A stretch of DNA of 64,000 nucleotides from Massilia polaris. Its GTDB lineage: Bacteria; Pseudomonadota; Gammaproteobacteria; Burkholderiales; Burkholderiaceae_D. Shown piece by piece: positions 1 through 64,000 of this stretch (position 1 is its first letter; the number at the start of each line of letters is the position of its first letter). Position numbers and translations under genes: made by a program. The notes beneath the pieces are model-generated. The model did not search any database and was not told the origin of the DNA. It saw only the letters and a list, made by a program, of their open reading frames with translations. The stretch lies in contig NZ_JABBGG010000007.1 in the NCBI RefSeq assembly GCF_012927275.1, forward strand, positions 62,001 through 126,000, in the 5' to 3' direction.

Positions 1-120
1 GACAATGTTGAAACCCAGGAAGCAATGCAGAAGATGGCATCGACCTCCGACAGCAGCGCAGCATCGGGCACCACCAGCCTGGGCGCACTGCTGAAGGCCA
101 AGTTCGACAACAAGAACTAA
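1..120 (+). CDS. rpsA: 30S ribosomal protein S1, C-terminal end (partial)
   Basis: The window opens inside a gene in frame 1; the last 39 codons end in TTSLGALLKAKFDNKN followed by TAA. This is the typical tail of proteobacterial ribosomal protein S1, the large RNA-binding protein of the 30S subunit that helps load structured mRNAs. Only the flexible tail after the last S1 repeat is visible. The call is supported by the next gene being ihfB, since rpsA-ihfB is a conserved pair in beta- and gammaproteobacteria. The gap to ihfB is 18 bases, so the two are probably co-transcribed. Confidence 0.9.
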   Translation, partial: DNVETQEAMQKMASTSDSSAASGTTSLGALLKAKFDNKN

Positions 121-138
121 GACCTTCGGGACTGCCAG

Positions 139-444
139 ATGACCAAGTCCGAGTTGATCAACCGCCTGGCTGAGCGTTACTCTCAGCTGGTGGCCAAGGA
201 TGCGGAGTATGCTGTCAAGACCATTCTCGATGCAATGACCAACGCTTTGGCGACTGGCCAGCGCATCGAGATCCGTGGTTTCGGCAGTTTTGCCCTGAAC
301 AGCAGGCCGCCACGCATTGGACGCAATCCTAAGTCCGGCGACAAGGTGATGGTTCCCGAAAAACGGGTGCCGCACTTCAAGCCAGGCAAACAATTGCGCG
401 AGCGCGTAGACGCGATGGTCGGACAACCGATCATCGAAGATTAA
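139..444 (+). CDS. ihfB: Integration host factor beta subunit
   Basis: A 101-residue protein of the HU/IHF family. IHF is a heterodimer (IhfA/IhfB) that bends DNA sharply at specific sites and serves replication, recombination and promoter architecture. The N-terminal helices (about residues 3-38) form the dimer body. The beta-arm carries GRNPKSG at residues 61-67, with Pro64 where IHF intercalates between bases. Glu44 and Arg46, the specificity residues of the beta subunit, are in place, which favours IhfB over HU. The length matches the family. It follows rpsA closely and ends at an intrinsic terminator. Confidence 0.95.
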
Positions 445-461
445 GTCGTCTGGCGATACAG

Positions 462-490
462 AAAACGGCGTCCTCGGATGCCGTTTTTTT
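462..490 (+). terminator. Intrinsic terminator after ihfB
   Basis: An AAAACGGC / GCCGTTTT stem with a short loop is followed by a T-run, 17 bases after the ihfB stop. It should end the rpsA-ihfB transcript and separate it from lapAB. Confidence 0.8.
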
Positions 491-540
491 ATGGGTGAAG
501 CATTCGTAGAGCGCAGCCCGTACCGTTATTTCATTGTTAG

Positions 541-640
541 CATGTCGTTCCCGTGGAAACGGGAACCCATGCTGAGTTTGCTAAATTGGCTCAGCATGGA
601 TTACCGCGGGGCCGCCGAGGCGGTCGCGGGAACGACGTTT
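541..640. repeat. Composite palindromic (REP-like) intergenic repeat
   Basis: Between ihfB and lapA lies a nested palindrome. The outer arms are GTCGTTCCCG (544-553) and CGGGAACGAC (627-636), a perfect 10-bp match. Inside is a perfect inverted repeat CCATGCTGAG (567-576) / CTCAGCATGG (590-599). Smaller hairpins CCCGTGGAAACGGG and CCGCCGAGGCGG fill the shoulders. The motif CGTTCCCG...CGGGAACG is of the REP/BIME kind dispersed in many proteobacterial genomes. It may be a mobile palindromic unit moved by a RAYT-type transposase; none is seen here. Confidence 0.7.
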
Positions 641-733
641 TAACTAGACGATTGCGTATCGGCAAGGCTCAATCGCCCCTGCTTATAATGGTAAGATGCC
701 ACACCCGCGAACCCTTCCATTTGGACCCCGCTG

Positions 734-1039
734 ATGAAATTTGTATCCACCATTGTTGGCATTATCCTGTTCGTGCTGTTCTTCGGCTTCGCGCTGAAAA
801 ACACGCAGGAAGTCGACCTGCATTTTTTCCTGAACTATGAACTGCGCGGCCCCCTGGTGCTGATGCTGCTGGCGTTCTTCGTCGCCGGCGCCGCCCTCGG
901 CATCCTCGCCGTCACGCCGACCGTGTTCCGCCATCGCCGCCTCAGCTCGCAGCACCAGAACACCATCGAAGCGCTGCAAAGCGTCGCGCGCACCAGCACC
1001 GTGCAACCGCAGCCGGACAGCGTCAACAACCGGCAATAA
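734..1039 (+). CDS. lapA: LapA family inner-membrane protein (DUF1049)
   Basis: A 101-residue protein with two hydrophobic segments (about residues 2-22 and 41-62) and a basic cytoplasmic tail, the layout of LapA (lipopolysaccharide assembly protein A, DUF1049). The motif LKNTQEVDLHFF after the first helix is typical of the family. LapA works with LapB at the cytoplasmic membrane in LPS assembly and in the control of LpxC stability. It sits 36 bases upstream of lapB in the expected order. No strong Shine-Dalgarno is visible, but the start is fixed by the first helix. Confidence 0.9.
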   Translation: MKFVSTIVGIILFVLFFGFALKNTQEVDLHFFLNYELRGPLVLMLLAFFVAGAALGILAVTPTVFRHRRLSSQHQNTIEALQSVARTSTVQPQPDSVNNRQ

Positions 1040-1075
1040 GCCAGCGGCGCCAATCAAACCAACAAAAAGAATCGC

Positions 1076-2251
1076 ATGGAATTTGAATTCTGGATGCTTC
1101 TTGGCATCCCACTCTTCTTCAGCCTCGGGTGGATCGCCGCCCGCGTCGACATCAGGCAGCTGGTGTCCGAATCGCGCACCCTCCCGCGCGGCTACTTCAA
1201 GGGCCTGAACTTCCTGCTCAACGAGCAGCCCGACAAGGCCATCGACGCCTTCATCGAAATCGTCAAGCTCGACCCCGAGACCGCCGACATGCACTTCGCG
1301 CTCGGCAACCTGTTCCGCCGCCGCGGCGAAGTCGAACGCGCGATACGCGTGCACCAGAACCTGCTCGCCCGCCCCGACCTGCCGCTCGACCAGCAGCACC
1401 ACGCCGGCTACGAGCTTGGCATGGACTACCTGAAGGCCGGCCTGCTGGACCGCGCCGAAGAGACCTTCAACGGCCTCGTGGACTCGCAGTACGGCGTGCA
1501 GGCGCAGCGCGCGCTGCTCGAAATCTACCAGCGCGAAAAAGAATGGAAGCGCGCGATCACCGCGGCCCAGGGCCTGCAGGCATCGGGCGCCGGCACGCGC
1601 CAGAAAGAGATCGCCCAGTTCTACTGCGAACTTGCGCAAGACGCGCTGGTGCACCTGCACACCGATGAAGCGATGGAGCTGCTCGACCAGGCGCTGCACT
1701 CCGATCGCACCAACGTCCGCGCCACCATCCTGATCGGCGACGTCCAGCTGGCCAAGGGCGATGTCGAAGGGGCGCTGATGACGTGGCGCCGCGTCGAACA
1801 GCAAAGCGTGCCGCACGTGGCGCTGGTCGCCACCCGCCTGATGGACGGCTACCGCAAGGTCGGGCGTCCGCAGGAAGGCGTCAACCTGCTCCGCTCCTAC
1901 CTGGCCGAAGCCTCGTCGATCGACCTGATTGAAGTCGTGTTCAAGGCCGTCACCGAACTCGATGGCGCGCAGGCAGCCAAGGACCTCGTGGTCGAAGAAC
2001 TGCGCCGCACGCCGACCTTGCTCGGACTCGACAAGCTGCTGGAAGCCCGCATGATGGACGCGCCGCCCGAACTCTTCGACGAACTCTCGATGGTCAAGAA
2101 CCTCGTGCACGGCTACACCCAGAAGCTCGCGCGCTACCAGTGCAGCCACTGCGGCTTCAAGGCGCGCCAGTTCTACTGGCAGTGCCCGGGCTGCAGCCGC
2201 TGGGACTCGTACCCGCCGCGCCGCACCGAAGAACTCAATGTGATGAACTAA
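1076..2251 (+). CDS. lapB: Lipopolysaccharide assembly protein B (TPR and rubredoxin-like)
   Basis: A 391-residue LapB/YciM homologue. It has an N-terminal membrane anchor (about residues 5-20), a series of TPR repeats (about 45-340), and a C-terminal rubredoxin-type zinc knuckle with CSHCGF and CPGCSRW (about 355-375). All four metal-binding cysteines are present. LapB guides the FtsH protease to LpxC and so sets the rate of lipid A synthesis, and it helps recruit LPS enzymes. Length and domain order match the family (about 389 residues in E. coli). It follows lapA and precedes the heptose kinase, so the run is an LPS cluster. Confidence 0.93.
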   Translation: MEFEFWMLLGIPLFFSLGWIAARVDIRQLVSESRTLPRGYFKGLNFLLNEQPDKAIDAFIEIVKLDPETADMHFALGNLFRRRGEVERAIRVHQNLLARPDLPLDQQHHAGYELGMDYLKAGLLDRAEETFNGLVDSQYGVQAQRALLEIYQREKEWKRAITAAQGLQASGAGTRQKEIAQFYCELAQDALVHLHTDEAMELLDQALHSDRTNVRATILIGDVQLAKGDVEGALMTWRRVEQQSVPHVALVATRLMDGYRKVGRPQEGVNLLRSYLAEASSIDLIEVVFKAVTELDGAQAAKDLVVEELRRTPTLLGLDKLLEARMMDAPPELFDELSMVKNLVHGYTQKLARYQCSHCGFKARQFYWQCPGCSRWDSYPPRRTEELNVMN

Positions 2252-2326
2252 GGTTCGCAATACCACCAACAGAGGGACTGGCCGGCCGGTCCCGCTCCAG
2301 ACACCAGCCACTCCGGTACCAGACAA

Positions 2327-3292
2327 ATGATCAGTCGCCTGCTCTCCGCGGACACCTATCCGCATATCGCCACCCCCAACCTTGAAAACGTCCGCATCCT
2401 CGTGGTCGGCGACGTCATGCTGGACCGCTACTGGTTCGGTGACGTCAGCCGCATCTCGCCGGAAGCGCCGGTGCCGATCGTGCGCATCGAGAAGCGCGAA
2501 GAGCGCCTCGGCGGCGCCGCCAACGTCGCGCGCAACGCCGCCGCGCTGGGCGCCTACGCCGGCCTGCTCGGCGTGGTTGGTGCGGACGAAGCGGGCACGC
2601 AAGTAGAGACGCTGCTGCGCGACTCGCAGATTCACAGCTTCCTGCAGCGCGACGACGCGATTTCGACGATCATCAAGCTGCGCGTGATCGGCCGCCAGCA
2701 GCAGCTGCTGCGCATCGACTTCGAAGAAGCGCCGACCGACACGGTCCTGCGCGACAAGCTCACCCAGTTCAACGCGCTGCTGCCTGACTACAACGTGGTG
2801 ATCCTGTCCGACTACAACAAGGGCAGTCTGGTCAACGTCGCGCAGATGGTGGCAGCGGCGCGCGCGGCTGGCAAGATCGTCATGGTCGACCCGAAAGGCG
2901 AGGACTTCACGCCGTACGCCGGCGCCAGCGTACTCACGCCGAACAAGTCGGAGCTGAAGCGCGTGGTGGGCAGCTGGTCGAGCGAAGAACAGCTGACGAC
3001 CAAGGCGCAGGCGCTGCGTGAAGAACTGCGCCTCGACGCGCTGCTGCTGACGCGATCGGAAGAGGGCATGAGCCTGTACACGGCGGACGAAGTGCTGCAC
3101 GTGCACGCCGACGCGCGCGAGGTGTACGACGTCTCCGGTGCCGGCGACACGGTGATCGCCACGATGGCCGCGATGCTTGGCGCCGGCATGACGATGTCCG
3201 ACGCCATCATGACCGCCAACCGCGCCGGTGGCATCGTCGTCGGCAAGCTTGGCACTGCCACCGTCACCCGCGCCGAGCTCTTCGGCAACTAA
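2327..3292 (+). CDS. hldA: D-glycero-beta-D-manno-heptose-7-phosphate kinase
   Basis: A 321-residue PfkB/ribokinase-family sugar kinase equal to the N-terminal half of E. coli HldE (RfaE domain I). It phosphorylates heptose 7-phosphate at C1 for the LPS inner core. Visible motifs are GDVMLDRYW near the N-terminus, GGAANVARN (substrate-binding loop) and DVSGAGDTV near the C-terminus, which holds the catalytic Asp and anion hole. The adenylyltransferase half is absent, as is usual in betaproteobacteria, where the two activities are separate genes. It lies 75 bases after lapB. In related genomes the epimerase gene hldD often follows; here it does not. Confidence 0.92.
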   Translation: MISRLLSADTYPHIATPNLENVRILVVGDVMLDRYWFGDVSRISPEAPVPIVRIEKREERLGGAANVARNAAALGAYAGLLGVVGADEAGTQVETLLRDSQIHSFLQRDDAISTIIKLRVIGRQQQLLRIDFEEAPTDTVLRDKLTQFNALLPDYNVVILSDYNKGSLVNVAQMVAAARAAGKIVMVDPKGEDFTPYAGASVLTPNKSELKRVVGSWSSEEQLTTKAQALREELRLDALLLTRSEEGMSLYTADEVLHVHADAREVYDVSGAGDTVIATMAAMLGAGMTMSDAIMTANRAGGIVVGKLGTATVTRAELFGN

Positions 3293-3324
3293 GTTTCCCG
3301 GATTCGTCGTCGGGCCCAAGCGCT

Positions 3325-3362
3325 AAAATCGGGGTCCGTCCCCGGGGACGGACCCCGATTTT
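3325..3362. repeat. 38-bp perfect palindrome, copy 1
   Basis: The half-site AAAATCGGGGTCCGTCCCC is followed at once by its exact reverse complement, giving a perfect 38-bp palindrome just after hldA. The core GGGGTCCGTCCCCGGGGAC recurs at 30391 with one mismatch in the second arm. The transcript could fold into a strong hairpin ending in four U residues, so it may act as a terminator for hldA. The second copy suggests a dispersed repeat. Confidence 0.8.
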
Positions 3363-3498
3363 GGAACACCAATTGCGGTAGTGTCGGATCGTTGTTTTTG
3401 ATCAAACGGAAAACGTCAACGGTAAGCCACGCTTGAGCCGTTAAGCGCGAGGGACCGCATCCGCTGTTCCCACTTGACTACTCACGGAGAAAATCAAC

Positions 3499-3846
3499 AT
3501 GATCAAGAAACTGATGCTTGCGGTCGCAACGCTGTGCGCTACGATGGGTTTCGCTTTCGCCCAGGTCGACGTGAACAAGGCCGATAGCGCCGCCCTCGAT
3601 GGCGTCAAGGGCGTTGGCCCGGCAATGTCGAAGGCGATTCTCACCGAGCGCGAAAAAGGCGGCGAGTTCAAGGACTGGGCCGATTTCCAGAAACGCGTCA
3701 AAGGCGTCGGCGACAAGAAGGCAATGAAGCTGTCCGCAGCCGGCCTCCAGGTCAACGGCAAGCCAATGGAGGGCGCCGCCGCCAAGCCAGCCAAGACCTC
3801 GGCCAAGCCGGTGGGCAAGCCTGCCGCCGAGCCCGCAAAGATGTAA
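3499..3846 (+). CDS. comEA: ComEA family helix-hairpin-helix DNA-binding protein
   Basis: A 115-residue exported protein. Residues 1-21 form a signal peptide ending AFA-Q. Residues 22-82 hold two helix-hairpin-helix motifs (VNKADSAALDGVKGVGPAMS and a second with KRVKGVGDKKA), the ComEA-type DNA-binding fold. The tail is a low-complexity AKPAKTSAKP segment. ComEA proteins bind incoming DNA in the periplasm during natural transformation; betaproteobacterial single-domain versions are often annotated this way without proof. The ATG is preceded by ACGGAGAAAATC. Genes for the rest of the uptake apparatus are not adjacent. Confidence 0.85.
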   Translation: MIKKLMLAVATLCATMGFAFAQVDVNKADSAALDGVKGVGPAMSKAILTEREKGGEFKDWADFQKRVKGVGDKKAMKLSAAGLQVNGKPMEGAAAKPAKTSAKPVGKPAAEPAKM

Positions 3847-3878
3847 GCCTGGCCGCCTTCGGGCCGCAGGTCCGGAAA

Positions 3879-3911
3879 GCCCCGCAGGCCCTGCCGCGCG
3901 GGGTTTTTTTT
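3879..3911 (+). terminator. Intrinsic terminator after comEA
   Basis: A CCCCGC...GCGGGG stem is followed by a run of eight T residues, about 30 bases after the comEA stop codon. Confidence 0.8.
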
Positions 3912-3996
3912 GTCTGTATGGACAGCCGAAACGCGGCCGGCCATGAGAAGATACAGCGCTTCTACCGGACAACTGTTTTTAGAAAGAGGACCACCA

Positions 3997-5379
3997 ATGC
4001 CCACCGTTCGTTCCGCTTCCAGCCTGATCGCAGGCGTGCTCGCCATCGCCGCCGGCGCCGCGTCGGCCGCCGCGCCAGCCGCGCCTGACGTCACCGGCCA
4101 CCAGGCGCAGATCGACAAGATCGTCAGCGAGATTTCGCCCCAGCGTATCGAAGGCTATGTGCGCAAGCTGGTCAGCTTCCAGACCCGCCATACGATGTCG
4201 GAAACGGAATCGGACACGGTCGGTATCGGTGCCGCGCGCCGCTGGATCAAGGCCGAGATGGAGCGCTGCGGCGCGCAGTCGGGCGGCCGCTTGCAGGTGG
4301 CCTTCGACAGCCACGTCGCCCCGGTCTCGGCGCGCATCTCGCGTCCGACCGAAATCGTCAACGTCGTCGCGACCTTGCCGGGCAGCCAGCCGCAGTCGAA
4401 GGAGCGCATCTACGTCGTCAGCGGCCACTACGATTCGCGCAATACCGATGTGATGGACGCGAAGGGCGCGGCTCCCGGCGCCAACGACGACGCCTCCGGC
4501 ACCGCCGCCGTGATGGAAATGGCCTGCGTGATGGCGCGCTACCCCTTCGACGCCACGCTGGTGTTCATGACCGTCGCCGCGGAAGAGCAGGGCCTGATCG
4601 GCGCCACCCACTGGGCCGAGCAGGCCGTGCAGAAGAAATTGAACGTGGCCGGCATGTTGACCAACGACATCATCGGCAGCTCGCGCGCGGACGATGGCCG
4701 CATCGACGACAAGCAGGTGCGCCTGTTCGCCGAGAGCATTCCAGCCACCAAGGAAATGAGCGAGACCGTGCGCGCGCTGGTCGCCACCGGCGGCGAGAAC
4801 GATTCGATCTCGCGCCAGCTGGCCCGCCATGTGAAGGAAGTGGGCGAGCGCTACGTGCCTGGCTTCAAGGTGAGCATCGTCCACCGCCGCGACCGCTACC
4901 TGCGCGGCGGCGACCATATGCCGTTCCTGGCGCGCGGTTTCGCGGCGCTGCGTTTCTCCGAACCGAACGAGGATTTCGCGCACCAGCATCAGAACGTGCG
5001 CAAGGAAGGCGCGATGCAGTACGGCGACCTGCCTGAGTTCAACGACTACAACTACATCGCCCGCGTCGCGCGCGTCAATGCGGCGGCGCTCGCTTCGCTG
5101 TCGCTGGCGCCGGCCGCGCCGCAGCAGGTGCAGGTGCGCACCGACAAGCTGGATAACAATTCCACGCTGCTGTGGCTGCCGAATAGCGAGCCGGACCTGG
5201 CCGGCTACCGCATCGTATGGCGTGAAACGACTGCTTCGCAATGGCAGGGCTCGCTGTATGTTGGCAACGTGACCGAGGCAACCGTCCGCCTGTCGAAGGA
5301 CAATTATTTCTTCGGCGTGCAGTCAGTCGACAAGGATGGCAACGCCAGCGTCGCCACCTACCCGGCGCCCCTGCGCTAA
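3997..5379 (+). CDS. Secreted M28-family zinc aminopeptidase
   Basis: A 460-residue exported peptidase. The ATG at 3997 was chosen because it follows AGAAAGAGG and begins a clean signal peptide (residues 1-25, ASA-A); an upstream in-frame ATG at 3910 lies in the preceding terminator. The M28 domain (about 60-370) shows the co-catalytic zinc ligands: His in GHYDSR, Asp in NDDASG, the Glu pair in AAEEQG, Asp in TNDIIG and His in GGDHMPF. The last 85 residues look like a fibronectin type III domain (LLWLPNSEPDLAGYRIVW). It probably releases N-terminal residues from peptides outside the cytoplasm. It lies between comEA and cysM and seems a separate unit. Confidence 0.87.
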   Translation: MPTVRSASSLIAGVLAIAAGAASAAAPAAPDVTGHQAQIDKIVSEISPQRIEGYVRKLVSFQTRHTMSETESDTVGIGAARRWIKAEMERCGAQSGGRLQVAFDSHVAPVSARISRPTEIVNVVATLPGSQPQSKERIYVVSGHYDSRNTDVMDAKGAAPGANDDASGTAAVMEMACVMARYPFDATLVFMTVAAEEQGLIGATHWAEQAVQKKLNVAGMLTNDIIGSSRADDGRIDDKQVRLFAESIPATKEMSETVRALVATGGENDSISRQLARHVKEVGERYVPGFKVSIVHRRDRYLRGGDHMPFLARGFAALRFSEPNEDFAHQHQNVRKEGAMQYGDLPEFNDYNYIARVARVNAAALASLSLAPAAPQQVQVRTDKLDNNSTLLWLPNSEPDLAGYRIVWRETTASQWQGSLYVGNVTEATVRLSKDNYFFGVQSVDKDGNASVATYPAPLR

Positions 5380-5500
5380 GCAGTAAATCCAGGGGAGGTA
5401 CGTGGATGAATCCGCTACTTCCGCTGCCGCTGACCGCCCTCATACGCGGATGCGCGGCGTGCATTAGAATGGCGTTTTGTCCATCTGCAAAAGAGTTCCC

Positions 5501-6403
5501 ATGCCTTACATGACCATCGAAGATACGATCGGCAACACCCCGCTGGTGCAGCTGGTGCGCGTTCCGGGCGCCGAAGCGCGCGAGCGCAACAACATCATCC
5601 TTGGCAAGATGGAAGGCAACAATCCGGCGGGCTCGGTCAAGGACCGCGCCGCGATGTCGATGCTGAAGCGCGCCGAGGAGCGCGGCCAGATCAAGCCGGG
5701 CGATACCTTGATTGAGGCAACCAGCGGCAACACCGGCATCGCGCTGGCGATGGCCGCTGCGATCCGCGGCTACAAGATGCTGTTGCTGATGCCCGATAAC
5801 CTGTCGATCGAGCGCCGCCAGAGCATGGCCGCCTACGGCGCCCAGATCATCCTGACTCCGAAAACCGGCGGCATGGAATATGCGCGCGACATGGCCGACC
5901 AGATGCAGCGCGACGGCAAGGGCATCATCCTGGACCAGTTCGGCAATGCCGACAATCCGCGCGCGCACTACGAAACCACCGGCCCGGAAATCTGGCGCGA
6001 CACCCAAGGCCGTGTCACCCACTTCGTTTCCGCGATGGGCACGACCGGCACCATCATGGGCGTGTCGCAATACCTGAAGGAGCAGAGCGAGGCGGTGCGC
6101 ATCATCGGCGCCCAGCCCGAAGAGGGCTCGTCGATTCCAGGCATCCGCAAATGGCCGGAAGCCTACCTGCCGAAAATCTTCGACAAGGCACGGGTAGACC
6201 AGGTGGAAAGCGTGAGCCAGGCGGCCAGCGAACACATGGCGCGCCGGATGGCGGCGGAAGAGGGAATTTTCTGCGGGATTTCCGCGGCGGGCGCGTGCGA
6301 AATCGCGCTGCGCATTTCACAGACGGTGGAGAACGCCACCATCGTTTTCATCGTCTGCGACCGGGGCGACCGCTACCTGTCGACAGGCGTCTTCCCGGCC
6401 TAG
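5501..6403 (+). CDS. cysM: Cysteine synthase B
   Basis: A 300-residue PLP-dependent enzyme of the CysM type, making cysteine from O-acetylserine and sulfide or thiosulfate. The PLP lysine is in NNPAGSVKDRAA (about residue 47), the substrate loop is TSGNTGIALA, and the phosphate-cup glycines are in MGTTGTIMG. Start MPYMTIEDTIGNTPLVQL aligns with the family N-terminus; an earlier in-frame ATG at 5477 would add eight unrelated residues. The short C-terminus ending STGVFPA is typical of CysM rather than CysK. It lies near mltB, as in other Burkholderiales. Confidence 0.93.
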   Translation: MPYMTIEDTIGNTPLVQLVRVPGAEARERNNIILGKMEGNNPAGSVKDRAAMSMLKRAEERGQIKPGDTLIEATSGNTGIALAMAAAIRGYKMLLLMPDNLSIERRQSMAAYGAQIILTPKTGGMEYARDMADQMQRDGKGIILDQFGNADNPRAHYETTGPEIWRDTQGRVTHFVSAMGTTGTIMGVSQYLKEQSEAVRIIGAQPEEGSSIPGIRKWPEAYLPKIFDKARVDQVESVSQAASEHMARRMAAEEGIFCGISAAGACEIALRISQTVENATIVFIVCDRGDRYLSTGVFPA

Positions 6404-6469
6404 CAAGGCCCGGCCTGACAAGGCCAGCCATGTCCCGCCACGCGGCGGGACAGCATCAACACCGACCGA

Positions 6470-6817
6470 TCAGGACTGCTCGCCGCTCCCACCAGGGGGT
6501 GCGCCTTCTTTTGGCTTGAACTGCTTGTCGCTGATACGGAACTTGTTGCGGCGATCGCCCATCAGGTAGCGCAGGTCGCGGATCGACAGGTCGCTCACTT
6601 CGTGCATGCGAATCAGCAGCGATGCGCCGACCGGCAGGCGGTGATGGCGAATCTTCGAGATGACCGGAGGAGCAACTTCCAGTGCGCGCGACAGTGCTGC
6701 GTCGTTTTTCAGGCGCAGGTTTTCGATCAGGGTGTCCAGCAACCGGTTCGGGTTGTACTGCAGCAGTTCGTCGGAATCCGAATCGCTGTTCATATCAATG
6801 CCAACTTGGTTTGTCAT
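6470..6817 (-). CDS. Small helix-turn-helix-like protein, function unknown
   Basis: A 115-residue protein. Its middle (about residues 25-90) reads as an all-helical, XRE-like DNA-binding fold: LLDTLIENLRLKNDAALSRA, then APPVISKIRHHRLPV as the likely recognition helix. The ends are acidic/low-complexity (SDSDSDELL) and charged (FKPKEGAPPGG). I have seen similar proteins beside cysM/mltB in Oxalobacteraceae but know no experimental role. A good promoter lies upstream at 6932-6960, leaving a leader of about 110 bases. It could be a nucleoid-associated or regulatory protein; that is inference from the fold only. Confidence 0.75.
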   Translation of the reverse strand: MTNQVGIDMNSDSDSDELLQYNPNRLLDTLIENLRLKNDAALSRALEVAPPVISKIRHHRLPVGASLLIRMHEVSDLSIRDLRYLMGDRRNKFRISDKQFKPKEGAPPGGSGEQS

Positions 6818-6931
6818 GATGTTAAAAATTCCTATTGTGAGTTGTGTTGCTTATCAAACACGCGGAGCTCGCTGTAGTTGCGACTACTTCACCATATGAC
6901 GACAGATTCCGTTTGAAACAACTTTTTATAA

Positions 6932-6960
6932 AATATACACAATTGTACAAGTTATTCCAA
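6932..6960 (-). promoter_or_regulatory. Sigma-70-type promoter for the HTH-like gene
   Basis: On the minus strand TTGGAA (6955-6960) and TATATT (6932-6937) are separated by 17 bases, close to the -35/-10 consensus. They lie in the AT-rich stretch upstream of the gene at 6470-6817. Transcription would start near 6925 and leave a long untranslated leader. Confidence 0.55.
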
Positions 6961-7208
6961 TCTTATTCTCGCAAGCAATTAGAGCCGTTCCATATTACTT
7001 GCATATCATGTTGTCTAATCGCAACATAGCCTGAATGCAATTCTCTCACAAACTCACCAAAAAAATAATTGTTTTTCCGGAAAACTTAAGTGTAATGCAA
7101 TCTGGTGGGCAGTGCAGCACATTACCAATAAGACCTGTCGCAAAGGCAACTTTGCGGGGGGTATGCTGAAATGATGACTATTCCTCTAGTGCATCGATGA
7201 CAATGCTG

Positions 7209-7231
7209 CGCATACCCCGTGGGGGTATGCG
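7209..7231. promoter_or_regulatory. Perfect G/C-tract palindrome resembling a CsoR/RcnR-family operator
   Basis: CGCATACCCC, a GTG spacer, then GGGGTATGCG: a perfect 10-bp inverted repeat. The ATACCCC...GGGGTAT core is like operators described for CsoR/RcnR-family metal sensors. A related half GGGGGGTATGC occurs 50 bases upstream at 7155-7166. No metal-transport gene is adjacent, so this may be a relic or simply the end of the mltB transcript. The assignment is by resemblance only. Confidence 0.35.
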
Positions 7232-7304
7232 ACGCGGCACAGGCAGAACAGCGCAACACGGGGGAGTGTTGCAGTTACACTTCATTACAAATCTTTTATG
7301 CCTG

Positions 7305-8510
7305 TCAGGCGTCGCGCTGGCGCCGTGCCCGGACCGCCTTGCCCAGTTCAATCACCGACATTGCATAGAAGTAGCTTCGATTGTATTGAGTGATAGCAAA
7401 AAAATTATTTGTCGCCAGCCAATATTCTGTCGGTTCGGCACCGTTTTGCAGGTCAACCAGCCCGAACAGCGCCGCCGGCGGCAGGCTTGCGCTGCTGATC
7501 ACGCCGGCAGCTTCCAGCTCATCCTGGCGGAACTTCGCTTCCAGGCCCTGGTTGATAAATTTTTCCCAAACATTGCTCGGCGATACGTTGGCGGCGTAGA
7601 CCAGCGGTCCCGCCTGGTTGCCGTGCCAGCCGTGATTGCGCAGGAAGTTCGCGACCGAGCCGATGGCGTCGGTGCTCGAGTTGATCAGGTCGACCTTGCC
7701 GTCCTCGTCGAAATCGACCGCGTGCGCCAGGATGCTGCCCGGCATAAACTGAGGAATCCCGACGGCGCCTGCGAACGAGCCGGTCAGGCTGAGCGGGTCG
7801 AGCTTGGCTTTGCGCGCCAGCAGCAGCGTGTTTTCCAGTTCGCTGCGGAAGAACGCCATGCGCGCGTCGCGGTTCGGCGTCTCCGGATACGCGAAGGCGA
7901 GGGTGGTCAGCGTGTCGAGCACGCGGAAACGGCCGGTATTGCGGCCATAGACTGTCTCGACACCGATGATGCCGACGATGATTTCGGCCGGCACGCCAAA
8001 GCGCGCTTCGGCGCGCGCCAGCGCGGCCGCATTCTCGTTCCAGAATGTCACGCCGCCGTTCAGGCGCACCGGTTCGATGAACAGCTCGCGTACGGCCGCC
8101 CAGTTTTTCGGCTTGCCGGGCGGCGCCGGCTTGACCAGCTGGACCGCGGAGTCGACGAAGTGAAGCTGTCCGATCAGCTTGTCCAGCCACTCGCGCTCGA
8201 AGCCATGCTTGGCCACCATCTCGCCGGCGAACTGCTGCACCGCCGACCACTCGCGGAAGTTGACCTGCTCGCCGACGTGGTTCACGTTCGCGGTGCGCTT
8301 GATCGCTTCCCTGGCGGCTTTCGATGCCGCGGCCTTGGCGGCGACCTTGCGCGGCACGGGCTTTTTTGCCTTGGCCTTTTTAGCCGCGGCGGCTTTTTGC
8401 CTGTCTGTCCTGGAATGGTCCGCGGCGTGCACCGCGGGCACGCTGGCGACAGCCAGGGCTAACAGCAGGGATGACAAACGGCGCGGTACCAACAGCTGCA
8501 AAAATTTCAT
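7305..8510 (-). CDS. mltB: Lytic murein transglycosylase B
   Basis: A 401-residue exported peptidoglycan lytic transglycosylase of the MltB/SLT_2 family. It cleaves the MurNAc-GlcNAc bond, forming 1,6-anhydro ends. The N-terminus has a signal-like segment (about 5-28) and a long Lys/Ala-rich linker (about 35-75). The catalytic region has GVETVYGRNTGRF (Glu in GVET is the expected catalytic acid) and SFAGAVGIPQFMPGS, a family signature. The ATG at 8510 overlaps the tgpA stop by four bases (ATGA), showing translational coupling as the last gene of the operon. Confidence 0.92.
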   Translation of the reverse strand: MKFLQLLVPRRLSSLLLALAVASVPAVHAADHSRTDRQKAAAAKKAKAKKPVPRKVAAKAAASKAAREAIKRTANVNHVGEQVNFREWSAVQQFAGEMVAKHGFEREWLDKLIGQLHFVDSAVQLVKPAPPGKPKNWAAVRELFIEPVRLNGGVTFWNENAAALARAEARFGVPAEIIVGIIGVETVYGRNTGRFRVLDTLTTLAFAYPETPNRDARMAFFRSELENTLLLARKAKLDPLSLTGSFAGAVGIPQFMPGSILAHAVDFDEDGKVDLINSSTDAIGSVANFLRNHGWHGNQAGPLVYAANVSPSNVWEKFINQGLEAKFRQDELEAAGVISSASLPPAALFGLVDLQNGAEPTEYWLATNNFFAITQYNRSYFYAMSVIELGKAVRARRQRDA

Positions 8511-10501
8511 CGTGACTCGTTCAACAAACTCTTCAAAGTGGCGGCCAGCCGTGCGTCGGGCGCCGCGGCTGCATACTTGTAGGCGCTGTACAGCGCGAGG
8601 AAGCGCGCAACGGCGGCCTTCCTTGCGGGCGCCAGGCCGGACCCCGACACGCGCCGTGCATACGCGCTCGGACCTTCGTCCGCGGCGCGCGGCAAACCCT
8701 GTCGGCCCAGCTGCAGGCACATGGCCGAGTATAGCTCATCGATAGGGTCGCCTTGCCTGCGATGTCGCCATGCGCGTCCTATATACAACAGCGTGAGCAG
8801 AAGGACAATGCCCGCGCCGACGCGCCAGTCCGACAGCGCTGCATGCAGGTTTGACAGCAGTGCGTGCTGTCGCTGCGGCGTGTAATTCAGTATCCACTGG
8901 TTCCATTCGTTATTCAAGGCGCTCCACTGGTTGCGCAGCTGCGCCAGCAGGCTGCTCTCGCTGACGCCTTCGATCAGGCTACCCAGTCCCGCGATGCCGA
9001 ACGGTTCCTGGCGCGGCAAGGCGCCGGCAAGCCCGCGCTGGACCCGTTCCGGCGCCACCGCCGCGGTCGGGTCGACCCGCTGCCAGCCGCGCCCCGCAAG
9101 CCATACCTCGGCCCACGCGTGCGCATCCGACTGGCGTACCGTCATGTAGCCGTCGACCGGATTCATCTCGCCGCCCTGGTAGCCGGTCACCACGCGCGCC
9201 GGCACACCGGCCGCGCGCATCAGGAACACGAAGGAGCTGGCGTAGTGTTCGCAAAAGCCTGCGCGGGTAGTGAACAGGAATTCGTCGACCGATTCGCGGC
9301 CCAGGCGCGGCGGCTCCAGCGTGTAAATATAGTTCTCGGACCTGAACATCTTCAGCACCGCCTCGACGCGTTTGGCCGGATCGGCGATGCGGCGCAAGGT
9401 CTCGCCCATGCGTTTGGCCTGCGGATTGAAGCCCCACGGGAGCATCAGCGACTGCACCACTTCGCCCAATTCCAGCTTCGGCTGGACGCGATAGCTGAGG
9501 TAGGAGGTTACGTGGTAGCGCACCCGCGCGTCGATCGGGCGCGCCGCGGTCAGTTCGAGTTCGGACGACACCGAGACCTGGTTGCCCGCCAGCTGGGGCA
9601 CCTCGGCCGGCAGGTCGAGCGCGAACAGCCAGCGCTTGCCGCCCGGTTCGAGCGTGACCTGCTGGCGCACCGGCCGCCCGGACACCGACATCGCGATGTT
9701 CGAGGCCGATGCCTGGGCTTGCACGCGGGTCCAGGTGCGGCCGTCGAAATCGCCCAGCACCAGGCCGCGCCAGTAAAGCTGGGACGGCATCGGCGCGGGA
9801 CCGTCGAATTTGACGCGGAACGCCGTTTCGCCCGACATCGCGAGGCTCGACAGGTTCCCCGGCGCCATGCTGTCGGACAGGCCGCTGCGGCCGTTCGCGG
9901 CGTCGCCCGGCATGCCCCACAGCGGGCCCTCGATCCGAGGGAACACGAAGAACAGCAGCAACGCCAGCGGCAGTCCCATGCCGAGGATCTTCGCGCCGAT
10001 CAGCAGGCGCCGGCCGAACGACGGCACCGCGCCGGTAAACTGGAACGACAGCTGCGCCGTCAGCAGCGCGATCACCGACACGATCATCGCGATCGCGGTG
10101 GCGATGCTTTGCGAGTAGAAGAAGTTTGTCAGCACCAGGAAGAAACACAGGAAGATCACGACGAACAGGTCGCGCCGCGCGTGCATCTCCAGCATCTTGA
10201 AAGCCACCAGCAGCACCAGCATCGCCACGCCGGCATCGCGGCCCAGCAGCGTGTGGTAGGTGGCGTACACCGCGCCCATCGCGGCCAGCGAGACCGGCAG
10301 CAGCAGGAAGCCTGGCGGCATGCGGGTGCCGCGGAAGGTGATCGACGCGCGCCACAGCAGGGTCGCGCCGCAGGCCGCCGACACCCACAGCGGCAGGTGT
10401 GTGGCGTGCGGCGCCAGCACCAGCAGCGCCGCGCCCAGCAGGAGCAGGGTATCGGCCTTGTCGCGCGTGAGGCGCTGCGTGATGGCTGCAAGCGTTTTCA
10501 A
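8507..10501 (-). CDS. tgpA: TgpA-type membrane transglutaminase (DUF3488/DUF4129)
   Basis: A 664-residue protein. The N-terminal third has several membrane helices (DUF3488, about residues 15-190). A periplasmic transglutaminase-like domain (about 380-480) carries Cys in AGFCEHYAS, His in SDAHAWAEV and Asp in QRVDPTAA, a complete catalytic triad. A further membrane helix and DUF4129-like tail follow (about 560-664). The start was set at TTG 10501 because GGGGAGG lies just upstream and the TTGA overlaps the DUF58 stop; there is no ATG nearby. P. aeruginosa TgpA is reported as an essential inner-membrane transglutaminase; the substrate is not clear. Confidence 0.9.
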   Translation of the reverse strand: MKTLAAITQRLTRDKADTLLLLGAALLVLAPHATHLPLWVSAACGATLLWRASITFRGTRMPPGFLLLPVSLAAMGAVYATYHTLLGRDAGVAMLVLLVAFKMLEMHARRDLFVVIFLCFFLVLTNFFYSQSIATAIAMIVSVIALLTAQLSFQFTGAVPSFGRRLLIGAKILGMGLPLALLLFFVFPRIEGPLWGMPGDAANGRSGLSDSMAPGNLSSLAMSGETAFRVKFDGPAPMPSQLYWRGLVLGDFDGRTWTRVQAQASASNIAMSVSGRPVRQQVTLEPGGKRWLFALDLPAEVPQLAGNQVSVSSELELTAARPIDARVRYHVTSYLSYRVQPKLELGEVVQSLMLPWGFNPQAKRMGETLRRIADPAKRVEAVLKMFRSENYIYTLEPPRLGRESVDEFLFTTRAGFCEHYASSFVFLMRAAGVPARVVTGYQGGEMNPVDGYMTVRQSDAHAWAEVWLAGRGWQRVDPTAAVAPERVQRGLAGALPRQEPFGIAGLGSLIEGVSESSLLAQLRNQWSALNNEWNQWILNYTPQRQHALLSNLHAALSDWRVGAGIVLLLTLLYIGRAWRHRRQGDPIDELYSAMCLQLGRQGLPRAADEGPSAYARRVSGSGLAPARKAAVARFLALYSAYKYAAAAPDARLAATLKSLLNESR

Positions 10502-11493
10502 GCAGCCTCCCCGATGCCGTGCAGGGCCAGCGCGCGCAGGCAGGCGGCGCGGTGCGCGTCGCCGCTCGACGCCGCGAACTGGTGCGCGCCGATCCGGAAG
10601 CCGTAGGGCAGGCCGCGCTGTTCGGCGTCGAGCACCCAGCGCGCCATGCGCGACAGGCGCAGTTCGACGTCCATGAAAATCGGCAGGGCGTCGAAGTCGA
10701 GCACCAGCTCCTCGTTGGCGCCGCCTTCGAAATGCTTGGTCACCAGCTGGCCGCCGAAGGCAGGATCGAGGCGGGCGATCTGGCGCCACGCCAGGTGGCG
10801 CATCGGGTCGCCCGGCTGGTAGCTGCGGATGCCGGCGAAATTGTCGTCGCCGGCATGGCCGATGCCGTCCACGCTGGCGCTGCCGCGCATCGGCAGCGGC
10901 GGCGCTTCGGTTTCAGGGAACGGCCACACCAGCACGCGCGCATCGGGCTGCCAGTAGCTCCATGCGGTAAACAGCCCAAGCGGGAAGCGTGTCGACAGGC
11001 GCACGCGCGGCGACGGGCACCAGCCGCGTTCTTCGGTCGGCATGCTGAGTCGCGCCACGGTTTCCGCGCGCGCCGCCACATCGACCGCGTGGCGCGGCGT
11101 GCCCTGCGACGCGAAATCGATCCAGATCGCGTAGCGGTCCAGGCGCGTGCGGTTGATCAGGTGCAGTTCGAAGTTGGCTTCCTCGCCGGCGAACACCGCC
11201 TGCGCGCGGCCGGCGCGCAGGCGCAGGTGCGCCAGGTTCTTATAGGTGAGGTACATGTCCGCCACCGCGCAGGTGCCGGCGAGGAAGGTCAGGCCGAAGC
11301 CGAGGCCGAGGTTGTAGTTGATCGAGCCGACCAGCAACACCAGCAGCAGTGCGAAGAAGCCCATGCCGGCGCCGGTGGGCAGAATGAATACGCGGCGCTG
11401 GCTCAGAAAAACTTCGCCCGCCTCCGTGCCTTTCATCCGGAACAGCCATTTGTCCGTCTTGCGGCGTACCAGCCCTGTCAGTGCCGCCAGCAT
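10498..11493 (-). CDS. DUF58 domain membrane protein
   Basis: A 331-residue protein with two membrane helices near the N-terminus (about residues 40-80, FILPTGAGMGFFALLLVLL and a second) and a C-terminal DUF58 region with RSYQPGDPMRHLAWRQIAR, the family hallmark. DUF58 proteins contain a degenerate von Willebrand factor-like fold and usually pair with MoxR AAA+ ATPases. Start ATG 11493 lies eight bases after the MoxR stop; a TTG two codons earlier is possible. Its place between MoxR and TgpA is the conserved order. The module is thought to act in envelope protein maturation, but its exact job is unknown. Confidence 0.88.
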   Translation of the reverse strand: MLAALTGLVRRKTDKWLFRMKGTEAGEVFLSQRRVFILPTGAGMGFFALLLVLLVGSINYNLGLGFGLTFLAGTCAVADMYLTYKNLAHLRLRAGRAQAVFAGEEANFELHLINRTRLDRYAIWIDFASQGTPRHAVDVAARAETVARLSMPTEERGWCPSPRVRLSTRFPLGLFTAWSYWQPDARVLVWPFPETEAPPLPMRGSASVDGIGHAGDDNFAGIRSYQPGDPMRHLAWRQIARLDPAFGGQLVTKHFEGGANEELVLDFDALPIFMDVELRLSRMARWVLDAEQRGLPYGFRIGAHQFAASSGDAHRAACLRALALHGIGEAA

Positions 11494-11501
11494 CTTCAAT
11501 C

Positions 11502-12428
11502 TCAGACCGGTACCGATTTCTGCAGCTGCAGCACCAGGTCGCGGCTGGCGAGCGCGGTGCCGTGGGTCGACTTGAGCGGCCGCAGGCGGTGCGCGCATAC
11601 CGGCACCAGCACGGCCTGCACGTCCTCGGGGATCACGTGGTCGCGTCCCTCCAGCGCGGCCCAGGCGCGCGCCGCCTGCAGCAGCGCGATCGCGGCGCGC
11701 GGCGACAGGCCTTCGGCGAACAGCCCGTCGCGGCGCGACGCCTGCGCCAGCGCCTGGACGTAATCGACCAGCGCGGCCGACGTATGGATCTGGCGCAGCG
11801 CCTGCTGCGCGGCCGCCAGTTCGGACGGCTGCATCGCCGGCTGCAGGGTCTTGAGCATGCTGCGCCTGTCCTCGCCCATCAGCAGCGCGCGCTCGGCGGC
11901 GGCGTCCGGATAGCCCAGCGACAGGCACATCAAAAAACGGTCCAGCTGCGATTCGGGCAGCGGGAAGGTGCCGACCTGGTGGGTCGGGTTCTGGGTGGCG
12001 ATCACGAAGAAGGGTTCGGGCAGGGCGCGCGTGACGCCGTCCGCCGTGACCTGGCGTTCTTCCATCGCTTCGAGCAGGCCCGATTGGGTCTTCGGCGTGG
12101 CGCGATTGATCTCGTCGGCCAGCAGCACCTGGGTAAAGATCGGGCCGGCGTGGAACACGAAGCCGTTCTTTTCGCGCTCGTACACCGAGATGCCGGACAC
12201 GTCGGCCGGCAGCAGGTCGCTGGTGAACTGGACCCGGTTGAAGCGCAGGCCGAGCGAGATGGCCAGCGCGTGCGCCAGCGTGGTCTTGCCGACGCCGGGC
12301 ACGTCCTCGACCAGCAGGTGGCCGCCGGCCAGCAGGCAGGTCAGGGCCTGCCGTACCTGCCGGTCCTTGCCGACGATAACTGTGCCAACCTGGCGCGCAA
12401 CGGCGTGCAATTTTTCAAACATGTGCAT
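11502..12428 (-). CDS. MoxR-family AAA+ ATPase
   Basis: A 308-residue AAA+ ATPase. Walker A is DVPGVGKTTLA, Walker B LLADEINRA, sensor 1 ATQNP, followed by the MoxR-typical FPLPESQLDRFLM segment with the arginine finger region. MoxR ATPases act as chaperones with DUF58/VWA-type partners. Start ATG 12428 (MHMFEKLH) was preferred over an upstream in-frame ATG at 12491 because conserved sequence begins here and CAGGG precedes it; ATG 12422 is a close alternative. It is the first gene of MoxR-DUF58-tgpA-mltB. Confidence 0.92.
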   Translation of the reverse strand: MHMFEKLHAVARQVGTVIVGKDRQVRQALTCLLAGGHLLVEDVPGVGKTTLAHALAISLGLRFNRVQFTSDLLPADVSGISVYEREKNGFVFHAGPIFTQVLLADEINRATPKTQSGLLEAMEERQVTADGVTRALPEPFFVIATQNPTHQVGTFPLPESQLDRFLMCLSLGYPDAAAERALLMGEDRRSMLKTLQPAMQPSELAAAQQALRQIHTSAALVDYVQALAQASRRDGLFAEGLSPRAAIALLQAARAWAALEGRDHVIPEDVQAVLVPVCAHRLRPLKSTHGTALASRDLVLQLQKSVPV

Positions 12429-12570
12429 CCCTGTGTAGCGTAAAGACAGCCGCTGGCGTGTTAGATTAGCGCCATCGAGCCACTTAATCATCCGTCATTC
12501 GTTTCGTCGATTCTATGCGAGAACGGCAGAGCCGTGCGGGATTGATGACAGCGCCACAGAAGCGGAGAAC

Positions 12571-13503
12571 ATGAGTACAGCAATTTACAGCCACATCGAC
12601 TGCCGCATGCACGAGATGGGCGAATGGCATCCCGAATCGCCCGCGCGCCTGCAGGCGATCGAGGACCAGCTGATCCTGGCGCGCATCGACGGCCTGGTCG
12701 AGCGCCGCGAAGCGCCGCTGGCCGAGCTGCCGATCATCGCCCGCAACCACTCGCTTGACGCCATCGCGCGGGTGCGCGACAACGTGCCGGCCGAGCCAGG
12801 CGAGTACTACCCGCTCGATAACGACACCATGCTCAACTCGTGGAGCTACAAGGCCGCGCTGCGCGCCGCCGGCGCCGCGGTCGCCGCCACCGATGCGGTC
12901 ATCGCCGGCAGCATCGACAACGCCTTCTGCTCGATCCGCCCGCCGGGCCATCACGCGCGTCCCGGCGAAGCGATGGGCTTCTGCCTGTTCAACAACGTGG
13001 CCATCGCCGCGCGCCACGCGATGGAATCGCATGGCCTCAAGCGCGTCGCCATCGTCGACTTCGACGTCCATCACGGCAACGGCACCGCCGAATCCTTCCG
13101 CGACGACCCGCGCGTGCTGATGGCCAGCTTCTTCCAGCATCCGTTCTACCCTTACAGCGAACCGGAACCGGTCAGCGCCACCCACGTCAACATCCCCGTG
13201 CCCGCATACAGCAAGGGCGACGTCGTGCGCCAGCTGGTGCTCGAACACTGGCTGCCCGCGCTGCACGCGCACCGCCCCGAAATGATCTTTATCTCGGCCG
13301 GCTTCGACGCCCACCGCGACGACGACATCGGCCAGATGGGACTGGTCGAGGCCGACTACGCCTGGATCACCCAGCAGCTGATGGCGGTCGCCCGCGAACA
13401 TGCGCAGGGGCGCATCGTCAGCTGCCTCGAAGGCGGCTACAACCTGTCGGCGCTCGCCCGCAGCGTCGTCGCCCACATCAAGGTGCTTGCCGAGCTCGAC
13501 TGA
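12571..13503 (+). CDS. Histone deacetylase family (acetylpolyamine amidohydrolase-like) enzyme
   Basis: A 310-residue zinc amidohydrolase of the arginase/deacetylase fold. Key motifs are RPPGHHARPGEAMGFCLFNN (catalytic His pair), IVDFDVHHGNGTAE (zinc Asp and His) and ISAGFDAHRDD (second zinc Asp), plus LEGGYNLSAL near the C-terminus. Bacterial members remove acetyl groups from small molecules or proteins; the true substrate cannot be read from sequence. The ATG follows AAGCGGAGAAC. It is divergent from the MoxR operon and has no linked partner. Confidence 0.9.
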   Translation: MSTAIYSHIDCRMHEMGEWHPESPARLQAIEDQLILARIDGLVERREAPLAELPIIARNHSLDAIARVRDNVPAEPGEYYPLDNDTMLNSWSYKAALRAAGAAVAATDAVIAGSIDNAFCSIRPPGHHARPGEAMGFCLFNNVAIAARHAMESHGLKRVAIVDFDVHHGNGTAESFRDDPRVLMASFFQHPFYPYSEPEPVSATHVNIPVPAYSKGDVVRQLVLEHWLPALHAHRPEMIFISAGFDAHRDDDIGQMGLVEADYAWITQQLMAVAREHAQGRIVSCLEGGYNLSALARSVVAHIKVLAELD

Positions 13504-13683
13504 TTTTGGGGTTTTGTCTCCATAAACTCACAGTTGCGGCTTTCTCAACCGTGCGGATTGACATGCATATATCCGCTCGGTAAATTCATTGCTGAACGGC
13601 AGCACGCTCGTTCTATTTCCATTCTTCCCGCCTAGCCGTCTCACCCGATTGTTTCGTCCGTTGTCCCATACAAGGAGAAATAA

Positions 13684-14571
13684 ATGAGTCGATTCACGCG
13701 CATTTTCGTCACGCTCTTCGTCCTCGCGCTGACCGCCGCATCCAGCCTGGCCAGCGCCGCCAACTACACGCTCTGGATCAACGGGCGCACCGGCGGCGGC
13801 GTGGTCGGCAATTACAACAGCTTTACCTATTGGGGGCCGGGCACGACGGCTGCGGGCGTGAACAAGAAATCGGTGAACTGGGACGGCTACAACAGCATCT
13901 CCTCGCAGAACGGCAAGATCCGCGACGCGCTCGACTGCTTCTGCACCGGCGCCAACTGGTGCTACGTCGCCACCCACAGCGCGGGCGACCTGATGATGGG
14001 CTACACGCTGGCCAACTATGGCAGCTCGGCGCGCCTGAAGAAGAACGCGACGCCGAATACGGCTGGCGTGTGCGGCAATTCGGACGGCAGCGCGCAGACC
14101 GGCTGGAATATTAAATGGGTGCGCGCCGCCTCCGGTGCGGGCGGCGGCTCCGAGCTGTCCGACGCCGGCTCGTGGACCACCTCCGAGCCGCTGGTCAAGG
14201 ACCTGAAGACCACCACCGCGCGCGCCATGTACAACCACAATGCGACCGCCAACGTCTGGTTCTACATGTACGCCGGCGCCAAGGGCACGGCCTACTCGGG
14301 CATCCTGCCGGGCCAGGACGACGAGGCCGTGGCCTACCACAGCACCGGCGGCGTGGCCGGCAGTTCGGGCGGCTCCTACTGCAACCCAAGCGACTGGTTC
14401 TGCAACGACCTGTCGCTCGGCACGGCCGCAAATGAAGGCGGCAATGCGAAGTGGAGCTACCACTCGGTCTCGTTCAGGGACGATAACGAGAGCTACAACC
14501 ACTACGCCAACGGCAACTGGGGCGGCATTGTCGGCGTAGTACGCACCGCGGTGGTCAATAGTGCCTACTAA
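13684..14571 (+). CDS. Secreted lipase-like alpha/beta hydrolase candidate
   Basis: A 295-residue exported protein. Residues 1-26 are a signal peptide (ASA-A), preceded by AAGGAGAAATAA. Soon after comes LWINGRTGGG, which reads like the oxyanion loop (HGxxGG) of lipases, and then VATHSAGDLMMGY, which fits a nucleophile elbow with Ser in T-H-S-A-G. Six cysteines lie in clusters (DCFC, NWC, GVCG, YCNP, FCND), suggesting disulfides. A late His-rich part (NESYNHYANG) could supply the catalytic His. I do not recognise a named family. It overlaps the next gene by 11 bases, so the two are translationally coupled and probably work together. Confidence 0.65.
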   Translation: MSRFTRIFVTLFVLALTAASSLASAANYTLWINGRTGGGVVGNYNSFTYWGPGTTAAGVNKKSVNWDGYNSISSQNGKIRDALDCFCTGANWCYVATHSAGDLMMGYTLANYGSSARLKKNATPNTAGVCGNSDGSAQTGWNIKWVRAASGAGGGSELSDAGSWTTSEPLVKDLKTTTARAMYNHNATANVWFYMYAGAKGTAYSGILPGQDDEAVAYHSTGGVAGSSGGSYCNPSDWFCNDLSLGTAANEGGNAKWSYHSVSFRDDNESYNHYANGNWGGIVGVVRTAVVNSAY

Positions 14572-15805
14572 GCGTCCAAAGCTGGCGCTGGCGGCAGCCG
14601 GCGTCGCCATCGTGGCGGCGCTGGCCATTCTCTTCTGGCCCGAGGCAGGGAGGGGCGCGGCGGCAAGCAGCGGCGCCGCGCCGGTGCGTACCGCCGCCGC
14701 CGTGCAGTCGTCCGGCGCGCCGGTCGGCTTGCCGGGGTTGCCCGCCGGCGCCGGGCAAGAGGAGCGCGCGCGCCTGCTGGCCGAGCAGTACCGGAACGCC
14801 GACCAGGCGTATTGCAGCTACCACGCCAGCACAAAGTACCCGGTGTCCTCGCGCCCGATCGCCGAGCATCCGGACCAGGTCTATCCGAACCAGCCGGTGG
14901 TCGAAATCCAGCCGATGCGCGGCGAGGGAGGCCGCGGCGCCGATCCGAACGTGCTGGTCCAGACCTCGCAGTCGCGCGTGTTCATGGTGGCCGGCGAAGC
15001 GGTGGCGTTCTCGCTGCGCGCCGTCAACGCACAAGGTGGCGCCTTGCCGCTGGTGGTCACGCGCGCGGTTGCGGGCGGCATGACGTTTGGCGCCAGCCGG
15101 CCCGCCGCGCAGGTATCGCTGCCGTTTGCCGACGATGGCGCCGGCGCCGATCCGGTCGGCGGCGACAGCCATTTCGCCGCGTTGCTGGCGCCGGCGCAAA
15201 CCTCGCTCGCCCAGTTCAACGGCACCATCCGCACCGAGGTGCGCTATACCGTCAACGGCCGCGCGGGTGTCGCGCTGTTCGACGTGAACTACAGTCCCGA
15301 AGTGCCGGCCACCTGGGCCGGCCAGGCGCGCGAAGTGATCGAGGACGGCTCGCTGTCGTACGTTTTGAAAGCCGATGTGCGCCAGGCCGGGCGCTACATC
15401 GTGACCGGCCGCGTCGACGACGCGAAGGGCAAGCCGTTCGCGCTGGCGACCTTCAACGACGTGCTGCGCGCCGGCCCCAACGACATCAGGCTGACGGTGT
15501 TCGGCAAGCTCCTGCATGACAAGGCGCCGGCCATGCCGCTGACCCTGCGCGACGTCGACGGCTACCTGCTGAAGGAAAACGTCGACCCGGACCGCGCCTT
15601 GATGCCGCGCCTCGCGGGCAGGGTGGTAGCGGGCAAGCCGCATCCGCTGCGCAGCTTCTCGGATACCGAATATGCGGGCGAGGAGCGTACCCGCCACCTG
15701 GCCGAATTCGCGAACGACGCCAGCCGGGCGAAAGACGCGCTGGCAGCCTTCGATCCCGCGCGGCCGCTTCCGGCCAGCCAGTGCGACGCCAGTGCCGTAA
15801 AATAG
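14561..15805 (+). CDS. Membrane-anchored periplasmic protein, partner of the lipase-like gene
   Basis: A 414-residue protein starting inside the end of the previous gene. A single N-terminal hydrophobic segment (about residues 9-27, LALAAAGVAIVAALAILFW) is followed by an Ala/Gly-rich linker, then two beta-rich regions (about 130-260 and 265-385) that look like Ig-type sandwiches (LTLRDVDGYLLKEN near the end). No catalytic motif is visible. The layout, an N-terminal anchor plus extracytoplasmic domain coupled to a secreted hydrolase, recalls lipase-specific foldases, but I see no Lif sequence signature. Function is unknown; the pairing is the best clue. Confidence 0.65.
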   Translation: MPTKRPKLALAAAGVAIVAALAILFWPEAGRGAAASSGAAPVRTAAAVQSSGAPVGLPGLPAGAGQEERARLLAEQYRNADQAYCSYHASTKYPVSSRPIAEHPDQVYPNQPVVEIQPMRGEGGRGADPNVLVQTSQSRVFMVAGEAVAFSLRAVNAQGGALPLVVTRAVAGGMTFGASRPAAQVSLPFADDGAGADPVGGDSHFAALLAPAQTSLAQFNGTIRTEVRYTVNGRAGVALFDVNYSPEVPATWAGQAREVIEDGSLSYVLKADVRQAGRYIVTGRVDDAKGKPFALATFNDVLRAGPNDIRLTVFGKLLHDKAPAMPLTLRDVDGYLLKENVDPDRALMPRLAGRVVAGKPHPLRSFSDTEYAGEERTRHLAEFANDASRAKDALAAFDPARPLPASQCDASAVK

Positions 15806-15835
15806 CGGTTCTACAGAGGATTTTGAAAGCGCAGC

Positions 15836-16783
15836 ATGTCGATACAATGGTACCCGGGCCACATGAACGCCGCCCGCAAGAAGGCGGCGGAGCAGATGGA
15901 GAACACCGACCTGGTGATCGAAGTGCTGGACGCGCGCCTGCCAGAGGCGAGCTGCAACCCGATGGTCGAGGAACTGCGGCTGTTCCGCCAGCGCCCCTGC
16001 CTGAAGATCCTCAACAAGGTCGACCTGGCCGACCCGGAAGCGACCAGGGCCTGGAGCGCCTTCTACGACGCCCAGGAAGGCGTGACCGCGTATCCGATGA
16101 CCACCAAGAAGCCGGCCGACGTGGCGCGCATCCCGGACCTGTGCCAGTCGCTGGCGCCGCACCGCGGCGTGCCGACCAAGCCGCTGCGCATCATGATCAT
16201 GGGGATCCCGAACGTCGGCAAATCGACCCTGATGAACGCGCTGCTGAAGAAAAAGGTCGCCAAGGTGGGCGACGAGCCGGCCGTCACCAAGATGCAGCAG
16301 AAGCTCTACCTCGGCAAGAACACCATCCTGGTCGACACGCCCGGCATGCTGTGGCCGAAAATCGCGATGGCCAGCGACGGCCTGATGCTGGCGGCCAGCC
16401 ATGCGATCGGTTCGAACGCGCTGATCGAGGAAGAGGTGGCCGTGTTCCTGGCCGAGGTGCTGCTGGAACGCTATCCGCATTTGCTGACCGCGCGTTATGG
16501 CTTCAAGCTCGAAGGCATCGACGCGATTGGCGTGGTCGAAGGCGTGGCCGCGCGCCGCGGCTTCCGCCAGAAGGGCGGCGACCTCGATTTCGAGAAGGCC
16601 GCGCACACCTTCCTGCAGGATTACCGCAGCGGGGCGCTGGGGCGCATCAGCCTCGAGACGCCGGAAACCCGCGCTGCCCGCCTGATGCAGCATGACGCGG
16701 AAATGGCGGCGAAGGCGGCCAGGGCCGCTGCCGCCGCCGCCGAAAAAGCCGAGCGCAACGCCCGCGGCAAGCGCGGGTCTTGA
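15836..16783 (+). CDS. ylqF: Ribosome biogenesis GTPase YlqF/RbgA
   Basis: A 315-residue circularly permuted GTPase. The motif order is G4 first (LNKVDLAD, about residue 58), then G1 (GIPNVGKST, about 122), then G3 (DTPGMLWPK, about 165), as in YlqF/RbgA. The N-terminus MSIQWYPGHMNAARK is the standard family start. RbgA acts late in 50S subunit assembly. The C-terminal end is Ala-rich and charged (MAAKAARAAAAAAEKAER), longer than in Bacillus but common in betaproteobacteria. It follows the lipase-like pair after 30 bases and may be in the same transcript. Confidence 0.92.
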   Translation: MSIQWYPGHMNAARKKAAEQMENTDLVIEVLDARLPEASCNPMVEELRLFRQRPCLKILNKVDLADPEATRAWSAFYDAQEGVTAYPMTTKKPADVARIPDLCQSLAPHRGVPTKPLRIMIMGIPNVGKSTLMNALLKKKVAKVGDEPAVTKMQQKLYLGKNTILVDTPGMLWPKIAMASDGLMLAASHAIGSNALIEEEVAVFLAEVLLERYPHLLTARYGFKLEGIDAIGVVEGVAARRGFRQKGGDLDFEKAAHTFLQDYRSGALGRISLETPETRAARLMQHDAEMAAKAARAAAAAAEKAERNARGKRGS

Positions 16784-16799
16784 TTCGTCCGAAAGGACC

Positions 16800-17738
16800 T
16801 TACTTCAGGTCGCGCCACCATGACGTGCCGGCATGCGGCCGCGTGAGGTCGAGCGGCTCGCCCATTTCGGGCGTCGTCAATGCCACGCCAGCCGTTGCCG
16901 CCAACGCGGCGATCCGGTCGAACGGTTCCTGCCATGGATGGAGGCCCAGGTCGAACGTTCCATTATGGACCGGCAGCAGCCAGGCTGCGCCCAGGTCGAG
17001 GAACGCCTGCATCGTCTCTTCCGGCTGCATGTGGACGTCCGGCCACTGCTCGTCATACGCACCCGTTTCCAACAAGGCCACGTCGAAGGGCCCATATTTG
17101 GCGCCAATCTCCTTGAAGCCGTCAAAGTAACCGGTATCGCCACTGAAGAAGATCTTCAGGTCGTCGTGCTGGATCACCCAGGAAGCCCACAGGGTCGCGT
17201 TGCCATCGTTGATGCCGCGTCCGGAGAAATGCTGCGCGGGCGTGGCCACAAAGCGCACCGCGCCGAACTCGGCGCCCTCCCACCAGTCGAACTGGCGCAC
17301 CTTCGCGGGATCGACGCCCCAGTCGAGCAGGATATCGCCCACGCCCAGGGGCGTCAGGAAGTACGAGGTCTTGGCGGCAAGCGCCATGATTGCCGCACGG
17401 TCGAGATGGTCGTAGTGGTCATGGGACAAAATGACGGCCTTGATCGGTGGCAGGTCATCGATGTCAAGCGGCGGCGCATGGAAGCGCGCAGGGCCGGCCC
17501 ACTGTACCGGCGAGGCGCGTTGCGAGAAGACCGGATCGGTCAGGTAAAACTCTCCGGCCAGTTTGAACAGCATGGTCGAATGGCCCAGGCGATAGAGCGT
17601 ATTGTCCGGCGCTGCAAGAAGCGCGCTCGTGCTCAGGGGACGTTCGGGAACGGCCTGGAGCGGCGCGGTACCGGCAGGCTTATTGAAAAAGAAGGTCCAG
17701 GCAAGGCGCACCATGTCGCCGGTACTTTGTTTGTGCAT
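16800..17738 (-). CDS. NAPE-PLD-like metallo-beta-lactamase-fold hydrolase
   Basis: A 312-residue metallohydrolase. The metal-binding signature is LSHDHYDHLD, followed by a downstream His in PAQHFSGRG, Asp in FSGDTGYFDGF and His in PVHNGTFDL. The RLGHSTMLFKLAG start and LHPWQEPFDR end are typical of the NAPE-PLD/YfhI-like branch, which hydrolyses phosphodiester or related bonds. The substrate here is unknown. ATG 17738 (MHKQSTGDM) was chosen; upstream codons in the same frame show no conservation and run into a regulator remnant on the other strand. Confidence 0.85.
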   Translation of the reverse strand: MHKQSTGDMVRLAWTFFFNKPAGTAPLQAVPERPLSTSALLAAPDNTLYRLGHSTMLFKLAGEFYLTDPVFSQRASPVQWAGPARFHAPPLDIDDLPPIKAVILSHDHYDHLDRAAIMALAAKTSYFLTPLGVGDILLDWGVDPAKVRQFDWWEGAEFGAVRFVATPAQHFSGRGINDGNATLWASWVIQHDDLKIFFSGDTGYFDGFKEIGAKYGPFDVALLETGAYDEQWPDVHMQPEETMQAFLDLGAAWLLPVHNGTFDLGLHPWQEPFDRIAALAATAGVALTTPEMGEPLDLTRPHAGTSWWRDLK

Positions 17739-17751
17739 GGGTACCGGGTTA

Positions 17752-17940
17752 TTTAAAGCGAAGATCGTGGAAGCGCAGCAGGCGGGAGTGGTGAACAAGA
17801 CGATCCCTGCCGAGCATCTCCTGTCACTCGTGCTGCGCCTGAGCACCGTTCAGCTCGACTACTGCAATCTCGACAAGCGGGGCAGTACAGAACTGCGCGC
17901 CTCGATGATGGAAGCCGTGCGCCGGGTGGTGGCGCCGTAG
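17752..17940 (+). pseudogene. C-terminal remnant of a TetR-family regulator
   Basis: The open frame ending at 17940 contains FKAKIVEAQQAGVVNKTI followed by AEHLLSLVLRLS and a final MEAVRRVVAP. This reads as the last helices (ligand-binding domain end) of a TetR-type repressor. The N-terminal helix-turn-helix part is absent; the frame upstream is antisense to the metallohydrolase. It is divergent from and touching the gene at 16800-17738, the usual place of a local TetR regulator, so the regulator was probably lost by deletion. Recognition is by pattern only. Confidence 0.5.
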
Positions 17941-17955
17941 ACGGTGACGAACCCG

Positions 17956-18774
17956 CTACGGTTGCCGCGCCTGTCCGAAGCGAAAGCTCGACACCGCCAG
18001 GCTGCCGAAGAATTCATCCTCGTGGTACACGCAGGCCGCCGCTTCATGCTCGGCCGCGCCATACGCGACCAATAGCGGCATCAGGTGTTCCTCGCGCGGA
18101 TGCGCCATGCGCGCGTACGGCGCCTGGTCCCAGTGCAGCAGCGCGCCGGTGCGCTCGGACGGCGCCAGCTCCAGCAAGGCAAAGCGCAGCCAGTCGTCGA
18201 ACTTGTGCGACGCCAGCCGTCCGCCCGGGCCGAACTGGTGCAGGTTGTGATAACTCAGCCCGCTCCCGATAATCAACACGCCTTCGCCGCGCAAGGGCGC
18301 CAGCGCGCGCCCCGCATCCACATGCGCCTGCGGGTTGAAGCCATGGCGCAGCGACAGCTGCACCACCGGCACGTCCGCCTGCGGATAGACCGGGTACAGC
18401 ATGCTGAAGGTGCCGTGGTCGAAGCCGCGGTTCGGATCGAGTCCGGCGTTGAACCCGGCCTGCGCCAGCAGGATCGCGGCGCGCGCGGCCAGCTGCGGCG
18501 CGCCGGGCGCCGGATATTTGACCTGGTAAGTATGGGACGGGAAGCCGCCGTAGTCGTAGATCATTCCGGGCGCGGCGCTTGACGACAGCGTGAACTCGCG
18601 CTCTTCCCAGTGGCCCGACACCACCAGCACGGCGTTGGGACGAACGCCGACCTGGCGCGGGATGTCGGCCAGCGACGCTTCCAGCACGTCGTAGGTCGAG
18701 CCATACTGCTCCTTCATGAACGGCCACGGGCCGCCGCCATGCGACAGGAAATAGGTGGGTAGCGCGTCTTCCAT
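17956..18774 (-). CDS. ygiD: DODA-type class III extradiol dioxygenase (YgiD-like)
   Basis: A 272-residue LigB-fold dioxygenase. The family start PTYFLSHGGGPWPFM supplies an iron/zinc-binding His, VVSGHWEE a second, and the C-terminal half shows GFDHGTFSMLYPVYP and IGSGLSYHNL. E. coli YgiD is a 4,5-DOPA dioxygenase, and plant DODA homologues make betalamic acid. The natural substrate in bacteria is often unclear. It is convergent with the TetR remnant and stands alone, with the B12 riboswitch operon divergent on its other side. Confidence 0.88.
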   Translation of the reverse strand: MEDALPTYFLSHGGGPWPFMKEQYGSTYDVLEASLADIPRQVGVRPNAVLVVSGHWEEREFTLSSSAAPGMIYDYGGFPSHTYQVKYPAPGAPQLAARAAILLAQAGFNAGLDPNRGFDHGTFSMLYPVYPQADVPVVQLSLRHGFNPQAHVDAGRALAPLRGEGVLIIGSGLSYHNLHQFGPGGRLASHKFDDWLRFALLELAPSERTGALLHWDQAPYARMAHPREEHLMPLLVAYGAAEHEAAACVYHEDEFFGSLAVSSFRFGQARQP

Positions 18775-18830
18775 GCGTCCTCCGTTGCCAAAGACCTCGA
18801 TGCCGATTCTGGCACAACGGGCCTTGCGCT

Positions 18831-18836
18831 TATAAT
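18831..18836 (+). promoter_or_regulatory. Perfect -10 box (TATAAT) ahead of the cobalamin riboswitch
   Basis: TATAAT lies about 10 bases before the first riboswitch bases, the right place for the btuB operon promoter. A -35 element is weak (TTCTGG at 18807-18812, 18-base spacer). Confidence 0.6.
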
Positions 18837-18845
18837 ATCGGTGTT

Positions 18846-19050
18846 TTGGTGCCCGCCGGCGTAGTCACGCCGGCAGTTAAACGGGAAACACGACGCTGCT
18901 GCGCAAACGCCGGCGGCCAACGTGTGCTGCCCCCGCAACGGTAAACAAGCGTCGCCGCATGCCGGCGACTGGCCGCCCCGAACACCACTGTGCCCCGGCA
19001 TAGGAAGGTGGGGCGGTCTGTCTTGCGAGCCCGGATACCGGCCAGGACAG
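18846..19050 (+). ncRNA. Cobalamin (B12) riboswitch
   Basis: The leader of btuB shows the conserved blocks of the adenosylcobalamin aptamer in order: GGTGCCC opening, AAACGGGAAACACGACG, GCTGCCCCCGCAACGGTAA, CACTG...GGAAGGTGGGGCGG, and the B12 box GCGAGCCCGGATACCGGCC (19026-19044). A GCCGGCG/CGCCGGC stem follows the opening. When cobalamin binds, translation or transcription of the downstream uptake operon is expected to fall. The ATG of btuB is about 90 bases after the B12 box and no strong Shine-Dalgarno is seen, which fits translational control. Confidence 0.93.
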
Positions 19051-19138
19051 GTGGAAGCGCGTGCCGAACGCCCGCGCCTTCCGTTGAATCCGGCTTGCGG
19101 GGACGCAGGCCGGATGCTCACATTCGAAAAAAAGCACC

Positions 19139-21118
19139 ATGAACATTCACGCAGCATTTTGCCGCGCACCGGCCGCCAGGCCGCTTGCGCTCGCCCTCGC
19201 ACTTTCCGCCTGCTTTACCGTTTCCGCCAACGCCCAGCAAACCATGCCATCGGTCGTCGTGACCGGCGCGCGCTTTGCCAGCGACCCGTCGCTGTACCCG
19301 ATCGCCGCCACCGTCATCGACGCCGGCCAGATCCGCCGCGCCGGCGTCACCGACGTCAACCAGGCGATCCGCAAGCTCGGCGGCGTCTACGGCCGCCAGA
19401 GCCTGGACGGCTCGCCCGACTTCAGCCTCGACCTGCGCGGCTTCGGCTCCAACAGCAGCCAGAATATGGTCGTCGTGCTCGACGGCGTGCGCATGTCGGA
19501 AAATGAACTGAGCGGACCGATCCTGTCGACCATCCCGATCGACACGGTCGAACGCATCGAGATCGTGCGCGGCGGCGCCAGCGTGCTGTATGGCGACGGC
19601 GCCACCGGCGGCGTGATCCAGATCGTCACCAAGCGCGCGGCGAAGAACGAAGGCCGCGGCATGCTGAGCCTCGAAGCGGGGCAGTTCGGCCTGCGCGAAG
19701 TGCGCGCCAGCGCCGCCCGCAGCTGGGATGCATTCGCGCTCGACGCCTCGATCAGCGACCTCGAGACCGACAACTACCGCGACCACAACCGCTTCGACAA
19801 CCGCAGCTTCAGCGGCGGCCTGCAATGGACGACGGAGGCCGGCCGTGTCGCCGTGCGCGTCGACAGCGCGCGCCAGGATGCCGAGTTCCCGGGCTCCCTC
19901 AGCCTGCTGCAGTTCGAAACCAACCCTGAGATGGCCAGCACGCCGCGCGACTTCGGCGGACTCGAATCCGACCGCGTGACGGCGCTGTTCGAGCACCGTA
20001 TCGGTTCGACCGACTTCGCCGCCGAACTGTCGCACCGCGAAAAGACCGTGTCGGCCACCTATTACTTCACCTTCGGCGGCATCACCAGTCCGTCGGCCGC
20101 CACCTACGACAGCCGCCAGACCCAGTTCTCGCCGCGCCTGCGCCACCTGACGCAGTTCGACGGCAAGCTGAATGAATTCGTGGCCGGCATCGACCTGATC
20201 CGCTGGACCCGCGCAACCGAATCCGGGTTCTCGGCAGCCGACGCCACGCAGGATTCGAAGGCGCTGTACCTGCGCGACGAAATCCGCTGGAATGCCGCCC
20301 ACAACAGCCGCCTGGCACTGGGCGTGCGGCGCGAATCGTTCGACAAGGAGACCGTCGATGCGCTGGCGTTCCCGGCGCTCGACGAGCGCGTCAAGCAGTC
20401 GCAGACCGCATGGGAAGTGCAGGCCAGCCAGGACGTGGCGCCGCTGCTGAAGGTGTACGCCAAGGCAGGCCGCAGCTACCGCATGCCTAACTCGGACGAG
20501 AACGCGTTCCGTTCCGGCCCGTCGCCATTGAGGGCGCAAACCTCGCGCGACCTCGAACTGGGCGCGGCGTTCGGCCCTGCCGATCACCAGGTCGGCGCGC
20601 GCGTGTTCCGCCACAAGATCGAAGACGAGATATTCTACGACCCGACCATCAACTTCGGCGTCAACACCAACCTCGATCCGACCCGCCGCCAGGGCGTGGA
20701 ACTCGACGCCAAAGCGCGCATCGCCGCCGACTGGCGCCTGACCGCGAGCCTGCAGCACGTGAAGGCGGAGTTCACCGACGGCCCCAACGCCGGCCGCGAA
20801 ATGGTGCTGGTGCCCGAGAACGTGGTGTCCGCGCGCCTGTCGTGGGCGCCGGCCGGCGGCCATAGCGCCGATGTCGGCGTGCAGTGGGTCGACAGCCAGC
20901 GCTTCGGCAACGACTTCACCAACAACTGCGGCGCGCGCATCCCGGCCTATACCACCGTGGACGCACGCTACGCCCGCAAGGTCGGGCAGTGGGAGTTCGC
21001 GCTGGCGGGGCTGAACCTGGGCGACAAGCAGTACTACAGCAACGCCTTCATCTGCCGCGGTGGCATCTACCCGGCCGATGGCCGCCAGTTGCGGGTCTCC
21101 GCCCGCTACGACTTCTAA
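19139..21118 (+). CDS. btuB: TonB-dependent cobalamin receptor
   Basis: A 659-residue outer-membrane receptor. Residues 1-32 are the signal peptide (ANA-Q). A TonB-box-like PSVVVTGAR begins the mature protein, followed by a plug (about 45-155) with IRRAGVTDVNQAIRKLGGVY and IEIVRGGASVLYGDGATGG, and a 22-strand barrel ending in the required aromatic (VSARYDF). It imports B12 across the outer membrane using ExbB-ExbD-TonB energy. The riboswitch upstream and btuCDF downstream fix the substrate as a cobamide. Size is near that of E. coli BtuB (about 614). Confidence 0.92.
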   Translation: MNIHAAFCRAPAARPLALALALSACFTVSANAQQTMPSVVVTGARFASDPSLYPIAATVIDAGQIRRAGVTDVNQAIRKLGGVYGRQSLDGSPDFSLDLRGFGSNSSQNMVVVLDGVRMSENELSGPILSTIPIDTVERIEIVRGGASVLYGDGATGGVIQIVTKRAAKNEGRGMLSLEAGQFGLREVRASAARSWDAFALDASISDLETDNYRDHNRFDNRSFSGGLQWTTEAGRVAVRVDSARQDAEFPGSLSLLQFETNPEMASTPRDFGGLESDRVTALFEHRIGSTDFAAELSHREKTVSATYYFTFGGITSPSAATYDSRQTQFSPRLRHLTQFDGKLNEFVAGIDLIRWTRATESGFSAADATQDSKALYLRDEIRWNAAHNSRLALGVRRESFDKETVDALAFPALDERVKQSQTAWEVQASQDVAPLLKVYAKAGRSYRMPNSDENAFRSGPSPLRAQTSRDLELGAAFGPADHQVGARVFRHKIEDEIFYDPTINFGVNTNLDPTRRQGVELDAKARIAADWRLTASLQHVKAEFTDGPNAGREMVLVPENVVSARLSWAPAGGHSADVGVQWVDSQRFGNDFTNNCGARIPAYTTVDARYARKVGQWEFALAGLNLGDKQYYSNAFICRGGIYPADGRQLRVSARYDF

Positions 21119-21127
21119 GGCTGCCGC

Positions 21128-22138
21128 ATGATCCACACTGCGACCCGCTACCGCACCTTGCTCGCGCTGCTGTCGTCGGCAGCGCTGCTGGTGCTGCTCG
21201 GGTCCGGCATGGTCGGCTCGGTCGGCATTCCGCTGGCCGAGCTGCCGGCGGCGCTGGCCGGGGAGGGCGGCATGGCGTCGACGCTGCTCGACCTGCGCCT
21301 TGGACGCGCCTGTGCCGCATTCGCCACCGGCGCCGCGCTGGCGCTGGCCGGCGTGATGATGCAGGCGCTGCTGCGCAACCCGCTGGCCGATCCCTACGTG
21401 CTGGGCATCTCCAGCGGCGCTGCGGTCGGCGCGCTGGCGGCGCTGCTGGGCGGGGCCGCATTGTGGATGGTGGACCTCGGCGCGCTGGCCGGCGCGGTCG
21501 GCGTATCGGCCGTGCTGTACCTGCTGGCGCGGCGCGACCTCGGCGGCGGCGCCTTGCGCGACGCGCCCGCCGACCCCAATACCTTGCTGCTGACCGGCGT
21601 CATCCTCGCCGCGGCATGCATGGCGCTGGTCACCCTGATGCTGTCCATCGCACCGGAATCGCGGCTGCGCGGCATGGTGTTCTGGATGGTCGGCGACCTG
21701 TCCGGAGCAGGGTGGCGCGTGCTGCCCTGGCTGATCCTGGCAGGCGCCTTGCTGTTCGCGCTGCGCAGCGCGCGCCAGCTCAACGTGATGGCGCTGCACG
21801 CGGACGCCGCCGCCACCCTCGGCGTCGATGTCGGCCGGCTGCGCCGCTCGCTGTTTATTTGTTCCGGCATCCTGACTGCGAGCGCGGTGACGACCGCCGG
21901 CAGCATCGGCTTCGTCGGCCTGATCGTGCCACACGCCTGCCGCCACGCGTTCGGGCCCGATCACCGCGTGCTGCTGCCCGCCGCGGCAATTACCGGCGGC
22001 GCCTTCCTGGTGCTGGCCGATACCCTGGCGCGCACCGTGCTCGCACCGCAGCAGCTGCCGGTCGGCGTGCTGACGTCGCTGATCGGCGTGCCGGTGTTCC
22101 TGTTCCAGCTGCACCAGCTGAAGTTGCGCCGGCCATGA
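21128..22138 (+). CDS. btuC: Cobalamin ABC transporter permease
   Basis: A 336-residue FecCD/BtuC-family permease with about ten membrane helices. Family markers include RLGRACAAFATGAALALAG and LLRNPLADPYVLGISSGAA near helix 3, and GSIGFVGLIVPHACRH, the coupling region that contacts the ATPase. It starts ten bases after btuB and its TGA overlaps the btuD ATG (ATGA). With BtuD and BtuF it forms the inner-membrane B12 importer. Confidence 0.92.
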   Translation: MIHTATRYRTLLALLSSAALLVLLGSGMVGSVGIPLAELPAALAGEGGMASTLLDLRLGRACAAFATGAALALAGVMMQALLRNPLADPYVLGISSGAAVGALAALLGGAALWMVDLGALAGAVGVSAVLYLLARRDLGGGALRDAPADPNTLLLTGVILAAACMALVTLMLSIAPESRLRGMVFWMVGDLSGAGWRVLPWLILAGALLFALRSARQLNVMALHADAAATLGVDVGRLRRSLFICSGILTASAVTTAGSIGFVGLIVPHACRHAFGPDHRVLLPAAAITGGAFLVLADTLARTVLAPQQLPVGVLTSLIGVPVFLFQLHQLKLRRP

Positions 22139-22911
22139 TCGAAACTTTCTCCCTTACCCTGCGCGCCGGTGAGCGCACCCTGGTCGACGCGCTGTCGTGG
22201 AAGGCGTCGCCCGGCCAGCTGTGGTGCATCATTGGCCGCAACGGCGCCGGCAAGAGCACCTTGCTGCGCACCCTGGCGGGCCTGCGCACGCCGGACGGCG
22301 GCCGCGCCGCGATCGCCGGGCGCACGCTGGACGGACGCGACGCCGCCGCGCTGGCGCGCGAGCGCTCGTTCCTGGCGCAGTCGCGCAACGACGCCTTTGC
22401 CTACCGCGTCATCGAGACGGTCCTGATGGCGCGCCATCCCTACCACGCCGACCGCTACTGGGAAGGCAGCGACGATCACTTCGCGGCGCAGCAGGCGCTG
22501 GAGGCGCTCGATGTGCTGCACCTGGCCCAGCGCGACGTGCGCACCTTGTCCGGCGGCGAACGCCAGCGGGTGGCGATTGCCGCGCTGTTGGCGCAGGACA
22601 CGCCGCTGATGCTGCTGGACGAACCGGCCAACGCGCTCGACCTGGCCCACCAGGTGTCCGCGATGCGGCTGCTCGCGCGCCTGTGCCGCGAACAGCGCAA
22701 GACCGTGGTAATGGTCGGCCATGACCTGAACCTCGCGCACAGCGTGGCCACCAACGCGTTGCTGCTGATGGGCGACGGCGGCTGGCTGGCAGGCAGCGCC
22801 GAGGAAGTGATGCAGCCGCCGACACTCGGCCGCTGCCTCGGCCATCCGATCGACATGCTCAGGCACGGCGGCCGGACAGTGTTCATCGCCGGCGACGCAA
22901 CTGCCATTTGA
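22135..22911 (+). CDS. btuD: Cobalamin ABC transporter ATP-binding protein
   Basis: A 258-residue ABC ATPase. Walker A is GRNGAGKST (about residue 38), the signature is TLSGGERQRV, Walker B LMLLDEPANALD and the switch His in VMVGHDLNLAHS. The last 30 residues are the short tail usual in siderophore/B12-type ATPases. The start ATG overlaps the btuC stop, so translation is coupled. It powers import through BtuC. The frame stays open far upstream inside btuB and btuC, but that stretch is a shadow. Confidence 0.92.
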   Translation: MIETFSLTLRAGERTLVDALSWKASPGQLWCIIGRNGAGKSTLLRTLAGLRTPDGGRAAIAGRTLDGRDAAALARERSFLAQSRNDAFAYRVIETVLMARHPYHADRYWEGSDDHFAAQQALEALDVLHLAQRDVRTLSGGERQRVAIAALLAQDTPLMLLDEPANALDLAHQVSAMRLLARLCREQRKTVVMVGHDLNLAHSVATNALLLMGDGGWLAGSAEEVMQPPTLGRCLGHPIDMLRHGGRTVFIAGDATAI

Positions 22912-22918
22912 GACCGAC

Positions 22919-23806
22919 ATGAACAACACATTCAAGATTATCCTGCTCTCAATCGCGGCATTGTCGCCCGCGGCCCGCGCGGCTATCAGCGTCGTCGACG
23001 ACGCCGGCAACCGCGTCACCTTGCAGCAGCCGGCGCGGCGCATCATCTCGATGTCGCCGCATGTGACCGAGCTGCTGTTCGCCGCCGGTGGCGGCAACCG
23101 CATCGTCGGCGCGATGAACTTCAGCGACTACCCGGAGGCGGCCAAGCGCATCCCCCTGGTCGGCAGCAACAGCCAGATCGACATGGAGCGCGCGGTGGCG
23201 CTCAAGCCCGACCTGCTGATCGTCTGGCAAAGCGGGAATACGGCGCGCCAGCTGGAGCAGCTGCGCAGCCTGGGCATACCGGTGTTCTTCAGCGAACCGC
23301 GCAAGCTCGACGACGTGGCGACCAGCCTGGCGCGCTTCGGCCAGCTGCTCGGCACCGAGGCGACTGCGCAGAAGGCCGCCGCCACCTACCGCGCCCAGGT
23401 CGCCGCGCTGGCCGCGCGCCACAGCAAGCGCCCGACCGTGCGGGTGTTCTACCAGATCTGGGACAAGCCGGTCTACACGCTCAGCGGCGACCATATCGTC
23501 AGCGACGCCATCCGCCTGTGCGGCGGCGAGAACATCTTCGCGGGCCTGAAGGTGAAGGCGCCGTCAGTCAGCATCGAAGCAGTCATGCAGGCGAATCCGG
23601 AAGCCATCGTCGGCGACCAGCAGCACGGTCCGGACGACGCCGGCATCACGATCTGGAAGCCGTACAAGGCCATGACGGCGGTCGCGCGCGACAACCTGTT
23701 CACCTTGAACAGCGAGCTGCTCACGCGCGCCGGGCCGCGCCTCCCGGCTGGCGTGGCGCAGCTGTGCGACCGGCTCGAATCGGCGCGCCAGCGGCGTCCG
23801 AAATGA
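22919..23806 (+). CDS. btuF: Periplasmic cobalamin-binding protein
   Basis: A 295-residue substrate-binding protein of the helical-backbone class. Residues 1-21 are a signal peptide (ARA-A). It keeps the family motifs RRIISMSPHVTELLFAAG, GAMNFSDYPEAAKRIPLVG and the lobe linker region VALKPDLLIVWQSG, all close to BtuF. The start is 7 bases after btuD, completing btuBCDF. No cobalamin-biosynthesis gene is attached, so the operon is for uptake only. Confidence 0.92.
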   Translation: MNNTFKIILLSIAALSPAARAAISVVDDAGNRVTLQQPARRIISMSPHVTELLFAAGGGNRIVGAMNFSDYPEAAKRIPLVGSNSQIDMERAVALKPDLLIVWQSGNTARQLEQLRSLGIPVFFSEPRKLDDVATSLARFGQLLGTEATAQKAAATYRAQVAALAARHSKRPTVRVFYQIWDKPVYTLSGDHIVSDAIRLCGGENIFAGLKVKAPSVSIEAVMQANPEAIVGDQQHGPDDAGITIWKPYKAMTAVARDNLFTLNSELLTRAGPRLPAGVAQLCDRLESARQRRPK

Positions 23807-23936
23807 GCGCTGTAATGACAGCCTTGCCCCGCGTTACAGAGGTAAGCAAATGCAATAACCGGGGCGGATCACTGCTTTGCGGGCAAAAAAGTGGTAACCT
23901 CCGCTTCGTTGCTTAACTACACTACGAAGGATAATT

Positions 23937-24623
23937 ATGCGTTCCCTGCGTTTTGCCCTTGCCGCCGCGAGCCTGATCGCCAGCACGGCCTTTGCTTCGC
24001 CAACCGCGCCGACCAACGGTGTCGAATACATCACGCTGGCCCAGCCGCAGCCCGCGCAAACCGTTGGCAAGAAAGTGGAAGTCATCGAATTCTTCATGTA
24101 CCACTGCCCGGCCTGTAACGCGCTCGAGCCGACCCTGGCCGCGTGGGTGAAAAAGCAGGGCGACAATATCAACTTCAAGCGCGTGCACATGCCGTTGCAG
24201 GGCGCGAACGATCCTGAAGCGCACCTGTACCTGACGCTCGAAGCGATGGGCAAGCTCGAAGAGATGCATCCGAAGGTGTTCCGCGCCTTCCACGTCGAGC
24301 GCCAGCGCCTGAACCGCGACGACGCGATCATCGAGTGGGTTGCCAAGAACGGCGTCGACAAGGCCAAGTTCCTCGAATACTGGAACTCGTTCGGCGTGCT
24401 GTCGAAGCTGCGCCGCACCCAGCAGGTGCTGGGCGCCTACAAGGTCGATTCGGTACCGACGCTGATCGTCGACGGCCGCTACATGACCTCGCCATCGGTG
24501 GTCGGCGCGGCGGTCAAGGGCGCGACCAACGCCAACGTGGCCCAGTCGACGCTGCAAGTGGTCGATGCGCTGGTCGCCAAGGTGCAGAAGGACAAGGGCC
24601 TGGTGCCAGCGGCGAAGAAGTAA
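23937..24623 (+). CDS. dsbA: Thiol:disulfide interchange protein DsbA with CPAC active site
   Basis: A 228-residue periplasmic thioredoxin-fold oxidase. The signal peptide spans residues 1-20 (AFA-S). The active site is FFMYHCPACNALEP, so the CXXC is CPAC rather than the usual CPHC of DsbA. The cis-proline loop is VDSVPT and the alpha-helical insert lies between. The His in CPHC strongly raises the oxidising power, so Ala may make this enzyme less oxidising; a sequencing variant is possible. It has a monocistronic look: a 130-base leader and its own terminator. Confidence 0.9.
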   Translation: MRSLRFALAAASLIASTAFASPTAPTNGVEYITLAQPQPAQTVGKKVEVIEFFMYHCPACNALEPTLAAWVKKQGDNINFKRVHMPLQGANDPEAHLYLTLEAMGKLEEMHPKVFRAFHVERQRLNRDDAIIEWVAKNGVDKAKFLEYWNSFGVLSKLRRTQQVLGAYKVDSVPTLIVDGRYMTSPSVVGAAVKGATNANVAQSTLQVVDALVAKVQKDKGLVPAAKK

Positions 24624-24642
24624 GCCGTACCATCCTGTGAAG

Positions 24643-24667
24643 ACTCCGCCGCGGCGGAGTTTTTTTT
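24643..24667 (+). terminator. Intrinsic terminator after dsbA
   Basis: ACTCCGCC / GGCGGAGT, a perfect 8-bp stem with a two-base centre, followed by T8. Nearly the same hairpin ends the next gene. Confidence 0.88.
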
Positions 24668-24759
24668 GCCCGTCGGCGGCGTGACTGGAATAAGTGGCCG
24701 CGATTGATTAGAATGAAGCGTCTGGCGCCCCCTGGCGGCAACAAGAAAAGGCGACCGAA

Positions 24760-25077
24760 ATGAGCAAAGCAGAAGAAAAACTATTAAAGATTTACGACGG
24801 CTCGCGGCCGGACGAGGAAGGCCTGTTCGAGATCCGCTACATCAACCAGCTGGCGTGGACGCTGGTGGTGGTCTTTGCCGGTGTCGTGATCTGGATGTCG
24901 ATCGCACTGATCAACGCCGAAAACCAGCGCAACGCGCTGATGACAAAGCAGTGCGCCGACCCGGTGTTCAAGGGCGAGGTCGACCGCAAATGCCTGGAGA
25001 TCGTGGCCTCGCGCGAGCACTGGTGGCAGCACCTGTGGTACGGCGTGACGCACTTGCGTCCCGACGAAGTAAAGTAA
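24760..25077 (+). CDS. Small single-pass membrane protein, unknown function
   Basis: A 105-residue protein with one strong hydrophobic helix (about residues 31-51, LAWTLVVVFAGVVIWMSIAL), a short acidic cytoplasmic head and a likely periplasmic tail with two Cys (QCADP and KCLEI) that could form a disulfide. AAGAAAAGG precedes the ATG. I do not recognise a family. Its position next to dsbA suggests, weakly, that the cysteines matter. It ends at its own terminator. Confidence 0.65.
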   Translation: MSKAEEKLLKIYDGSRPDEEGLFEIRYINQLAWTLVVVFAGVVIWMSIALINAENQRNALMTKQCADPVFKGEVDRKCLEIVASREHWWQHLWYGVTHLRPDEVK

Positions 25078-25083
25078 CCACCA

Positions 25084-25107
25084 ACTCCGCTGCGGCGGAG
25101 TTTTTTT
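25084..25107 (+). terminator. Intrinsic terminator after the small membrane protein
   Basis: ACTCCGC / GCGGAGT stem followed by T7. It overlaps the stop end of the convergent kinase gene on the other strand and nearly repeats the dsbA terminator. Confidence 0.85.
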
Positions 25108-26419
25108 ATGCTTGCGCGGCCGGCAGCGTGATGACGAAGCGCGCGCCGCCCAGCGGCGACTCGGCCACCGCGATGGTGCCGCCGTGCAGCGTGACGGCCT
25201 TCTGCGCGATCGACAATCCCAGGCCGAAGCCGCCGGTGGCGCGGTCGCGGCTGCGGTCGAGCCGATAGAAGGGCTCGAAGATCTTTTCGCGCTCTTCCGC
25301 TGGAATGCCGGGGCCGTCGTCATCGACCACGATCTCGATGCTGCCGTCGGCGAGGCGGCGCGCGCCAAGTTCCACCCGGCCCTGCGCGTACTTCTGCGCA
25401 TTGCGCATCACGTTGCCGATCGCCCGCGCCAGCAGCCGGCGGTCGGCCGTCGCCTCGCCGAGGCCGACCAGTGGCCCGAACGACGGGACCGGGCCGGCCG
25501 GGTCGAGCGCATCGCGGCAGCCGGCCAAAGCCGCTGCGAGGTCGAAGGTTTCCAGCTGCAGCGCCTGCGGGCTGTCGAGCCGGGTCATGCTGAGCAGTTC
25601 GCCGACCAGCGCGTTCAGTTCCTGCAGGTCGCCTTCCATCGCGGCGATACGGCCTTCCAGCGCCGGGTCGCCGGCGGCGCCGCGCAGCAGTTCAAGCGCG
25701 AACTCCAGCCGCGCGATCGGCGTACGCAGTTCATGCGAGACCGAGTGCACCAGGTTGCGCTGGGCGTCCAGCAGCCCCTCGATGCGGGCCGCCATGTGGT
25801 CGATCCGTTCGGCCAGCGGATAGATGCTGGCGCTGGGCCGCATGTGCGCGCGCGCCGACAGGTCGCCGGCGCCGAAGTCGTCCGCCACCTTCGACAGCGC
25901 CTGCAAGCCGTTCCAGTGCGAGCGCGACCACATCGCGATCGGAATCAGCAGGGCCAGCGCGACGATCACATAACGCACCGCCTCCATCTCGAGCGCCAGC
26001 CCGACGTCGATCGGCAGGTCCTGCGCATGGATCACGTCGGCTTCGCTGCCGATGTACTTGTGGCCGGTCAGGTCGACGCGCCGGTAGAACGCCTTGGTGT
26101 CGGCGTCCAGCACGACGGCGCCGCTGTCGAGGGCGCCCAGCTGGGCGGCGTCGAGGCGCGAGCGCGCCTGGGTCAGCGGAATCAGGTCGAGTTTGACGCC
26201 CGACACCTCGCGCACCTTGTTCAGGCGTTCCAGCCATTCATCGGTGGGGGCTTTGTCGACGTACTGCTCAAGCAAAAAGATCTGGGCGGCGGCCTGGCGG
26301 CGCGCGATATCGTCGAGCGGATCGCCGAACAGGCGGCTCATCGCGAAGTAGATGACGAAGGTGGCGGCGGTGATCGACAGCATCACCAGCATGAAGAAAC
26401 GGAAGAAAATGCGGTTCAC
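25106..26419 (-). CDS. rstB: RstB-like sensor histidine kinase
   Basis: A 437-residue kinase. Membrane helices lie near residues 4-27 and 147-165, with a periplasmic sensor loop between. The HAMP region has FGAGDLSARAHM, a pattern close to RstB. HisKA has SVSHELRTPIARLEF with His229; the ATPase shows N (GNVMRNAQKYA), DDDGPGIP and GGFGLGLSIAQ. The GTG at 26419 was chosen because AGGAG lies upstream and the first helix begins at once; an ATG at 26500 would add 27 unlikely residues. Its likely partner, the RstA-like regulator at 29595, is on the same strand but three genes away. Confidence 0.88.
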   Translation of the reverse strand: MNRIFFRFFMLVMLSITAATFVIYFAMSRLFGDPLDDIARRQAAAQIFLLEQYVDKAPTDEWLERLNKVREVSGVKLDLIPLTQARSRLDAAQLGALDSGAVVLDADTKAFYRRVDLTGHKYIGSEADVIHAQDLPIDVGLALEMEAVRYVIVALALLIPIAMWSRSHWNGLQALSKVADDFGAGDLSARAHMRPSASIYPLAERIDHMAARIEGLLDAQRNLVHSVSHELRTPIARLEFALELLRGAAGDPALEGRIAAMEGDLQELNALVGELLSMTRLDSPQALQLETFDLAAALAGCRDALDPAGPVPSFGPLVGLGEATADRRLLARAIGNVMRNAQKYAQGRVELGARRLADGSIEIVVDDDGPGIPAEEREKIFEPFYRLDRSRDRATGGFGLGLSIAQKAVTLHGGTIAVAESPLGGARFVITLPAAQA

Positions 26420-26499
26420 AGCCGCCGGCTCCTGTACTGCCCGATATCCCTGGCGTTGAACAAACTTGCCGAAAACATAGTTTTTCTCCCTGAAGCGCA

Positions 26500-26650
26500 T
26501 TGTATAAGAGCAGCGCGTTCCGTGGGGAATTACAAATCCACGACAATTGCCTTACATGTCACGGGTGAATGGAAACCCGCCAGTGCCTAAGATAGGCACA
26601 TGGATTTTCCGTTTGCCCACTGATACGACAAGTGTCGTGGGCTTTTTTTA
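26500..26650 (+). ncRNA. Possible small RNA with two hairpins (orphan terminator)
   Basis: In the gap before the lipoprotein gene there is a perfect hairpin GTGCCTAAGATAGGCAC (26583-26599), then GCCCAC...GTGGGC with inner ACGACA/TGTCGT (26615-26642) followed directly by T7. The second is a good plus-strand intrinsic terminator, yet no plus-strand gene ends nearby. A -10-like TATAAG sits at 26503. The start is not determined; the 5' limit is a guess. Confidence 0.35.
26615..26650 (+). terminator. Orphan intrinsic terminator
   Basis: GCCCAC (26615-26620) pairs with GTGGGC (26637-26642), with an inner ACGACA/TGTCGT stem, and a T7 run follows. It lies 58 bases before the lipoprotein start and has no obvious upstream plus-strand gene. 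Confidence 0.65.
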
Positions 26651-26707
26651 TTCTTGTTCAGTCTGGGCGTAATAAGCGCTGGCCGGTGTGAGGGGAGCGT
26701 TGGTAGC

Positions 26708-27943
26708 ATGAGGATTCTGGAGCGTATGATTGGCGCGGTGCCGCTGGCCGGCGTCGTGTTGCTGTCGAGCTGCGGAGGCGGGGGCGATGGCGCCCGCCTG
26801 CCAGACCGGCAAGCCAGTCCAGCAGTCATCGTGGGTCAACCGGCTCCATCCGCCAGCACCATCCCGGCTGAACTGTTCTTCACGCGCGCCCGCGAGGAAG
26901 TCTGCGCCAATACGCGCAACCGCCTGTTCGTGATCGACGGCAAGCAGGTATTCTGGGACCGCGCCGGCACCTGCGCCGACAATTCCTACGCCCAGCGCCT
27001 GTATGGCGCCACGCCTGACGCATTGCTGTGCGAAGCGGGCGACTCCATCATGGGGCCGCGCATCAGCTGCAGCGACGTGGGCGCGCGCGCCATGTTCGAC
27101 ACCATCCTGAAAAACCTCGGCAGCGCTGACCTCGGCCTCGGCAGCGCCCACACGGTTGAATTGCTGAGTTTCCAGCCGGAAAAGCGCGAACCGGTGGCCT
27201 TCACGCAAGTGGCCGAGGACGCCTTCTCCGGCGTGCATGAGGCAAAGACGGTCGTGGTTCGCGACGAAGCCGCCTGGTCCAGCCTGTGGGCCGCGCACAG
27301 CAACGGCCGCAGCCCGGCGCCGGAGAGGCCGCGCGTCGATTTCGGCAGCAAGATGCTGGTGGCGGTGTTCGGCGGGCAGGGCGGCAATGGGTGCCGCCAG
27401 GTGCGCATCGACAAGGTGATGGCAGGCTCGGGCAAGGTCGTGGTCAGTTTCGACGAACGCGACCTCGCCACCTTTGCGGTCTGCACGCAGGCGGCCAGCG
27501 CGCCGATGGCGGCCGCCGCCATCCCGCGCAGCGACGCCGTGGTGGAATTCGTCAATATCAATCCGGTGCAGCTGGCGTTCAGGGAACTCGACCGCAGCAG
27601 CCGCTCGCTGCTGGTCCAGCCGAAAAACATGGTGGCGCGCGATGGTGCCGCATTTGCCGCGCTGTGGGCCGAACACGGCGGCGCGATGCCGCTGCCGCAG
27701 GTGGACTTTACGCGCCACATGGTGATCGGCGTCTTCCTGGGCAGCCGGGAAAACGGCTGCCACTCCACCGCGATCGACAGTGTGGTGCGGGCGAACGGCA
27801 AAATTACCGTGGCGCGTACCGACACCGCGCCCGGGCCGGGCGTCATGTGCACGCTGGCGATCGTGCATCCGGCGCACATTGTGATGGTCGAGCGCTCCGA
27901 GGCTCCTGTCGAGTTTACGTCACAGGTAAAGGTCCTCAAGTAA
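26708..27943 (+). CDS. Lipoprotein with two PrcB-like domains
   Basis: A 411-residue putative lipoprotein. The start ATG 26708 gives a short signal ending in LLSSC, a lipobox, with the Cys near residue 21. Two repeated domains follow (about 180-290 and 300-411), each with the pattern 'ARD-A-W--LWA-H ... VDF--M-V-VF-G--GNGC', which I read as the C-terminal domain of protease-complex subunit PrcB. The first 130 residues have paired cysteines and no known motif. PrcB partners the PrtP protease in Treponema; no protease gene is beside it here. Confidence 0.65.
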   Translation: MRILERMIGAVPLAGVVLLSSCGGGGDGARLPDRQASPAVIVGQPAPSASTIPAELFFTRAREEVCANTRNRLFVIDGKQVFWDRAGTCADNSYAQRLYGATPDALLCEAGDSIMGPRISCSDVGARAMFDTILKNLGSADLGLGSAHTVELLSFQPEKREPVAFTQVAEDAFSGVHEAKTVVVRDEAAWSSLWAAHSNGRSPAPERPRVDFGSKMLVAVFGGQGGNGCRQVRIDKVMAGSGKVVVSFDERDLATFAVCTQAASAPMAAAAIPRSDAVVEFVNINPVQLAFRELDRSSRSLLVQPKNMVARDGAAFAALWAEHGGAMPLPQVDFTRHMVIGVFLGSRENGCHSTAIDSVVRANGKITVARTDTAPGPGVMCTLAIVHPAHIVMVERSEAPVEFTSQVKVLK

Positions 27944-28011
27944 GGGAATTGTTGGGTTGCCGGGCGGTACGCCGTAAAATGGCGTCCACCCGAACTCCGA
28001 CACAATGATAA

Positions 28012-28878
28012 ATGGATAAGCTTCTCGCCCTCGCCCTGGCCGGTGCATGCAGTGCAGCTGCTGCCCAGACGCCCGCCAGCAACCCGATGCCCGACGGCAG
28101 CCGCGACATGTATGTCGGGCTGGGCGCCGTCACGGCCCCGGTGTACGAGGGCTCGGGCCAGCGCCGGGTGCGGGCCTTGCCGGTGTTCCAGGCCGCGTGG
28201 AGCAACGGGCTGTTCGTTTCCGGCCTGAGCGCCGGCATCCACTTGTCGAACCAGCCGTCGGTCGAATACGGCCCATTGCTGGCAATCCAGCCGCGCCGCA
28301 GCGAGTCGGGGCTGTCGGGCGACGTCGGCATGGTGGTCACTGGATCGGACTGGACGCTGGGCCCGCCGGATGTGCAAGGCCCATTCAAGTCGCACAACGG
28401 CGATGGCCACCGGCTGATGGGCATGGACGTGCAGCGCACGCGCCTGCAGGCGGGCGGCTTCTTCAATTACTACCCGATGCCGCAGGTTCGCCTGACCAAC
28501 AGCGTGCTGTATGGTTCCGGCAATGGAGGCAACGGCGCTTTGTGGCGCGTGGGGCTGCAGCACGCCAGCAGGCACCTGGCGCCAAACCATTTCGTCTCGG
28601 TCGGGGTCGGCATGACTGTGGCCAACCGCAACCACAACCAGGCCTATTTCGGCGTCACCGAGATCGAGTCGGTGCGCGGATTGAATAAGGAATTTGCGGC
28701 CAGCGGCGGTGTCAAGGACGTGCACCTGAACGTCCGCTGGAACTGGTCGTTCAGCCCGTCCTGGCTGGTGACCACCGGCGTGCAGGCATCGCGCCTGCGC
28801 GGCAGCGCCGCCGATAGCCCGCTCACCGAGCGGCCGACCAACCTGACCGTCTCGACGGCCCTAGCTTACCGTTTCTGA
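28012..28878 (+). CDS. MipA/OmpV family outer-membrane protein
   Basis: A 288-residue beta-barrel. The signal peptide is short (residues 1-18, AAA-Q). The family pattern VGLGAVTAPVYEGSG opens the mature protein and the final strand ends in a Phe (TALAYRF), required for barrel insertion. MipA links lytic transglycosylases to peptidoglycan synthases in E. coli; OmpV proteins are often induced by salt or antibiotics, and MipA-type genes are often near RstAB-like systems. Here it lies between the two halves of such a system, next to the DUF2987-like gene with a two-base gap. Confidence 0.85.
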   Translation: MDKLLALALAGACSAAAAQTPASNPMPDGSRDMYVGLGAVTAPVYEGSGQRRVRALPVFQAAWSNGLFVSGLSAGIHLSNQPSVEYGPLLAIQPRRSESGLSGDVGMVVTGSDWTLGPPDVQGPFKSHNGDGHRLMGMDVQRTRLQAGGFFNYYPMPQVRLTNSVLYGSGNGGNGALWRVGLQHASRHLAPNHFVSVGVGMTVANRNHNQAYFGVTEIESVRGLNKEFAASGGVKDVHLNVRWNWSFSPSWLVTTGVQASRLRGSAADSPLTERPTNLTVSTALAYRF

Positions 28879-28880
28879 CC

Positions 28881-29585
28881 ATGCGCGTTTACCGTCACCT
28901 TCCGGCTGTTGTTGCCATGCTGCTTGCGGCAGGCAGCGGTGCGGCCAGCGCTGCGGCGACCGGGGAGTGGGTCAGCTATCGCGACGCCTACCGCGCGATG
29001 GTGGTGTTCGAGAAATACGGCCAGCCGAAGAACTTCATCCAGAGCCACTACCAGGTGATGCCGCGCGAAAAAGGCGTCAGCCTCGACGGCGTGCAGCTCA
29101 GCCTGCAGGGCAAGACGATGCAGCTGAACCTGCCGCTCGACGCCGCCGGGCGCTCCGTGTTCCCCTTCCTCAAGGCAGCCTACGACGAGAATGCCGCGCT
29201 GGTGCTGAGCCGCAAGGTCGGGCAGTACGTGTTCCGTCCGCGCATATCGATCATCGTCCAGGCCGACGGCCTGTATGAAACTGCGCACCTGCGCGCCGCC
29301 TGCGAACAGGCGCTGGCCTGGCAACGCCACACGGACGCCTCGGCTGGCGCGAAGAAATGTGTCGGTGTGCGCTTCGCCTTCACCGGCGCGGCCGGCGAAC
29401 CGGAGGTCAGGCTGAGGAGGGGAGCTGCGGGAGACACGGTGCTGCCGGCAGTGACGGGCGCGGCGTTCAGCGACGATCCGCACGCCGCCTTCCGCGTGGT
29501 CAACTACCGCTTCGCCGAGGGCGCCGACAAGGGGCAGGTCGTGATGACCGATGCGCCGCTGTCGATCGCGGCGCTGATCGAGTAA
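28881..29585 (+). CDS. Exported DUF2987-like protein
   Basis: A 234-residue exported protein. Residues 1-25 are the signal peptide (ASA-A). The body has short beta-like segments such as GVSLDGVQLSLQ and the pattern LPLDAAGRSVFPFLKAAYDENAALVLS, which resembles DUF2987 of periplasmic proteins of unknown role. Two Cys (RAACEQ, KKCVG) may pair. It follows the MipA-like gene by two bases, so they are likely one transcript, and it is convergent with the RstA-like regulator. No enzymatic motif is seen. Confidence 0.65.
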   Translation: MRVYRHLPAVVAMLLAAGSGAASAAATGEWVSYRDAYRAMVVFEKYGQPKNFIQSHYQVMPREKGVSLDGVQLSLQGKTMQLNLPLDAAGRSVFPFLKAAYDENAALVLSRKVGQYVFRPRISIIVQADGLYETAHLRAACEQALAWQRHTDASAGAKKCVGVRFAFTGAAGEPEVRLRRGAAGDTVLPAVTGAAFSDDPHAAFRVVNYRFAEGADKGQVVMTDAPLSIAALIE

Positions 29586-29594
29586 GCGCCGGGC

Positions 29595-30281
29595 TTAGGT
29601 CCAGGCCGACGGCGAGAACAGGTAGCCCTCGCCCCACACCGTCTTGATTTTTTCCGACTCGGTATCGTCGAACTTGCGGCGCAGCTTGGAGATGCAGTTA
29701 TCGATGCTGCGGTCCAGGCCATCGAACTCGATCCCGCGCATCTTCTTCAGCAGCGCATCGCGCGACAGCACCGTCCCGGCCGCCTCGGCCAATACCAGCA
29801 GCAGCTTGTACTCAGTATTGCTCAGCACACACGGCTGGCCGCGCCACGTGACGCTGCGGTCACTGGTAAAGATCGACAGCGCGCCGAAGGCCAGCACGCC
29901 GGTCTCGGGAGCTGCCTTGTTCTGGGCGCGCCGCATCAATGCGCGCAGGCGGGCCAGCAGCACGCGCGGCTGCACCGGCTTGTTGACGAAATCGTCCGCG
30001 CCCTGTTCCAGTCCGGACACCTCGTCATACGAATCCTCGCGCGCGGTCAGGATCAGGATAGGCACGTCGCCCAAGTCGCGCAACTGGCGGCACACCACCA
30101 TGCCGTCGAGGCCGGGCAGCATCAGGTCGAGGACCACCACGTCGGGGGAGAGTTCGCGGAAGCGCTGCAGCGCCTCGTCGCCGCGTGTCACGACGTCGAC
30201 CGAAAACTCGTAAGCCGTCAGGTACTCCGTCACCAGCTGCGCCAGGCGCGCATCGTCTTCAACCAGCAATAATTTATGCAT
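29595..30281 (-). CDS. rstA: RstA-like OmpR-family response regulator
   Basis: A 228-residue regulator. The receiver domain has the acidic pair EDD (9-10), phosphoacceptor Asp52 in VVVLDLMLPG, Thr in LTAREDSYD and Lys in VNKPVQP. A winged-helix output domain fills residues 130-225 (ALLKKMRGIEFDGLDRSIDN, ending VWGEGYLFSP). The receiver and wing read like RstA. The kinase partner RstB-like gene lies at 25106-26419, same strand, separated by three plus-strand genes. The two are normally adjacent, so this arrangement is unusual. Confidence 0.87.
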   Translation of the reverse strand: MHKLLLVEDDARLAQLVTEYLTAYEFSVDVVTRGDEALQRFRELSPDVVVLDLMLPGLDGMVVCRQLRDLGDVPILILTAREDSYDEVSGLEQGADDFVNKPVQPRVLLARLRALMRRAQNKAAPETGVLAFGALSIFTSDRSVTWRGQPCVLSNTEYKLLLVLAEAAGTVLSRDALLKKMRGIEFDGLDRSIDNCISKLRRKFDDTESEKIKTVWGEGYLFSPSAWT

Positions 30282-30388
30282 AAGGCTCTCCTAACCGATC
30301 ATTTTATAAGAGCAAGTAGCAAAAAAGGCGATTGCAGGAACAAGACGACAATACGATACATGTTGATGACAACTTCAGGGGCCACGTG

Positions 30389-30420
30389 ACGGGGTCCGTC
30401 CCCGGGGACAGACCCCGAAG
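30389..30420. repeat. Palindromic repeat, copy 2 (near-identical core to 3325-3362)
   Basis: CGGGGTCCGTCCCCGGGGAC followed by AGACCCCG, an almost perfect palindrome with one mismatch between arms. The core matches the copy after hldA. It lies between the regulator and the sodB terminator. Confidence 0.7.
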
Positions 30421-30435
30421 TGAGGAAGATTGGCG

Positions 30436-30462
30436 AAAAAAATCCGCCGGAGCGGATTTTTT
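30436..30462 (-). terminator. Terminator of sodB (bidirectional)
   Basis: AAATCCGC / GCGGATTT stem flanked by A7 on one side and T6 on the other, 15 bases past the sodB stop. It can work in both directions. Confidence 0.8.
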
Positions 30463-30477
30463 AGGCGATGCTTTTAA

Positions 30478-31056
30478 TTAAGCGGCGTTCTGGGCGACGA
30501 AGTCCCAGTTGACCAGGCCCCAGAACGATTCGACGTACTTGGCGCGCAGGTTGCGGTAGTCGATGTAGTAGGCGTGTTCCCAGACGTCGCAGGTCAGCAG
30601 CGGGGTGTCGCCAGTGGTCAGCGGGGTGCCGGCGTTCGAGGTGTTGACGATGTCGACCGAACCGTCCGCTTTCTTGACCAGCCAGGTCCAGCCGGAACCG
30701 AAGTTGCCGACGCACGACTTGGTGAATTCTTCCTTGAACTTGTCGAACGAGCCCCACTTGGCGTTGATCGCGTCAGCCACGGCACCAGTCGCCTGGCCGC
30801 CGCCCGCCGGCTTCATGCAGTTCCAGTAGAACGTGTGGTTCCATACCTGGGCCGCATTGTTGAACACGCCGCCGCTCGATTTCTTGACGATCTCTTCGAG
30901 CGACATGCTTTCGAACTCGGTGCCCTTGATCAGGTTGTTCAGGTTCGTCACATAGGTCTGGTGGTGCTTGCCGTAGTGGAACTCAAGCGTTTCCTTGGAG
31001 ATGTGCGGTGCAAGGGCGTCCATCGCGTATGGCAGTGCCGGCAGGGTATGTTCCAT
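30478..31056 (-). CDS. sodB: Iron superoxide dismutase
   Basis: A 192-residue Fe/Mn superoxide dismutase. Metal ligands: His27 (LEFHYGKHH), His about 74 ([10 protein letters not shown]), Asp about 157 and His about 161 ([11 protein letters not shown]). Gly/Ala context [13 protein letters not shown] and the Gln in [14 protein letters not shown] (about residue 70) are typical of the iron enzyme. It is cytoplasmic (no signal). AAAGGACAAC precedes the ATG and a possible -10 TACAAT lies upstream. It is downstream of xseA on the same strand, a pairing common in Burkholderiales. Confidence 0.93.
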
Positions 31057-31166
31057 GTTGTTGTCCTTTTATTGATTGGGAATGCGTTATTTCTTCAGAA
31101 ACGACGCTTATTGTAATTCGTCTCAGCTTTCATTGCACATTGCTTCGCGCCGGAAAAAAAACGGGC

Positions 31167-32528
31167 CTAACCGAGCGCCTTCTGCACACTCGCTACGCCG
31201 ACCTCGGCAGTACCTTCGGCCAGCCGCACCGTCAACGCTTCGCGTATGCGGATATCGTCAGGGGAGCGCAGTACCTTGCCGCGGCTGTCGCTGACAATGG
31301 CATAGCCGCGCTCAAGCGTGCGCTGCGGGTTGAGCAGCTCGAGCTGGGCCGCCAGCGCGCCCAGCGCATCGCGGCGCTGCCCAAGCTGGCTGGCGATGCT
31401 GGCAGCGCAGTGGCGCTGCTGCGATGCGAGTTCGGCGCGCAGCGCCCGCACGTCGGGACGGTGGCGCGCCCAGCGCGCGCGCAGCTGCGCCAGCGCGAAA
31501 CCGTGGCGGTTTACCGGCGCGCGCACCGCATGGGTGAGCGCGGTCGACAGCGCGACCAGCTTCAGGCGCTGGTGCCCGATCTGCGCGGAGGGACTGAGCA
31601 GGCGGCGCGTGTAGTTGTCGAGGTTGAGGTTCGCTTCCGACAGCATGCGCCGCATCGCGCGCCGCAGGTCGGTGGCGTCGCCCGACAGCGACGCCATCCA
31701 GTCGGCACGCGGGGTGGCCGCCAGTTCGGCCGCCGCCGTCGGCGTGGCCGCGCGCATGTCGGCGGCGAAGTCGGCGATCGTGAAGTCGGTTTCGTGGCCG
31801 ACGCCGGCGATCACCGGCATGCTGCAGCCGGCAATCGCGCGCGCGACTACTTCTTCGTTGAAGCTCCACAGGTCTTCGATCGAGCCGCCGCCTCGCACCA
31901 CCAGAAGCACGTCGACTTCGGCGCGGTGCGAGGCGGTCGCGATGGCGTCGGCGATCTTCTGGGCCGCCAGCTGGCCCTGCACCGGGGCAGGGTAGAGCAC
32001 GATGCGCAGGTGCGGGGCGCGGCGCTGCAGCGCCGTCAGCACGTCGCGCAGCGCGGCCGCTTGCGGGCTGGTGACGATGCCGACCGAGCGCGTGAACATC
32101 GGCAGCGCGCGCTTGCGGTCCGGGTCGAACAGTCCCTGCGCGGTCAGCTTGTCCTTCAGGCGCAGGAAGGCTTCATACAGCGCGCCGACGCCGGCCCGGC
32201 GGAGCGCCTCGACATTGATCTGGTAGTCGCCGCGCGCGCCATACAGCGTCACCAGCGCGCGCACTTCGACCTTGTCGCCTTCGCGCGGGATGAAGCCGGC
32301 GAACTGGGCGCGGCCGCGGAACATCACCGCGCGCACCTGCGCCGCATCGTCCTTGAGCGTGAAATACCAGTGGCCGGAACTGGCGCGCGTGAAGTTCGAG
32401 ATCTCGCCGCCGATCCAGGTCAGCGGAAAGCTGCGCTCCAGCAGCCGCGCCACTTGCGCGTTCAGCGCGGTCACGGTCAGTACGGGCGGGGCGGCGTGGC
32501 CAGGGTCGGCGTCGGGGATTGTTTGCAT
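31167..32528 (-). CDS. xseA: Exodeoxyribonuclease VII large subunit
   Basis: A 453-residue protein. The N-terminal OB-fold (about 15-115) has [19 protein letters not shown] and [20 protein letters not shown]-type pattern; the catalytic region (about 125-320) has [31 protein letters not shown] and [14 protein letters not shown]; the C-terminal helical tail binds the small subunit. With XseB it degrades single-stranded DNA in repair and recombination. xseB is not in the window. Length matches the family (about 455). Confidence 0.93.
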
Positions 32529-32627
32529 GGGCTTGAAGGTGTTTCGATGATGCTATTGTCGCAAATCCGTCATGGTATCAAGATCTCGGCAGATGTGATT
32601 GATTTTCAAAGAAAGCTGAGTGCCGCG

Positions 32628-33536
32628 CTAACGACCCAGCCCTCGCTCCCGTATCAGTTCCACCATCCAGTCCACAAACACTCGTACACGGGTACTCAGG
32701 TGGCGGTTGGGGGCATACACAATCGACAGCGGAACGCTGGCAGCCTTCCAGTCGCGCAGCAGCGGCACAAGCAGGCCCGAGGCGATGTGCTGCTCCGCGA
32801 TAAAGGCCGGGGAATGCATCACTCCCAGCCCCGCCAGGCCCGCGGCAAGCATTGCATTGGTGTCGTTGATGCCGACAAAATGCCGTGCCTTTACCTTGAC
32901 GCGCTCGTTGCCACGCACCAGTTCGATCGGCAGTTGCCGTCCCGTGCCCGCGAAGAAATAGCGGACTAACAGGTGGCCGTTCTCGAGGTCCGACGGATGG
33001 TTCGGCACGCCGTGCTTGCGCAGGTACCCGGGTGTCGCGGTGGTGACAAACGGCATGTCGCCGATATGGCGCGCGATCAACGATGGATCCGTAACCGTAC
33101 CGCTACGCAGCACGCAATCGACCCGGTCGCCTAGCAGGTCCACGGGGCGGTCGCTCACGCCGATGTCGATCTGCAGATCCGGATAGCGGCGCTGGAATTC
33201 CGGCAGCGCAGGTATCACCAGCACGGTCGCGATGGTCGCACCCATGTCGACCCGTAATCTTCCGCGCGGATTCGACTGGGCGCTGGCCAAGGCCAGGTCG
33301 GCCTCCTGCCATTCGTCGATCAGGCGCGCCATGCGCTCGTAATACGCGGTGCCGTCGTTGGTCGTCGACACGCGCCGCGTCGTCCGGTTCAGCAGCTTGA
33401 CGTGCAGGTGGGCCTCCAGCGCCTGCACCAGCTTGGTCACCGTGTTGCGCGGCAGGTCGAGCGCGTTGGCCGCTTTGACGAAGCTGCCGGCCTCCACCAC
33501 CGCTGTAAATGCCCTTACCGCCAGGAACTGATCCAT
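32628..33536 (-). CDS. LysR-family transcriptional regulator
   Basis: A 302-residue LysR regulator. The N-terminal winged helix has FTAVVEAGSFVKAANALDLP and VTKLVQALEAHL; the effector-binding domain follows (about 90-295). ATG 33536 (MDQFLAVRAF) is the standard LysR start; an upstream in-frame ATG at 33650 lies in the intergenic operator region. It is divergent from the quinone oxidoreductase gene with 143 bases between, and a perfect inverted repeat sits in the gap, so it likely controls that gene. Confidence 0.9.
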   Translation of the reverse strand: MDQFLAVRAFTAVVEAGSFVKAANALDLPRNTVTKLVQALEAHLHVKLLNRTTRRVSTTNDGTAYYERMARLIDEWQEADLALASAQSNPRGRLRVDMGATIATVLVIPALPEFQRRYPDLQIDIGVSDRPVDLLGDRVDCVLRSGTVTDPSLIARHIGDMPFVTTATPGYLRKHGVPNHPSDLENGHLLVRYFFAGTGRQLPIELVRGNERVKVKARHFVGINDTNAMLAAGLAGLGVMHSPAFIAEQHIASGLLVPLLRDWKAASVPLSIVYAPNRHLSTRVRVFVDWMVELIRERGLGR

Positions 33537-33592
33537 TCCGGCCTCTCCGATTATCACGTTATTGGGAACACCGCTGTCATTTATAACAGCTT

Positions 33593-33611
33593 TATCACCG
33601 CAGTGGTGATA
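33593..33611. promoter_or_regulatory. Probable LysR operator between divergent genes
   Basis: TATCACC-GCAGT-GGTGATA is a perfect 7-bp inverted repeat with the T-N11-A spacing expected of LysR-type operators. A second dyad GCTGT...ACAGC is at 33573-33590. Confidence 0.5.
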
Positions 33612-33679
33612 CCTATACTTCGATCCATGATCTGCTGTATGCGGGCACAACGCTTCGCCGGCCAGACAAGGAGAATGAC

Positions 33680-34654
33680 ATGAAACAGCAACGCGTACGC
33701 ATCTATGAACACGGCGCCCCGGAAGTGATGCGCTATGAGCCGGCCCCGGCCGCCATCGCTACCCCGCCACGCGGCCAGGTCCGCCTCGGCCAGCAAGCTG
33801 TTGGCCTTAACTTCATCGACACGATGTTCCGTGATGGCACCTTCAGCATGCCCCTGCCGTTAAGCATCGGCGTGGAAGGCGCGGGCGTCATCGAGGAAGT
33901 CGGCGAAGGCGTCACCGGTTTTGCCACCGGCGACCGGGTCGCCTACTTTTTCTCGTTGGGCGCCTACGCCAACGTCCGCATGATCGAAGCCGACGTGCTG
34001 GTCAAGCTGCCGCCGGACGTGGCAACCGAAACCGCCGCTGCGCTGCTGACCAAGGGGCTGACCGCATGGATGCTGCTCAAGCGCGTACACAACATCAAGG
34101 CAGGCGACACCATCCTCGTGCACGGCGCGGCAGGCGGTGTCGGCTCGCTGGTGACGCGCTGGGCAAAGGCGCTCGGCGCCACCGTCATCGCCACCGTCGG
34201 TTCGGTTTCCAAGGTGGCGCTGGTGAGCGCGCACGGGATCGACCATGTGCTCGACGCCAGCGCGGCCGACCTGGCAGGCCAGGTGCGCGCCATCGTCCCC
34301 GGCGGCGTCGACGTGGTGTATGAATTTGTCGGCCAGGCCACCTTCGCGCAGTCGATCCTGGCGCTGCGCGACGGCGGCCACCTGGTCCACGTCGGCAATG
34401 CCTCGGGTTCGCCGCTGCCGAATTTCCAGGGCCAGCTGGACCAGCGCGGCATCCGCTACACCAAGCCAGCTACCAGCCAGTACGTCAACAGCCGCGAGAG
34501 CCTGGACGAGTCAAGCGCTGACCTGTTCGCTACCTGGCGTGCCGGTGTCTTCGGCGACGTCACCCCGGTGCGCTATGCCATGTCGGACGTGGTCCGCGCC
34601 CACCACGACCTGGCAGCGCGCCGCATTGCGGGCCCGGCGATCCTCGTCCCTTGA
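33680..34654 (+). CDS. NADPH:quinone oxidoreductase (zinc-free MDR type)
   Basis: A 324-residue medium-chain reductase. It starts with MKQQRVRIYEHGAPEVMRYE, has the NADPH-binding motif HGAAGGVGSLVTRWAKALGA, and the QOR markers LNFIDTMFRDG and GVEGAGVIEEVG. No catalytic zinc ligands are seen, as in the quinone-reductase branch. AAGGAGAATGAC precedes the ATG. It is divergent from a LysR gene and followed after 28 bases by a pirin-like chimera, the usual companion pair (QOR, pirin) of LysR-controlled redox operons. Confidence 0.9.
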   Translation: MKQQRVRIYEHGAPEVMRYEPAPAAIATPPRGQVRLGQQAVGLNFIDTMFRDGTFSMPLPLSIGVEGAGVIEEVGEGVTGFATGDRVAYFFSLGAYANVRMIEADVLVKLPPDVATETAAALLTKGLTAWMLLKRVHNIKAGDTILVHGAAGGVGSLVTRWAKALGATVIATVGSVSKVALVSAHGIDHVLDASAADLAGQVRAIVPGGVDVVYEFVGQATFAQSILALRDGGHLVHVGNASGSPLPNFQGQLDQRGIRYTKPATSQYVNSRESLDESSADLFATWRAGVFGDVTPVRYAMSDVVRAHHDLAARRIAGPAILVP

Positions 34655-34682
34655 ATCCGAACCGAAGCAAAGGAGTTTCATC

Positions 34683-35354
34683 ATGAACGCAGTCTTATCC
34701 GCCAAACCGGCGCGCCAGGTCCAGTACCGTACCCGCGGCCAGCGCCAGGCTTGGTTCAACCGCCTGGTCAGTCCGTCCGGCCTGGGCGAGCGTATCAAGC
34801 CCTTCGTCTTCCTTGACGATTTCGATATCGCACCAAGCGGCAAGCCGCTGTCCGGGTTGCACCCCCATTCCGGCATCGCCACCCTCACGGTCATCGTCTC
34901 AGGCGAGATGGAATACATCGACACCACCGGCAAGACCGGCATCCTGCCAACCGGCGGCGTCGAGTGGATGAACGCGGGCGGCGGCGTGTGGCATGGCGCC
35001 ATCGGCAACTACGCGCTGTTCGACGAGCTGTTCGCCGACGACTTCGTGGACCATACGCCGCAACCAAACTCGACGCCGGACAAGGCGGGCGCACTGAAGC
35101 TATACAAGACACTGCGCAGCGCGTTCCCCGACTTCCGCGCCAACATCCACTGGCAAATCGCCGATGGCGACCGTGTGACTACCTACAAGACCTACCACGG
35201 CACCCACCGGGGCGAGTTCCTTGGGGTTGCACCGACCGGCCGCAGCGTCCAGTTCGAAACCGTCAACGTCATGCGCGTACAGGACGGCAAGATCGCCGAA
35301 CACTGGGGCGTGGCCAACCTGTACTCGTTGATCCAGCAACTGACCGCAACATGA
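34683..35354 (+). CDS. Chimeric protein: pirin N-terminal part joined to a SnoaL-like ester cyclase
   Basis: A 223-residue frame. Residues 1-101 are the first cupin of a pirin (LVSPSGLGERIKPFVFLDDF, HPHSGIATLTVIVSGEMEY, ending GGVEWMNAGGGVWH). From GAIGNYALFDELFADDFVDH on it is a SnoaL-type fold (YKTYHGTHRGEFLGVAPTG, then RVQDGKIAEHWGVANLYSLI). The junction falls right after the pirin motif GGGVWH, and both partners are incomplete: the pirin lacks its Glu ligand and second cupin, the cyclase lacks its first helix. An in-frame deletion joining two neighbouring genes is the best reading. It has AAGGAGTTTCATC before the ATG, so it may still be made. Confidence 0.8.
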   Translation: MNAVLSAKPARQVQYRTRGQRQAWFNRLVSPSGLGERIKPFVFLDDFDIAPSGKPLSGLHPHSGIATLTVIVSGEMEYIDTTGKTGILPTGGVEWMNAGGGVWHGAIGNYALFDELFADDFVDHTPQPNSTPDKAGALKLYKTLRSAFPDFRANIHWQIADGDRVTTYKTYHGTHRGEFLGVAPTGRSVQFETVNVMRVQDGKIAEHWGVANLYSLIQQLTAT

Positions 35355-35364
35355 GGTGAACATC

Positions 35365-35461
35365 ATGAGTGAGCTGTTGAAAGGAAAGACAAAGTAGCGC
35401 CATGACCGGCGCCCGCCAGCCGCGCGCCGGGGTTGAAGCTCCGCGAAAGACGTTGCCGTGA
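35365..35461 (+). pseudogene. Probable remnant of a short-chain dehydrogenase
   Basis: ATG at 35365 begins MSELLKGKTK then stops. This start (S-LLKGKT) is typical of short-chain dehydrogenases, where -A-VTGA-RGIG follows. In a shifted frame the next bases give AMTGARQPRAG, a decayed match to that glycine motif, before another stop. It follows the chimeric gene by ten bases, in line with a cluster that lost sequence. Evidence is short and visual. Confidence 0.4.
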
Positions 35462-36205
35462 TGAAAAATTGTGCGAAGCAAGGAATCCTTTATGAATCAA
35501 GGGCTTACCAGTTTGTCAATTTGCTTGCGCACAGTGTTGTCCACAGAAGGTGTGCAAAAGGGCTACTGCGCAGCCGGCACAGCCATGGCTTATCCACTGC
35601 CGCATTTTTAGGCGGGACGATAATTCCCTTTAAAAACAAGGTACTTACCGACTGTTGGACGGCTTGCACACAGTGTTCTCCACAGAACGTGTGCAAAAGA
35701 ACGGGAGATGTTCACAGCGGCTTCATGTGGGCGTGAAACTGATCCCGAGCGCGGGTGAAAAGAGCTCAGGAACGCCGCATTAGCCCAATTGCATAAAATT
35801 TTCGCAAGGCAATAAATGTGTTTTAAATCAAGGGCCTTACGCTTGGGTAAACCTCTTCCTCACAGTCTTATCCACAAAAAATGTGCAGAAACTGGCGCCA
35901 GGACGGAATTTGGCTCAACATGAAATCGTGCCATCTTTTTAGGCGGCGTGGCTTTGTTCTTTTAAATCAACAGCTTGCAATCGTGCGCGCCCTATTGCTA
36001 ACAATTTTATCCACAGATTCTGTTTGCAACTGGGGATAAAACGCCCGTTCCAATCGGTCCCTCATCCGATTTGAACGAAGTGGCGCCGGGTTTTCCACTC
36101 TGCCTTGATTTTGATCAATGCGATAATTCATATATAAATCATGGGCTTAGATATATGCATGCCCGCTTGCACACAATCTTATCCACAATTCCTGTGCAGA
36201 ACCCT
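35461..36205. repeat. Five-copy repeat array with DnaA-box-like nonamers
   Basis: About 745 bases without a gene hold five diverged copies of a unit. Each unit has an AATCAAGGGCTTA-like block and, with start-to-start offset of exactly 42 bases, a nonamer equal or close to the DnaA box TTATCCACA. Nonamers: TTGTCCACA 35537, TTCTCCACA 35676, TTATCCACA 35868, 36007 and 36179 (last three perfect). Most are flanked by GCACACA- and -TGTGC arms. Copies 1-2 and 3-4 are each 139 bases apart and both pairs carry TTTTTAGGCGG 68 bases after the first nonamer. A sixth near-match TTATCCACT is at 35590 and TTATCCCCA is on the minus strand at 36031-36039. No tandem identity remains, so the array is old. Confidence 0.85.
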
Positions 36206-36282
36206 ACTTGCCGTCCAGCTGGCAACACGTTACATTGCCGGGGTTGTCTCAACCGGCTTTCCACTTAATTCAGGAGTTCGTT

Positions 36283-36888
36283 TTGCTCGCCATTATCCAA
36301 GCTGCAGGCTGGCCCATCTGGCCATTGTTGATCGCCTCCATCGTCGCCCTGGCGCTGATTATCGAACGCCTGATCTACCTGCGCCGCGCCAAGATCCTGC
36401 CGCCGCAGCTCCTCGATGAGGTGGTTCGTGTCTACCATAATGGCAAGATCACCGGGGAGGTCGTCGAAAAGCTCGAACAGAATTCGCCGCTCGGCACTGT
36501 GCTCGCCGCCGCGCTGCGCAATGTGAACTCGCCGCGCGACGTGATGAAGGAGTCGATCGAGGAAGCAGGGCGCGGCGTGGCCCACGTGCTCGAACGCTTC
36601 CTGACCACCCTCGGCACCATTGCTTCGCTGGCGCCCTTGATGGGATTGTTCGGTACCGTGGTCGGCATGATCGAGATCTTCGGCGCGCAGAACTCTACCG
36701 GGACCAACCCCGCGCAACTGGCGCACGGCATTTCGGTCGCCCTCTATAACACCGGTTTCGGCCTGGCCGTCGCAATGCCCGCGCTGGTCTTCTATCGCCA
36801 CTTCCGCGCACTGGTCGACAGCTTCATCATCGACATGGAGCTGCAGTCGGTGAAGCTGGTCGACATCGTGCACGGTGCCCGCAAATGA
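36283..36888 (+). CDS. exbB: Biopolymer transport protein ExbB (MotA/TolQ/ExbB family)
   Basis: A 201-residue proton channel. Three membrane helices (about residues 8-28, 110-130, 150-172) and the family loop LMGLFGTVVGMIEIF are visible. With ExbD and TonB it powers TonB-dependent receptors such as BtuB. The start is TTG at 36283 (MLAIIQAAGWP): CAGGAG lies six bases before it and no ATG is near; an upstream ATG at 36208 in the same frame would add unrelated residues. Its TGA overlaps the exbD ATG. The repeat array lies directly upstream; tonB is not adjacent. Confidence 0.9.
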   Translation: MLAIIQAAGWPIWPLLIASIVALALIIERLIYLRRAKILPPQLLDEVVRVYHNGKITGEVVEKLEQNSPLGTVLAAALRNVNSPRDVMKESIEEAGRGVAHVLERFLTTLGTIASLAPLMGLFGTVVGMIEIFGAQNSTGTNPAQLAHGISVALYNTGFGLAVAMPALVFYRHFRALVDSFIIDMELQSVKLVDIVHGARK

Positions 36889-37340
36889 TGGACTTTCGCC
36901 GCGGCCAGCGCCGCGAGGATCCCGAGATCAACCTGATCCCGTTCATCGACGTGCTGCTGGTCGTACTGATCTTCCTGATGGTGACGACCACCTACAGCAA
37001 GTTCACCGAACTGCAGATTACGCTGCCGACCGCGGACGCCGAGAAGGCGCTCGAAAAACCGTTCGAGATCAACGTCACCGTCGACGCCAAGGGCAACTAC
37101 ACCGTCAACAATGTGCCGGTGTCGTTCCACAGTGTGGCCGGCCTGGCTGAAGAACTGAAGAACGCCGCGCGCACCGGCCCCGATGGCCGGCCGCTCGCTG
37201 CGCCGTCCGAAAGCCCGGTCGTCATCGTCAACGCCGACCAGTTCGCGATGCACCAGATGGTCATCAACGTGCTGGAAGCCTCGCGCATCGCCGGCTACGA
37301 CAAGCTGACCTTCGCCGCCCAGACGGGCGCCAGGAAGTAA
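36885..37340 (+). CDS. exbD: Biopolymer transport protein ExbD
   Basis: A 151-residue protein with one membrane helix (about 18-38) preceded by DPEINLIPFIDVLLVVLIFL, which holds the conserved Asp used in proton transfer. A periplasmic domain follows (about 45-148). Overlaps exbB by ATGA. In this gene order, exbB-exbD-lpxK-ycaR-kdsB-adk, LPS enzymes are co-transcribed with the channel, as is common in betaproteobacteria. Confidence 0.93.
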   Translation: MMDFRRGQRREDPEINLIPFIDVLLVVLIFLMVTTTYSKFTELQITLPTADAEKALEKPFEINVTVDAKGNYTVNNVPVSFHSVAGLAEELKNAARTGPDGRPLAAPSESPVVIVNADQFAMHQMVINVLEASRIAGYDKLTFAAQTGARK

Positions 37341-37373
37341 GAGCGCGGGCGAAGCCGCTTCGCCCGCCATCGC

Positions 37374-38408
37374 ATGCCGAACACGAAACCATCCATCGAA
37401 TCGACGCTGACCCGCGCCTGGCTGCACCGCGGCCCGCTCGCCTGCGCGCTGCTGCCGCTGTCGCTGCTGTTCCGCGCGCTGGCGGCGCTGCGCGTGCGCC
37501 TGTTCAAATCGGGCCTGCTGGCCTCCACTAAACTGCCGGTCCCGGTGGTCGTGGTCGGCAATATCTTCATTGGCGGCACCGGCAAGACGCCGCTGACGAT
37601 CTGGCTGGCCGAGGCGTTGCGTGCAGCCGGCTTCGCGCCGGGGATCATCTCGCGCGGCCATGGCGGCGAGGGCGGTGCGCCGCGCGCCGTCACCTCCGCA
37701 TCGACCGCACAGGAAGTCGGCGACGAGCCCCTGCTGATGGCGCGCCGTACCGGCTGCCCGGTTTTCGTCGGCCGCAAGCGCGCCGAAGCGGGGCTGGCGC
37801 TGCTGGCCGCCCATCCCGACGTCGACGTGCTGATCGCCGACGACGGCCTCCAGCACTACGCCTTGCAGCGCGATGTCGAAGTGGTGCTGTTCGACGGCCG
37901 CGCCGTCGGCAATGGCTGGCTGCTGCCGGCAGGGCCGCTGCGCGAACCGCCCACGCGCCGCCGCGATTTCACGGTGGTCAACGCACCGCAGCTGACGCCG
38001 CAGCTGGCCGCGGCGGTCGGCGGCAAACCGTTCCAGATGCGCCTCGCCGGCGAATATGCCGAGCCGCTGGCGGGCGGCGCGCGGATACCGCTGGCGTCCA
38101 TGGCCGGCAAACGCATCGCCGCCGCCGCGGGCATCGGCAATCCAAAGCGCTTCTTCGACATGCTGCGCGGCGCCGGCCTGGCGTTTGCCGAGCTGCCGCT
38201 GCCCGACCACCACGACTTCCTCGACGACCCGTTCGCCACCGTCGACGCCGACATCATCCTGATCACCGAGAAGGATGCAGTAAAATGTGGGCAACTTGAA
38301 AACCTGATCAACGACCCGCGCCTGTGGGTCGTCCCGGTGACGGCGCAGCTTGACCGCGCGCTGGCCGAACAAATTGTGGAGAAATGTCGTGGATGCTCGT
38401 CTGCTTGA
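37374..38408 (+). CDS. lpxK: Tetraacyldisaccharide 4'-kinase
   Basis: A 344-residue kinase that adds the 4'-phosphate to lipid A precursor. The Walker A is [21 protein letters not shown] (about residues 56-76). An N-terminal hydrophobic helix (about 22-40) anchors it to the inner membrane. Further markers are ISRGHGGEG and [15 protein letters not shown] (substrate). The stop lies 20 bases inside the next small gene. Length fits the family (about 330-345). Confidence 0.92.
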
Positions 38409-38559
38409 TATCCTGGTCTGCCCGCTGTGCAAGGGCCCCCTCGAATACGATAAAAAAGCGCAGGAACTGATCTGCCGCGGCGACCGCCTGGCGTTCCCGG
38501 TCCGCGACGGCATCCCGATCATGTGGGCCGACGAGGCGCGCAAGGTGGAGCCGCAATAA
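38389..38559 (+). CDS. ycaR: Trm112 family zinc-binding protein (YcaR)
   Basis: A 56-residue protein. It starts at GTG 38389 ([19 protein letters not shown]), supported by GTGGAGAAAT upstream and by the standard family start; an upstream ATG at 38350 lies inside lpxK. The first CPLC is present and the tail has [12 protein letters not shown]. Trm112-like proteins partner tRNA/protein methyltransferases in eukaryotes; in bacteria YcaR lies between lpxK and kdsB and its role is unclear. Only one CxxC pair plus the later Cys is seen. Confidence 0.85.
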
Positions 38560-38560
38560 G

Positions 38561-39319
38561 ATGGGCTTCATCGTCATCATCCCGGCGCGCCTGGCGTCGA
38601 CCCGTCTGCCGAACAAGCCGCTGGCCGACCTGGGCGGCAAGCCAATGGTGGTGCGTGTCGCCGAGCGCGCGGCGTTATCCGGCGCTTCGCGTGTGATCGT
38701 CGCCACCGACCACCTCGACATCGCGGCCGCCTGCGCGGCCCACGGCGTCGAAGCTTTCATGACCCGATCCGACCATCCGTCCGGCACCGACCGCATCGCC
38801 GAAGTGGCGCGCGCGCTCGAACTGGCGCCGGACGACGTGGTGGTCAACCTGCAGGGCGACGAGCCGCTGATCGATCCGGAGCTGCTGTCCGCATGCGCGG
38901 CGCGCATCTCGCTCGATGTGCCGATGGCGACCTGCGCGCATCCGCTCTCCAGCGCAGAGGACTGCTTCAACCCGAACGTGGTCAAGGTGGTGCTCGACAA
39001 GCACGGGCGCGCGCTGTACTTCTCGCGCGCGGCGATTCCATGGCACCGCGACGCTTTCGCGCAGTCGAAGGACACGCTGCCTGCCGCTTACGCGCCGCTG
39101 CGCCACATCGGGCTTTACGCCTACAGCAATGCCTTCCTCCAGGCTTACCCGGGACTGGCGTCGTCGCCGCTGGAAGAAGTCGAGGCGCTCGAACAGCTGC
39201 GCGTGCTGTGGCATGGCTATCCGATCGCCGTGTATATTACTGAGAGCGCGCCAGCGGCCGGCGTCGATACGCCCGAAGATCTCGCGCGCGTCCGCCTGCA
39301 CTACCCGGCGACGATGTGA
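38561..39319 (+). CDS. kdsB: CMP-KDO synthetase
   Basis: A 252-residue nucleotidyltransferase (3-deoxy-manno-octulosonate cytidylyltransferase). It begins [20 protein letters not shown] with the family nucleotide-binding Arg/Lys, and has [12 protein letters not shown] and the catalytic-site segment [12 protein letters not shown]. It activates KDO for transfer to lipid A. The ATG is one base after the ycaR stop. Confidence 0.94.
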
Positions 39320-39464
39320 ACGCGATCGCCCTGCGCAAGATCGCTCTAAAAAACGCGAAGCATTTCCCGTTGGCTTATTCAATGACTTTTGTGGTAAGTT
39401 TCGTACCAAGGTAGTCAGATATGCATCAATGTGGATTTGTTGCTAAAAATATAATCAAATTTAA

Positions 39465-40139
<675 letters not shown>

Positions 40140-40146
40140 TCAATCA

Positions 40147-40170
40147 AAGCGGACCGCGGTCCGCTTTTTT
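40147..40170 (+). terminator. Intrinsic terminator after adk
   Basis: AAGCGGACC / GGTCCGCTT stem with a tiny loop, then T6, eight bases after the adk stop. Confidence 0.9.
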
Positions 40171-40345
40171 CATGCTCGTTGAATGAGCCTGCGCGCGCTG
40201 GAGTAACAGTTGCGCCGGAGCGCCGGCCGCCGGTCTTCCAGGTTTTTTTAAGTTTCAAGGTTTTGCAGTACGCAGTTGTTTGACTGGTAGTCGGTCTTTC
40301 GGATGTGTTTGTGTGTTACTTGATTAGAAAAACAGGGGGACTTTT

Positions 40346-42478
40346 ATGGCAGCGAGCTTTCTCGTATTTGCAGTAGCGTGTGGTTTAATCGCGGTGATCT
40401 ACGGCCTTTGGTCGCGTAGCTGGATTCTCAAGCAGGACCCTGGCAACGCCAGGATGCAGGAAATCGCGCAGGCGATCCAGGAGGGGGCTGCCGCCTACCT
40501 TGGACGCCAGTACCGCACGATCGGCATCGTCGGCGTGGTGCTGCTGATCGCGATCGGCGTACTGCTCGGCATGAACACCGCGATCGGATTCCTGATCGGC
40601 GCCGTGCTGTCGGGCGCCTGCGGCTTCATCGGCATGAATGTGTCGGTGCGCGCCAATGTCCGCACCGCGCAAGCGGCCACAAAAGGCATGAACGAAGCGC
40701 TCAATGTCGCCTTCAAGGGCGGCGCCATTACCGGCATGCTGGTGGTCGGCCTGGGCCTGCTCGGCGTCACGCTGTTCTACTGGTACCTCACCATGCATGC
40801 GGTCGGCGACACGCCGCATGACACCATCGAGCCGATGATCGGCCTCGCGTTCGGCGCGTCCCTGATCTCGATCTTCGCGCGTCTCGGCGGCGGCATCTTC
40901 ACCAAAGGCGCTGACGTCGGCGCCGACCTGGTGGGCAAGGTCGAAGCGGGCATCCCGGAGGACGACCCGCGCAATCCTGCCGTCATCGCCGATAACGTCG
41001 GCGACAACGTCGGCGACTGCGCCGGCATGGCCGCCGACCTGTTCGAAACCTATGTGGTCACCCTCATCGCCACCATGCTGCTTGGCGCGCTGGTGTTCGC
41101 CGACGCGAGCGCGGTGCAGGCCATGATCTACCCGCTGCTGCTTGGCGCGGTATCGATCATCGGCTCCATCGTCGGCTGCTCGATGGTCAAGGCGAAACCG
41201 GGCAAGAAAATCATGTCGGCGCTGTACACCGGCTTGTGGTGGGCGGCCATCCTGTCGCTGATCGGCTTTGCCGGCGTCACCTGGATGGTGTGGGGCGAAC
41301 AGTCCATGCGCATGACGATGATGGGCTGCGCGCTGGTCGGCATCGTGCTTACCGGCCTGATGGTCTACATCACCGAGTACTACACCGGCACCGAATTCAA
41401 GCCGGTGCGCCACATCGCCGAAGCATCGACCACCGGCCACGGCACCAACATCATCGCCGGCCTGGGCGTATCGATGAAGTCGACCGCATACCCTGTGCTG
41501 GCCGTGTGCGCCGCGATCCTCACGTCCTACCAGATGGGCGGCTTGTACGGCATTGCGATTGCAGCCACATCGATGCTGTCGATGGCAGGCATCATCGTCG
41601 CGCTCGACGCCTACGGCCCGATCACCGACAACGCGGGCGGCATCGCCGAAATGTCGGGCCTGCCGGATTCGGTGCGCGCCATTACCGACCCGCTCGACGC
41701 GGTTGGGAACACCACCAAGGCCGTCACCAAGGGCTATGCGATCGGTTCGGCCGGCCTGGCCGCACTGGTGCTGTTCGCCGATTACACGCACGCGCTGCAG
41801 GACGTCGGCCATGACATCTCGTTCGACCTGTCGAACCCGATGGTCATCGTCGGCCTGTTCATCGGCGGACTGATTCCTTACCTGTTCGGCGCGATGGCGA
41901 TGGAAGCGGTAGGCCGCGCGGCTGGCGCGGTGGTGATTGAAGTGCGCCGCCAGTTCCGCGACATCAAGGGCATCATGGACGGCACCGGCAAGCCCGAGTA
42001 CGACAAGGCGGTCGACATGCTGACTGCGTCGGCGATCAAGGAGATGGTGATTCCTTCGCTGCTGCCAGTGGTGGTGCCGATCGTGGTCGGCATGCTGCTC
42101 GGCCCTGCAGCACTGGGCGGGCTGCTGATGGGGACCATCGTCACCGGCCTGTTCGTCGCGATCTCGATGACCACCGGCGGCGGCGCCTGGGACAACGCGA
42201 AGAAGTACATCGAGGACGGCAACCACGGCGGCAAGGGCTCGGAAGCGCACAAGGCTGCTGTCACCGGTGATACCGTCGGCGATCCGTACAAGGACACCGC
42301 GGGCCCTGCCGTGAACCCGCTGATCAAGATCATCAACATCGTGGCGCTGCTGCTGGTGCCGCTGCTGCCGACAACCGGCTGGATCGCCGTCAGCGCACCT
42401 GCGGCAGTGCATGCGCCGGCCGCCATCGCTCCCGCAGCGATCGAGGCGCCCGTCGTGGCCCCGGCGCCTGCACAGTAA
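40346..42478 (+). CDS. hppA: Membrane-bound K+-independent proton-pumping pyrophosphatase
   Basis: A 710-residue H+-PPase with about 16 membrane helices, hydrolysing pyrophosphate to pump protons. The active-site signatures [11 protein letters not shown] and [19 protein letters not shown] are intact. The Lys in [19 protein letters not shown] marks the K+-independent branch (K+-dependent enzymes have Ala there). The last 30 residues are an Ala/Pro-rich extension ([15 protein letters not shown]). The gap to adk is 206 bases with its own leader; it ends at a large hairpin. Confidence 0.94.
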
Positions 42479-42488
42479 TCGCCAGTAA

Positions 42489-42522
42489 GCGCCGTTCCCG
42501 CCTCGTCAAGCGGGAACGGCGC
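42489..42522. repeat. Perfect 13-bp inverted repeat after hppA
   Basis: GCGCCGTTCCCGC, eight-base loop, GCGGGAACGGCGC. The stem contains the same CGTTCCCG core as the REP-like element at 541-640. There is no T-run, so it is a transcript-stabilising hairpin or a dispersed palindrome rather than a standard terminator. Confidence 0.7.
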
Positions 42523-42587
42523 CGCTGCGCCGGCTTGATCTCCCCCATGTGCGGCGTATACTGAAACCTCCATCGCAGGAGGTTGTC

Positions 42588-42782
42588 ATGGCACGCAAAT
42601 TCATCGATTGCCGTGAGTTTCCAAGCGAAACTCACTGCTCCATCACGATTGCCGCGGATACCGAAAACGAGTTGCTCGACGCAGCCGTACAGCATGCCGT
42701 GGCCGTGCACGGCCACCAGGATAACCCGGAGTTGCGCGGACAGCTCAAGCAAGCCATCCACGAAGGTGCGCCGCCGGCTTAG
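42588..42782 (+). CDS. DUF1059 family small protein
   Basis: A 64-residue protein. It starts MARKFIDCREFPSETHCSIT after a perfect AGGAGG (42577-42582), with the DUF1059 markers FIDCREFPSE and HAVAVHGHQDNPELR. The His-x-His and Cys may bind metal. The role is unknown. Its end overlaps the stop of the convergent DUF6265 gene by four bases. Confidence 0.85.
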   Translation: MARKFIDCREFPSETHCSITIAADTENELLDAAVQHAVAVHGHQDNPELRGQLKQAIHEGAPPA

Positions 42783-43270
42783 CGGGCGTCGCAGCTTGTG
42801 CGCTGCATCGGGAAGTCGATTCCCTTCGCCTTTCCGCCCAGCGTGCCTTCAATGCGCGCGTTGAGGATCGTTTCGCCATCGCGGCGGTAGATTACGCGCT
42901 GCGGAAAGTCGTGCGCCGGGTCCTCGAACACGGCGTGGTTTGCGCTCGCCTCAGTCAGCGCGAAGGTCGTGGTCGCCTGGCCCGATGGCATCGCGATGTA
43001 GGCCAGCCTGCCAGGCGCCGTTTCGCGGATCTGCAGGAATTCATGCGCGACCGTTTTGCCGCCCTTGACCGTGCGGCTCAGTCCCAGCATCGTGCCGCCG
43101 GCCGGCGCTGTCCATTGTTCAAGCGATCCCGCTTCGGCGCCGCTGGCGCGCCAGCATCCTTGCAGCCACGCGACCCTGGCGACAGGATCGGGCGCGGCAT
43201 GCGCGGCGCAGCTGCAGAAGGCGAAGGCTGCAGCCAGCAGCGATGGAAGGCGTGGAGTAAAAATCGTCAT
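42779..43270 (-). CDS. Exported DUF6265-like protein
   Basis: A 163-residue exported protein: a signal peptide (residues 1-25, AHA-A), then VAWLQGCWRASG...GGTMLGLSRTVKGGKTVAHEFL and a run of beta-strands, the pattern of the DUF6265 lipocalin-like domain. ATG 43270 shares one base with the preceding CoA-transferase stop (TGATG), so the two are co-translated. An upstream open frame in the same register is a shadow. Function unknown. Confidence 0.75.
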   Translation of the reverse strand: MTIFTPRLPSLLAAAFAFCSCAAHAAPDPVARVAWLQGCWRASGAEAGSLEQWTAPAGGTMLGLSRTVKGGKTVAHEFLQIRETAPGRLAYIAMPSGQATTTFALTEASANHAVFEDPAHDFPQRVIYRRDGETILNARIEGTLGGKAKGIDFPMQRTSCDAR

Positions 43271-44568
43271 CAGAAGACACACATGTTGTTGGCGGCCTCG
43301 CGCAGCGAAGCGCGGAAGTCGGGATGCGCGATGGCGATCATCGCCTGCGCGCGCTGCTTGGCCGATTTGCCGCGCAGCTGGGCCACGCCATATTCGGTCA
43401 CCACATAGTTTACATCGTTCTTGCTGGTCGTCGCGTGGGTGCCCGCGGTCAGCATCGGCACGATGCGCGAGATGCTGTTGTCCTTCGCGGTCGAAGGCAG
43501 CACGATGAACGATTTTCCGCCGCGCGAGCGGTTCGCCGCGCGCACGAAGTCGACCTGGCCGCCGGTGCCGGAGTAGGGCAGGTGGGCGATGCTCTCGGAG
43601 CCGCACTGGCCCAGCAGGTCGACCTGCAGGGTGGCGTTGATCGAGACGAGCTTGTCGTTCTGGCCCGCGATGTACGGGTCGTTGGTGAAGTTCGACGGGT
43701 GCATCTCGATCATCGGATTGTGATGGATGAATTTGTACAGCTTCTGCGATCCGAGCGCGAAGGTAGCCACCATTTTGCCGGGCATGAAGGTCTTCCTGCG
43801 GTTGGTGACGGCGCCGGAGTCGATCAGGGTGAGGATGCCGTCGCCGATCATCTCCGTGTGGATACCCAGGTCATGCTTGTGCGTCAGCTGCATGACGACG
43901 GCGTCGGGAATGCCGCCATAACCGATCTGCAGGGTCGAGCCGTCGTCGATCATGTCGGCCACGAATTTTCCGATCGCTTCCTGCACCTGGCCGATCTTCG
44001 GCAGGCCTACTTCGAGGATCGCGTCCTCGCTCTCGACCAGCGCCGTGACCTGCGAGATGTGGATGTGGCACTGGCCATGCGCGAACGGGACGTTGGGATT
44101 GACTTCGAGGACCACCGCGCGCGCCTTCTCCACCGCCGCCATCGTGTAGTCGGTGCCGAGGCTAAGCGCGAAGAAGCCCTGTTCATTCATCGGCGAGGCC
44201 ATCGCGAACACCACGTCGGCCGGCATCAGCCCGCGCTCGATCAGCACCGGGATTTCGGAGAAGTAGTTGGGGATGAAGTCGCACCACCCGCCCTGGCCGG
44301 CGCTGCGCGAAGCGCCTCCCAGGAACAGCGCGGCATGGCGCACGTGGTGCGCCGTCTCCCGTTCGAAGTAGCCGAACTTGCGCATCGCGAGGATCTGCGC
44401 GACCCGGACATCGTGGAAGCGGGTGCGCTGCGCCGACAAGGCGGTCAGCAGGGCGGGCGGCTCGCCGACGCCGGTCGGCACGACGATCGTATCGCCATCG
44501 CGCACATGCTCCAGGGCATCTTCCGGGCTGCAACGTTTTACGACGTATTGTTCGTGTGGTTTTTGCAT
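43270..44568 (-). CDS. Acetyl-CoA hydrolase / CoA-transferase family enzyme
   Basis: A 432-residue class I CoA-transferase (4-hydroxybutyrate/butyryl-CoA:acetate type). The catalytic Glu is in GQCGSESIAHLPYSGTGG (about residue 323), and GYGGIPDAV and GDGILTLIDSG mark the glycine-rich CoA site. It would move CoA between an acyl-CoA and acetate, or release acetate. The second half has the usual ARDRSRGG-type strand. Upstream GAGGAGACAGC supports the start. The DUF6265 gene is coupled behind it. Confidence 0.87.
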   Translation of the reverse strand: MQKPHEQYVVKRCSPEDALEHVRDGDTIVVPTGVGEPPALLTALSAQRTRFHDVRVAQILAMRKFGYFERETAHHVRHAALFLGGASRSAGQGGWCDFIPNYFSEIPVLIERGLMPADVVFAMASPMNEQGFFALSLGTDYTMAAVEKARAVVLEVNPNVPFAHGQCHIHISQVTALVESEDAILEVGLPKIGQVQEAIGKFVADMIDDGSTLQIGYGGIPDAVVMQLTHKHDLGIHTEMIGDGILTLIDSGAVTNRRKTFMPGKMVATFALGSQKLYKFIHHNPMIEMHPSNFTNDPYIAGQNDKLVSINATLQVDLLGQCGSESIAHLPYSGTGGQVDFVRAANRSRGGKSFIVLPSTAKDNSISRIVPMLTAGTHATTSKNDVNYVVTEYGVAQLRGKSAKQRAQAMIAIAHPDFRASLREAANNMCVF

Positions 44569-44716
44569 TGCTGTCTCCTCTTATCCGGCCCATGCTAGCC
44601 CGGCAAACTGACCGCGCGCTTACTCGTCTGCATTGTTACGATGTGTATCGGCGCGCGTGCGCGCCAGCTGCATGGGCAATAATGACAGCATACGCATCAG
44701 GCAGCCGGAGGGCACC

Positions 44717-45154
44717 ATGGGATTCGCGAAAATTGTAACGATTCTGTCAGTCGCGCTGGCGACCGCTGGCGGCCCGGCCCTGGCGCAGCAAGCGACGGCA
44801 CAGGCCAAGGCCCCCGAGGCGCTGCCGCTCAAGCCGGATCCGTCCAAGCTGAAGAAGCCGCCGCTCAAGCGCCGCTCGGTGCAGCAGCGCATCGAACGCG
44901 TGCCCACTCCTGCGCCCGTCGTCACCGACGGCTACCGCCCGACCCTGAACCCGCGCGGCCCGATCATCGCAGGCCAGCCGGTTCCCGCGCTGCCGCCGCC
45001 ATCGCCGCCGATGCCTTCGCAAATCAACAGCTGCGACGGCGGCGGCTGCACCGACACCAGCGGCGCCCGCTACACCGGCGGCGTCGGCAACACGGTGCTG
45101 GACCAGAACGGGCGCAGCTGCACCCGCACCGGCACCACCGTGCAATGCTTTTAA
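44717..45154 (+). CDS. Exported proline-rich hypothetical protein
   Basis: A 145-residue protein. ATG 44717 (MGFAKIVTILSVALATAGG) starts a signal peptide ending LAQ-Q and follows CCGGAGGG. The middle is rich in Lys/Pro (LKKPPLKRRSVQQRIERV) and the end has a Cys motif (SCDGGGCTDTSGARYTGG, then SCTRTGTTVQCF) with four Cys. I do not recognise a family. An ATG at 44633 in the same frame is less likely. It is divergent from the CoA-transferase gene. Confidence 0.65.
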   Translation: MGFAKIVTILSVALATAGGPALAQQATAQAKAPEALPLKPDPSKLKKPPLKRRSVQQRIERVPTPAPVVTDGYRPTLNPRGPIIAGQPVPALPPPSPPMPSQINSCDGGGCTDTSGARYTGGVGNTVLDQNGRSCTRTGTTVQCF

Positions 45155-45189
45155 TGCCAGTTTTTCGGTCTGCCCAAGCAAAAGTTCGC

Positions 45190-45195
45190 TACAAT
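45190..45195 (+). promoter_or_regulatory. Candidate -10 element for the SDR gene
   Basis: TACAAT about 12 bases before the palindrome at 45207. A matching -35 is not clear. Confidence 0.3.
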
Positions 45196-45206
45196 CCTGC
45201 TGGTTG

Positions 45207-45222
45207 ACGTTTACGTAAACGT
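45207..45222. promoter_or_regulatory. Perfect 16-bp palindromic operator before the SDR gene
   Basis: ACGTTTACGTAAACGT, its own reverse complement, 26 bases before the ATG at 45249 and just after the -10-like TACAAT. It resembles operators reported for LiuR/MerR-type regulators of branched-chain amino-acid and fatty-acid degradation. No such regulator lies in the window. Confidence 0.5.
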
Positions 45223-45248
45223 TAAAAAGAACTTTTCTGAGGAAAACC

Positions 45249-46007
45249 ATGCAAATCCAAAACAATGTCTTCATCGTTACCGGCGGCGCGTCGGGCCTCG
45301 GCGCTGCGACCGCGCGCATGATCACCGAAGCGGGCGGCAAGGTCGTCATCGCCGACGTGCAGGTGGACGCGGGCACCGCGCTGGCAGCGGAACTTGGCGG
45401 CCAGTTCGTCAAGTGCGACGTGACATCGGAAGCCGACGGCCAGGCGGCGGTTGCCGCTGCCGTCGCGATGGGCACGCTGCGCGGCCTGATTAACTGCGCC
45501 GGCGTCGCGCCAGCGGTCAAGACCGTCGGCAAGGACGGCCCGCACCCGCTCGACATCTTCCAGCGCACCGTCAACATCAACCTGGTCGGCACGTTCAACA
45601 TGGCGCGCCTGGCGGCTGACGCGATGTCGAAGACCGAAGGCGGCGACTCCGGCGAGCGCGGCGTGATCATCAACACCGCATCGGTGGCGGCGTTCGACGG
45701 CCAGATGGGCCAGTGCGCTTACGGCGCCTCGAAGGCGGCAGTAGCCGGCATGACCCTGCCGATGGCGCGCGACCTCGCGCGCAACGGCGTGCGCGTGATG
45801 ACGATCGCACCTGGCATCTTCGAGACCCCGATGCTGATGGGCATGCCGGAAGAAGTGCGCGAGTCGCTGGGCAAGATGGTGCCGTTCCCGCCGCGCCTCG
45901 GTCGCGCTACCGAGTACGCCCACCTGGCCAAGGCCATCATCGAAAACACCATGCTCAACGGCGAGACCATCCGCCTCGACGGTGCGATCCGCATGCAGCC
46001 GAAGTAA
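45249..46007 (+). CDS. SDR-family 3-hydroxyacyl-CoA dehydrogenase (HSD10-like)
   Basis: A 252-residue short-chain dehydrogenase. The Rossmann motif is [22 protein letters not shown] follows, and the catalytic site is Ser in [10 protein letters not shown] with Tyr-x-x-x-Lys in YGASK. The pattern ([31 protein letters not shown]) is close to type 2 3-hydroxyacyl-CoA dehydrogenases used in isoleucine or fatty-acid breakdown. It has its own operator-like palindrome and terminator. Confidence 0.87.
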
Positions 46008-46032
46008 TTGATGTAGCATTGCAAGAGTATCG

Positions 46033-46064
46033 GGCGCGCGGCCCAGGTCGCGCGCCTTTTTTTT
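46033..46064 (+). terminator. Intrinsic terminator after the SDR gene
   Basis: GGCGCGCG / CGCGCGCC stem with an eight-base loop, then T8. Confidence 0.88.
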
Positions 46065-46081
46065 ATTCCGAAGGAGGATTC

Positions 46082-47875
46082 ATGGTCAAGTTGAAGATGC
46101 TGGCGCTGGCTGCGCTGCTGGCAGGCGCGTTCGCGCCGGCGCACGGTCTGGCGCAGGACGCCGCGGCGGCCGATGCCGCGCAAGCGGCGCCGGAAATCGG
46201 CATCCGATACAGCGACAAGGCCGGCTGGGCATCGAAGAAATTCATGGTCTCGGCGGCCAACCCGCTGGCCGTGGAAGCCGGCTACACCATCCTCCGCCAG
46301 GGCGGCTCGGCCATCGACGCCGCCATCGCTACCCAACTGGCGCTGACCCTGGTCGAGCCGCAGTCCTCGGGCATCGGCGGCGGCGCCTTCCTGGTCCATT
46401 ACGACGGCAAGGATGTACAGGCTTTCGACGGCCGCGAGACCGCGCCCGCGAAAGCTACCGAAACCCTGTTCCAGAAAGCCGACGGCAGCCCGGTGTCGCG
46501 CCTGGAGGGCGTGGTGGGCGGACGCTCGGTCGGCGCTCCCGGCGTGCTGCGCATGCTCGAAATGGCGCACAAGGAGCACGGCAAGCTGCCGTGGAAGGCG
46601 CTGTTCGCGCCGGCCATCGACCTGTCCGAGCGCGGCTTTCCGGTCAGCGAGCGCCTCAACGGCATGCTCCTGTGGGACAAGCATATCCGCAAGGACCCGG
46701 TGGCCCTGGCCTACTTCTACGACAAGGCCGGCAAGCCATGGCCGGTCGGGCACCTGCTGAAAAATCCCGCGCTGGCGGCCACGCTGCGCGCCATCGCGGC
46801 CGGCGGCGCCGACGCTTTCTACAAGGGCTACATCGCCAGCGACATCGCCGCCAAGGTGGCGTCGCACCCGACCAATCCCGGCTTGTTGAGCGCGAACGAC
46901 ATCGCGGGCTACCAGGCCAAGGTGCGCACGCCGGTGTGCAACGACTACCGCAGCTTCACCGTGTGCGGCATGCCGCCGCCATCGTCGGGCGGCATCGCGG
47001 TGGCGCAGATGCTCGGCATCCTTGAAACGAAAGACATGCGCGCACTGGCGCCCGTCGATGGCAAGGTCGGCGCCGAAGCCGTGCACCTGTTTTCGGAAGC
47101 GGGACGGCTGGCCTACGCGGACCGCAACCGCTACGCGGCCGATACCGACTTCATTCCGCTGCCCGGCCGCGGCATCCCGAGCCTGCTCGACAAAAGCTAC
47201 CTGGCCAAACGCGCCGCGCTGATCGGCGCGAAGTCGATGGGCGTGGCGACGGCCGGCACACCGCCCGGCATGGACGTGGCGTGGGGACTGGATAACGCGA
47301 TCGAAACGCCATCGACCTCGCACCTGGTGGTGATGGACGGCAGCGGCGCCGGACTGTCGATGACGACCACCGTCGAAGACGCATTCGGGTCGCGCCAGAT
47401 GGTGCGCGGCTTCATCCTGAACAACCAGCTGACCGACTTCTCGTTCGATTCGCGCGACGCCGATGGCCCGGTGGCGAACCGGGTCGAGCCGGGCAAGCGC
47501 CCGCGCAGCGCGATGTCGCCGACCATCGTGTTCGACAAGCAGACCAAAAAGCTGGTGCTGGCGGTCGGTTCGCCGGGCGGCCCGGCGATCATCAACTACG
47601 TGGCCAAGGTCCTGGTGGGCACGCTGGACTGGGGCCTGAACGTGCAGCAGGCCATCAGCCTGCCCAACTTCGGCAGCCGCAACGGGCCGACCGAGCTGGA
47701 AGCAGGGCGCTTTTCACCCGCCGTGCATGAAGCGCTGAAGGCGCGCGGCCACCAGCTGCGCAGCTACGACATGAACTCCGGCCTGCATGGCATCCAGCGC
47801 CTCACCATCCACGGACAGCAGTACTGGTTCGGCGGCGCCGATCCGCGCCGCGAAGGCGTCGCCAAGGGCGACTGA
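46082..47875 (+). CDS. ggt: Gamma-glutamyltranspeptidase
   Basis: A 597-residue N-terminal nucleophile hydrolase. The signal peptide spans 1-25 (LAQ). The large subunit has ANPLAVEAGYTILRQGGSAID and VEPQSSGIGGGAFLVH. Autocleavage should occur before the Thr in STSHLVVMD, the nucleophile, with GAGLSMTTTVEDAFGSR and SPGGPAIINYV completing the small-subunit site. It hydrolyses or transfers the gamma-glutamyl group of glutathione in the periplasm. ATG 46082 follows AAGGAGGA. Its neighbour downstream begins 59 bases later. Confidence 0.93.
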   Translation: MVKLKMLALAALLAGAFAPAHGLAQDAAAADAAQAAPEIGIRYSDKAGWASKKFMVSAANPLAVEAGYTILRQGGSAIDAAIATQLALTLVEPQSSGIGGGAFLVHYDGKDVQAFDGRETAPAKATETLFQKADGSPVSRLEGVVGGRSVGAPGVLRMLEMAHKEHGKLPWKALFAPAIDLSERGFPVSERLNGMLLWDKHIRKDPVALAYFYDKAGKPWPVGHLLKNPALAATLRAIAAGGADAFYKGYIASDIAAKVASHPTNPGLLSANDIAGYQAKVRTPVCNDYRSFTVCGMPPPSSGGIAVAQMLGILETKDMRALAPVDGKVGAEAVHLFSEAGRLAYADRNRYAADTDFIPLPGRGIPSLLDKSYLAKRAALIGAKSMGVATAGTPPGMDVAWGLDNAIETPSTSHLVVMDGSGAGLSMTTTVEDAFGSRQMVRGFILNNQLTDFSFDSRDADGPVANRVEPGKRPRSAMSPTIVFDKQTKKLVLAVGSPGGPAIINYVAKVLVGTLDWGLNVQQAISLPNFGSRNGPTELEAGRFSPAVHEALKARGHQLRSYDMNSGLHGIQRLTIHGQQYWFGGADPRREGVAKGD

Positions 47876-47934
47876 TAGTCCTCCGATGTAACTTTTGCTA
47901 CCGCAAGACCGGTATTGCCTGATAACCTTGCTGT

Positions 47935-49104
47935 ATGGGATTAAATCAGAAAACCGGGCTGATTCTGACCGGGGGCGGGGCACGCGCGGCCTACCAGGTC
48001 GGCGTGCTGCAGGCCATATCGCGCATCTTGTGGGAAGCCGGCTGGCCGCCCGCGCGCTCGCCTTTCGACATCATCTGCGGCACCTCGGCCGGCGCGATGA
48101 ACGCGACCGCGCTGGCCTGCCGCGCCGACAACTTCGGCGAGGGCGTGCAGAAGCTGCTCGACGTGTGGGAGAACATCGCGGTCGAACAGGTGTACCGCGC
48201 CGACTCGATCGGCGTGCTGCGCTCCGGCGCGCGCTGGCTTTCGCTGTTGTCGTTCGGCTGGCTGCTGCGCAAATGGCGCGCCGCGCCGCCTGCCTCGCTG
48301 CTTGACAACACCCCGCTGGTCGGCCTGCTGCACCGCATGCTCGACCTGCCGCGCCTCGATGTCGCGCTGTCGGAAGGCCTGCTGCACGCGCTGGCCGTGA
48401 CGGCGTCGTCGTACACCGCCGGCAACCACATCACCTTCTACCAGGCCGCTACCGAGATCGCGCCGTGGGTGCGCATGCAGCGCATCGCGATGCAAAGCCA
48501 GATCGGCATCGAGCACCTGCTGGCCTCGTCGGCGATCCCGTTCATCTTCCCGGCCGTGCCGCTGTACATGGGCGGGCGGCGCGAGTACTGCGGCGACGGC
48601 ACCATGCGCCAGCTGGCGCCGATCTCGCCCGCGATCCACCTCGGCGCGACCAAAGTGCTGGTGGTCGGCGCCGGCCGCCTGGCCGAGCCGCCCCACGCCG
48701 GCCCGCCGAACCCCAGCTATCCGAGCCTGGCGCAGATCGCCGGCCACGCGATGTCGTCGATCTTCCTCGACAGCCTGGCGGTGGACATCGAGCGCCTTAA
48801 CCGCATCAACCTGACCCTGTCGCTGCTGCCCGGCGAGTACCGCGACATGACCCCGCTCAAGCCGGTCGACTTGCTGGTGATCGCGCCGTCCGAGCGGCTT
48901 GACGATATCGCCAGCCGCCACGTCCACAGCCTGCCGGCGCCGGTGCGCACGCTGCTGTCGGGGATCGGCGCGACCGAGGCGCGCGGTTCGGCGCTCGCGT
49001 CCTACCTGCTGTTCGAGGCAAGCTACACGCGCGAACTGATCGCCCTCGGCCGGCGCGACACCGAAGAGCGCAAGGCCGATGTGCTAGCCTTCTTCGCATC
49101 ATGA
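47935..49104 (+). CDS. Patatin-like phospholipase
   Basis: A 389-residue patatin-family acyl hydrolase. The oxyanion loop is LTGGGARAAYQVGVLQ, the catalytic Ser lies in ICGTSAGAMNA (GTSAG, about residue 54), and the catalytic Asp is in YCGDGTMRQL (DG, about 222). It has no signal peptide, so it may act on the cytoplasmic membrane. There is no clear ribosome-binding site. It precedes the giant hybrid kinase by seven bases, likely one operon. Confidence 0.9.
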   Translation: MGLNQKTGLILTGGGARAAYQVGVLQAISRILWEAGWPPARSPFDIICGTSAGAMNATALACRADNFGEGVQKLLDVWENIAVEQVYRADSIGVLRSGARWLSLLSFGWLLRKWRAAPPASLLDNTPLVGLLHRMLDLPRLDVALSEGLLHALAVTASSYTAGNHITFYQAATEIAPWVRMQRIAMQSQIGIEHLLASSAIPFIFPAVPLYMGGRREYCGDGTMRQLAPISPAIHLGATKVLVVGAGRLAEPPHAGPPNPSYPSLAQIAGHAMSSIFLDSLAVDIERLNRINLTLSLLPGEYRDMTPLKPVDLLVIAPSERLDDIASRHVHSLPAPVRTLLSGIGATEARGSALASYLLFEASYTRELIALGRRDTEERKADVLAFFAS

Positions 49105-49111
49105 AAATCCG

Positions 49112-52100
49112 ATGAACCACACCATCAAACACCTGCTCGCCGCGCTGGCGCTGTTCGGCATGCTGGTCGCGGCCAGCCAGGCCGTGGCGCCCGCGCGCAC
49201 GCTGCGCTTCGAACACCTGAGCGTCGACCAGGGACTGGCCCAGGAGTCGGTATTGGCGATCGCGCAGGACCGCGACGGCTTCATGTGGTTCGGCAGCCAG
49301 GCCGGCCTGTCGCGCTTCGACGGCTACCGCGTGGTGGTCTACCGCCACCAGATCGACAACCCGAAAAGCCTGGTCAACAACTGGGTGCGGGTGCTGCATG
49401 TCGATGAACGCGGCGACTTGTGGATCGGCACCGACGGCGGCATCGACCGCTTCGACCCGAATACCAACGCGTTCACGCATTACCTTCTGCAGGAGACGGT
49501 CCGGCGCGGCAACGGCAACCGCCATATCCGCGCCATCACCGATGCCGGCAACAACGGGCTGTGGATCGCCACCAGCGACGGTCTCCAGCACCTCGATATC
49601 GCCACCGGCAAATTCACGGTCTGGCACAAGGTGCCGGGCGATCCGACCAGCCTGTCCGACAACCAGGTCGACGCGCTCGCGGTCGACGCCAGCGGCCGCC
49701 TTTGGGTGGGCACGGCGGGGGGGCTGGACAGCCTGGCGCCCGGTGCGCGCAGTTTCATGCACCACCCGGTGACCGATCGCGACCTGCGCTACAACGCCGT
49801 CCAGGCGCTGGTCGTCGACGCCCAGCAGACCCTGTGGATCGGCAGCATGGGCGGTCTCGAACGCAGCGCAGGCGACGTGCGCAAGGCCGGCGACAAGCTC
49901 GAACGGCGCCGGATGGGCGAGGCCACCGGCCTGAAAGACGGCGTGATTGCCAGCCTGTATGAAGATGCGGACGGCAGTATCTGGGTGGGCAGCTATGCCG
50001 AAGGCCTGTACCGCTGGGACGCGCGCGCCGGCCGCTTCCAGAACCACCGCCACCTGCCGGGCGACGCCCACAGCGTCGCCGACAACCGCATTTCCGCGCT
50101 GCACCGCGACCGCGTCGGCACCTTGTGGGTCGGCACCTGGTTCGCCGGTGTGAGCCGGGTCGACCTGAACAGCGGCGGCTTCTCGCGCATCATGCGCCAG
50201 CCGGACGCGTCCGGCGCACTGTCCGGCAACAAGGCGCGCGCGATCCTCGACGATGGCAACGGCAAGCTGTGGCTCGGCATGAACAGCGGGTTGAATCATT
50301 ACGATCCGCTAAGCGGCATGGCGCGCGTGTACCGCCACGACCCGAACAATCCGAACAGCCTGGCCGACCCGGCCGTCGGGGCCCTGGCGCGCGACCGCGA
50401 TGGCGGCCTGTGGATCGGCGGCGACAGCGGCCTGACACGCTTCCACCAGGCCAGCGGGCGCTACACGCACCTGTCGCTGGGCGACCCCGAAAGCGACAAG
50501 GTGCGCGGCATGCTGGCCGACCGCGCCGGCAATATCTGGGTCGCGACGCGAGGGGGGCTTCACAAGGTCGATCCGGCCACGCGCCGCGTCTCCAGCTTCC
50601 GCCACGACGTCGCCGATCCGGGCTCGCTGGCCGACAACGTGGTGCGTCCGATCCTCGAGGACCGGGCCGGCCGCTTCTGGGTCGGCACCTTCGATGGCCT
50701 CGACCTGATGGACCGCGCGGCCGGCACTTTCCGCCACTTCCGCCACGATCCGAACGATATGTCCAGCCTGTCGCACGACGAGGTCCACTACCTGCTCGAA
50801 GACAGCAAGGGCACGGTGTGGATCGGCACCGCGGGCGGATTGAACCGCATGCGCATCGACGCGCGCGGCAAGGTCAGCTTCCAGCGTTACACCGTTCGCG
50901 ACGGCATGTCGGACGACGCGGTCGCCGCCATCCTCGAAGACGGCGCAGGCTTCCTGTGGATCAGCACCAATACGGGCATCTCGCGCCTGGAACCGCTGAC
51001 CGGCAAGTGGCGCAACTACAGCGCCGTCGACGGCACCATCGAGGGCGCCTACTTCGACGGCTCGGCCATGCGCGCCCCTGACGGCACGCTGTACTTCGGC
51101 GGCTTCAACGGCGTCACTGCCTTCAATCCGGGCGCGATCAGCGACAACCGCATTCCGCCGCGCGCCGTCGTGACCGGGTTCCAGATATTCAACCAGCCGG
51201 TGGAGCTGGCGCGCCCGGGGTTGTTCGCGGGGCCGGTCGAGCGCGCCCGCGCGATCACACTGGCCGCCTCCGATTCGGTATTCTCGCTTGAATTCTCGGG
51301 TCTCCACTACGCGGCGCCGCAGCGCAACCGCTTCGCCTACCAGCTCGAAGGCTTCGACCACGACTGGGTCGACACCAGCGCCGGGCGCCGCTTCGCGACC
51401 TACACCAACCTCGATCCCGGCACCTACACGTTCCGCGTCAAGGCCGCCAACAAGGACGGCGTCTGGGGCGTACCCGGCGATCCGTTGATCATCACGGTGC
51501 TGCCGCCGGTGTGGAAAACCTGGTGGTTCCGCACCATGGCCACCTTGATTCTGCTGGGTTGCGGCTGGCTTGCTTACCGCGCACGCCTGTCCGGCCTGCG
51601 CCGCCAGAAGGCGCTGCTCGAGCGCCAGGTCAGCGCGCGCACCGAGGAGATCGAACAGCAGAACCGCCTGCTGGAACAGCAGAAGCGCGAGCTGGAAGCC
51701 GAGCGCTTCGAGGCCGAATGCCAGCGCGCCGAGGCCGAGCGCCGCCGCGCCGACGCCGAACGGCAGAAGGAGGAAGTCCAGCGCCAGAAGGAGAACGTGG
51801 AGCAGGCGCACCGCGACATCTCGGTGCTGTCCGAGCGCCTCAGCCTGGCCAAGCGCAGGGCCGAGGACGCGACGCGCCAGAAGTCGGAATTCCTGGCCAA
51901 CATGAGCCATGAGATGCGCACCCCGCTGGCCGGCGTCATCGGCATGCTCGGCTTCGCGCTGCGCGACGCCAGCCTGCTGGCCGCCACCCGCGAACAGGTG
52001 GTGCGCGGCCAGGCCAACGCCCGCTCCCTGCTGGCCATCATCAACGACCTGCTCGATTTTTCGAAGATCGAGGCGGGCAAGCTGGCGCTCGAGCACATCG

Positions 52101-53413
52101 ACTTCAGCCTCGAAGACAAGATCGAAAATGTGGCCAGCCTGTTCGAGGAGCAGGCGGATTCGCACAGCGTCAACTTCGCCATCGAGCTGGGCGACGGCCT
52201 GCCGCGTTTCGTGGTGGGCGACCCGACCCGCCTGCGCCAGGTGCTGGTGAACCTGGTCGGCAACGCCTTCAAGTTCACCAGGCAGGGCACGGTGACCTTG
52301 CGGGTGGAGCGCGCCGCGCCGGACGATGCGACCGACGGTGTCAACATGATCCGCTTCTCGGTGCAGGACACCGGCATCGGCATCGCGCCGGATGCGCTCG
52401 CGCGGCTGTTCCAGAAATTCGAACAGGCGGACAGTACGACCACGCGCCGCTACGGCGGCACCGGGCTGGGACTGGCGATCTGCCGCCAGCTGGTGCTGCT
52501 GATGGGCGGCACAGTGTCGGCCGAAAGCACCGAAGGCGTCGGCAGCACCTTCAGCTTCGTGCTGCCGCTGGCCGACGGCAACAGGCCGGCACCGGCCCCG
52601 CAGGTCCCGCGCGAACCCCATTCGCACCGCCTCACCGTGCTGTGCGCCGAGGACTTCCCGACCAACCAGATCATTATCCGCACGATGCTCGAGGACCTCG
52701 GGCATTACGCCGACGTGGTGCCGAACGGCGTGGGCGCCGTGGCGGCCTGCGCGCGCACCGACTACGACCTGGTCCTGATGGATGGCCGCATGCCGGAAAT
52801 GGACGGGGCCAGCGCCACGCGCCTGATCCGGGCCGGCGGCCCGCCTGCGGCTCCGGTGCGCGATCCCGGCGTGATGATCGTCGCGCTGACCGCCAACGCC
52901 AGCGAGGAAGACCGGGTCCGCTACCTGGCCGCCGGCATGGACGATTTCCTGACCAAGCCGATCGACGAGTCGGCGCTGTACGCGCAGCTTGGCAACGCAG
53001 TGGTGCGCCAGCTGGCGCGCGGGGTGGCGCTGGCGCCGATGCCGCCGCAGGGGCCGAGCACCAGCGACCTCGATGCGATGTTCGGGGTGGCGACCGGTGC
53101 GCCGCAGCTGGCGCCCGCAGGCGACGATGCACCGGACGCGGTCCTGCTGCGCCGCATCCGTGCGGCCTTCGCGGCCGACGTGCCGGCCCGCCGCGCGGAG
53201 CTGGAAGCGGCGATCGGGACGCGCGACCACGAGGCGGCGGCGCGCCTGCTGCACGGTATGAAGGGCAGCGCAGGGCACCTGCGCGCTGCCGGGCTGCATG
53301 CGCTGTGCGGCAAAATGGAGACGGCGGCCGATGCGCGCGACTGGAACGCGATCGGGCTTGCGCTGCCGCGCCTTTACGCGCTGCTGGGCGATTACGACAT
53401 GGCGGGCGCCTGA
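49112..53413 (+). CDS. Hybrid sensor histidine kinase with beta-propeller input (Reg_prop/Y_Y_Y)
   Basis: A 1433-residue protein. Signal/anchor (residues 1-28); Reg_prop repeats forming two periplasmic propellers (about 35-690; recurring LWIGT/WVGT); a Y_Y_Y domain (about 720-790, VWGVPGDPLIITVLPPVWK); a membrane helix at about 803-823; a Glu/Arg-rich coiled coil (about 830-925). HisKA His933 (NMSHEMRTPLAGV), HATPase with GGTGLGLAI, a receiver with Asp1224 (LVLMDGRMP), and an HPt domain with His1381 (LLHGMKGSAGHL). So a full phosphorelay lies on one chain. Such kinases often sense polysaccharides or their fragments. The next gene is a stand-alone receiver, whose start touches this stop. Confidence 0.92.
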   Translation: MNHTIKHLLAALALFGMLVAASQAVAPARTLRFEHLSVDQGLAQESVLAIAQDRDGFMWFGSQAGLSRFDGYRVVVYRHQIDNPKSLVNNWVRVLHVDERGDLWIGTDGGIDRFDPNTNAFTHYLLQETVRRGNGNRHIRAITDAGNNGLWIATSDGLQHLDIATGKFTVWHKVPGDPTSLSDNQVDALAVDASGRLWVGTAGGLDSLAPGARSFMHHPVTDRDLRYNAVQALVVDAQQTLWIGSMGGLERSAGDVRKAGDKLERRRMGEATGLKDGVIASLYEDADGSIWVGSYAEGLYRWDARAGRFQNHRHLPGDAHSVADNRISALHRDRVGTLWVGTWFAGVSRVDLNSGGFSRIMRQPDASGALSGNKARAILDDGNGKLWLGMNSGLNHYDPLSGMARVYRHDPNNPNSLADPAVGALARDRDGGLWIGGDSGLTRFHQASGRYTHLSLGDPESDKVRGMLADRAGNIWVATRGGLHKVDPATRRVSSFRHDVADPGSLADNVVRPILEDRAGRFWVGTFDGLDLMDRAAGTFRHFRHDPNDMSSLSHDEVHYLLEDSKGTVWIGTAGGLNRMRIDARGKVSFQRYTVRDGMSDDAVAAILEDGAGFLWISTNTGISRLEPLTGKWRNYSAVDGTIEGAYFDGSAMRAPDGTLYFGGFNGVTAFNPGAISDNRIPPRAVVTGFQIFNQPVELARPGLFAGPVERARAITLAASDSVFSLEFSGLHYAAPQRNRFAYQLEGFDHDWVDTSAGRRFATYTNLDPGTYTFRVKAANKDGVWGVPGDPLIITVLPPVWKTWWFRTMATLILLGCGWLAYRARLSGLRRQKALLERQVSARTEEIEQQNRLLEQQKRELEAERFEAECQRAEAERRRADAERQKEEVQRQKENVEQAHRDISVLSERLSLAKRRAEDATRQKSEFLANMSHEMRTPLAGVIGMLGFALRDASLLAATREQVVRGQANARSLLAIINDLLDFSKIEAGKLALEHIDFSLEDKIENVASLFEEQADSHSVNFAIELGDGLPRFVVGDPTRLRQVLVNLVGNAFKFTRQGTVTLRVERAAPDDATDGVNMIRFSVQDTGIGIAPDALARLFQKFEQADSTTTRRYGGTGLGLAICRQLVLLMGGTVSAESTEGVGSTFSFVLPLADGNRPAPAPQVPREPHSHRLTVLCAEDFPTNQIIIRTMLEDLGHYADVVPNGVGAVAACARTDYDLVLMDGRMPEMDGASATRLIRAGGPPAAPVRDPGVMIVALTANASEEDRVRYLAAGMDDFLTKPIDESALYAQLGNAVVRQLARGVALAPMPPQGPSTSDLDAMFGVATGAPQLAPAGDDAPDAVLLRRIRAAFAADVPARRAELEAAIGTRDHEAAARLLHGMKGSAGHLRAAGLHALCGKMETAADARDWNAIGLALPRLYALLGDYDMAGA

Positions 53414-54151
53414 ATGGACACCTTGCGAGAGCGGATGAAAGTACTGGTAGTGGACGACGACGTGGTCTCGCGCATGGTGCTGATGCACCTGGTCGACAAC
53501 TGCGGCAGTTATGACATCGTCGAAGCGGCCGACGGCCTGGATGCATGGGACCAGCTGGAAGCAGGGCTGCGGCCGCAAGTGCTGTTCTGCGACCTGCGCA
53601 TGCCGCGCCTGTCCGGCATGGACCTGCTGGCGCGCGTGCGCGGCGACGGCGCCTTCGACGCCATGCCGTTCATCCTCGTCACCTCGAGCACCGACACCGC
53701 CACGCTCGACCAGGCCGCCGGCCTCGGCGCATCGGGCTTCATCGTCAAGCCCTTCCAGGCCGGGCAGATCAGGGTGCACCTGGCCGCGTTTTCCGATCCG
53801 CCGGCCGCCTGGGTGCACCGCGCCGAGCCGCCCGCCGCCACCATGGCGCGGCTGCGCATCGACGCACGCCGCCTGCTGGCCTACCTGGGCGGCTTCCAGG
53901 TGCAGCTGACCGCCGCCAGCGGCGACATCGATGCGATGGTCGCGCGCGGCGAAACGGCGGCGGCGCGCGAGCGCGTCGAGCGCCTGCATGCGGGCTGCAC
54001 CACGCTGGGCCTGGCCGGCGCCGCCGACGCCTTCGACGCGCTCGGCCCGGATAGCCATGAGGGCGACCGCGTGCACCTGGTGCTGGCCGACGCGGTGCGC
54101 GCCGTTCTGGCCCAGGCCGGCCTCACACGGGCCATCCCACCTGGGCATTGA
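53414..54151 (+). CDS. Response regulator receiver protein with a helical C-terminal half
   Basis: A 245-residue protein starting on the base after the hybrid kinase stop. The receiver domain (about 8-125) has VVDDD, the phosphoacceptor Asp in FCDLRMP (about residue 59) and Lys in IVKPFQ. The C-terminal half (about 130-245) has no DNA-binding motif; an Ala-rich helical pattern with ERLHAGCTTLGLAGAAD is loosely like an HPt fold, but the family His motif HxxKG is not obvious. It probably takes phosphate from the HPt of the kinase. Confidence 0.83.
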   Translation: MDTLRERMKVLVVDDDVVSRMVLMHLVDNCGSYDIVEAADGLDAWDQLEAGLRPQVLFCDLRMPRLSGMDLLARVRGDGAFDAMPFILVTSSTDTATLDQAAGLGASGFIVKPFQAGQIRVHLAAFSDPPAAWVHRAEPPAATMARLRIDARRLLAYLGGFQVQLTAASGDIDAMVARGETAAARERVERLHAGCTTLGLAGAADAFDALGPDSHEGDRVHLVLADAVRAVLAQAGLTRAIPPGH

Positions 54152-54238
54152 GGGAGATCAAATAGGGCTTGCTGACGGTATATTTTAGGTTTAAAGTTCC
54201 TGCCACATATCCGACTCAACCTTCACATCGGGGCGACC

Positions 54239-55885
54239 ATGGCAAGCTTGACCGCAGCAGAACTGAGTCCGTCCGGCTATGCCGACAATTTCGCCCGTGA
54301 GCACCTGCCGCCCGCCGACCAATGGCCTGAGTTCCTGTTCGACCTGCCCGAACTGTGCTATCCCGAACGCCTGAACTGCGTCGCCGAACTGCTCGACGCC
54401 GCCGTCGCGCGCGGCGATGGCGGGCGTACCGCCGTCATCGGCGAACACGAAACCCTGACCTATGCCGAACTGCTGGCGCGCGTCGACAGCTTCGCCCACG
54501 TGCTGCGCGAGGACATGGGCCTGGTCACCGGCAACCGCGTGATGCTGCGCGGGGCGAACAACCCGGCGATGGCGGCCGCCGTGCTGGCGGTGCTCAAGGC
54601 CGGCTGCATCGCCGTGCCGACCATGCCGCTGCTGCGCGGGCGCGAGCTGGCCACGATCATCGACAAGTCGAGAGCCGACGCGTTACTGTGCGCGGCCTCG
54701 CTGCGCACCGAGATCGACGCCGCCCTGGACATCGCCGACGGGGCCAACGTCGGGCGCGGCACGCTATTTTTCAACGACCCTGGCAACGCACGTTCGCTGG
54801 AAGCGCTGGCCGCGCGCCATACCACGCCGTTCGCGCCGGCCGACAGCGCCGCCGACGACGTCTGCCTGATCAGCTTCACTTCGGGCACCACCGGCATCCC
54901 GAAGGGCACGATGCATTTCCACCGCGACGTGCTGGCGATCTGCGACTGCTTCCCGCGCCACACGCTGGGCTCAAAGCCGGACGACATTTTCATCGGCACG
55001 CCGCCGCTGGCCTTTACCTTCGGGCTGGGCGGGCTGCTGCTGTTCCCGATGCGGGTCGGCGCGGCCGGGGTGCTGCTTGAAAAGCTGACGCCGGAGACCC
55101 TGTTGGCCAGCATCGAGAAGTACCGGGCGACGATCTGCTTTACCGCGCCTACCTTCTACCGCCAGATGGCGGCGCTGGCCGGCAAATACGACTTGTCCAG
55201 CCTGCGCGAAACCGTATCGGCCGGCGAAGCGCTTCCGCTGCCGACGCGCGATGCGTGGAAGGCGGCGACCGGCCTGGCGATGATCGACGGTATCGGCGCG
55301 ACCGAGATCCTGCATATCTTTATCTCCGCCGCCGGCGAGGATATCCGTCCCGGCGCCACCGGGAAGCCCATACCCGGCTACCAGGCCTGCGTGCTCGATG
55401 CGCAGGGCAAGCCGGCAGGGCCCGGGGTGGTGGGGCGGCTGGCGGTCAAGGGCCCGACCGGCTGCCGCTACCTGGCCGACGAACGCCAGTTGAACTATGT
55501 GGTCGACGGCTGGAACCTGACCGGCGACGCCTACGAGATGGATGAAGAGGGCTATTTCCATTACCGCTCGCGCACCGACGACATGATCATTTCGGCCGGT
55601 TATAACATCGCCGGGGCCGAGGTCGAGGATGTGCTGCTGCGCCATCCGGCGGTGGCCGAATGCGGCGTGGTCGGCCGTCCCGACGAGGAGCGCGGGCAGG
55701 TGGTGGAGGCGCATGTGGTGCTCAAGCCGGGCTTCGAAGCTTCGCCCGGGATGGCGCTGGAACTGCAGAATTTCGTCAAGGCGGATATCGCGCCATACAA
55801 GTATCCGCGCTCGGTGAAGTTCGCCGACAAGCTGCCGCGCACCGAGACCGGCAAGCTGCAGCGCTTCAAGCTGCGCAACCCTTGA
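54239..55885 (+). CDS. 2-aminobenzoate/benzoate-CoA ligase family enzyme
   Basis: A 548-residue AMP-forming acyl-CoA synthetase. The P-loop is SFTSGTTGIPKGTMHFHRD; the ATP/AMP motif GATEILHIF and the hinge region YRSRTDDMIISAGYNIAG are clear; the C-terminal Lys in LPRTETGKLQRFKL is intact. N-terminal sequence (SGYADNFAREHLPPADQWPE) matches 2-aminobenzoate-CoA ligases. A role in anthranilate or related aromatic breakdown is inferred, but no monooxygenase or other pathway gene adjoins it; a MarR regulator follows after 24 bases. Confidence 0.85.
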   Translation: MASLTAAELSPSGYADNFAREHLPPADQWPEFLFDLPELCYPERLNCVAELLDAAVARGDGGRTAVIGEHETLTYAELLARVDSFAHVLREDMGLVTGNRVMLRGANNPAMAAAVLAVLKAGCIAVPTMPLLRGRELATIIDKSRADALLCAASLRTEIDAALDIADGANVGRGTLFFNDPGNARSLEALAARHTTPFAPADSAADDVCLISFTSGTTGIPKGTMHFHRDVLAICDCFPRHTLGSKPDDIFIGTPPLAFTFGLGGLLLFPMRVGAAGVLLEKLTPETLLASIEKYRATICFTAPTFYRQMAALAGKYDLSSLRETVSAGEALPLPTRDAWKAATGLAMIDGIGATEILHIFISAAGEDIRPGATGKPIPGYQACVLDAQGKPAGPGVVGRLAVKGPTGCRYLADERQLNYVVDGWNLTGDAYEMDEEGYFHYRSRTDDMIISAGYNIAGAEVEDVLLRHPAVAECGVVGRPDEERGQVVEAHVVLKPGFEASPGMALELQNFVKADIAPYKYPRSVKFADKLPRTETGKLQRFKLRNP

Positions 55886-55909
55886 ACCGCCACGCCAGGC
55901 GAGGACGCG

Positions 55910-56422
55910 ATGCGCGATAAAGAAGAGCAGGACGACGACGGCCATCCCGATCTCGCGAGCCGGCTGACCGACGACCATCACCAGTCGCTCAAGCTGTGGC
56001 TGCGCATGCTGTCGTGTACCGTGCGGATCGAGAACGAGATCCGTAGCCGCCTGCGCGCCAGCTTCAACATCACGCTGCCGCGCTTCGACCTGATGGCGCA
56101 GCTCGAGCGCCATCCCGACGGCCTGCGCATGGGCGAGCTGTCCAGGCGCATGATGGTCACCGGTGGCAATGTCACCGGCATCACCGACCAGCTCGAGCGC
56201 GAGCAACTGGTGGTGCGGGTGCCGCACCGGACCGACCGGCGCGGCTACAGCGTCAAGCTGACCGACGAGGGCCGCCGCGCCTTCGCCGAAATGGCGGTGG
56301 TGCATGAGGGCTGGATTGCGTCGATGCTGAAGGATATGCCGACAGCGGAGAAGACGCAGATGATCGGGCTGCTGGCGGAGATGAAGCGGCGGCTTGATGG
56401 GCTTGGTAGGGACGCGACTTAA
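55910..56422 (+). CDS. MarR-family transcriptional regulator
   Basis: A 170-residue MarR protein. The winged helix has HPDGLRMGELSRRMMVTGGN with the recognition helix next to ITDQLEREQLVVRVPHRTDR, and RRGYSVKLTDEGR in the wing. N-terminal extension is acidic. It follows an aryl-CoA ligase; MarR proteins of this class often respond to aryl-CoA products and repress the ligase operon, which is inference here. Confidence 0.88.
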   Translation: MRDKEEQDDDGHPDLASRLTDDHHQSLKLWLRMLSCTVRIENEIRSRLRASFNITLPRFDLMAQLERHPDGLRMGELSRRMMVTGGNVTGITDQLEREQLVVRVPHRTDRRGYSVKLTDEGRRAFAEMAVVHEGWIASMLKDMPTAEKTQMIGLLAEMKRRLDGLGRDAT

Positions 56423-56536
56423 GCGTTTCCAAGTTTGATTTGGCGCAAAGTGCAGGTGGACACCGAAGCGCGGCCCGGGTACTTCCGTAAACTAGATGGT
56501 GCCGCAGTGTGCAGCATCGTCAACGGAGCCAATAAA

Positions 56537-56995
56537 ATGAATGCCTCAATGCCCGGGGAACCTCGCAAGCCCGAAGATACTGATGACGTTGCAGCGCCCC
56601 CTGTCGCGGAGTACCATGCAAGCATGGACAAACGGCTCTCCATCCTGGAAATGCGTTTCGATACTGTTCTGCCTACCTTGGCAACCAAGGCCGATCTCGC
56701 TGAGTTACGCACGGAAATACTGACCGCGCAGGAGCGTTTGCGCAGCGATTTCAACGTGGCGCAGGAGAAACTGCGAAGCGAGATTCTCAATGCCATGCGG
56801 GAGATGCAAAGCAGTCTGCTCATGTGGATCGTCAGCACAATGGTGGCCATGTTCCTGGGCATGGTTGGTCTGTTCCTTAGCATCTCTTCAACCATGATGG
56901 AAACCACCGAACGCATGGTGCAGACCCATATTCGCGGCATCCAGGATGCACGGGAGGCGCAGCCTGCACCGCCCAGTCCGTCGCCGTCCCCCTGA
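56537..56995 (+). CDS. Coiled-coil protein with C-terminal membrane helix
   Basis: A 152-residue protein. Residues about 42-105 form a heptad-like coiled coil with repeated ERLRSDFNVAQEKLRSEI (DUF1640/CCDC90-like look: TKADLAELRTEIL). A hydrophobic helix (about residues 98-121) follows, then a short Pro-rich tail. ATG 56537 was chosen; an earlier ATG at 56435 has no support. Function is unknown. Codon use is a little less GC-biased than in its neighbours. Confidence 0.6.
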   Translation: MNASMPGEPRKPEDTDDVAAPPVAEYHASMDKRLSILEMRFDTVLPTLATKADLAELRTEILTAQERLRSDFNVAQEKLRSEILNAMREMQSSLLMWIVSTMVAMFLGMVGLFLSISSTMMETTERMVQTHIRGIQDAREAQPAPPSPSPSP

Positions 56996-57102
56996 CCAGC
57001 CTCAACGTGCGGCGCGTCGCGCGCCCTCCGACCTTCAGCTCGTTGCAAAATACCTGACGCATGCCGTGTTCGCGCACCTCGCCGAAGCCGCCGGTCGCGG
57101 CG

Positions 57103-58986
57103 TCAGCGAAGGCGCTTGAGGAGTTCGGGCAGCCGGTAAGGCTTGGACACGAACGCGAATTCGTCGATATCTCCCTGCTGCTGGCGCAGCGCCGGCATCG
57201 GATAGCCCGACGCGAGCAAGATGCGGGCGTCTGGATACTCGCGCCGCACGATGCGCGCCAGCTCGATGCCGGACATCTGCGGCATCATCACGTCGCTGAA
57301 CACCACATCGACGTCCACGTTGCGCTCCAGGATGGCCAGCGCATCCTTGGCGTTGTTCGCGACCAGCACGTCGTAGCCGAGGCTCTCGAACAGCGTCGCC
57401 GCCAGCTGCGCGAGGTCTTCCTCGTCCTCGACCACCAGCACCTTTTCGCGCGCGCTGCTGTCCGCCGCACGCTCGCCTTCCTGCTCGCCGCTGACCGGCA
57501 GCAGGATGCGCAGGGTGGTGCCTTTGCCGGGCGTGCTCTCGACGGCGATGTCGCCCCCGGACTGGACGATGAAGCCATGCACCTGGGCCAGGCCGAGGCC
57601 GGTACCCTTGCCAACCGGCTTGGTGGTAAAGAAGGGCTCGAAGACGCGCGCGGTGACGTCCGGCGACATGCCCATGCCGGTATCGGCGACGCTCACCTCG
57701 ATGTATTTGCCCGGCGCCAACGTGCCATGTCCGTCCAGCATGACGGTGCGGGTTTCGAGCAGCAGGCGGCCACCGTCCGGCATCGCGTCGCGTGCATTGA
57801 CGACCAGGTTCAGGATCGCCGTTTCGAAGCGCGCTTCATCGATGCAGGCATTCGGCAGGCCGCCCGCGAGCGCGACGTGAAAGTCGATCGACGAATCCAC
57901 TGCGCGGCGCAGCACGCTTTCGAATCCTTCCACCAGCTTGTTGATGTTGTGGATGGCCGGGGCCAGCGGCTGCTGGCGCGCGAATGCCAGCAATTGCTGG
58001 GTCAGCGAGGCGCCGCGCTCGATCGCGCGGTTCATGCTGTCGAGAACCCTGCTGTCGATGCCGGCCGACCGCGTCTTGATGATTTCGAGCCCGCTCGCCA
58101 CCACCGACAGCAGGTTGTTGAAGTCGTGCGCGATGCCGCCGGTCAGCTGGCCGATGGCTTCCATCTTCTGCGACTGGAACAGCGCGGCCCGGGTCTGATC
58201 GAGCGACTGGGCGGCCAGGCGCTGTTCGGTCACGTCGCGCGTGATCTTGGCGAAGCCGAGCAGGGTGCCGCTGTCGTCGCGGATCGCATCGACCACCACG
58301 TGGGCCCAGAAGCGCGAGCCGTCCTTGCGCACGCGCCAGCCTTCGGACTCGTACTTGCCGACGCGCTCGGCGGTGGCGAGCGCCAGCGCCGGCAGGCCGG
58401 ACTTACGGTCGGGCTCGGTATAGAAACGGGAGAAGTGCGAACCGACCACTTCGGCGGCCTGGTAGCCCTTGATGCGCTCGGCGCCCGCGTTCCAGTTCGA
58501 CACCTCGCCGCCCGGCGACAGCATGTAGATCGCGTAGTCGACCACGCCTTGCACCAGCAGGCGGAAGTGCTGTTCGCTGGCGTGCAGCGCATCGCGCGCG
58601 GCCTTTTGTTCGGTGATGTCGCGGGTGATCTTGGCAAACCCGATCAGCTCGGCGCCGTCGAACACCGGGTCGATGACGACGCTGGCCCAGAACCGCGAGC
58701 CATCCTTGCGCACGCGCCAGCCTTCGCACTCGAACTTGCCTTCGGTGCGGGCGGTCAGCAAGGCGCGGGCCGGCACGCCGCTGGCCTGGTCTTCGGGCGT
58801 GTGGAAGCGCGAGAAATGCCGCCCGACGATCTCGTCAGCCTGATAGCCCTTGAAGCGTTCGGCGCCGGCATTCCAGGAACTGACCTTGCCGTCCGGGTCC
58901 AGCAGGTAAATCGCGTAGTCCCGGATGCTCGAGATCAGCAATTGCTGGCGCTGCTCATAGCTCAGGTTGTGGATCTGGTTCGTCAT
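57103..58986 (-). CDS. Hybrid histidine kinase with two PAS domains and receiver
   Basis: A 627-residue soluble kinase. Two near-duplicate PAS-PAC modules (about 15-125 and 135-250) each with WNAGAERFKGYQA-type and EGWRVRKDGSRFWA patterns; HisKA with GGIAHDFNNLLSVV (about residue 285); HATPase with NLVVNARDAM, VADTGMGM and GKGTGLGLAQV; a C-terminal receiver (about 505-625) with EDEED, Asp in VFSDVMMP and KPY. There is no membrane helix. A -10 TATAAT lies on the minus strand at 59124-59129. No partner regulator is beside it. Confidence 0.92.
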   Translation of the reverse strand: MTNQIHNLSYEQRQQLLISSIRDYAIYLLDPDGKVSSWNAGAERFKGYQADEIVGRHFSRFHTPEDQASGVPARALLTARTEGKFECEGWRVRKDGSRFWASVVIDPVFDGAELIGFAKITRDITEQKAARDALHASEQHFRLLVQGVVDYAIYMLSPGGEVSNWNAGAERIKGYQAAEVVGSHFSRFYTEPDRKSGLPALALATAERVGKYESEGWRVRKDGSRFWAHVVVDAIRDDSGTLLGFAKITRDVTEQRLAAQSLDQTRAALFQSQKMEAIGQLTGGIAHDFNNLLSVVASGLEIIKTRSAGIDSRVLDSMNRAIERGASLTQQLLAFARQQPLAPAIHNINKLVEGFESVLRRAVDSSIDFHVALAGGLPNACIDEARFETAILNLVVNARDAMPDGGRLLLETRTVMLDGHGTLAPGKYIEVSVADTGMGMSPDVTARVFEPFFTTKPVGKGTGLGLAQVHGFIVQSGGDIAVESTPGKGTTLRILLPVSGEQEGERAADSSAREKVLVVEDEEDLAQLAATLFESLGYDVLVANNAKDALAILERNVDVDVVFSDVMMPQMSGIELARIVRREYPDARILLASGYPMPALRQQQGDIDEFAFVSKPYRLPELLKRLR

Positions 58987-59249
58987 TAATTGCTCATGTT
59001 CTCGTCATGCGGGGCTGCGCGCGGTAGCAGCGAACCGCTCGGGTTCTGGCTTGAATATGCGCGGCGGCGATCGGACGGCGTTGGCCGATGTGTACAACCG
59101 TTTCCGCCAGTAACTATTGGGCAATTATATAAGGAAATGATCAGGAGGCGCGCGGCCCGTCCAGGCCGGCAACGCCACCAGCTGCCGGCTGGCGTGGGCA
59201 AGCCCTCTGGTGGCGCAAATTCTACGACCCGCGGCAATGAGGTGATAGC

Positions 59250-59486
59250 ATGACTCACATTATCGACGTGCGTATGCATGGTGAAGCAGACAGTTCACCA
59301 CTGCAGATGATCAGCTCGACCCGGTTTGCGTACTTGGAGCGGATGGAGGCTTTGGCTAAGCAGCTCGTTGCCACCCGGATTGCGGCCGCGCGGTGCCGAC
59401 GACCCAACGATGCCCACTGCTACCAGCGCATACCAAATGCTCGTTCCCCACGCTGTCGGAAGTTGTGTGCCAAGGTGTTGATTTAG
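59250..59486 (+). CDS. Possible small ORF in the tRNA-flanking region
   Basis: A 78-codon frame with a good-looking AATGAGGTGATAGC before the ATG. MTHIIDVRMHGEADSSPLQM and LERMEALAKQLVATRIA are plausible, but the C-terminal half turns Arg/Pro/Cys-rich and unlike a folded protein. It may be a real gene truncated by insertion or decay. No family is recognised. Confidence 0.3.
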   Translation: MTHIIDVRMHGEADSSPLQMISSTRFAYLERMEALAKQLVATRIAAARCRRPNDAHCYQRIPNARSPRCRKLCAKVLI

Positions 59487-59505
59487 AAGACCATCCAAAA
59501 TACGA

Positions 59506-59712
59506 TTAGCCCGATCTCGGTATGTACACCTGCAGCATTCGCAGATCCCTGTGGCTAACCATACGCGCCAGGTCGAGTACCCCGAGCTGCTTGGCCAGCC
59601 GTGTGACAACCGCGTGCCGGGTGTCGTGGAACGTCCCGCCTTCGATGCACGTTCGGTCGCGGGCTTTGCGGAAGAGCGCGTCAAGCGATTGAGGTGAAAC
59701 GCAAACATATGG
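59506..59712 (-). pseudogene. C-terminal fragment of a tyrosine-recombinase integrase
   Basis: Reading the minus strand from the tRNA-Arg 3' end gives a 68-residue frame: SLDALFRKARDR, then FHDTRHAVVTRLAKQLGV, then ARMVSHRDLRMLQVY and stop. HDTRH is the box with the conserved His-x-x-Arg, SHRDLRMLQ is the His/Trp box, and VY supplies the nucleophile Tyr. So box II of an integrase survives without its N-terminal core-binding and DNA-binding parts. It abuts a tRNA gene, the classic target of such enzymes. Confidence 0.8.
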
Positions 59713-59714
59713 GT

Positions 59715-59789
59715 TGGTCCCTCCGACTGGAATCGAACCAGTATCCCACGCTTAGGAGGCATGTGCACTATCCATTGTGCTACGGAGAG
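59715..59789 (-). tRNA. tRNA-Arg (anticodon CCT)
   Basis: The minus strand folds as a cloverleaf: acceptor CTCTCCG / CGGAGGG (one G-T pair), D arm GCAC...GTGC, anticodon stem CATGC / GCGTG with loop CTCCTAA giving anticodon CCT, T arm ACTGG TTCGATT CCAGT, discriminator A and encoded CCA (59715-59717). It reads AGG codons. An integrase remnant starts right at its 3' end. Confidence 0.93.
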
Positions 59790-59954
59790 GACTCTGTGGT
59801 TCGGCGATCGGGCATGCCGGTGTCGTGAACCGAGCGCAATTATAGCCGAGGACGGGCGACAAATAGAATGGCGGCGCCGATCTATCGGTACAATGCGTGT
59901 TTCTTTCATTTCCGGCCCTGCTTCCCAGCACGGCCTCGCACCGGTAAATAAGTC

Positions 59955-61859
<1,905 letters not shown>

Positions 61860-61877
61860 GTAACCTCAGCGAGAGCC

Positions 61878-62612
61878 ATGCCAGAGCCACACCAGAGACC
61901 GTCCGCCGCCAGCAGCGCGGCCGGCGGCACCGCCGCCGAAGACGGACCGATGTTCAGTCGCGCCGCCCTGGCGCGGATCCTGCCTTTTATCACCTACATC
62001 TTTTTCATCCCGGTGGCCGAATTGCTCGGCCGCCTGGGATGGAATGCCCACGACTTGAGATGGCTCTACGCCGTCAAAATCAGCGCCGTCATGCTGATGC
62101 TGGTCATCTTCCGCCGCCACTACACCGAATTGCGCGGCCCACGCCTGGGAATCGGCGCGGCCATTGTGGCGCTGGTGACGGGCGCGGTGGTGCTGGTGCT
62201 ATGGGTCAGCCTGAATGCGGACTGGATGATGATCGGTTCGCCCGACGGTTTCAACCCGACCACCGATGGCCGCATCGACTGGCTGATGGTGGCGGTACGC
62301 ATCTTTGGCGCCGCGCTGGTGGTGCCGGTGATGGAAGAATTGTTCTGGCGCTCTTTCCTGATGCGGTGGATCGACGCGGCGGATTTTGAAAAAGTTGAGC
62401 CGGCGAAAGCCAGCCTGAAGGCATTTGTTGTCACTGTTCTGTTGTTCGGCTTTGAGCACAACCTGTGGCTGGCGGGGATCGTCGCCGGCGCCGCGTATGG
62501 CGCCTTGTACGTCCGGCACCGGACCTTGTGGTCGCCGATCCTGGCTCATGCTTTAACCAATGGACTGCTGGGCGTATGGATTGTTTATACCGGTAACTGG
62601 ACTTACTGGTAG
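61878..62612 (+). CDS. CPBP-family intramembrane metalloprotease, exosortase-associated type
   Basis: A 244-residue membrane protein with about six helices. The CAAX/Abi motifs are MEELFWRSFLMRW (Glu-Glu), FGFEHNLWLAGI (His) and ILAHALTNGLL (His-Ala-x-x-Asn). Length and the RTLWSPILAHALTN ending fit the CAAX-protease-related proteins that sit in exosortase/PEP-CTERM loci. It lies 18 bases after uup and just before the EpsL-type gene, in line with the start of such a locus. Confidence 0.75.
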   Translation: MPEPHQRPSAASSAAGGTAAEDGPMFSRAALARILPFITYIFFIPVAELLGRLGWNAHDLRWLYAVKISAVMLMLVIFRRHYTELRGPRLGIGAAIVALVTGAVVLVLWVSLNADWMMIGSPDGFNPTTDGRIDWLMVAVRIFGAALVVPVMEELFWRSFLMRWIDAADFEKVEPAKASLKAFVVTVLLFGFEHNLWLAGIVAGAAYGALYVRHRTLWSPILAHALTNGLLGVWIVYTGNWTYW

Positions 62613-62652
62613 CAGGCAAGCCGGGGGTTTCAGCAGCACTATCGATAAAAAG

Positions 62653-63325
62653 ATGGCTGATATGTTGAAACCTTTCCAGACTACCCCGTGCGCCTGCCGT
62701 GTCGTGTTGCTGGCCAGCGCCATGTGCGGCATGTCCGCATCGATGGCGGCCCCGGGCGACGAGGGATTCGACCCGCTGGCCGGGCTGGGCTACTTCCACG
62801 ACGATAACCTGTTCCGCCTGCCTGGCGGGCACCCCGGCTTCGACGGCCAGCGCAGCGATTCGGCGCGCCAGGCCCATGCGGGGCTGCTGTTCAACAAGAC
62901 CTGGGGCCGCCAGAAAGTTTTCGCCCAGGCCAAAATCACCAGGGTCGCGTTCGATCATTTCGACCAGCTCGACTACGACGGCAAGGATCTGCAGGCGCGC
63001 TGGAACTGGCAGCTCGGCAAGCGCTTCGAAGGCCAGCTCGGCACTAACTACGAACAGACCCTGGCGCCTTACACCGATTTTCGCAGCGACCGGCGCAACC
63101 TGCGCGAGCACCGCCGCCAGTACGTCGACGGCGCCTGGCGCTTCCACCCGGGCTGGCGCGCGCGCAGCGCCGCCTCGCGCGACAAGTACACCTACGAACT
63201 GCCGGCCCAGCGCTGCAACGACCGCACCGAGGACGCGGTCGACATCGGCGCCGACTACCTGCCGCGCAGCGGCAGCACTGTCGGTTTGGTGGCGCGCAGG
63301 ATCAAGGGCAAGTACCTGAACCGGC
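62653..63325 (+). pseudogene. epsL: Truncated EpsL-like exopolysaccharide outer-membrane protein
   Basis: From ATG 62653 the frame shows a signal peptide (about residues 15-34, SMA-A) and the EpsL pattern GFDPLAGLGYFHDDNLFR, with strands such as RVAFDHFDQLDYDGKDLQARWNWQ. After about residue 224 (NRRLF at 63320) sense stops: the frame runs on through antisense-type code to 63714. In the +2 neighbour frame, at 63326, a sugar transferase begins mid-sequence. So the C-terminal half of EpsL was lost together with the beginning of the next gene. EpsL-type proteins help exopolysaccharide export in XrtB loci. Confidence 0.7.
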
Positions 63326-64000
63326 GCCTATTTCCTGCCGGACGTGTATGTGTTCGACCTGATGCAGGCGCGCTTCGACAACGTCGGCGGGATGCCGGTG
63401 GTGGCGATCTGCGAAAGCCCGTTCATGGGCATCAACAGCATGGTCAAGCGCACCAGCGACATCGTGCTGGGCGCCCTGATCCTGCTGACGGTGCTGCCGC
63501 TGATGGCGCTGGTTGCCGTGGCCGTCAGGCTGACTTCGCCGGGACCCGTCATTTTCAGCCAGCGCCGTTATGGCCTGTACGGCGAAGAAATCATCGTCTA
63601 CAAATTCGGTTCGATGACCGTGACCGACGCCGGCACTGCCATCGAGCAGGCCCGCAAGGACGACCCGCGCATGACGCCGATCGGCGCCTTCCTGCGCCGC
63701 AGTTCGCTCGATGAGTTGCCCCAGTTCATCAACGTGCTGCAGGGGCGCATGAGCATCGTCGGACCGCGCCCGCACGCGGTCGCGCACAACGAGCAGTACC
63801 GCAAACTGATCAAGGGCTACATGCTGCGCTACAAGGTCAAGCCGGCATTACCGGCTGGGCCCAGGTCAACGGCATGCGCGGCGAAACGGAAGTGCTGGAA
63901 AAGACGGAGGCGCGCGTCCAGTACGACCTCGACTACCTGCGCAACTGGTCGCTGTGGCTTGACCTGTGGATCATCCTGAAGACAGTCAAGGTCGTGATCT
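63326..64000 (+). pseudogene. Undecaprenyl-phosphate sugar phosphotransferase, N-terminally truncated and frameshifted
   Basis: The frame opens mid-protein at AYFLPDVYVFDLMQARFDNV and continues into the transferase domain: IVLGALILLTVLPLMALVAV (membrane helix), SPGPVIFSQRRYGLYGEE, LRRSSLDELPQFINVLQG and SIVGPRPHAVAHNEQYRKLI, all typical of WbaP/WcaJ-type enzymes. About 250 N-terminal residues are gone. Around 63842-63846 one G is missing (CCGGC where CCGGGC is expected), after which GITGWAQVNGMRGETEVLEK reads on in another frame to the window end. It continues beyond 64000. Confidence 0.75.

Follow-up and report, generated by a model that had tools for sequence, protein, structure and literature searches.

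The gap upstream of exbB in Massilia polaris holds a tandem array of compact modules that, by analogy with DARS2 of E. coli, would probably regenerate ATP-DnaA. Five modules are found in the window, which is the stretch of 64,000 nucleotides analysed here. Each is 101 bp long and consists of a Fis-like element, an IHF site, an unconserved spacer of fixed length, and a three-box core of the DARS type (Table 1). The sequence itself establishes the modules along with their geometry, conservation, phasing, and position, and it shows genes for DnaA, IhfA, IhfB (ihfB lies inside the window), and a Fis homologue; an HU-like protein is also encoded in the genome.

Organization of the array

In an earlier, sequence-only reading of this DNA, five pairs of a block and a nonamer had been described, each with a start-to-start offset of 42 bp, and all five lie where that reading had placed them. 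Three of the nonamers had been regarded as perfect DnaA boxes, and the middle nonamer is indeed exactly TTATCCACA in three of the five units. Flanking arms had also been seen to recur. The TGTGC arm is real, but its identity as a third, inverted DnaA box had been missed. The core is composed of box III (TTGCnCACA) at position 0, box II (TTATCCACA type) at +12, and inverted box I (TGTGnnnAA) at +26, the last being a DnaA box on the other strand situated +14 from box II. All three boxes are complete in every one of the five units, and the core of module 5 reads TTGCACACA-3-TTATCCACA-5-TGTGCAGAA. The off-consensus DnaA box TTGCnCACA is kept as box III across the family (positions in modules 1-5 are given in Table 1).

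This three-box geometry occurs five times in the 928-bp gap versus none in 2000 dinucleotide shuffles. Pattern searches across all 4.52 Mb of the genome gave eight matches to the core at up to three mismatches, five of them in the array, against an expectation of about 0.2 from base composition; the reversed core pattern had no match in the same search. No Rfam match (RNA families) was obtained in the array region.

Table 1. Positions of the array modules and of selected genes in the window.
Feature	Coordinates	Strand	Parts and remarks
Module 1	35459..35559	+	Fis-like 35459-35475; IHF site 35495-35507; box III 35525-35533; box II TTGTCCACA 35537-35545; inverted box I 35551-35559
Module 2	35598..35698	+	Fis-like 35598-35614; degenerate IHF site 35634-35646; box III 35664-35672; box II TTCTCCACA 35676-35684; box I 35690-35698
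Module 3	35790..35890	+	Fis-like 35790-35806; IHF site with one inserted base 35826-35839; box III 35856-35864; box II TTATCCACA 35868-35876; box I 35882-35890
Module 4	35929..36029	+	Fis-like 35929-35945; IHF site 35965-35977; box III TTGCTAACA 35995-36003; box II TTATCCACA 36007-36015; box I TGTTTGCAA 36021-36029
Module 5	36101..36201	+	Fis-like 36101-36117; IHF site 36137-36149; box III 36167-36175; box II TTATCCACA 36179-36187; box I 36193-36201
exbB	36283..36888	+	Nearest gene downstream of the array; first of the conserved exbB-exbD-lpxK-trm112-kdsB-adk block
xseA	31167..32528	-	Divergent neighbour in most relatives; in the window, LysR, quinone-oxidoreductase, and other ORFs stand between xseA and the array
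ihfB	139..408	+	IHF beta subunit; IHF predicted to act on the modules in trans by binding them; gene for the alpha subunit outside the window

Comparison with DnaA sites of E. coli

DARS1 and DARS2 are DnaA-reactivating sequences, at which the ADP on DnaA is replaced by ATP; loss of a DARS reduces ATP-DnaA and makes initiation later, and DARS2 requires an IHF site close to its core. The sequences of E. coli DARS1, DARS2, datA, and oriC were fetched and their DnaA boxes were located. Read on the other strand, DARS1 is TAATACACA-3-TTATCCACA-5-AGTGGATAA and DARS2 is TTCTTCACA-3-CTATCCACA-5-GGTGAATAA. The cores of all five modules are equal to both in the order, orientation, and spacing (+12, +14) of the boxes. 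Equal box spacing, with box I opposite to boxes II and III, is the common structural feature of DARS1 and DARS2 (PMC5742627).

E. coli DnaA generally prefers tandem boxes 2-3 bp apart (PMC11317965), and a tandem pair alone was rejected as the mark of a DARS because such pairs occur at DnaA sites in general. The test was therefore made on the inverted third box, as the discriminating part, using 11 E. coli double DnaA boxes from the ChIP-seq list of the same study (PMC11317965). Box I at +14 (one mismatch) was present only in the DARS1 and DARS2 cores, whereas nrdA, polA, purH, datA, oriC, mioC, rpoH, dnaA, and the second DARS2 pair have three to six mismatches at this position. The rule of a tandem pair with an inverted box at +14 thus separated the DARS cores from the other E. 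coli DnaA sites. A positive control came from a survey of the phylum, in which the matches to the same pattern in genomes of family f176, one or two in each, were identical to the DARS1 and DARS2 cores of E. coli.

DARS2, in the mutH region, shares with the array the core geometry, an intergenic position on one chromosome arm well away from oriC, and an IHF site that flanks box III with matching orientation; further out, DARS2 has Fis sites where the array has the Fis-like element. The order of the module, namely core, IHF site, and Fis-like element, is therefore that of DARS2. The differences lie in the number of cores per locus (one in E. coli, five in the window) and in compactness. The IHF site (IBS1) of DARS2 is 71 bp from box III versus 30 in the array, which is about 41 bp closer, and its whole module spans 455 bp versus 101. 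The gene neighbours also differ, as does box III, which is TTGCnCACA in the array. DARS1 (bioD-uvrB) has the identical core geometry, but it works without IHF or Fis and has a single core.

The IHF site and the Fis-like element

The block AATCAAGGGCTTA fits the IHF consensus WATCAANNNNTTR, which reads TAAnnnnTTGATW on the other strand (PMC8682772). The repetition of this block had been pointed out in the sequence-only reading, and it is present at all five sites, where it corresponds to an IHF site; however, the IHF consensus is exact only in units 1 and 4, with one mismatch in unit 5 and degenerate sites in units 2 and 3. When 541 modules of the family were picked by the core alone, with IHF disregarded, an IHF site with at most one mismatch was situated at -30 of box III in 333 and at -29 in 60, that is, in 393 of the 541. 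The positions from -44 to -39 of these modules are AT-rich, at the place where an IHF site such as lambda H' would have its A-tract. The spacer between the IHF site and the core contains nearly no sequence information and is constant in length.

An element TGC-N11-GCA with an AT-rich centre is located at -66 to -50 and resembles a Fis site. The relaxed Fis consensus is exact at this element in 84 of 333 modules, and two of the Fis positions are without conservation. NtrC-type sites also have the form TGC-N11-GCA; the AT-rich centre of the sequence favours the Fis-type reading. The string TTTTTAGGCGG, common to units 2 and 4, had been taken to indicate that the array grew by duplication of a two-unit module. 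The shared string is confirmed, but it is not merely a duplication scar, as it belongs to the TGC-N11-GCA element found at the same place in most modules of the family.

Conservation and copy number in relatives

The 541 distinct cores come from 128 loci with xseA or exbB, mostly of Oxalobacteraceae, and loci at which both genes are present carry one to nine cores. The module is found in records of Massilia, Duganella, Janthinobacterium, Pseudoduganella, Rugamonas, Herbaspirillum, Noviherbaspirillum, Collimonas, Undibacterium, and Herminiimonas. Each of the 16 loci of the same genus, which were retrieved by way of ExbB and independently of the motif, has five to seven cores, the five of the window being the lowest number, and in these loci the 42-bp offset occurs 57 times versus nine for the next-best offset. 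With the gap left free between 15 and 43, matches were obtained in 89 of 145 family genomes, mostly at an offset of 41/42 or 30, and the reversed pattern had no match in the same 145 genomes. In the offset-30 class, the strong box occupies position III of what is otherwise the same module. Single modules of an IHF site and three boxes, with the strong box in position III, are also seen at dispersed loci in several genera.

Helical phasing and chromosomal position

The spacing between modules shows a period of 10.7 bp (R=0.45) in 241 dissimilar stretches, a value reached by none of 2000 jittered sets; similar stretches were dropped for this test, and some shared ancestry remains in the 241. The distances in the window, 139, 192, 139, and 172 bp, correspond to 13.0, 17.9, 13.0, and 16.1 turns of 10.7 bp. 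Together with the fixed spacings and the equality with DARS cores, this phasing supports the earlier suggestion of selection on geometry. The anatomy proposed at that time, two motifs at 42 bp, was sound in itself; the identity of the IHF site, the inverted third box, the Fis-like element, and the helical phasing between units had gone unrecognised.

Mapping the distance from the origin had also been proposed, and it was carried out on 18 closed or near-closed genomes of relatives, with few-contig genomes scaled by the contig bearing both dnaA and the locus; the assembly of the window itself comprises 30 contigs. In 17 of the 18 the locus is situated 27-38% of the genome from dnaA, corresponding to 53-76% of the replichore, and in one same-genus genome it is just 1.8% away. 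In E. coli, DARS2 is at about 0.21 (PMC5010248) and DARS1, according to the fetched sequences, at about 0.33, about a third of the genome from the origin. Because gene order alone could preserve the position, it is regarded as supportive only.

Alternative explanations

The array could instead be a DnaA/IHF-controlled promoter region of the exbB-lpxK-kdsB-adk operon, coupling expression of envelope genes and adenylate kinase to the cell cycle. We consider this unlikely though worth keeping in mind, and it may coexist with the regeneration of ATP-DnaA. It stays alive because of the orientation of the modules, 567 of 572 of which point toward exbB; this bias could come from promoter control or simply from tandem duplication. 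The array also adjoins exbB even when other genes intervene toward xseA (in the window and in one relative locus), and the nearest module often begins 103-131 bp before exbB. E. coli DnaA regulates genes through double boxes (PMC11317965), and those of purH, polA, and nrdA are tandem and 3 bp apart, the purH pair TTACGCACAgagTTATCCACA being much like boxes III and II of the array. However, the E. coli promoter double boxes (nrdA, polA, purH, rpoH, dnaA) are without the inverted third box, and those of purH, polA, and nrdA are without tandem modules. Furthermore, the same module of IHF site and core is situated before priA in other Burkholderiales and at further sites, the copy number ranges from one to nine while the gene context is constant, and a simple scan of the gap gave no sigma-70-like promoter.

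A DnaA sink or a datA-like inactivation locus, at which the boxes would hold DnaA and IHF would stimulate ATP hydrolysis to make re-initiation less likely, has a somewhat smaller chance of being correct. With 15 boxes in the window and as many as 27 in relatives, such a locus would take up a large amount of DnaA; IHF sites are present as well, and the datA and DARS loci of E. coli are also treated as titration sites (PMC12371093). Like the array, datA is intergenic and combines DnaA boxes with an IHF site, but it inactivates ATP-DnaA, its double box is without an opposed box at +14 (three mismatches), and its minimal region consists of DnaA boxes 2, 3, and 7 with one IHF site between the boxes (PMC10950094). 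This arrangement is not seen in the window modules, where the IHF site is 30 bp before the three-box core, and simple titration needs neither a fixed IHF spacing nor an inverted third box. Since the three-box core matches DARS and not datA, the choice between them was made for DARS. The datA/DARS-like role put forward in the sequence-only reading was right in kind, its DARS part being favoured over its datA part.

A neutral repeat family or the remnant of a mobile element would account for the tandem layout and variable copy number but is very improbable: mobile repeats were rejected on the synteny of the array, which is constantly beside exbB across many Oxalobacteraceae genera, and the neutral reading is contradicted by conserved motifs, spacers that vary in sequence but not in length, and helical phasing. 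A silent or secondary replication origin, also raised earlier, can practically be dismissed, for although oriC too has DnaA boxes plus an IHF site, the core is not arranged as in oriC, a chromosomal origin has a DUE and DnaA-trios next to its cluster of DnaA boxes whereas the gap contains no DnaA-trio and no strongly AT-rich stretch (none of 40 bp with >75% AT), and dnaA is on another contig.

The points that count against the reading as a DARS array are the IHF site being closer than in DARS2, the off-consensus box III, the two degenerate IHF sites among five, the two unconserved Fis positions of the Fis-like element, the orientation bias, the one genome with the locus at 1.8%, and the shared ancestry left in the phasing test.

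Proposed mechanism

Protein binding, release of ADP, and an effect on the timing of initiation would be expected from what is known of E. coli, and the mechanism outlined here follows the model for DARS2 (PMC4245941, PMC8682772). IHF would bind each module and bend the DNA that joins the three-box core to the Fis-like site upstream of it. Boxes III and II would be occupied in tandem, and box I in the opposite direction, by DnaA that is probably in its ADP form. Bending by IHF may favour head-to-head contact between the DnaA molecules of boxes I and II, loosening ADP; apo-DnaA would then depart and take up ATP, promoting the next initiation. Repeated modules on the same face of the helix could multiply the output or build one larger complex. 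It is about an even chance that the Oxalobacteraceae array, tandemly amplified and helically phased, has its output set by module number and phasing within one large DnaA-IHF(-Fis) complex, unlike the single cores of E. coli DARS.

Distribution of DARS-type cores beyond the array

Of 370 genomes sampled from the class, 233 contain the bare core pattern, as do 110 of the 397 genomes of the phylum sample; the reversed pattern has no match in either sample. Many of the copies across the class are upstream of priA, and the module of IHF site and core occurs in the hemE-priA region in Rubrivivax, Roseateles, and one Zoogloeaceae record. In the genome of the window, a single DARS-type core is situated between hemE and priA (C12:426073). 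Two similar single cores, C1:496039 and C1:499436, are 3.4 kb apart beside a UvrD-like helicase gene, the second being accompanied by an IHF-like site in reverse orientation at -97. A second architecture is apparent in the class: 15 of 31 cores have an IHF site in reverse orientation at -96 to -99.

On contig C12 of the same genome, consensus DnaA boxes also form a duplicated unit at about 267600-268200, together with the DnaA-trio-like TACTACTACTAC and GTATACATAC. The unit is located between nitronate monooxygenase-like and MTA/SAH nucleosidase-like genes, about 236 kb from dnaA. This cluster looks like an origin, yet the local minimum of cumulative GC skew is nearer dnaA.

Implications

DARS-like sequences are described in reviews as conserved in many proteobacteria (PMC10380432, PMC5742627), and a betaproteobacterial DARS as such is therefore not new. 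Among papers on 'DnaA-reactivating' sequences, as far as titles and the openings of abstracts tell and with subscription journals sparsely covered, no report of a tandem array or of a DARS in Oxalobacteraceae was found. What is new is the tandem, phased, compact module and its location. As the rule of the tandem pair and inverted box yields candidates in the 233 genomes of the class sample, the spread of such regulation becomes testable. The natural variation from one to nine modules at a fixed gene context likewise allows comparisons and deletions to probe dose and geometry in DnaA reactivation. Work on DnaA recharging sites has been almost confined to E. coli, and the array of the Oxalobacteraceae suggests a way of timing chromosome replication that is yet to be studied.
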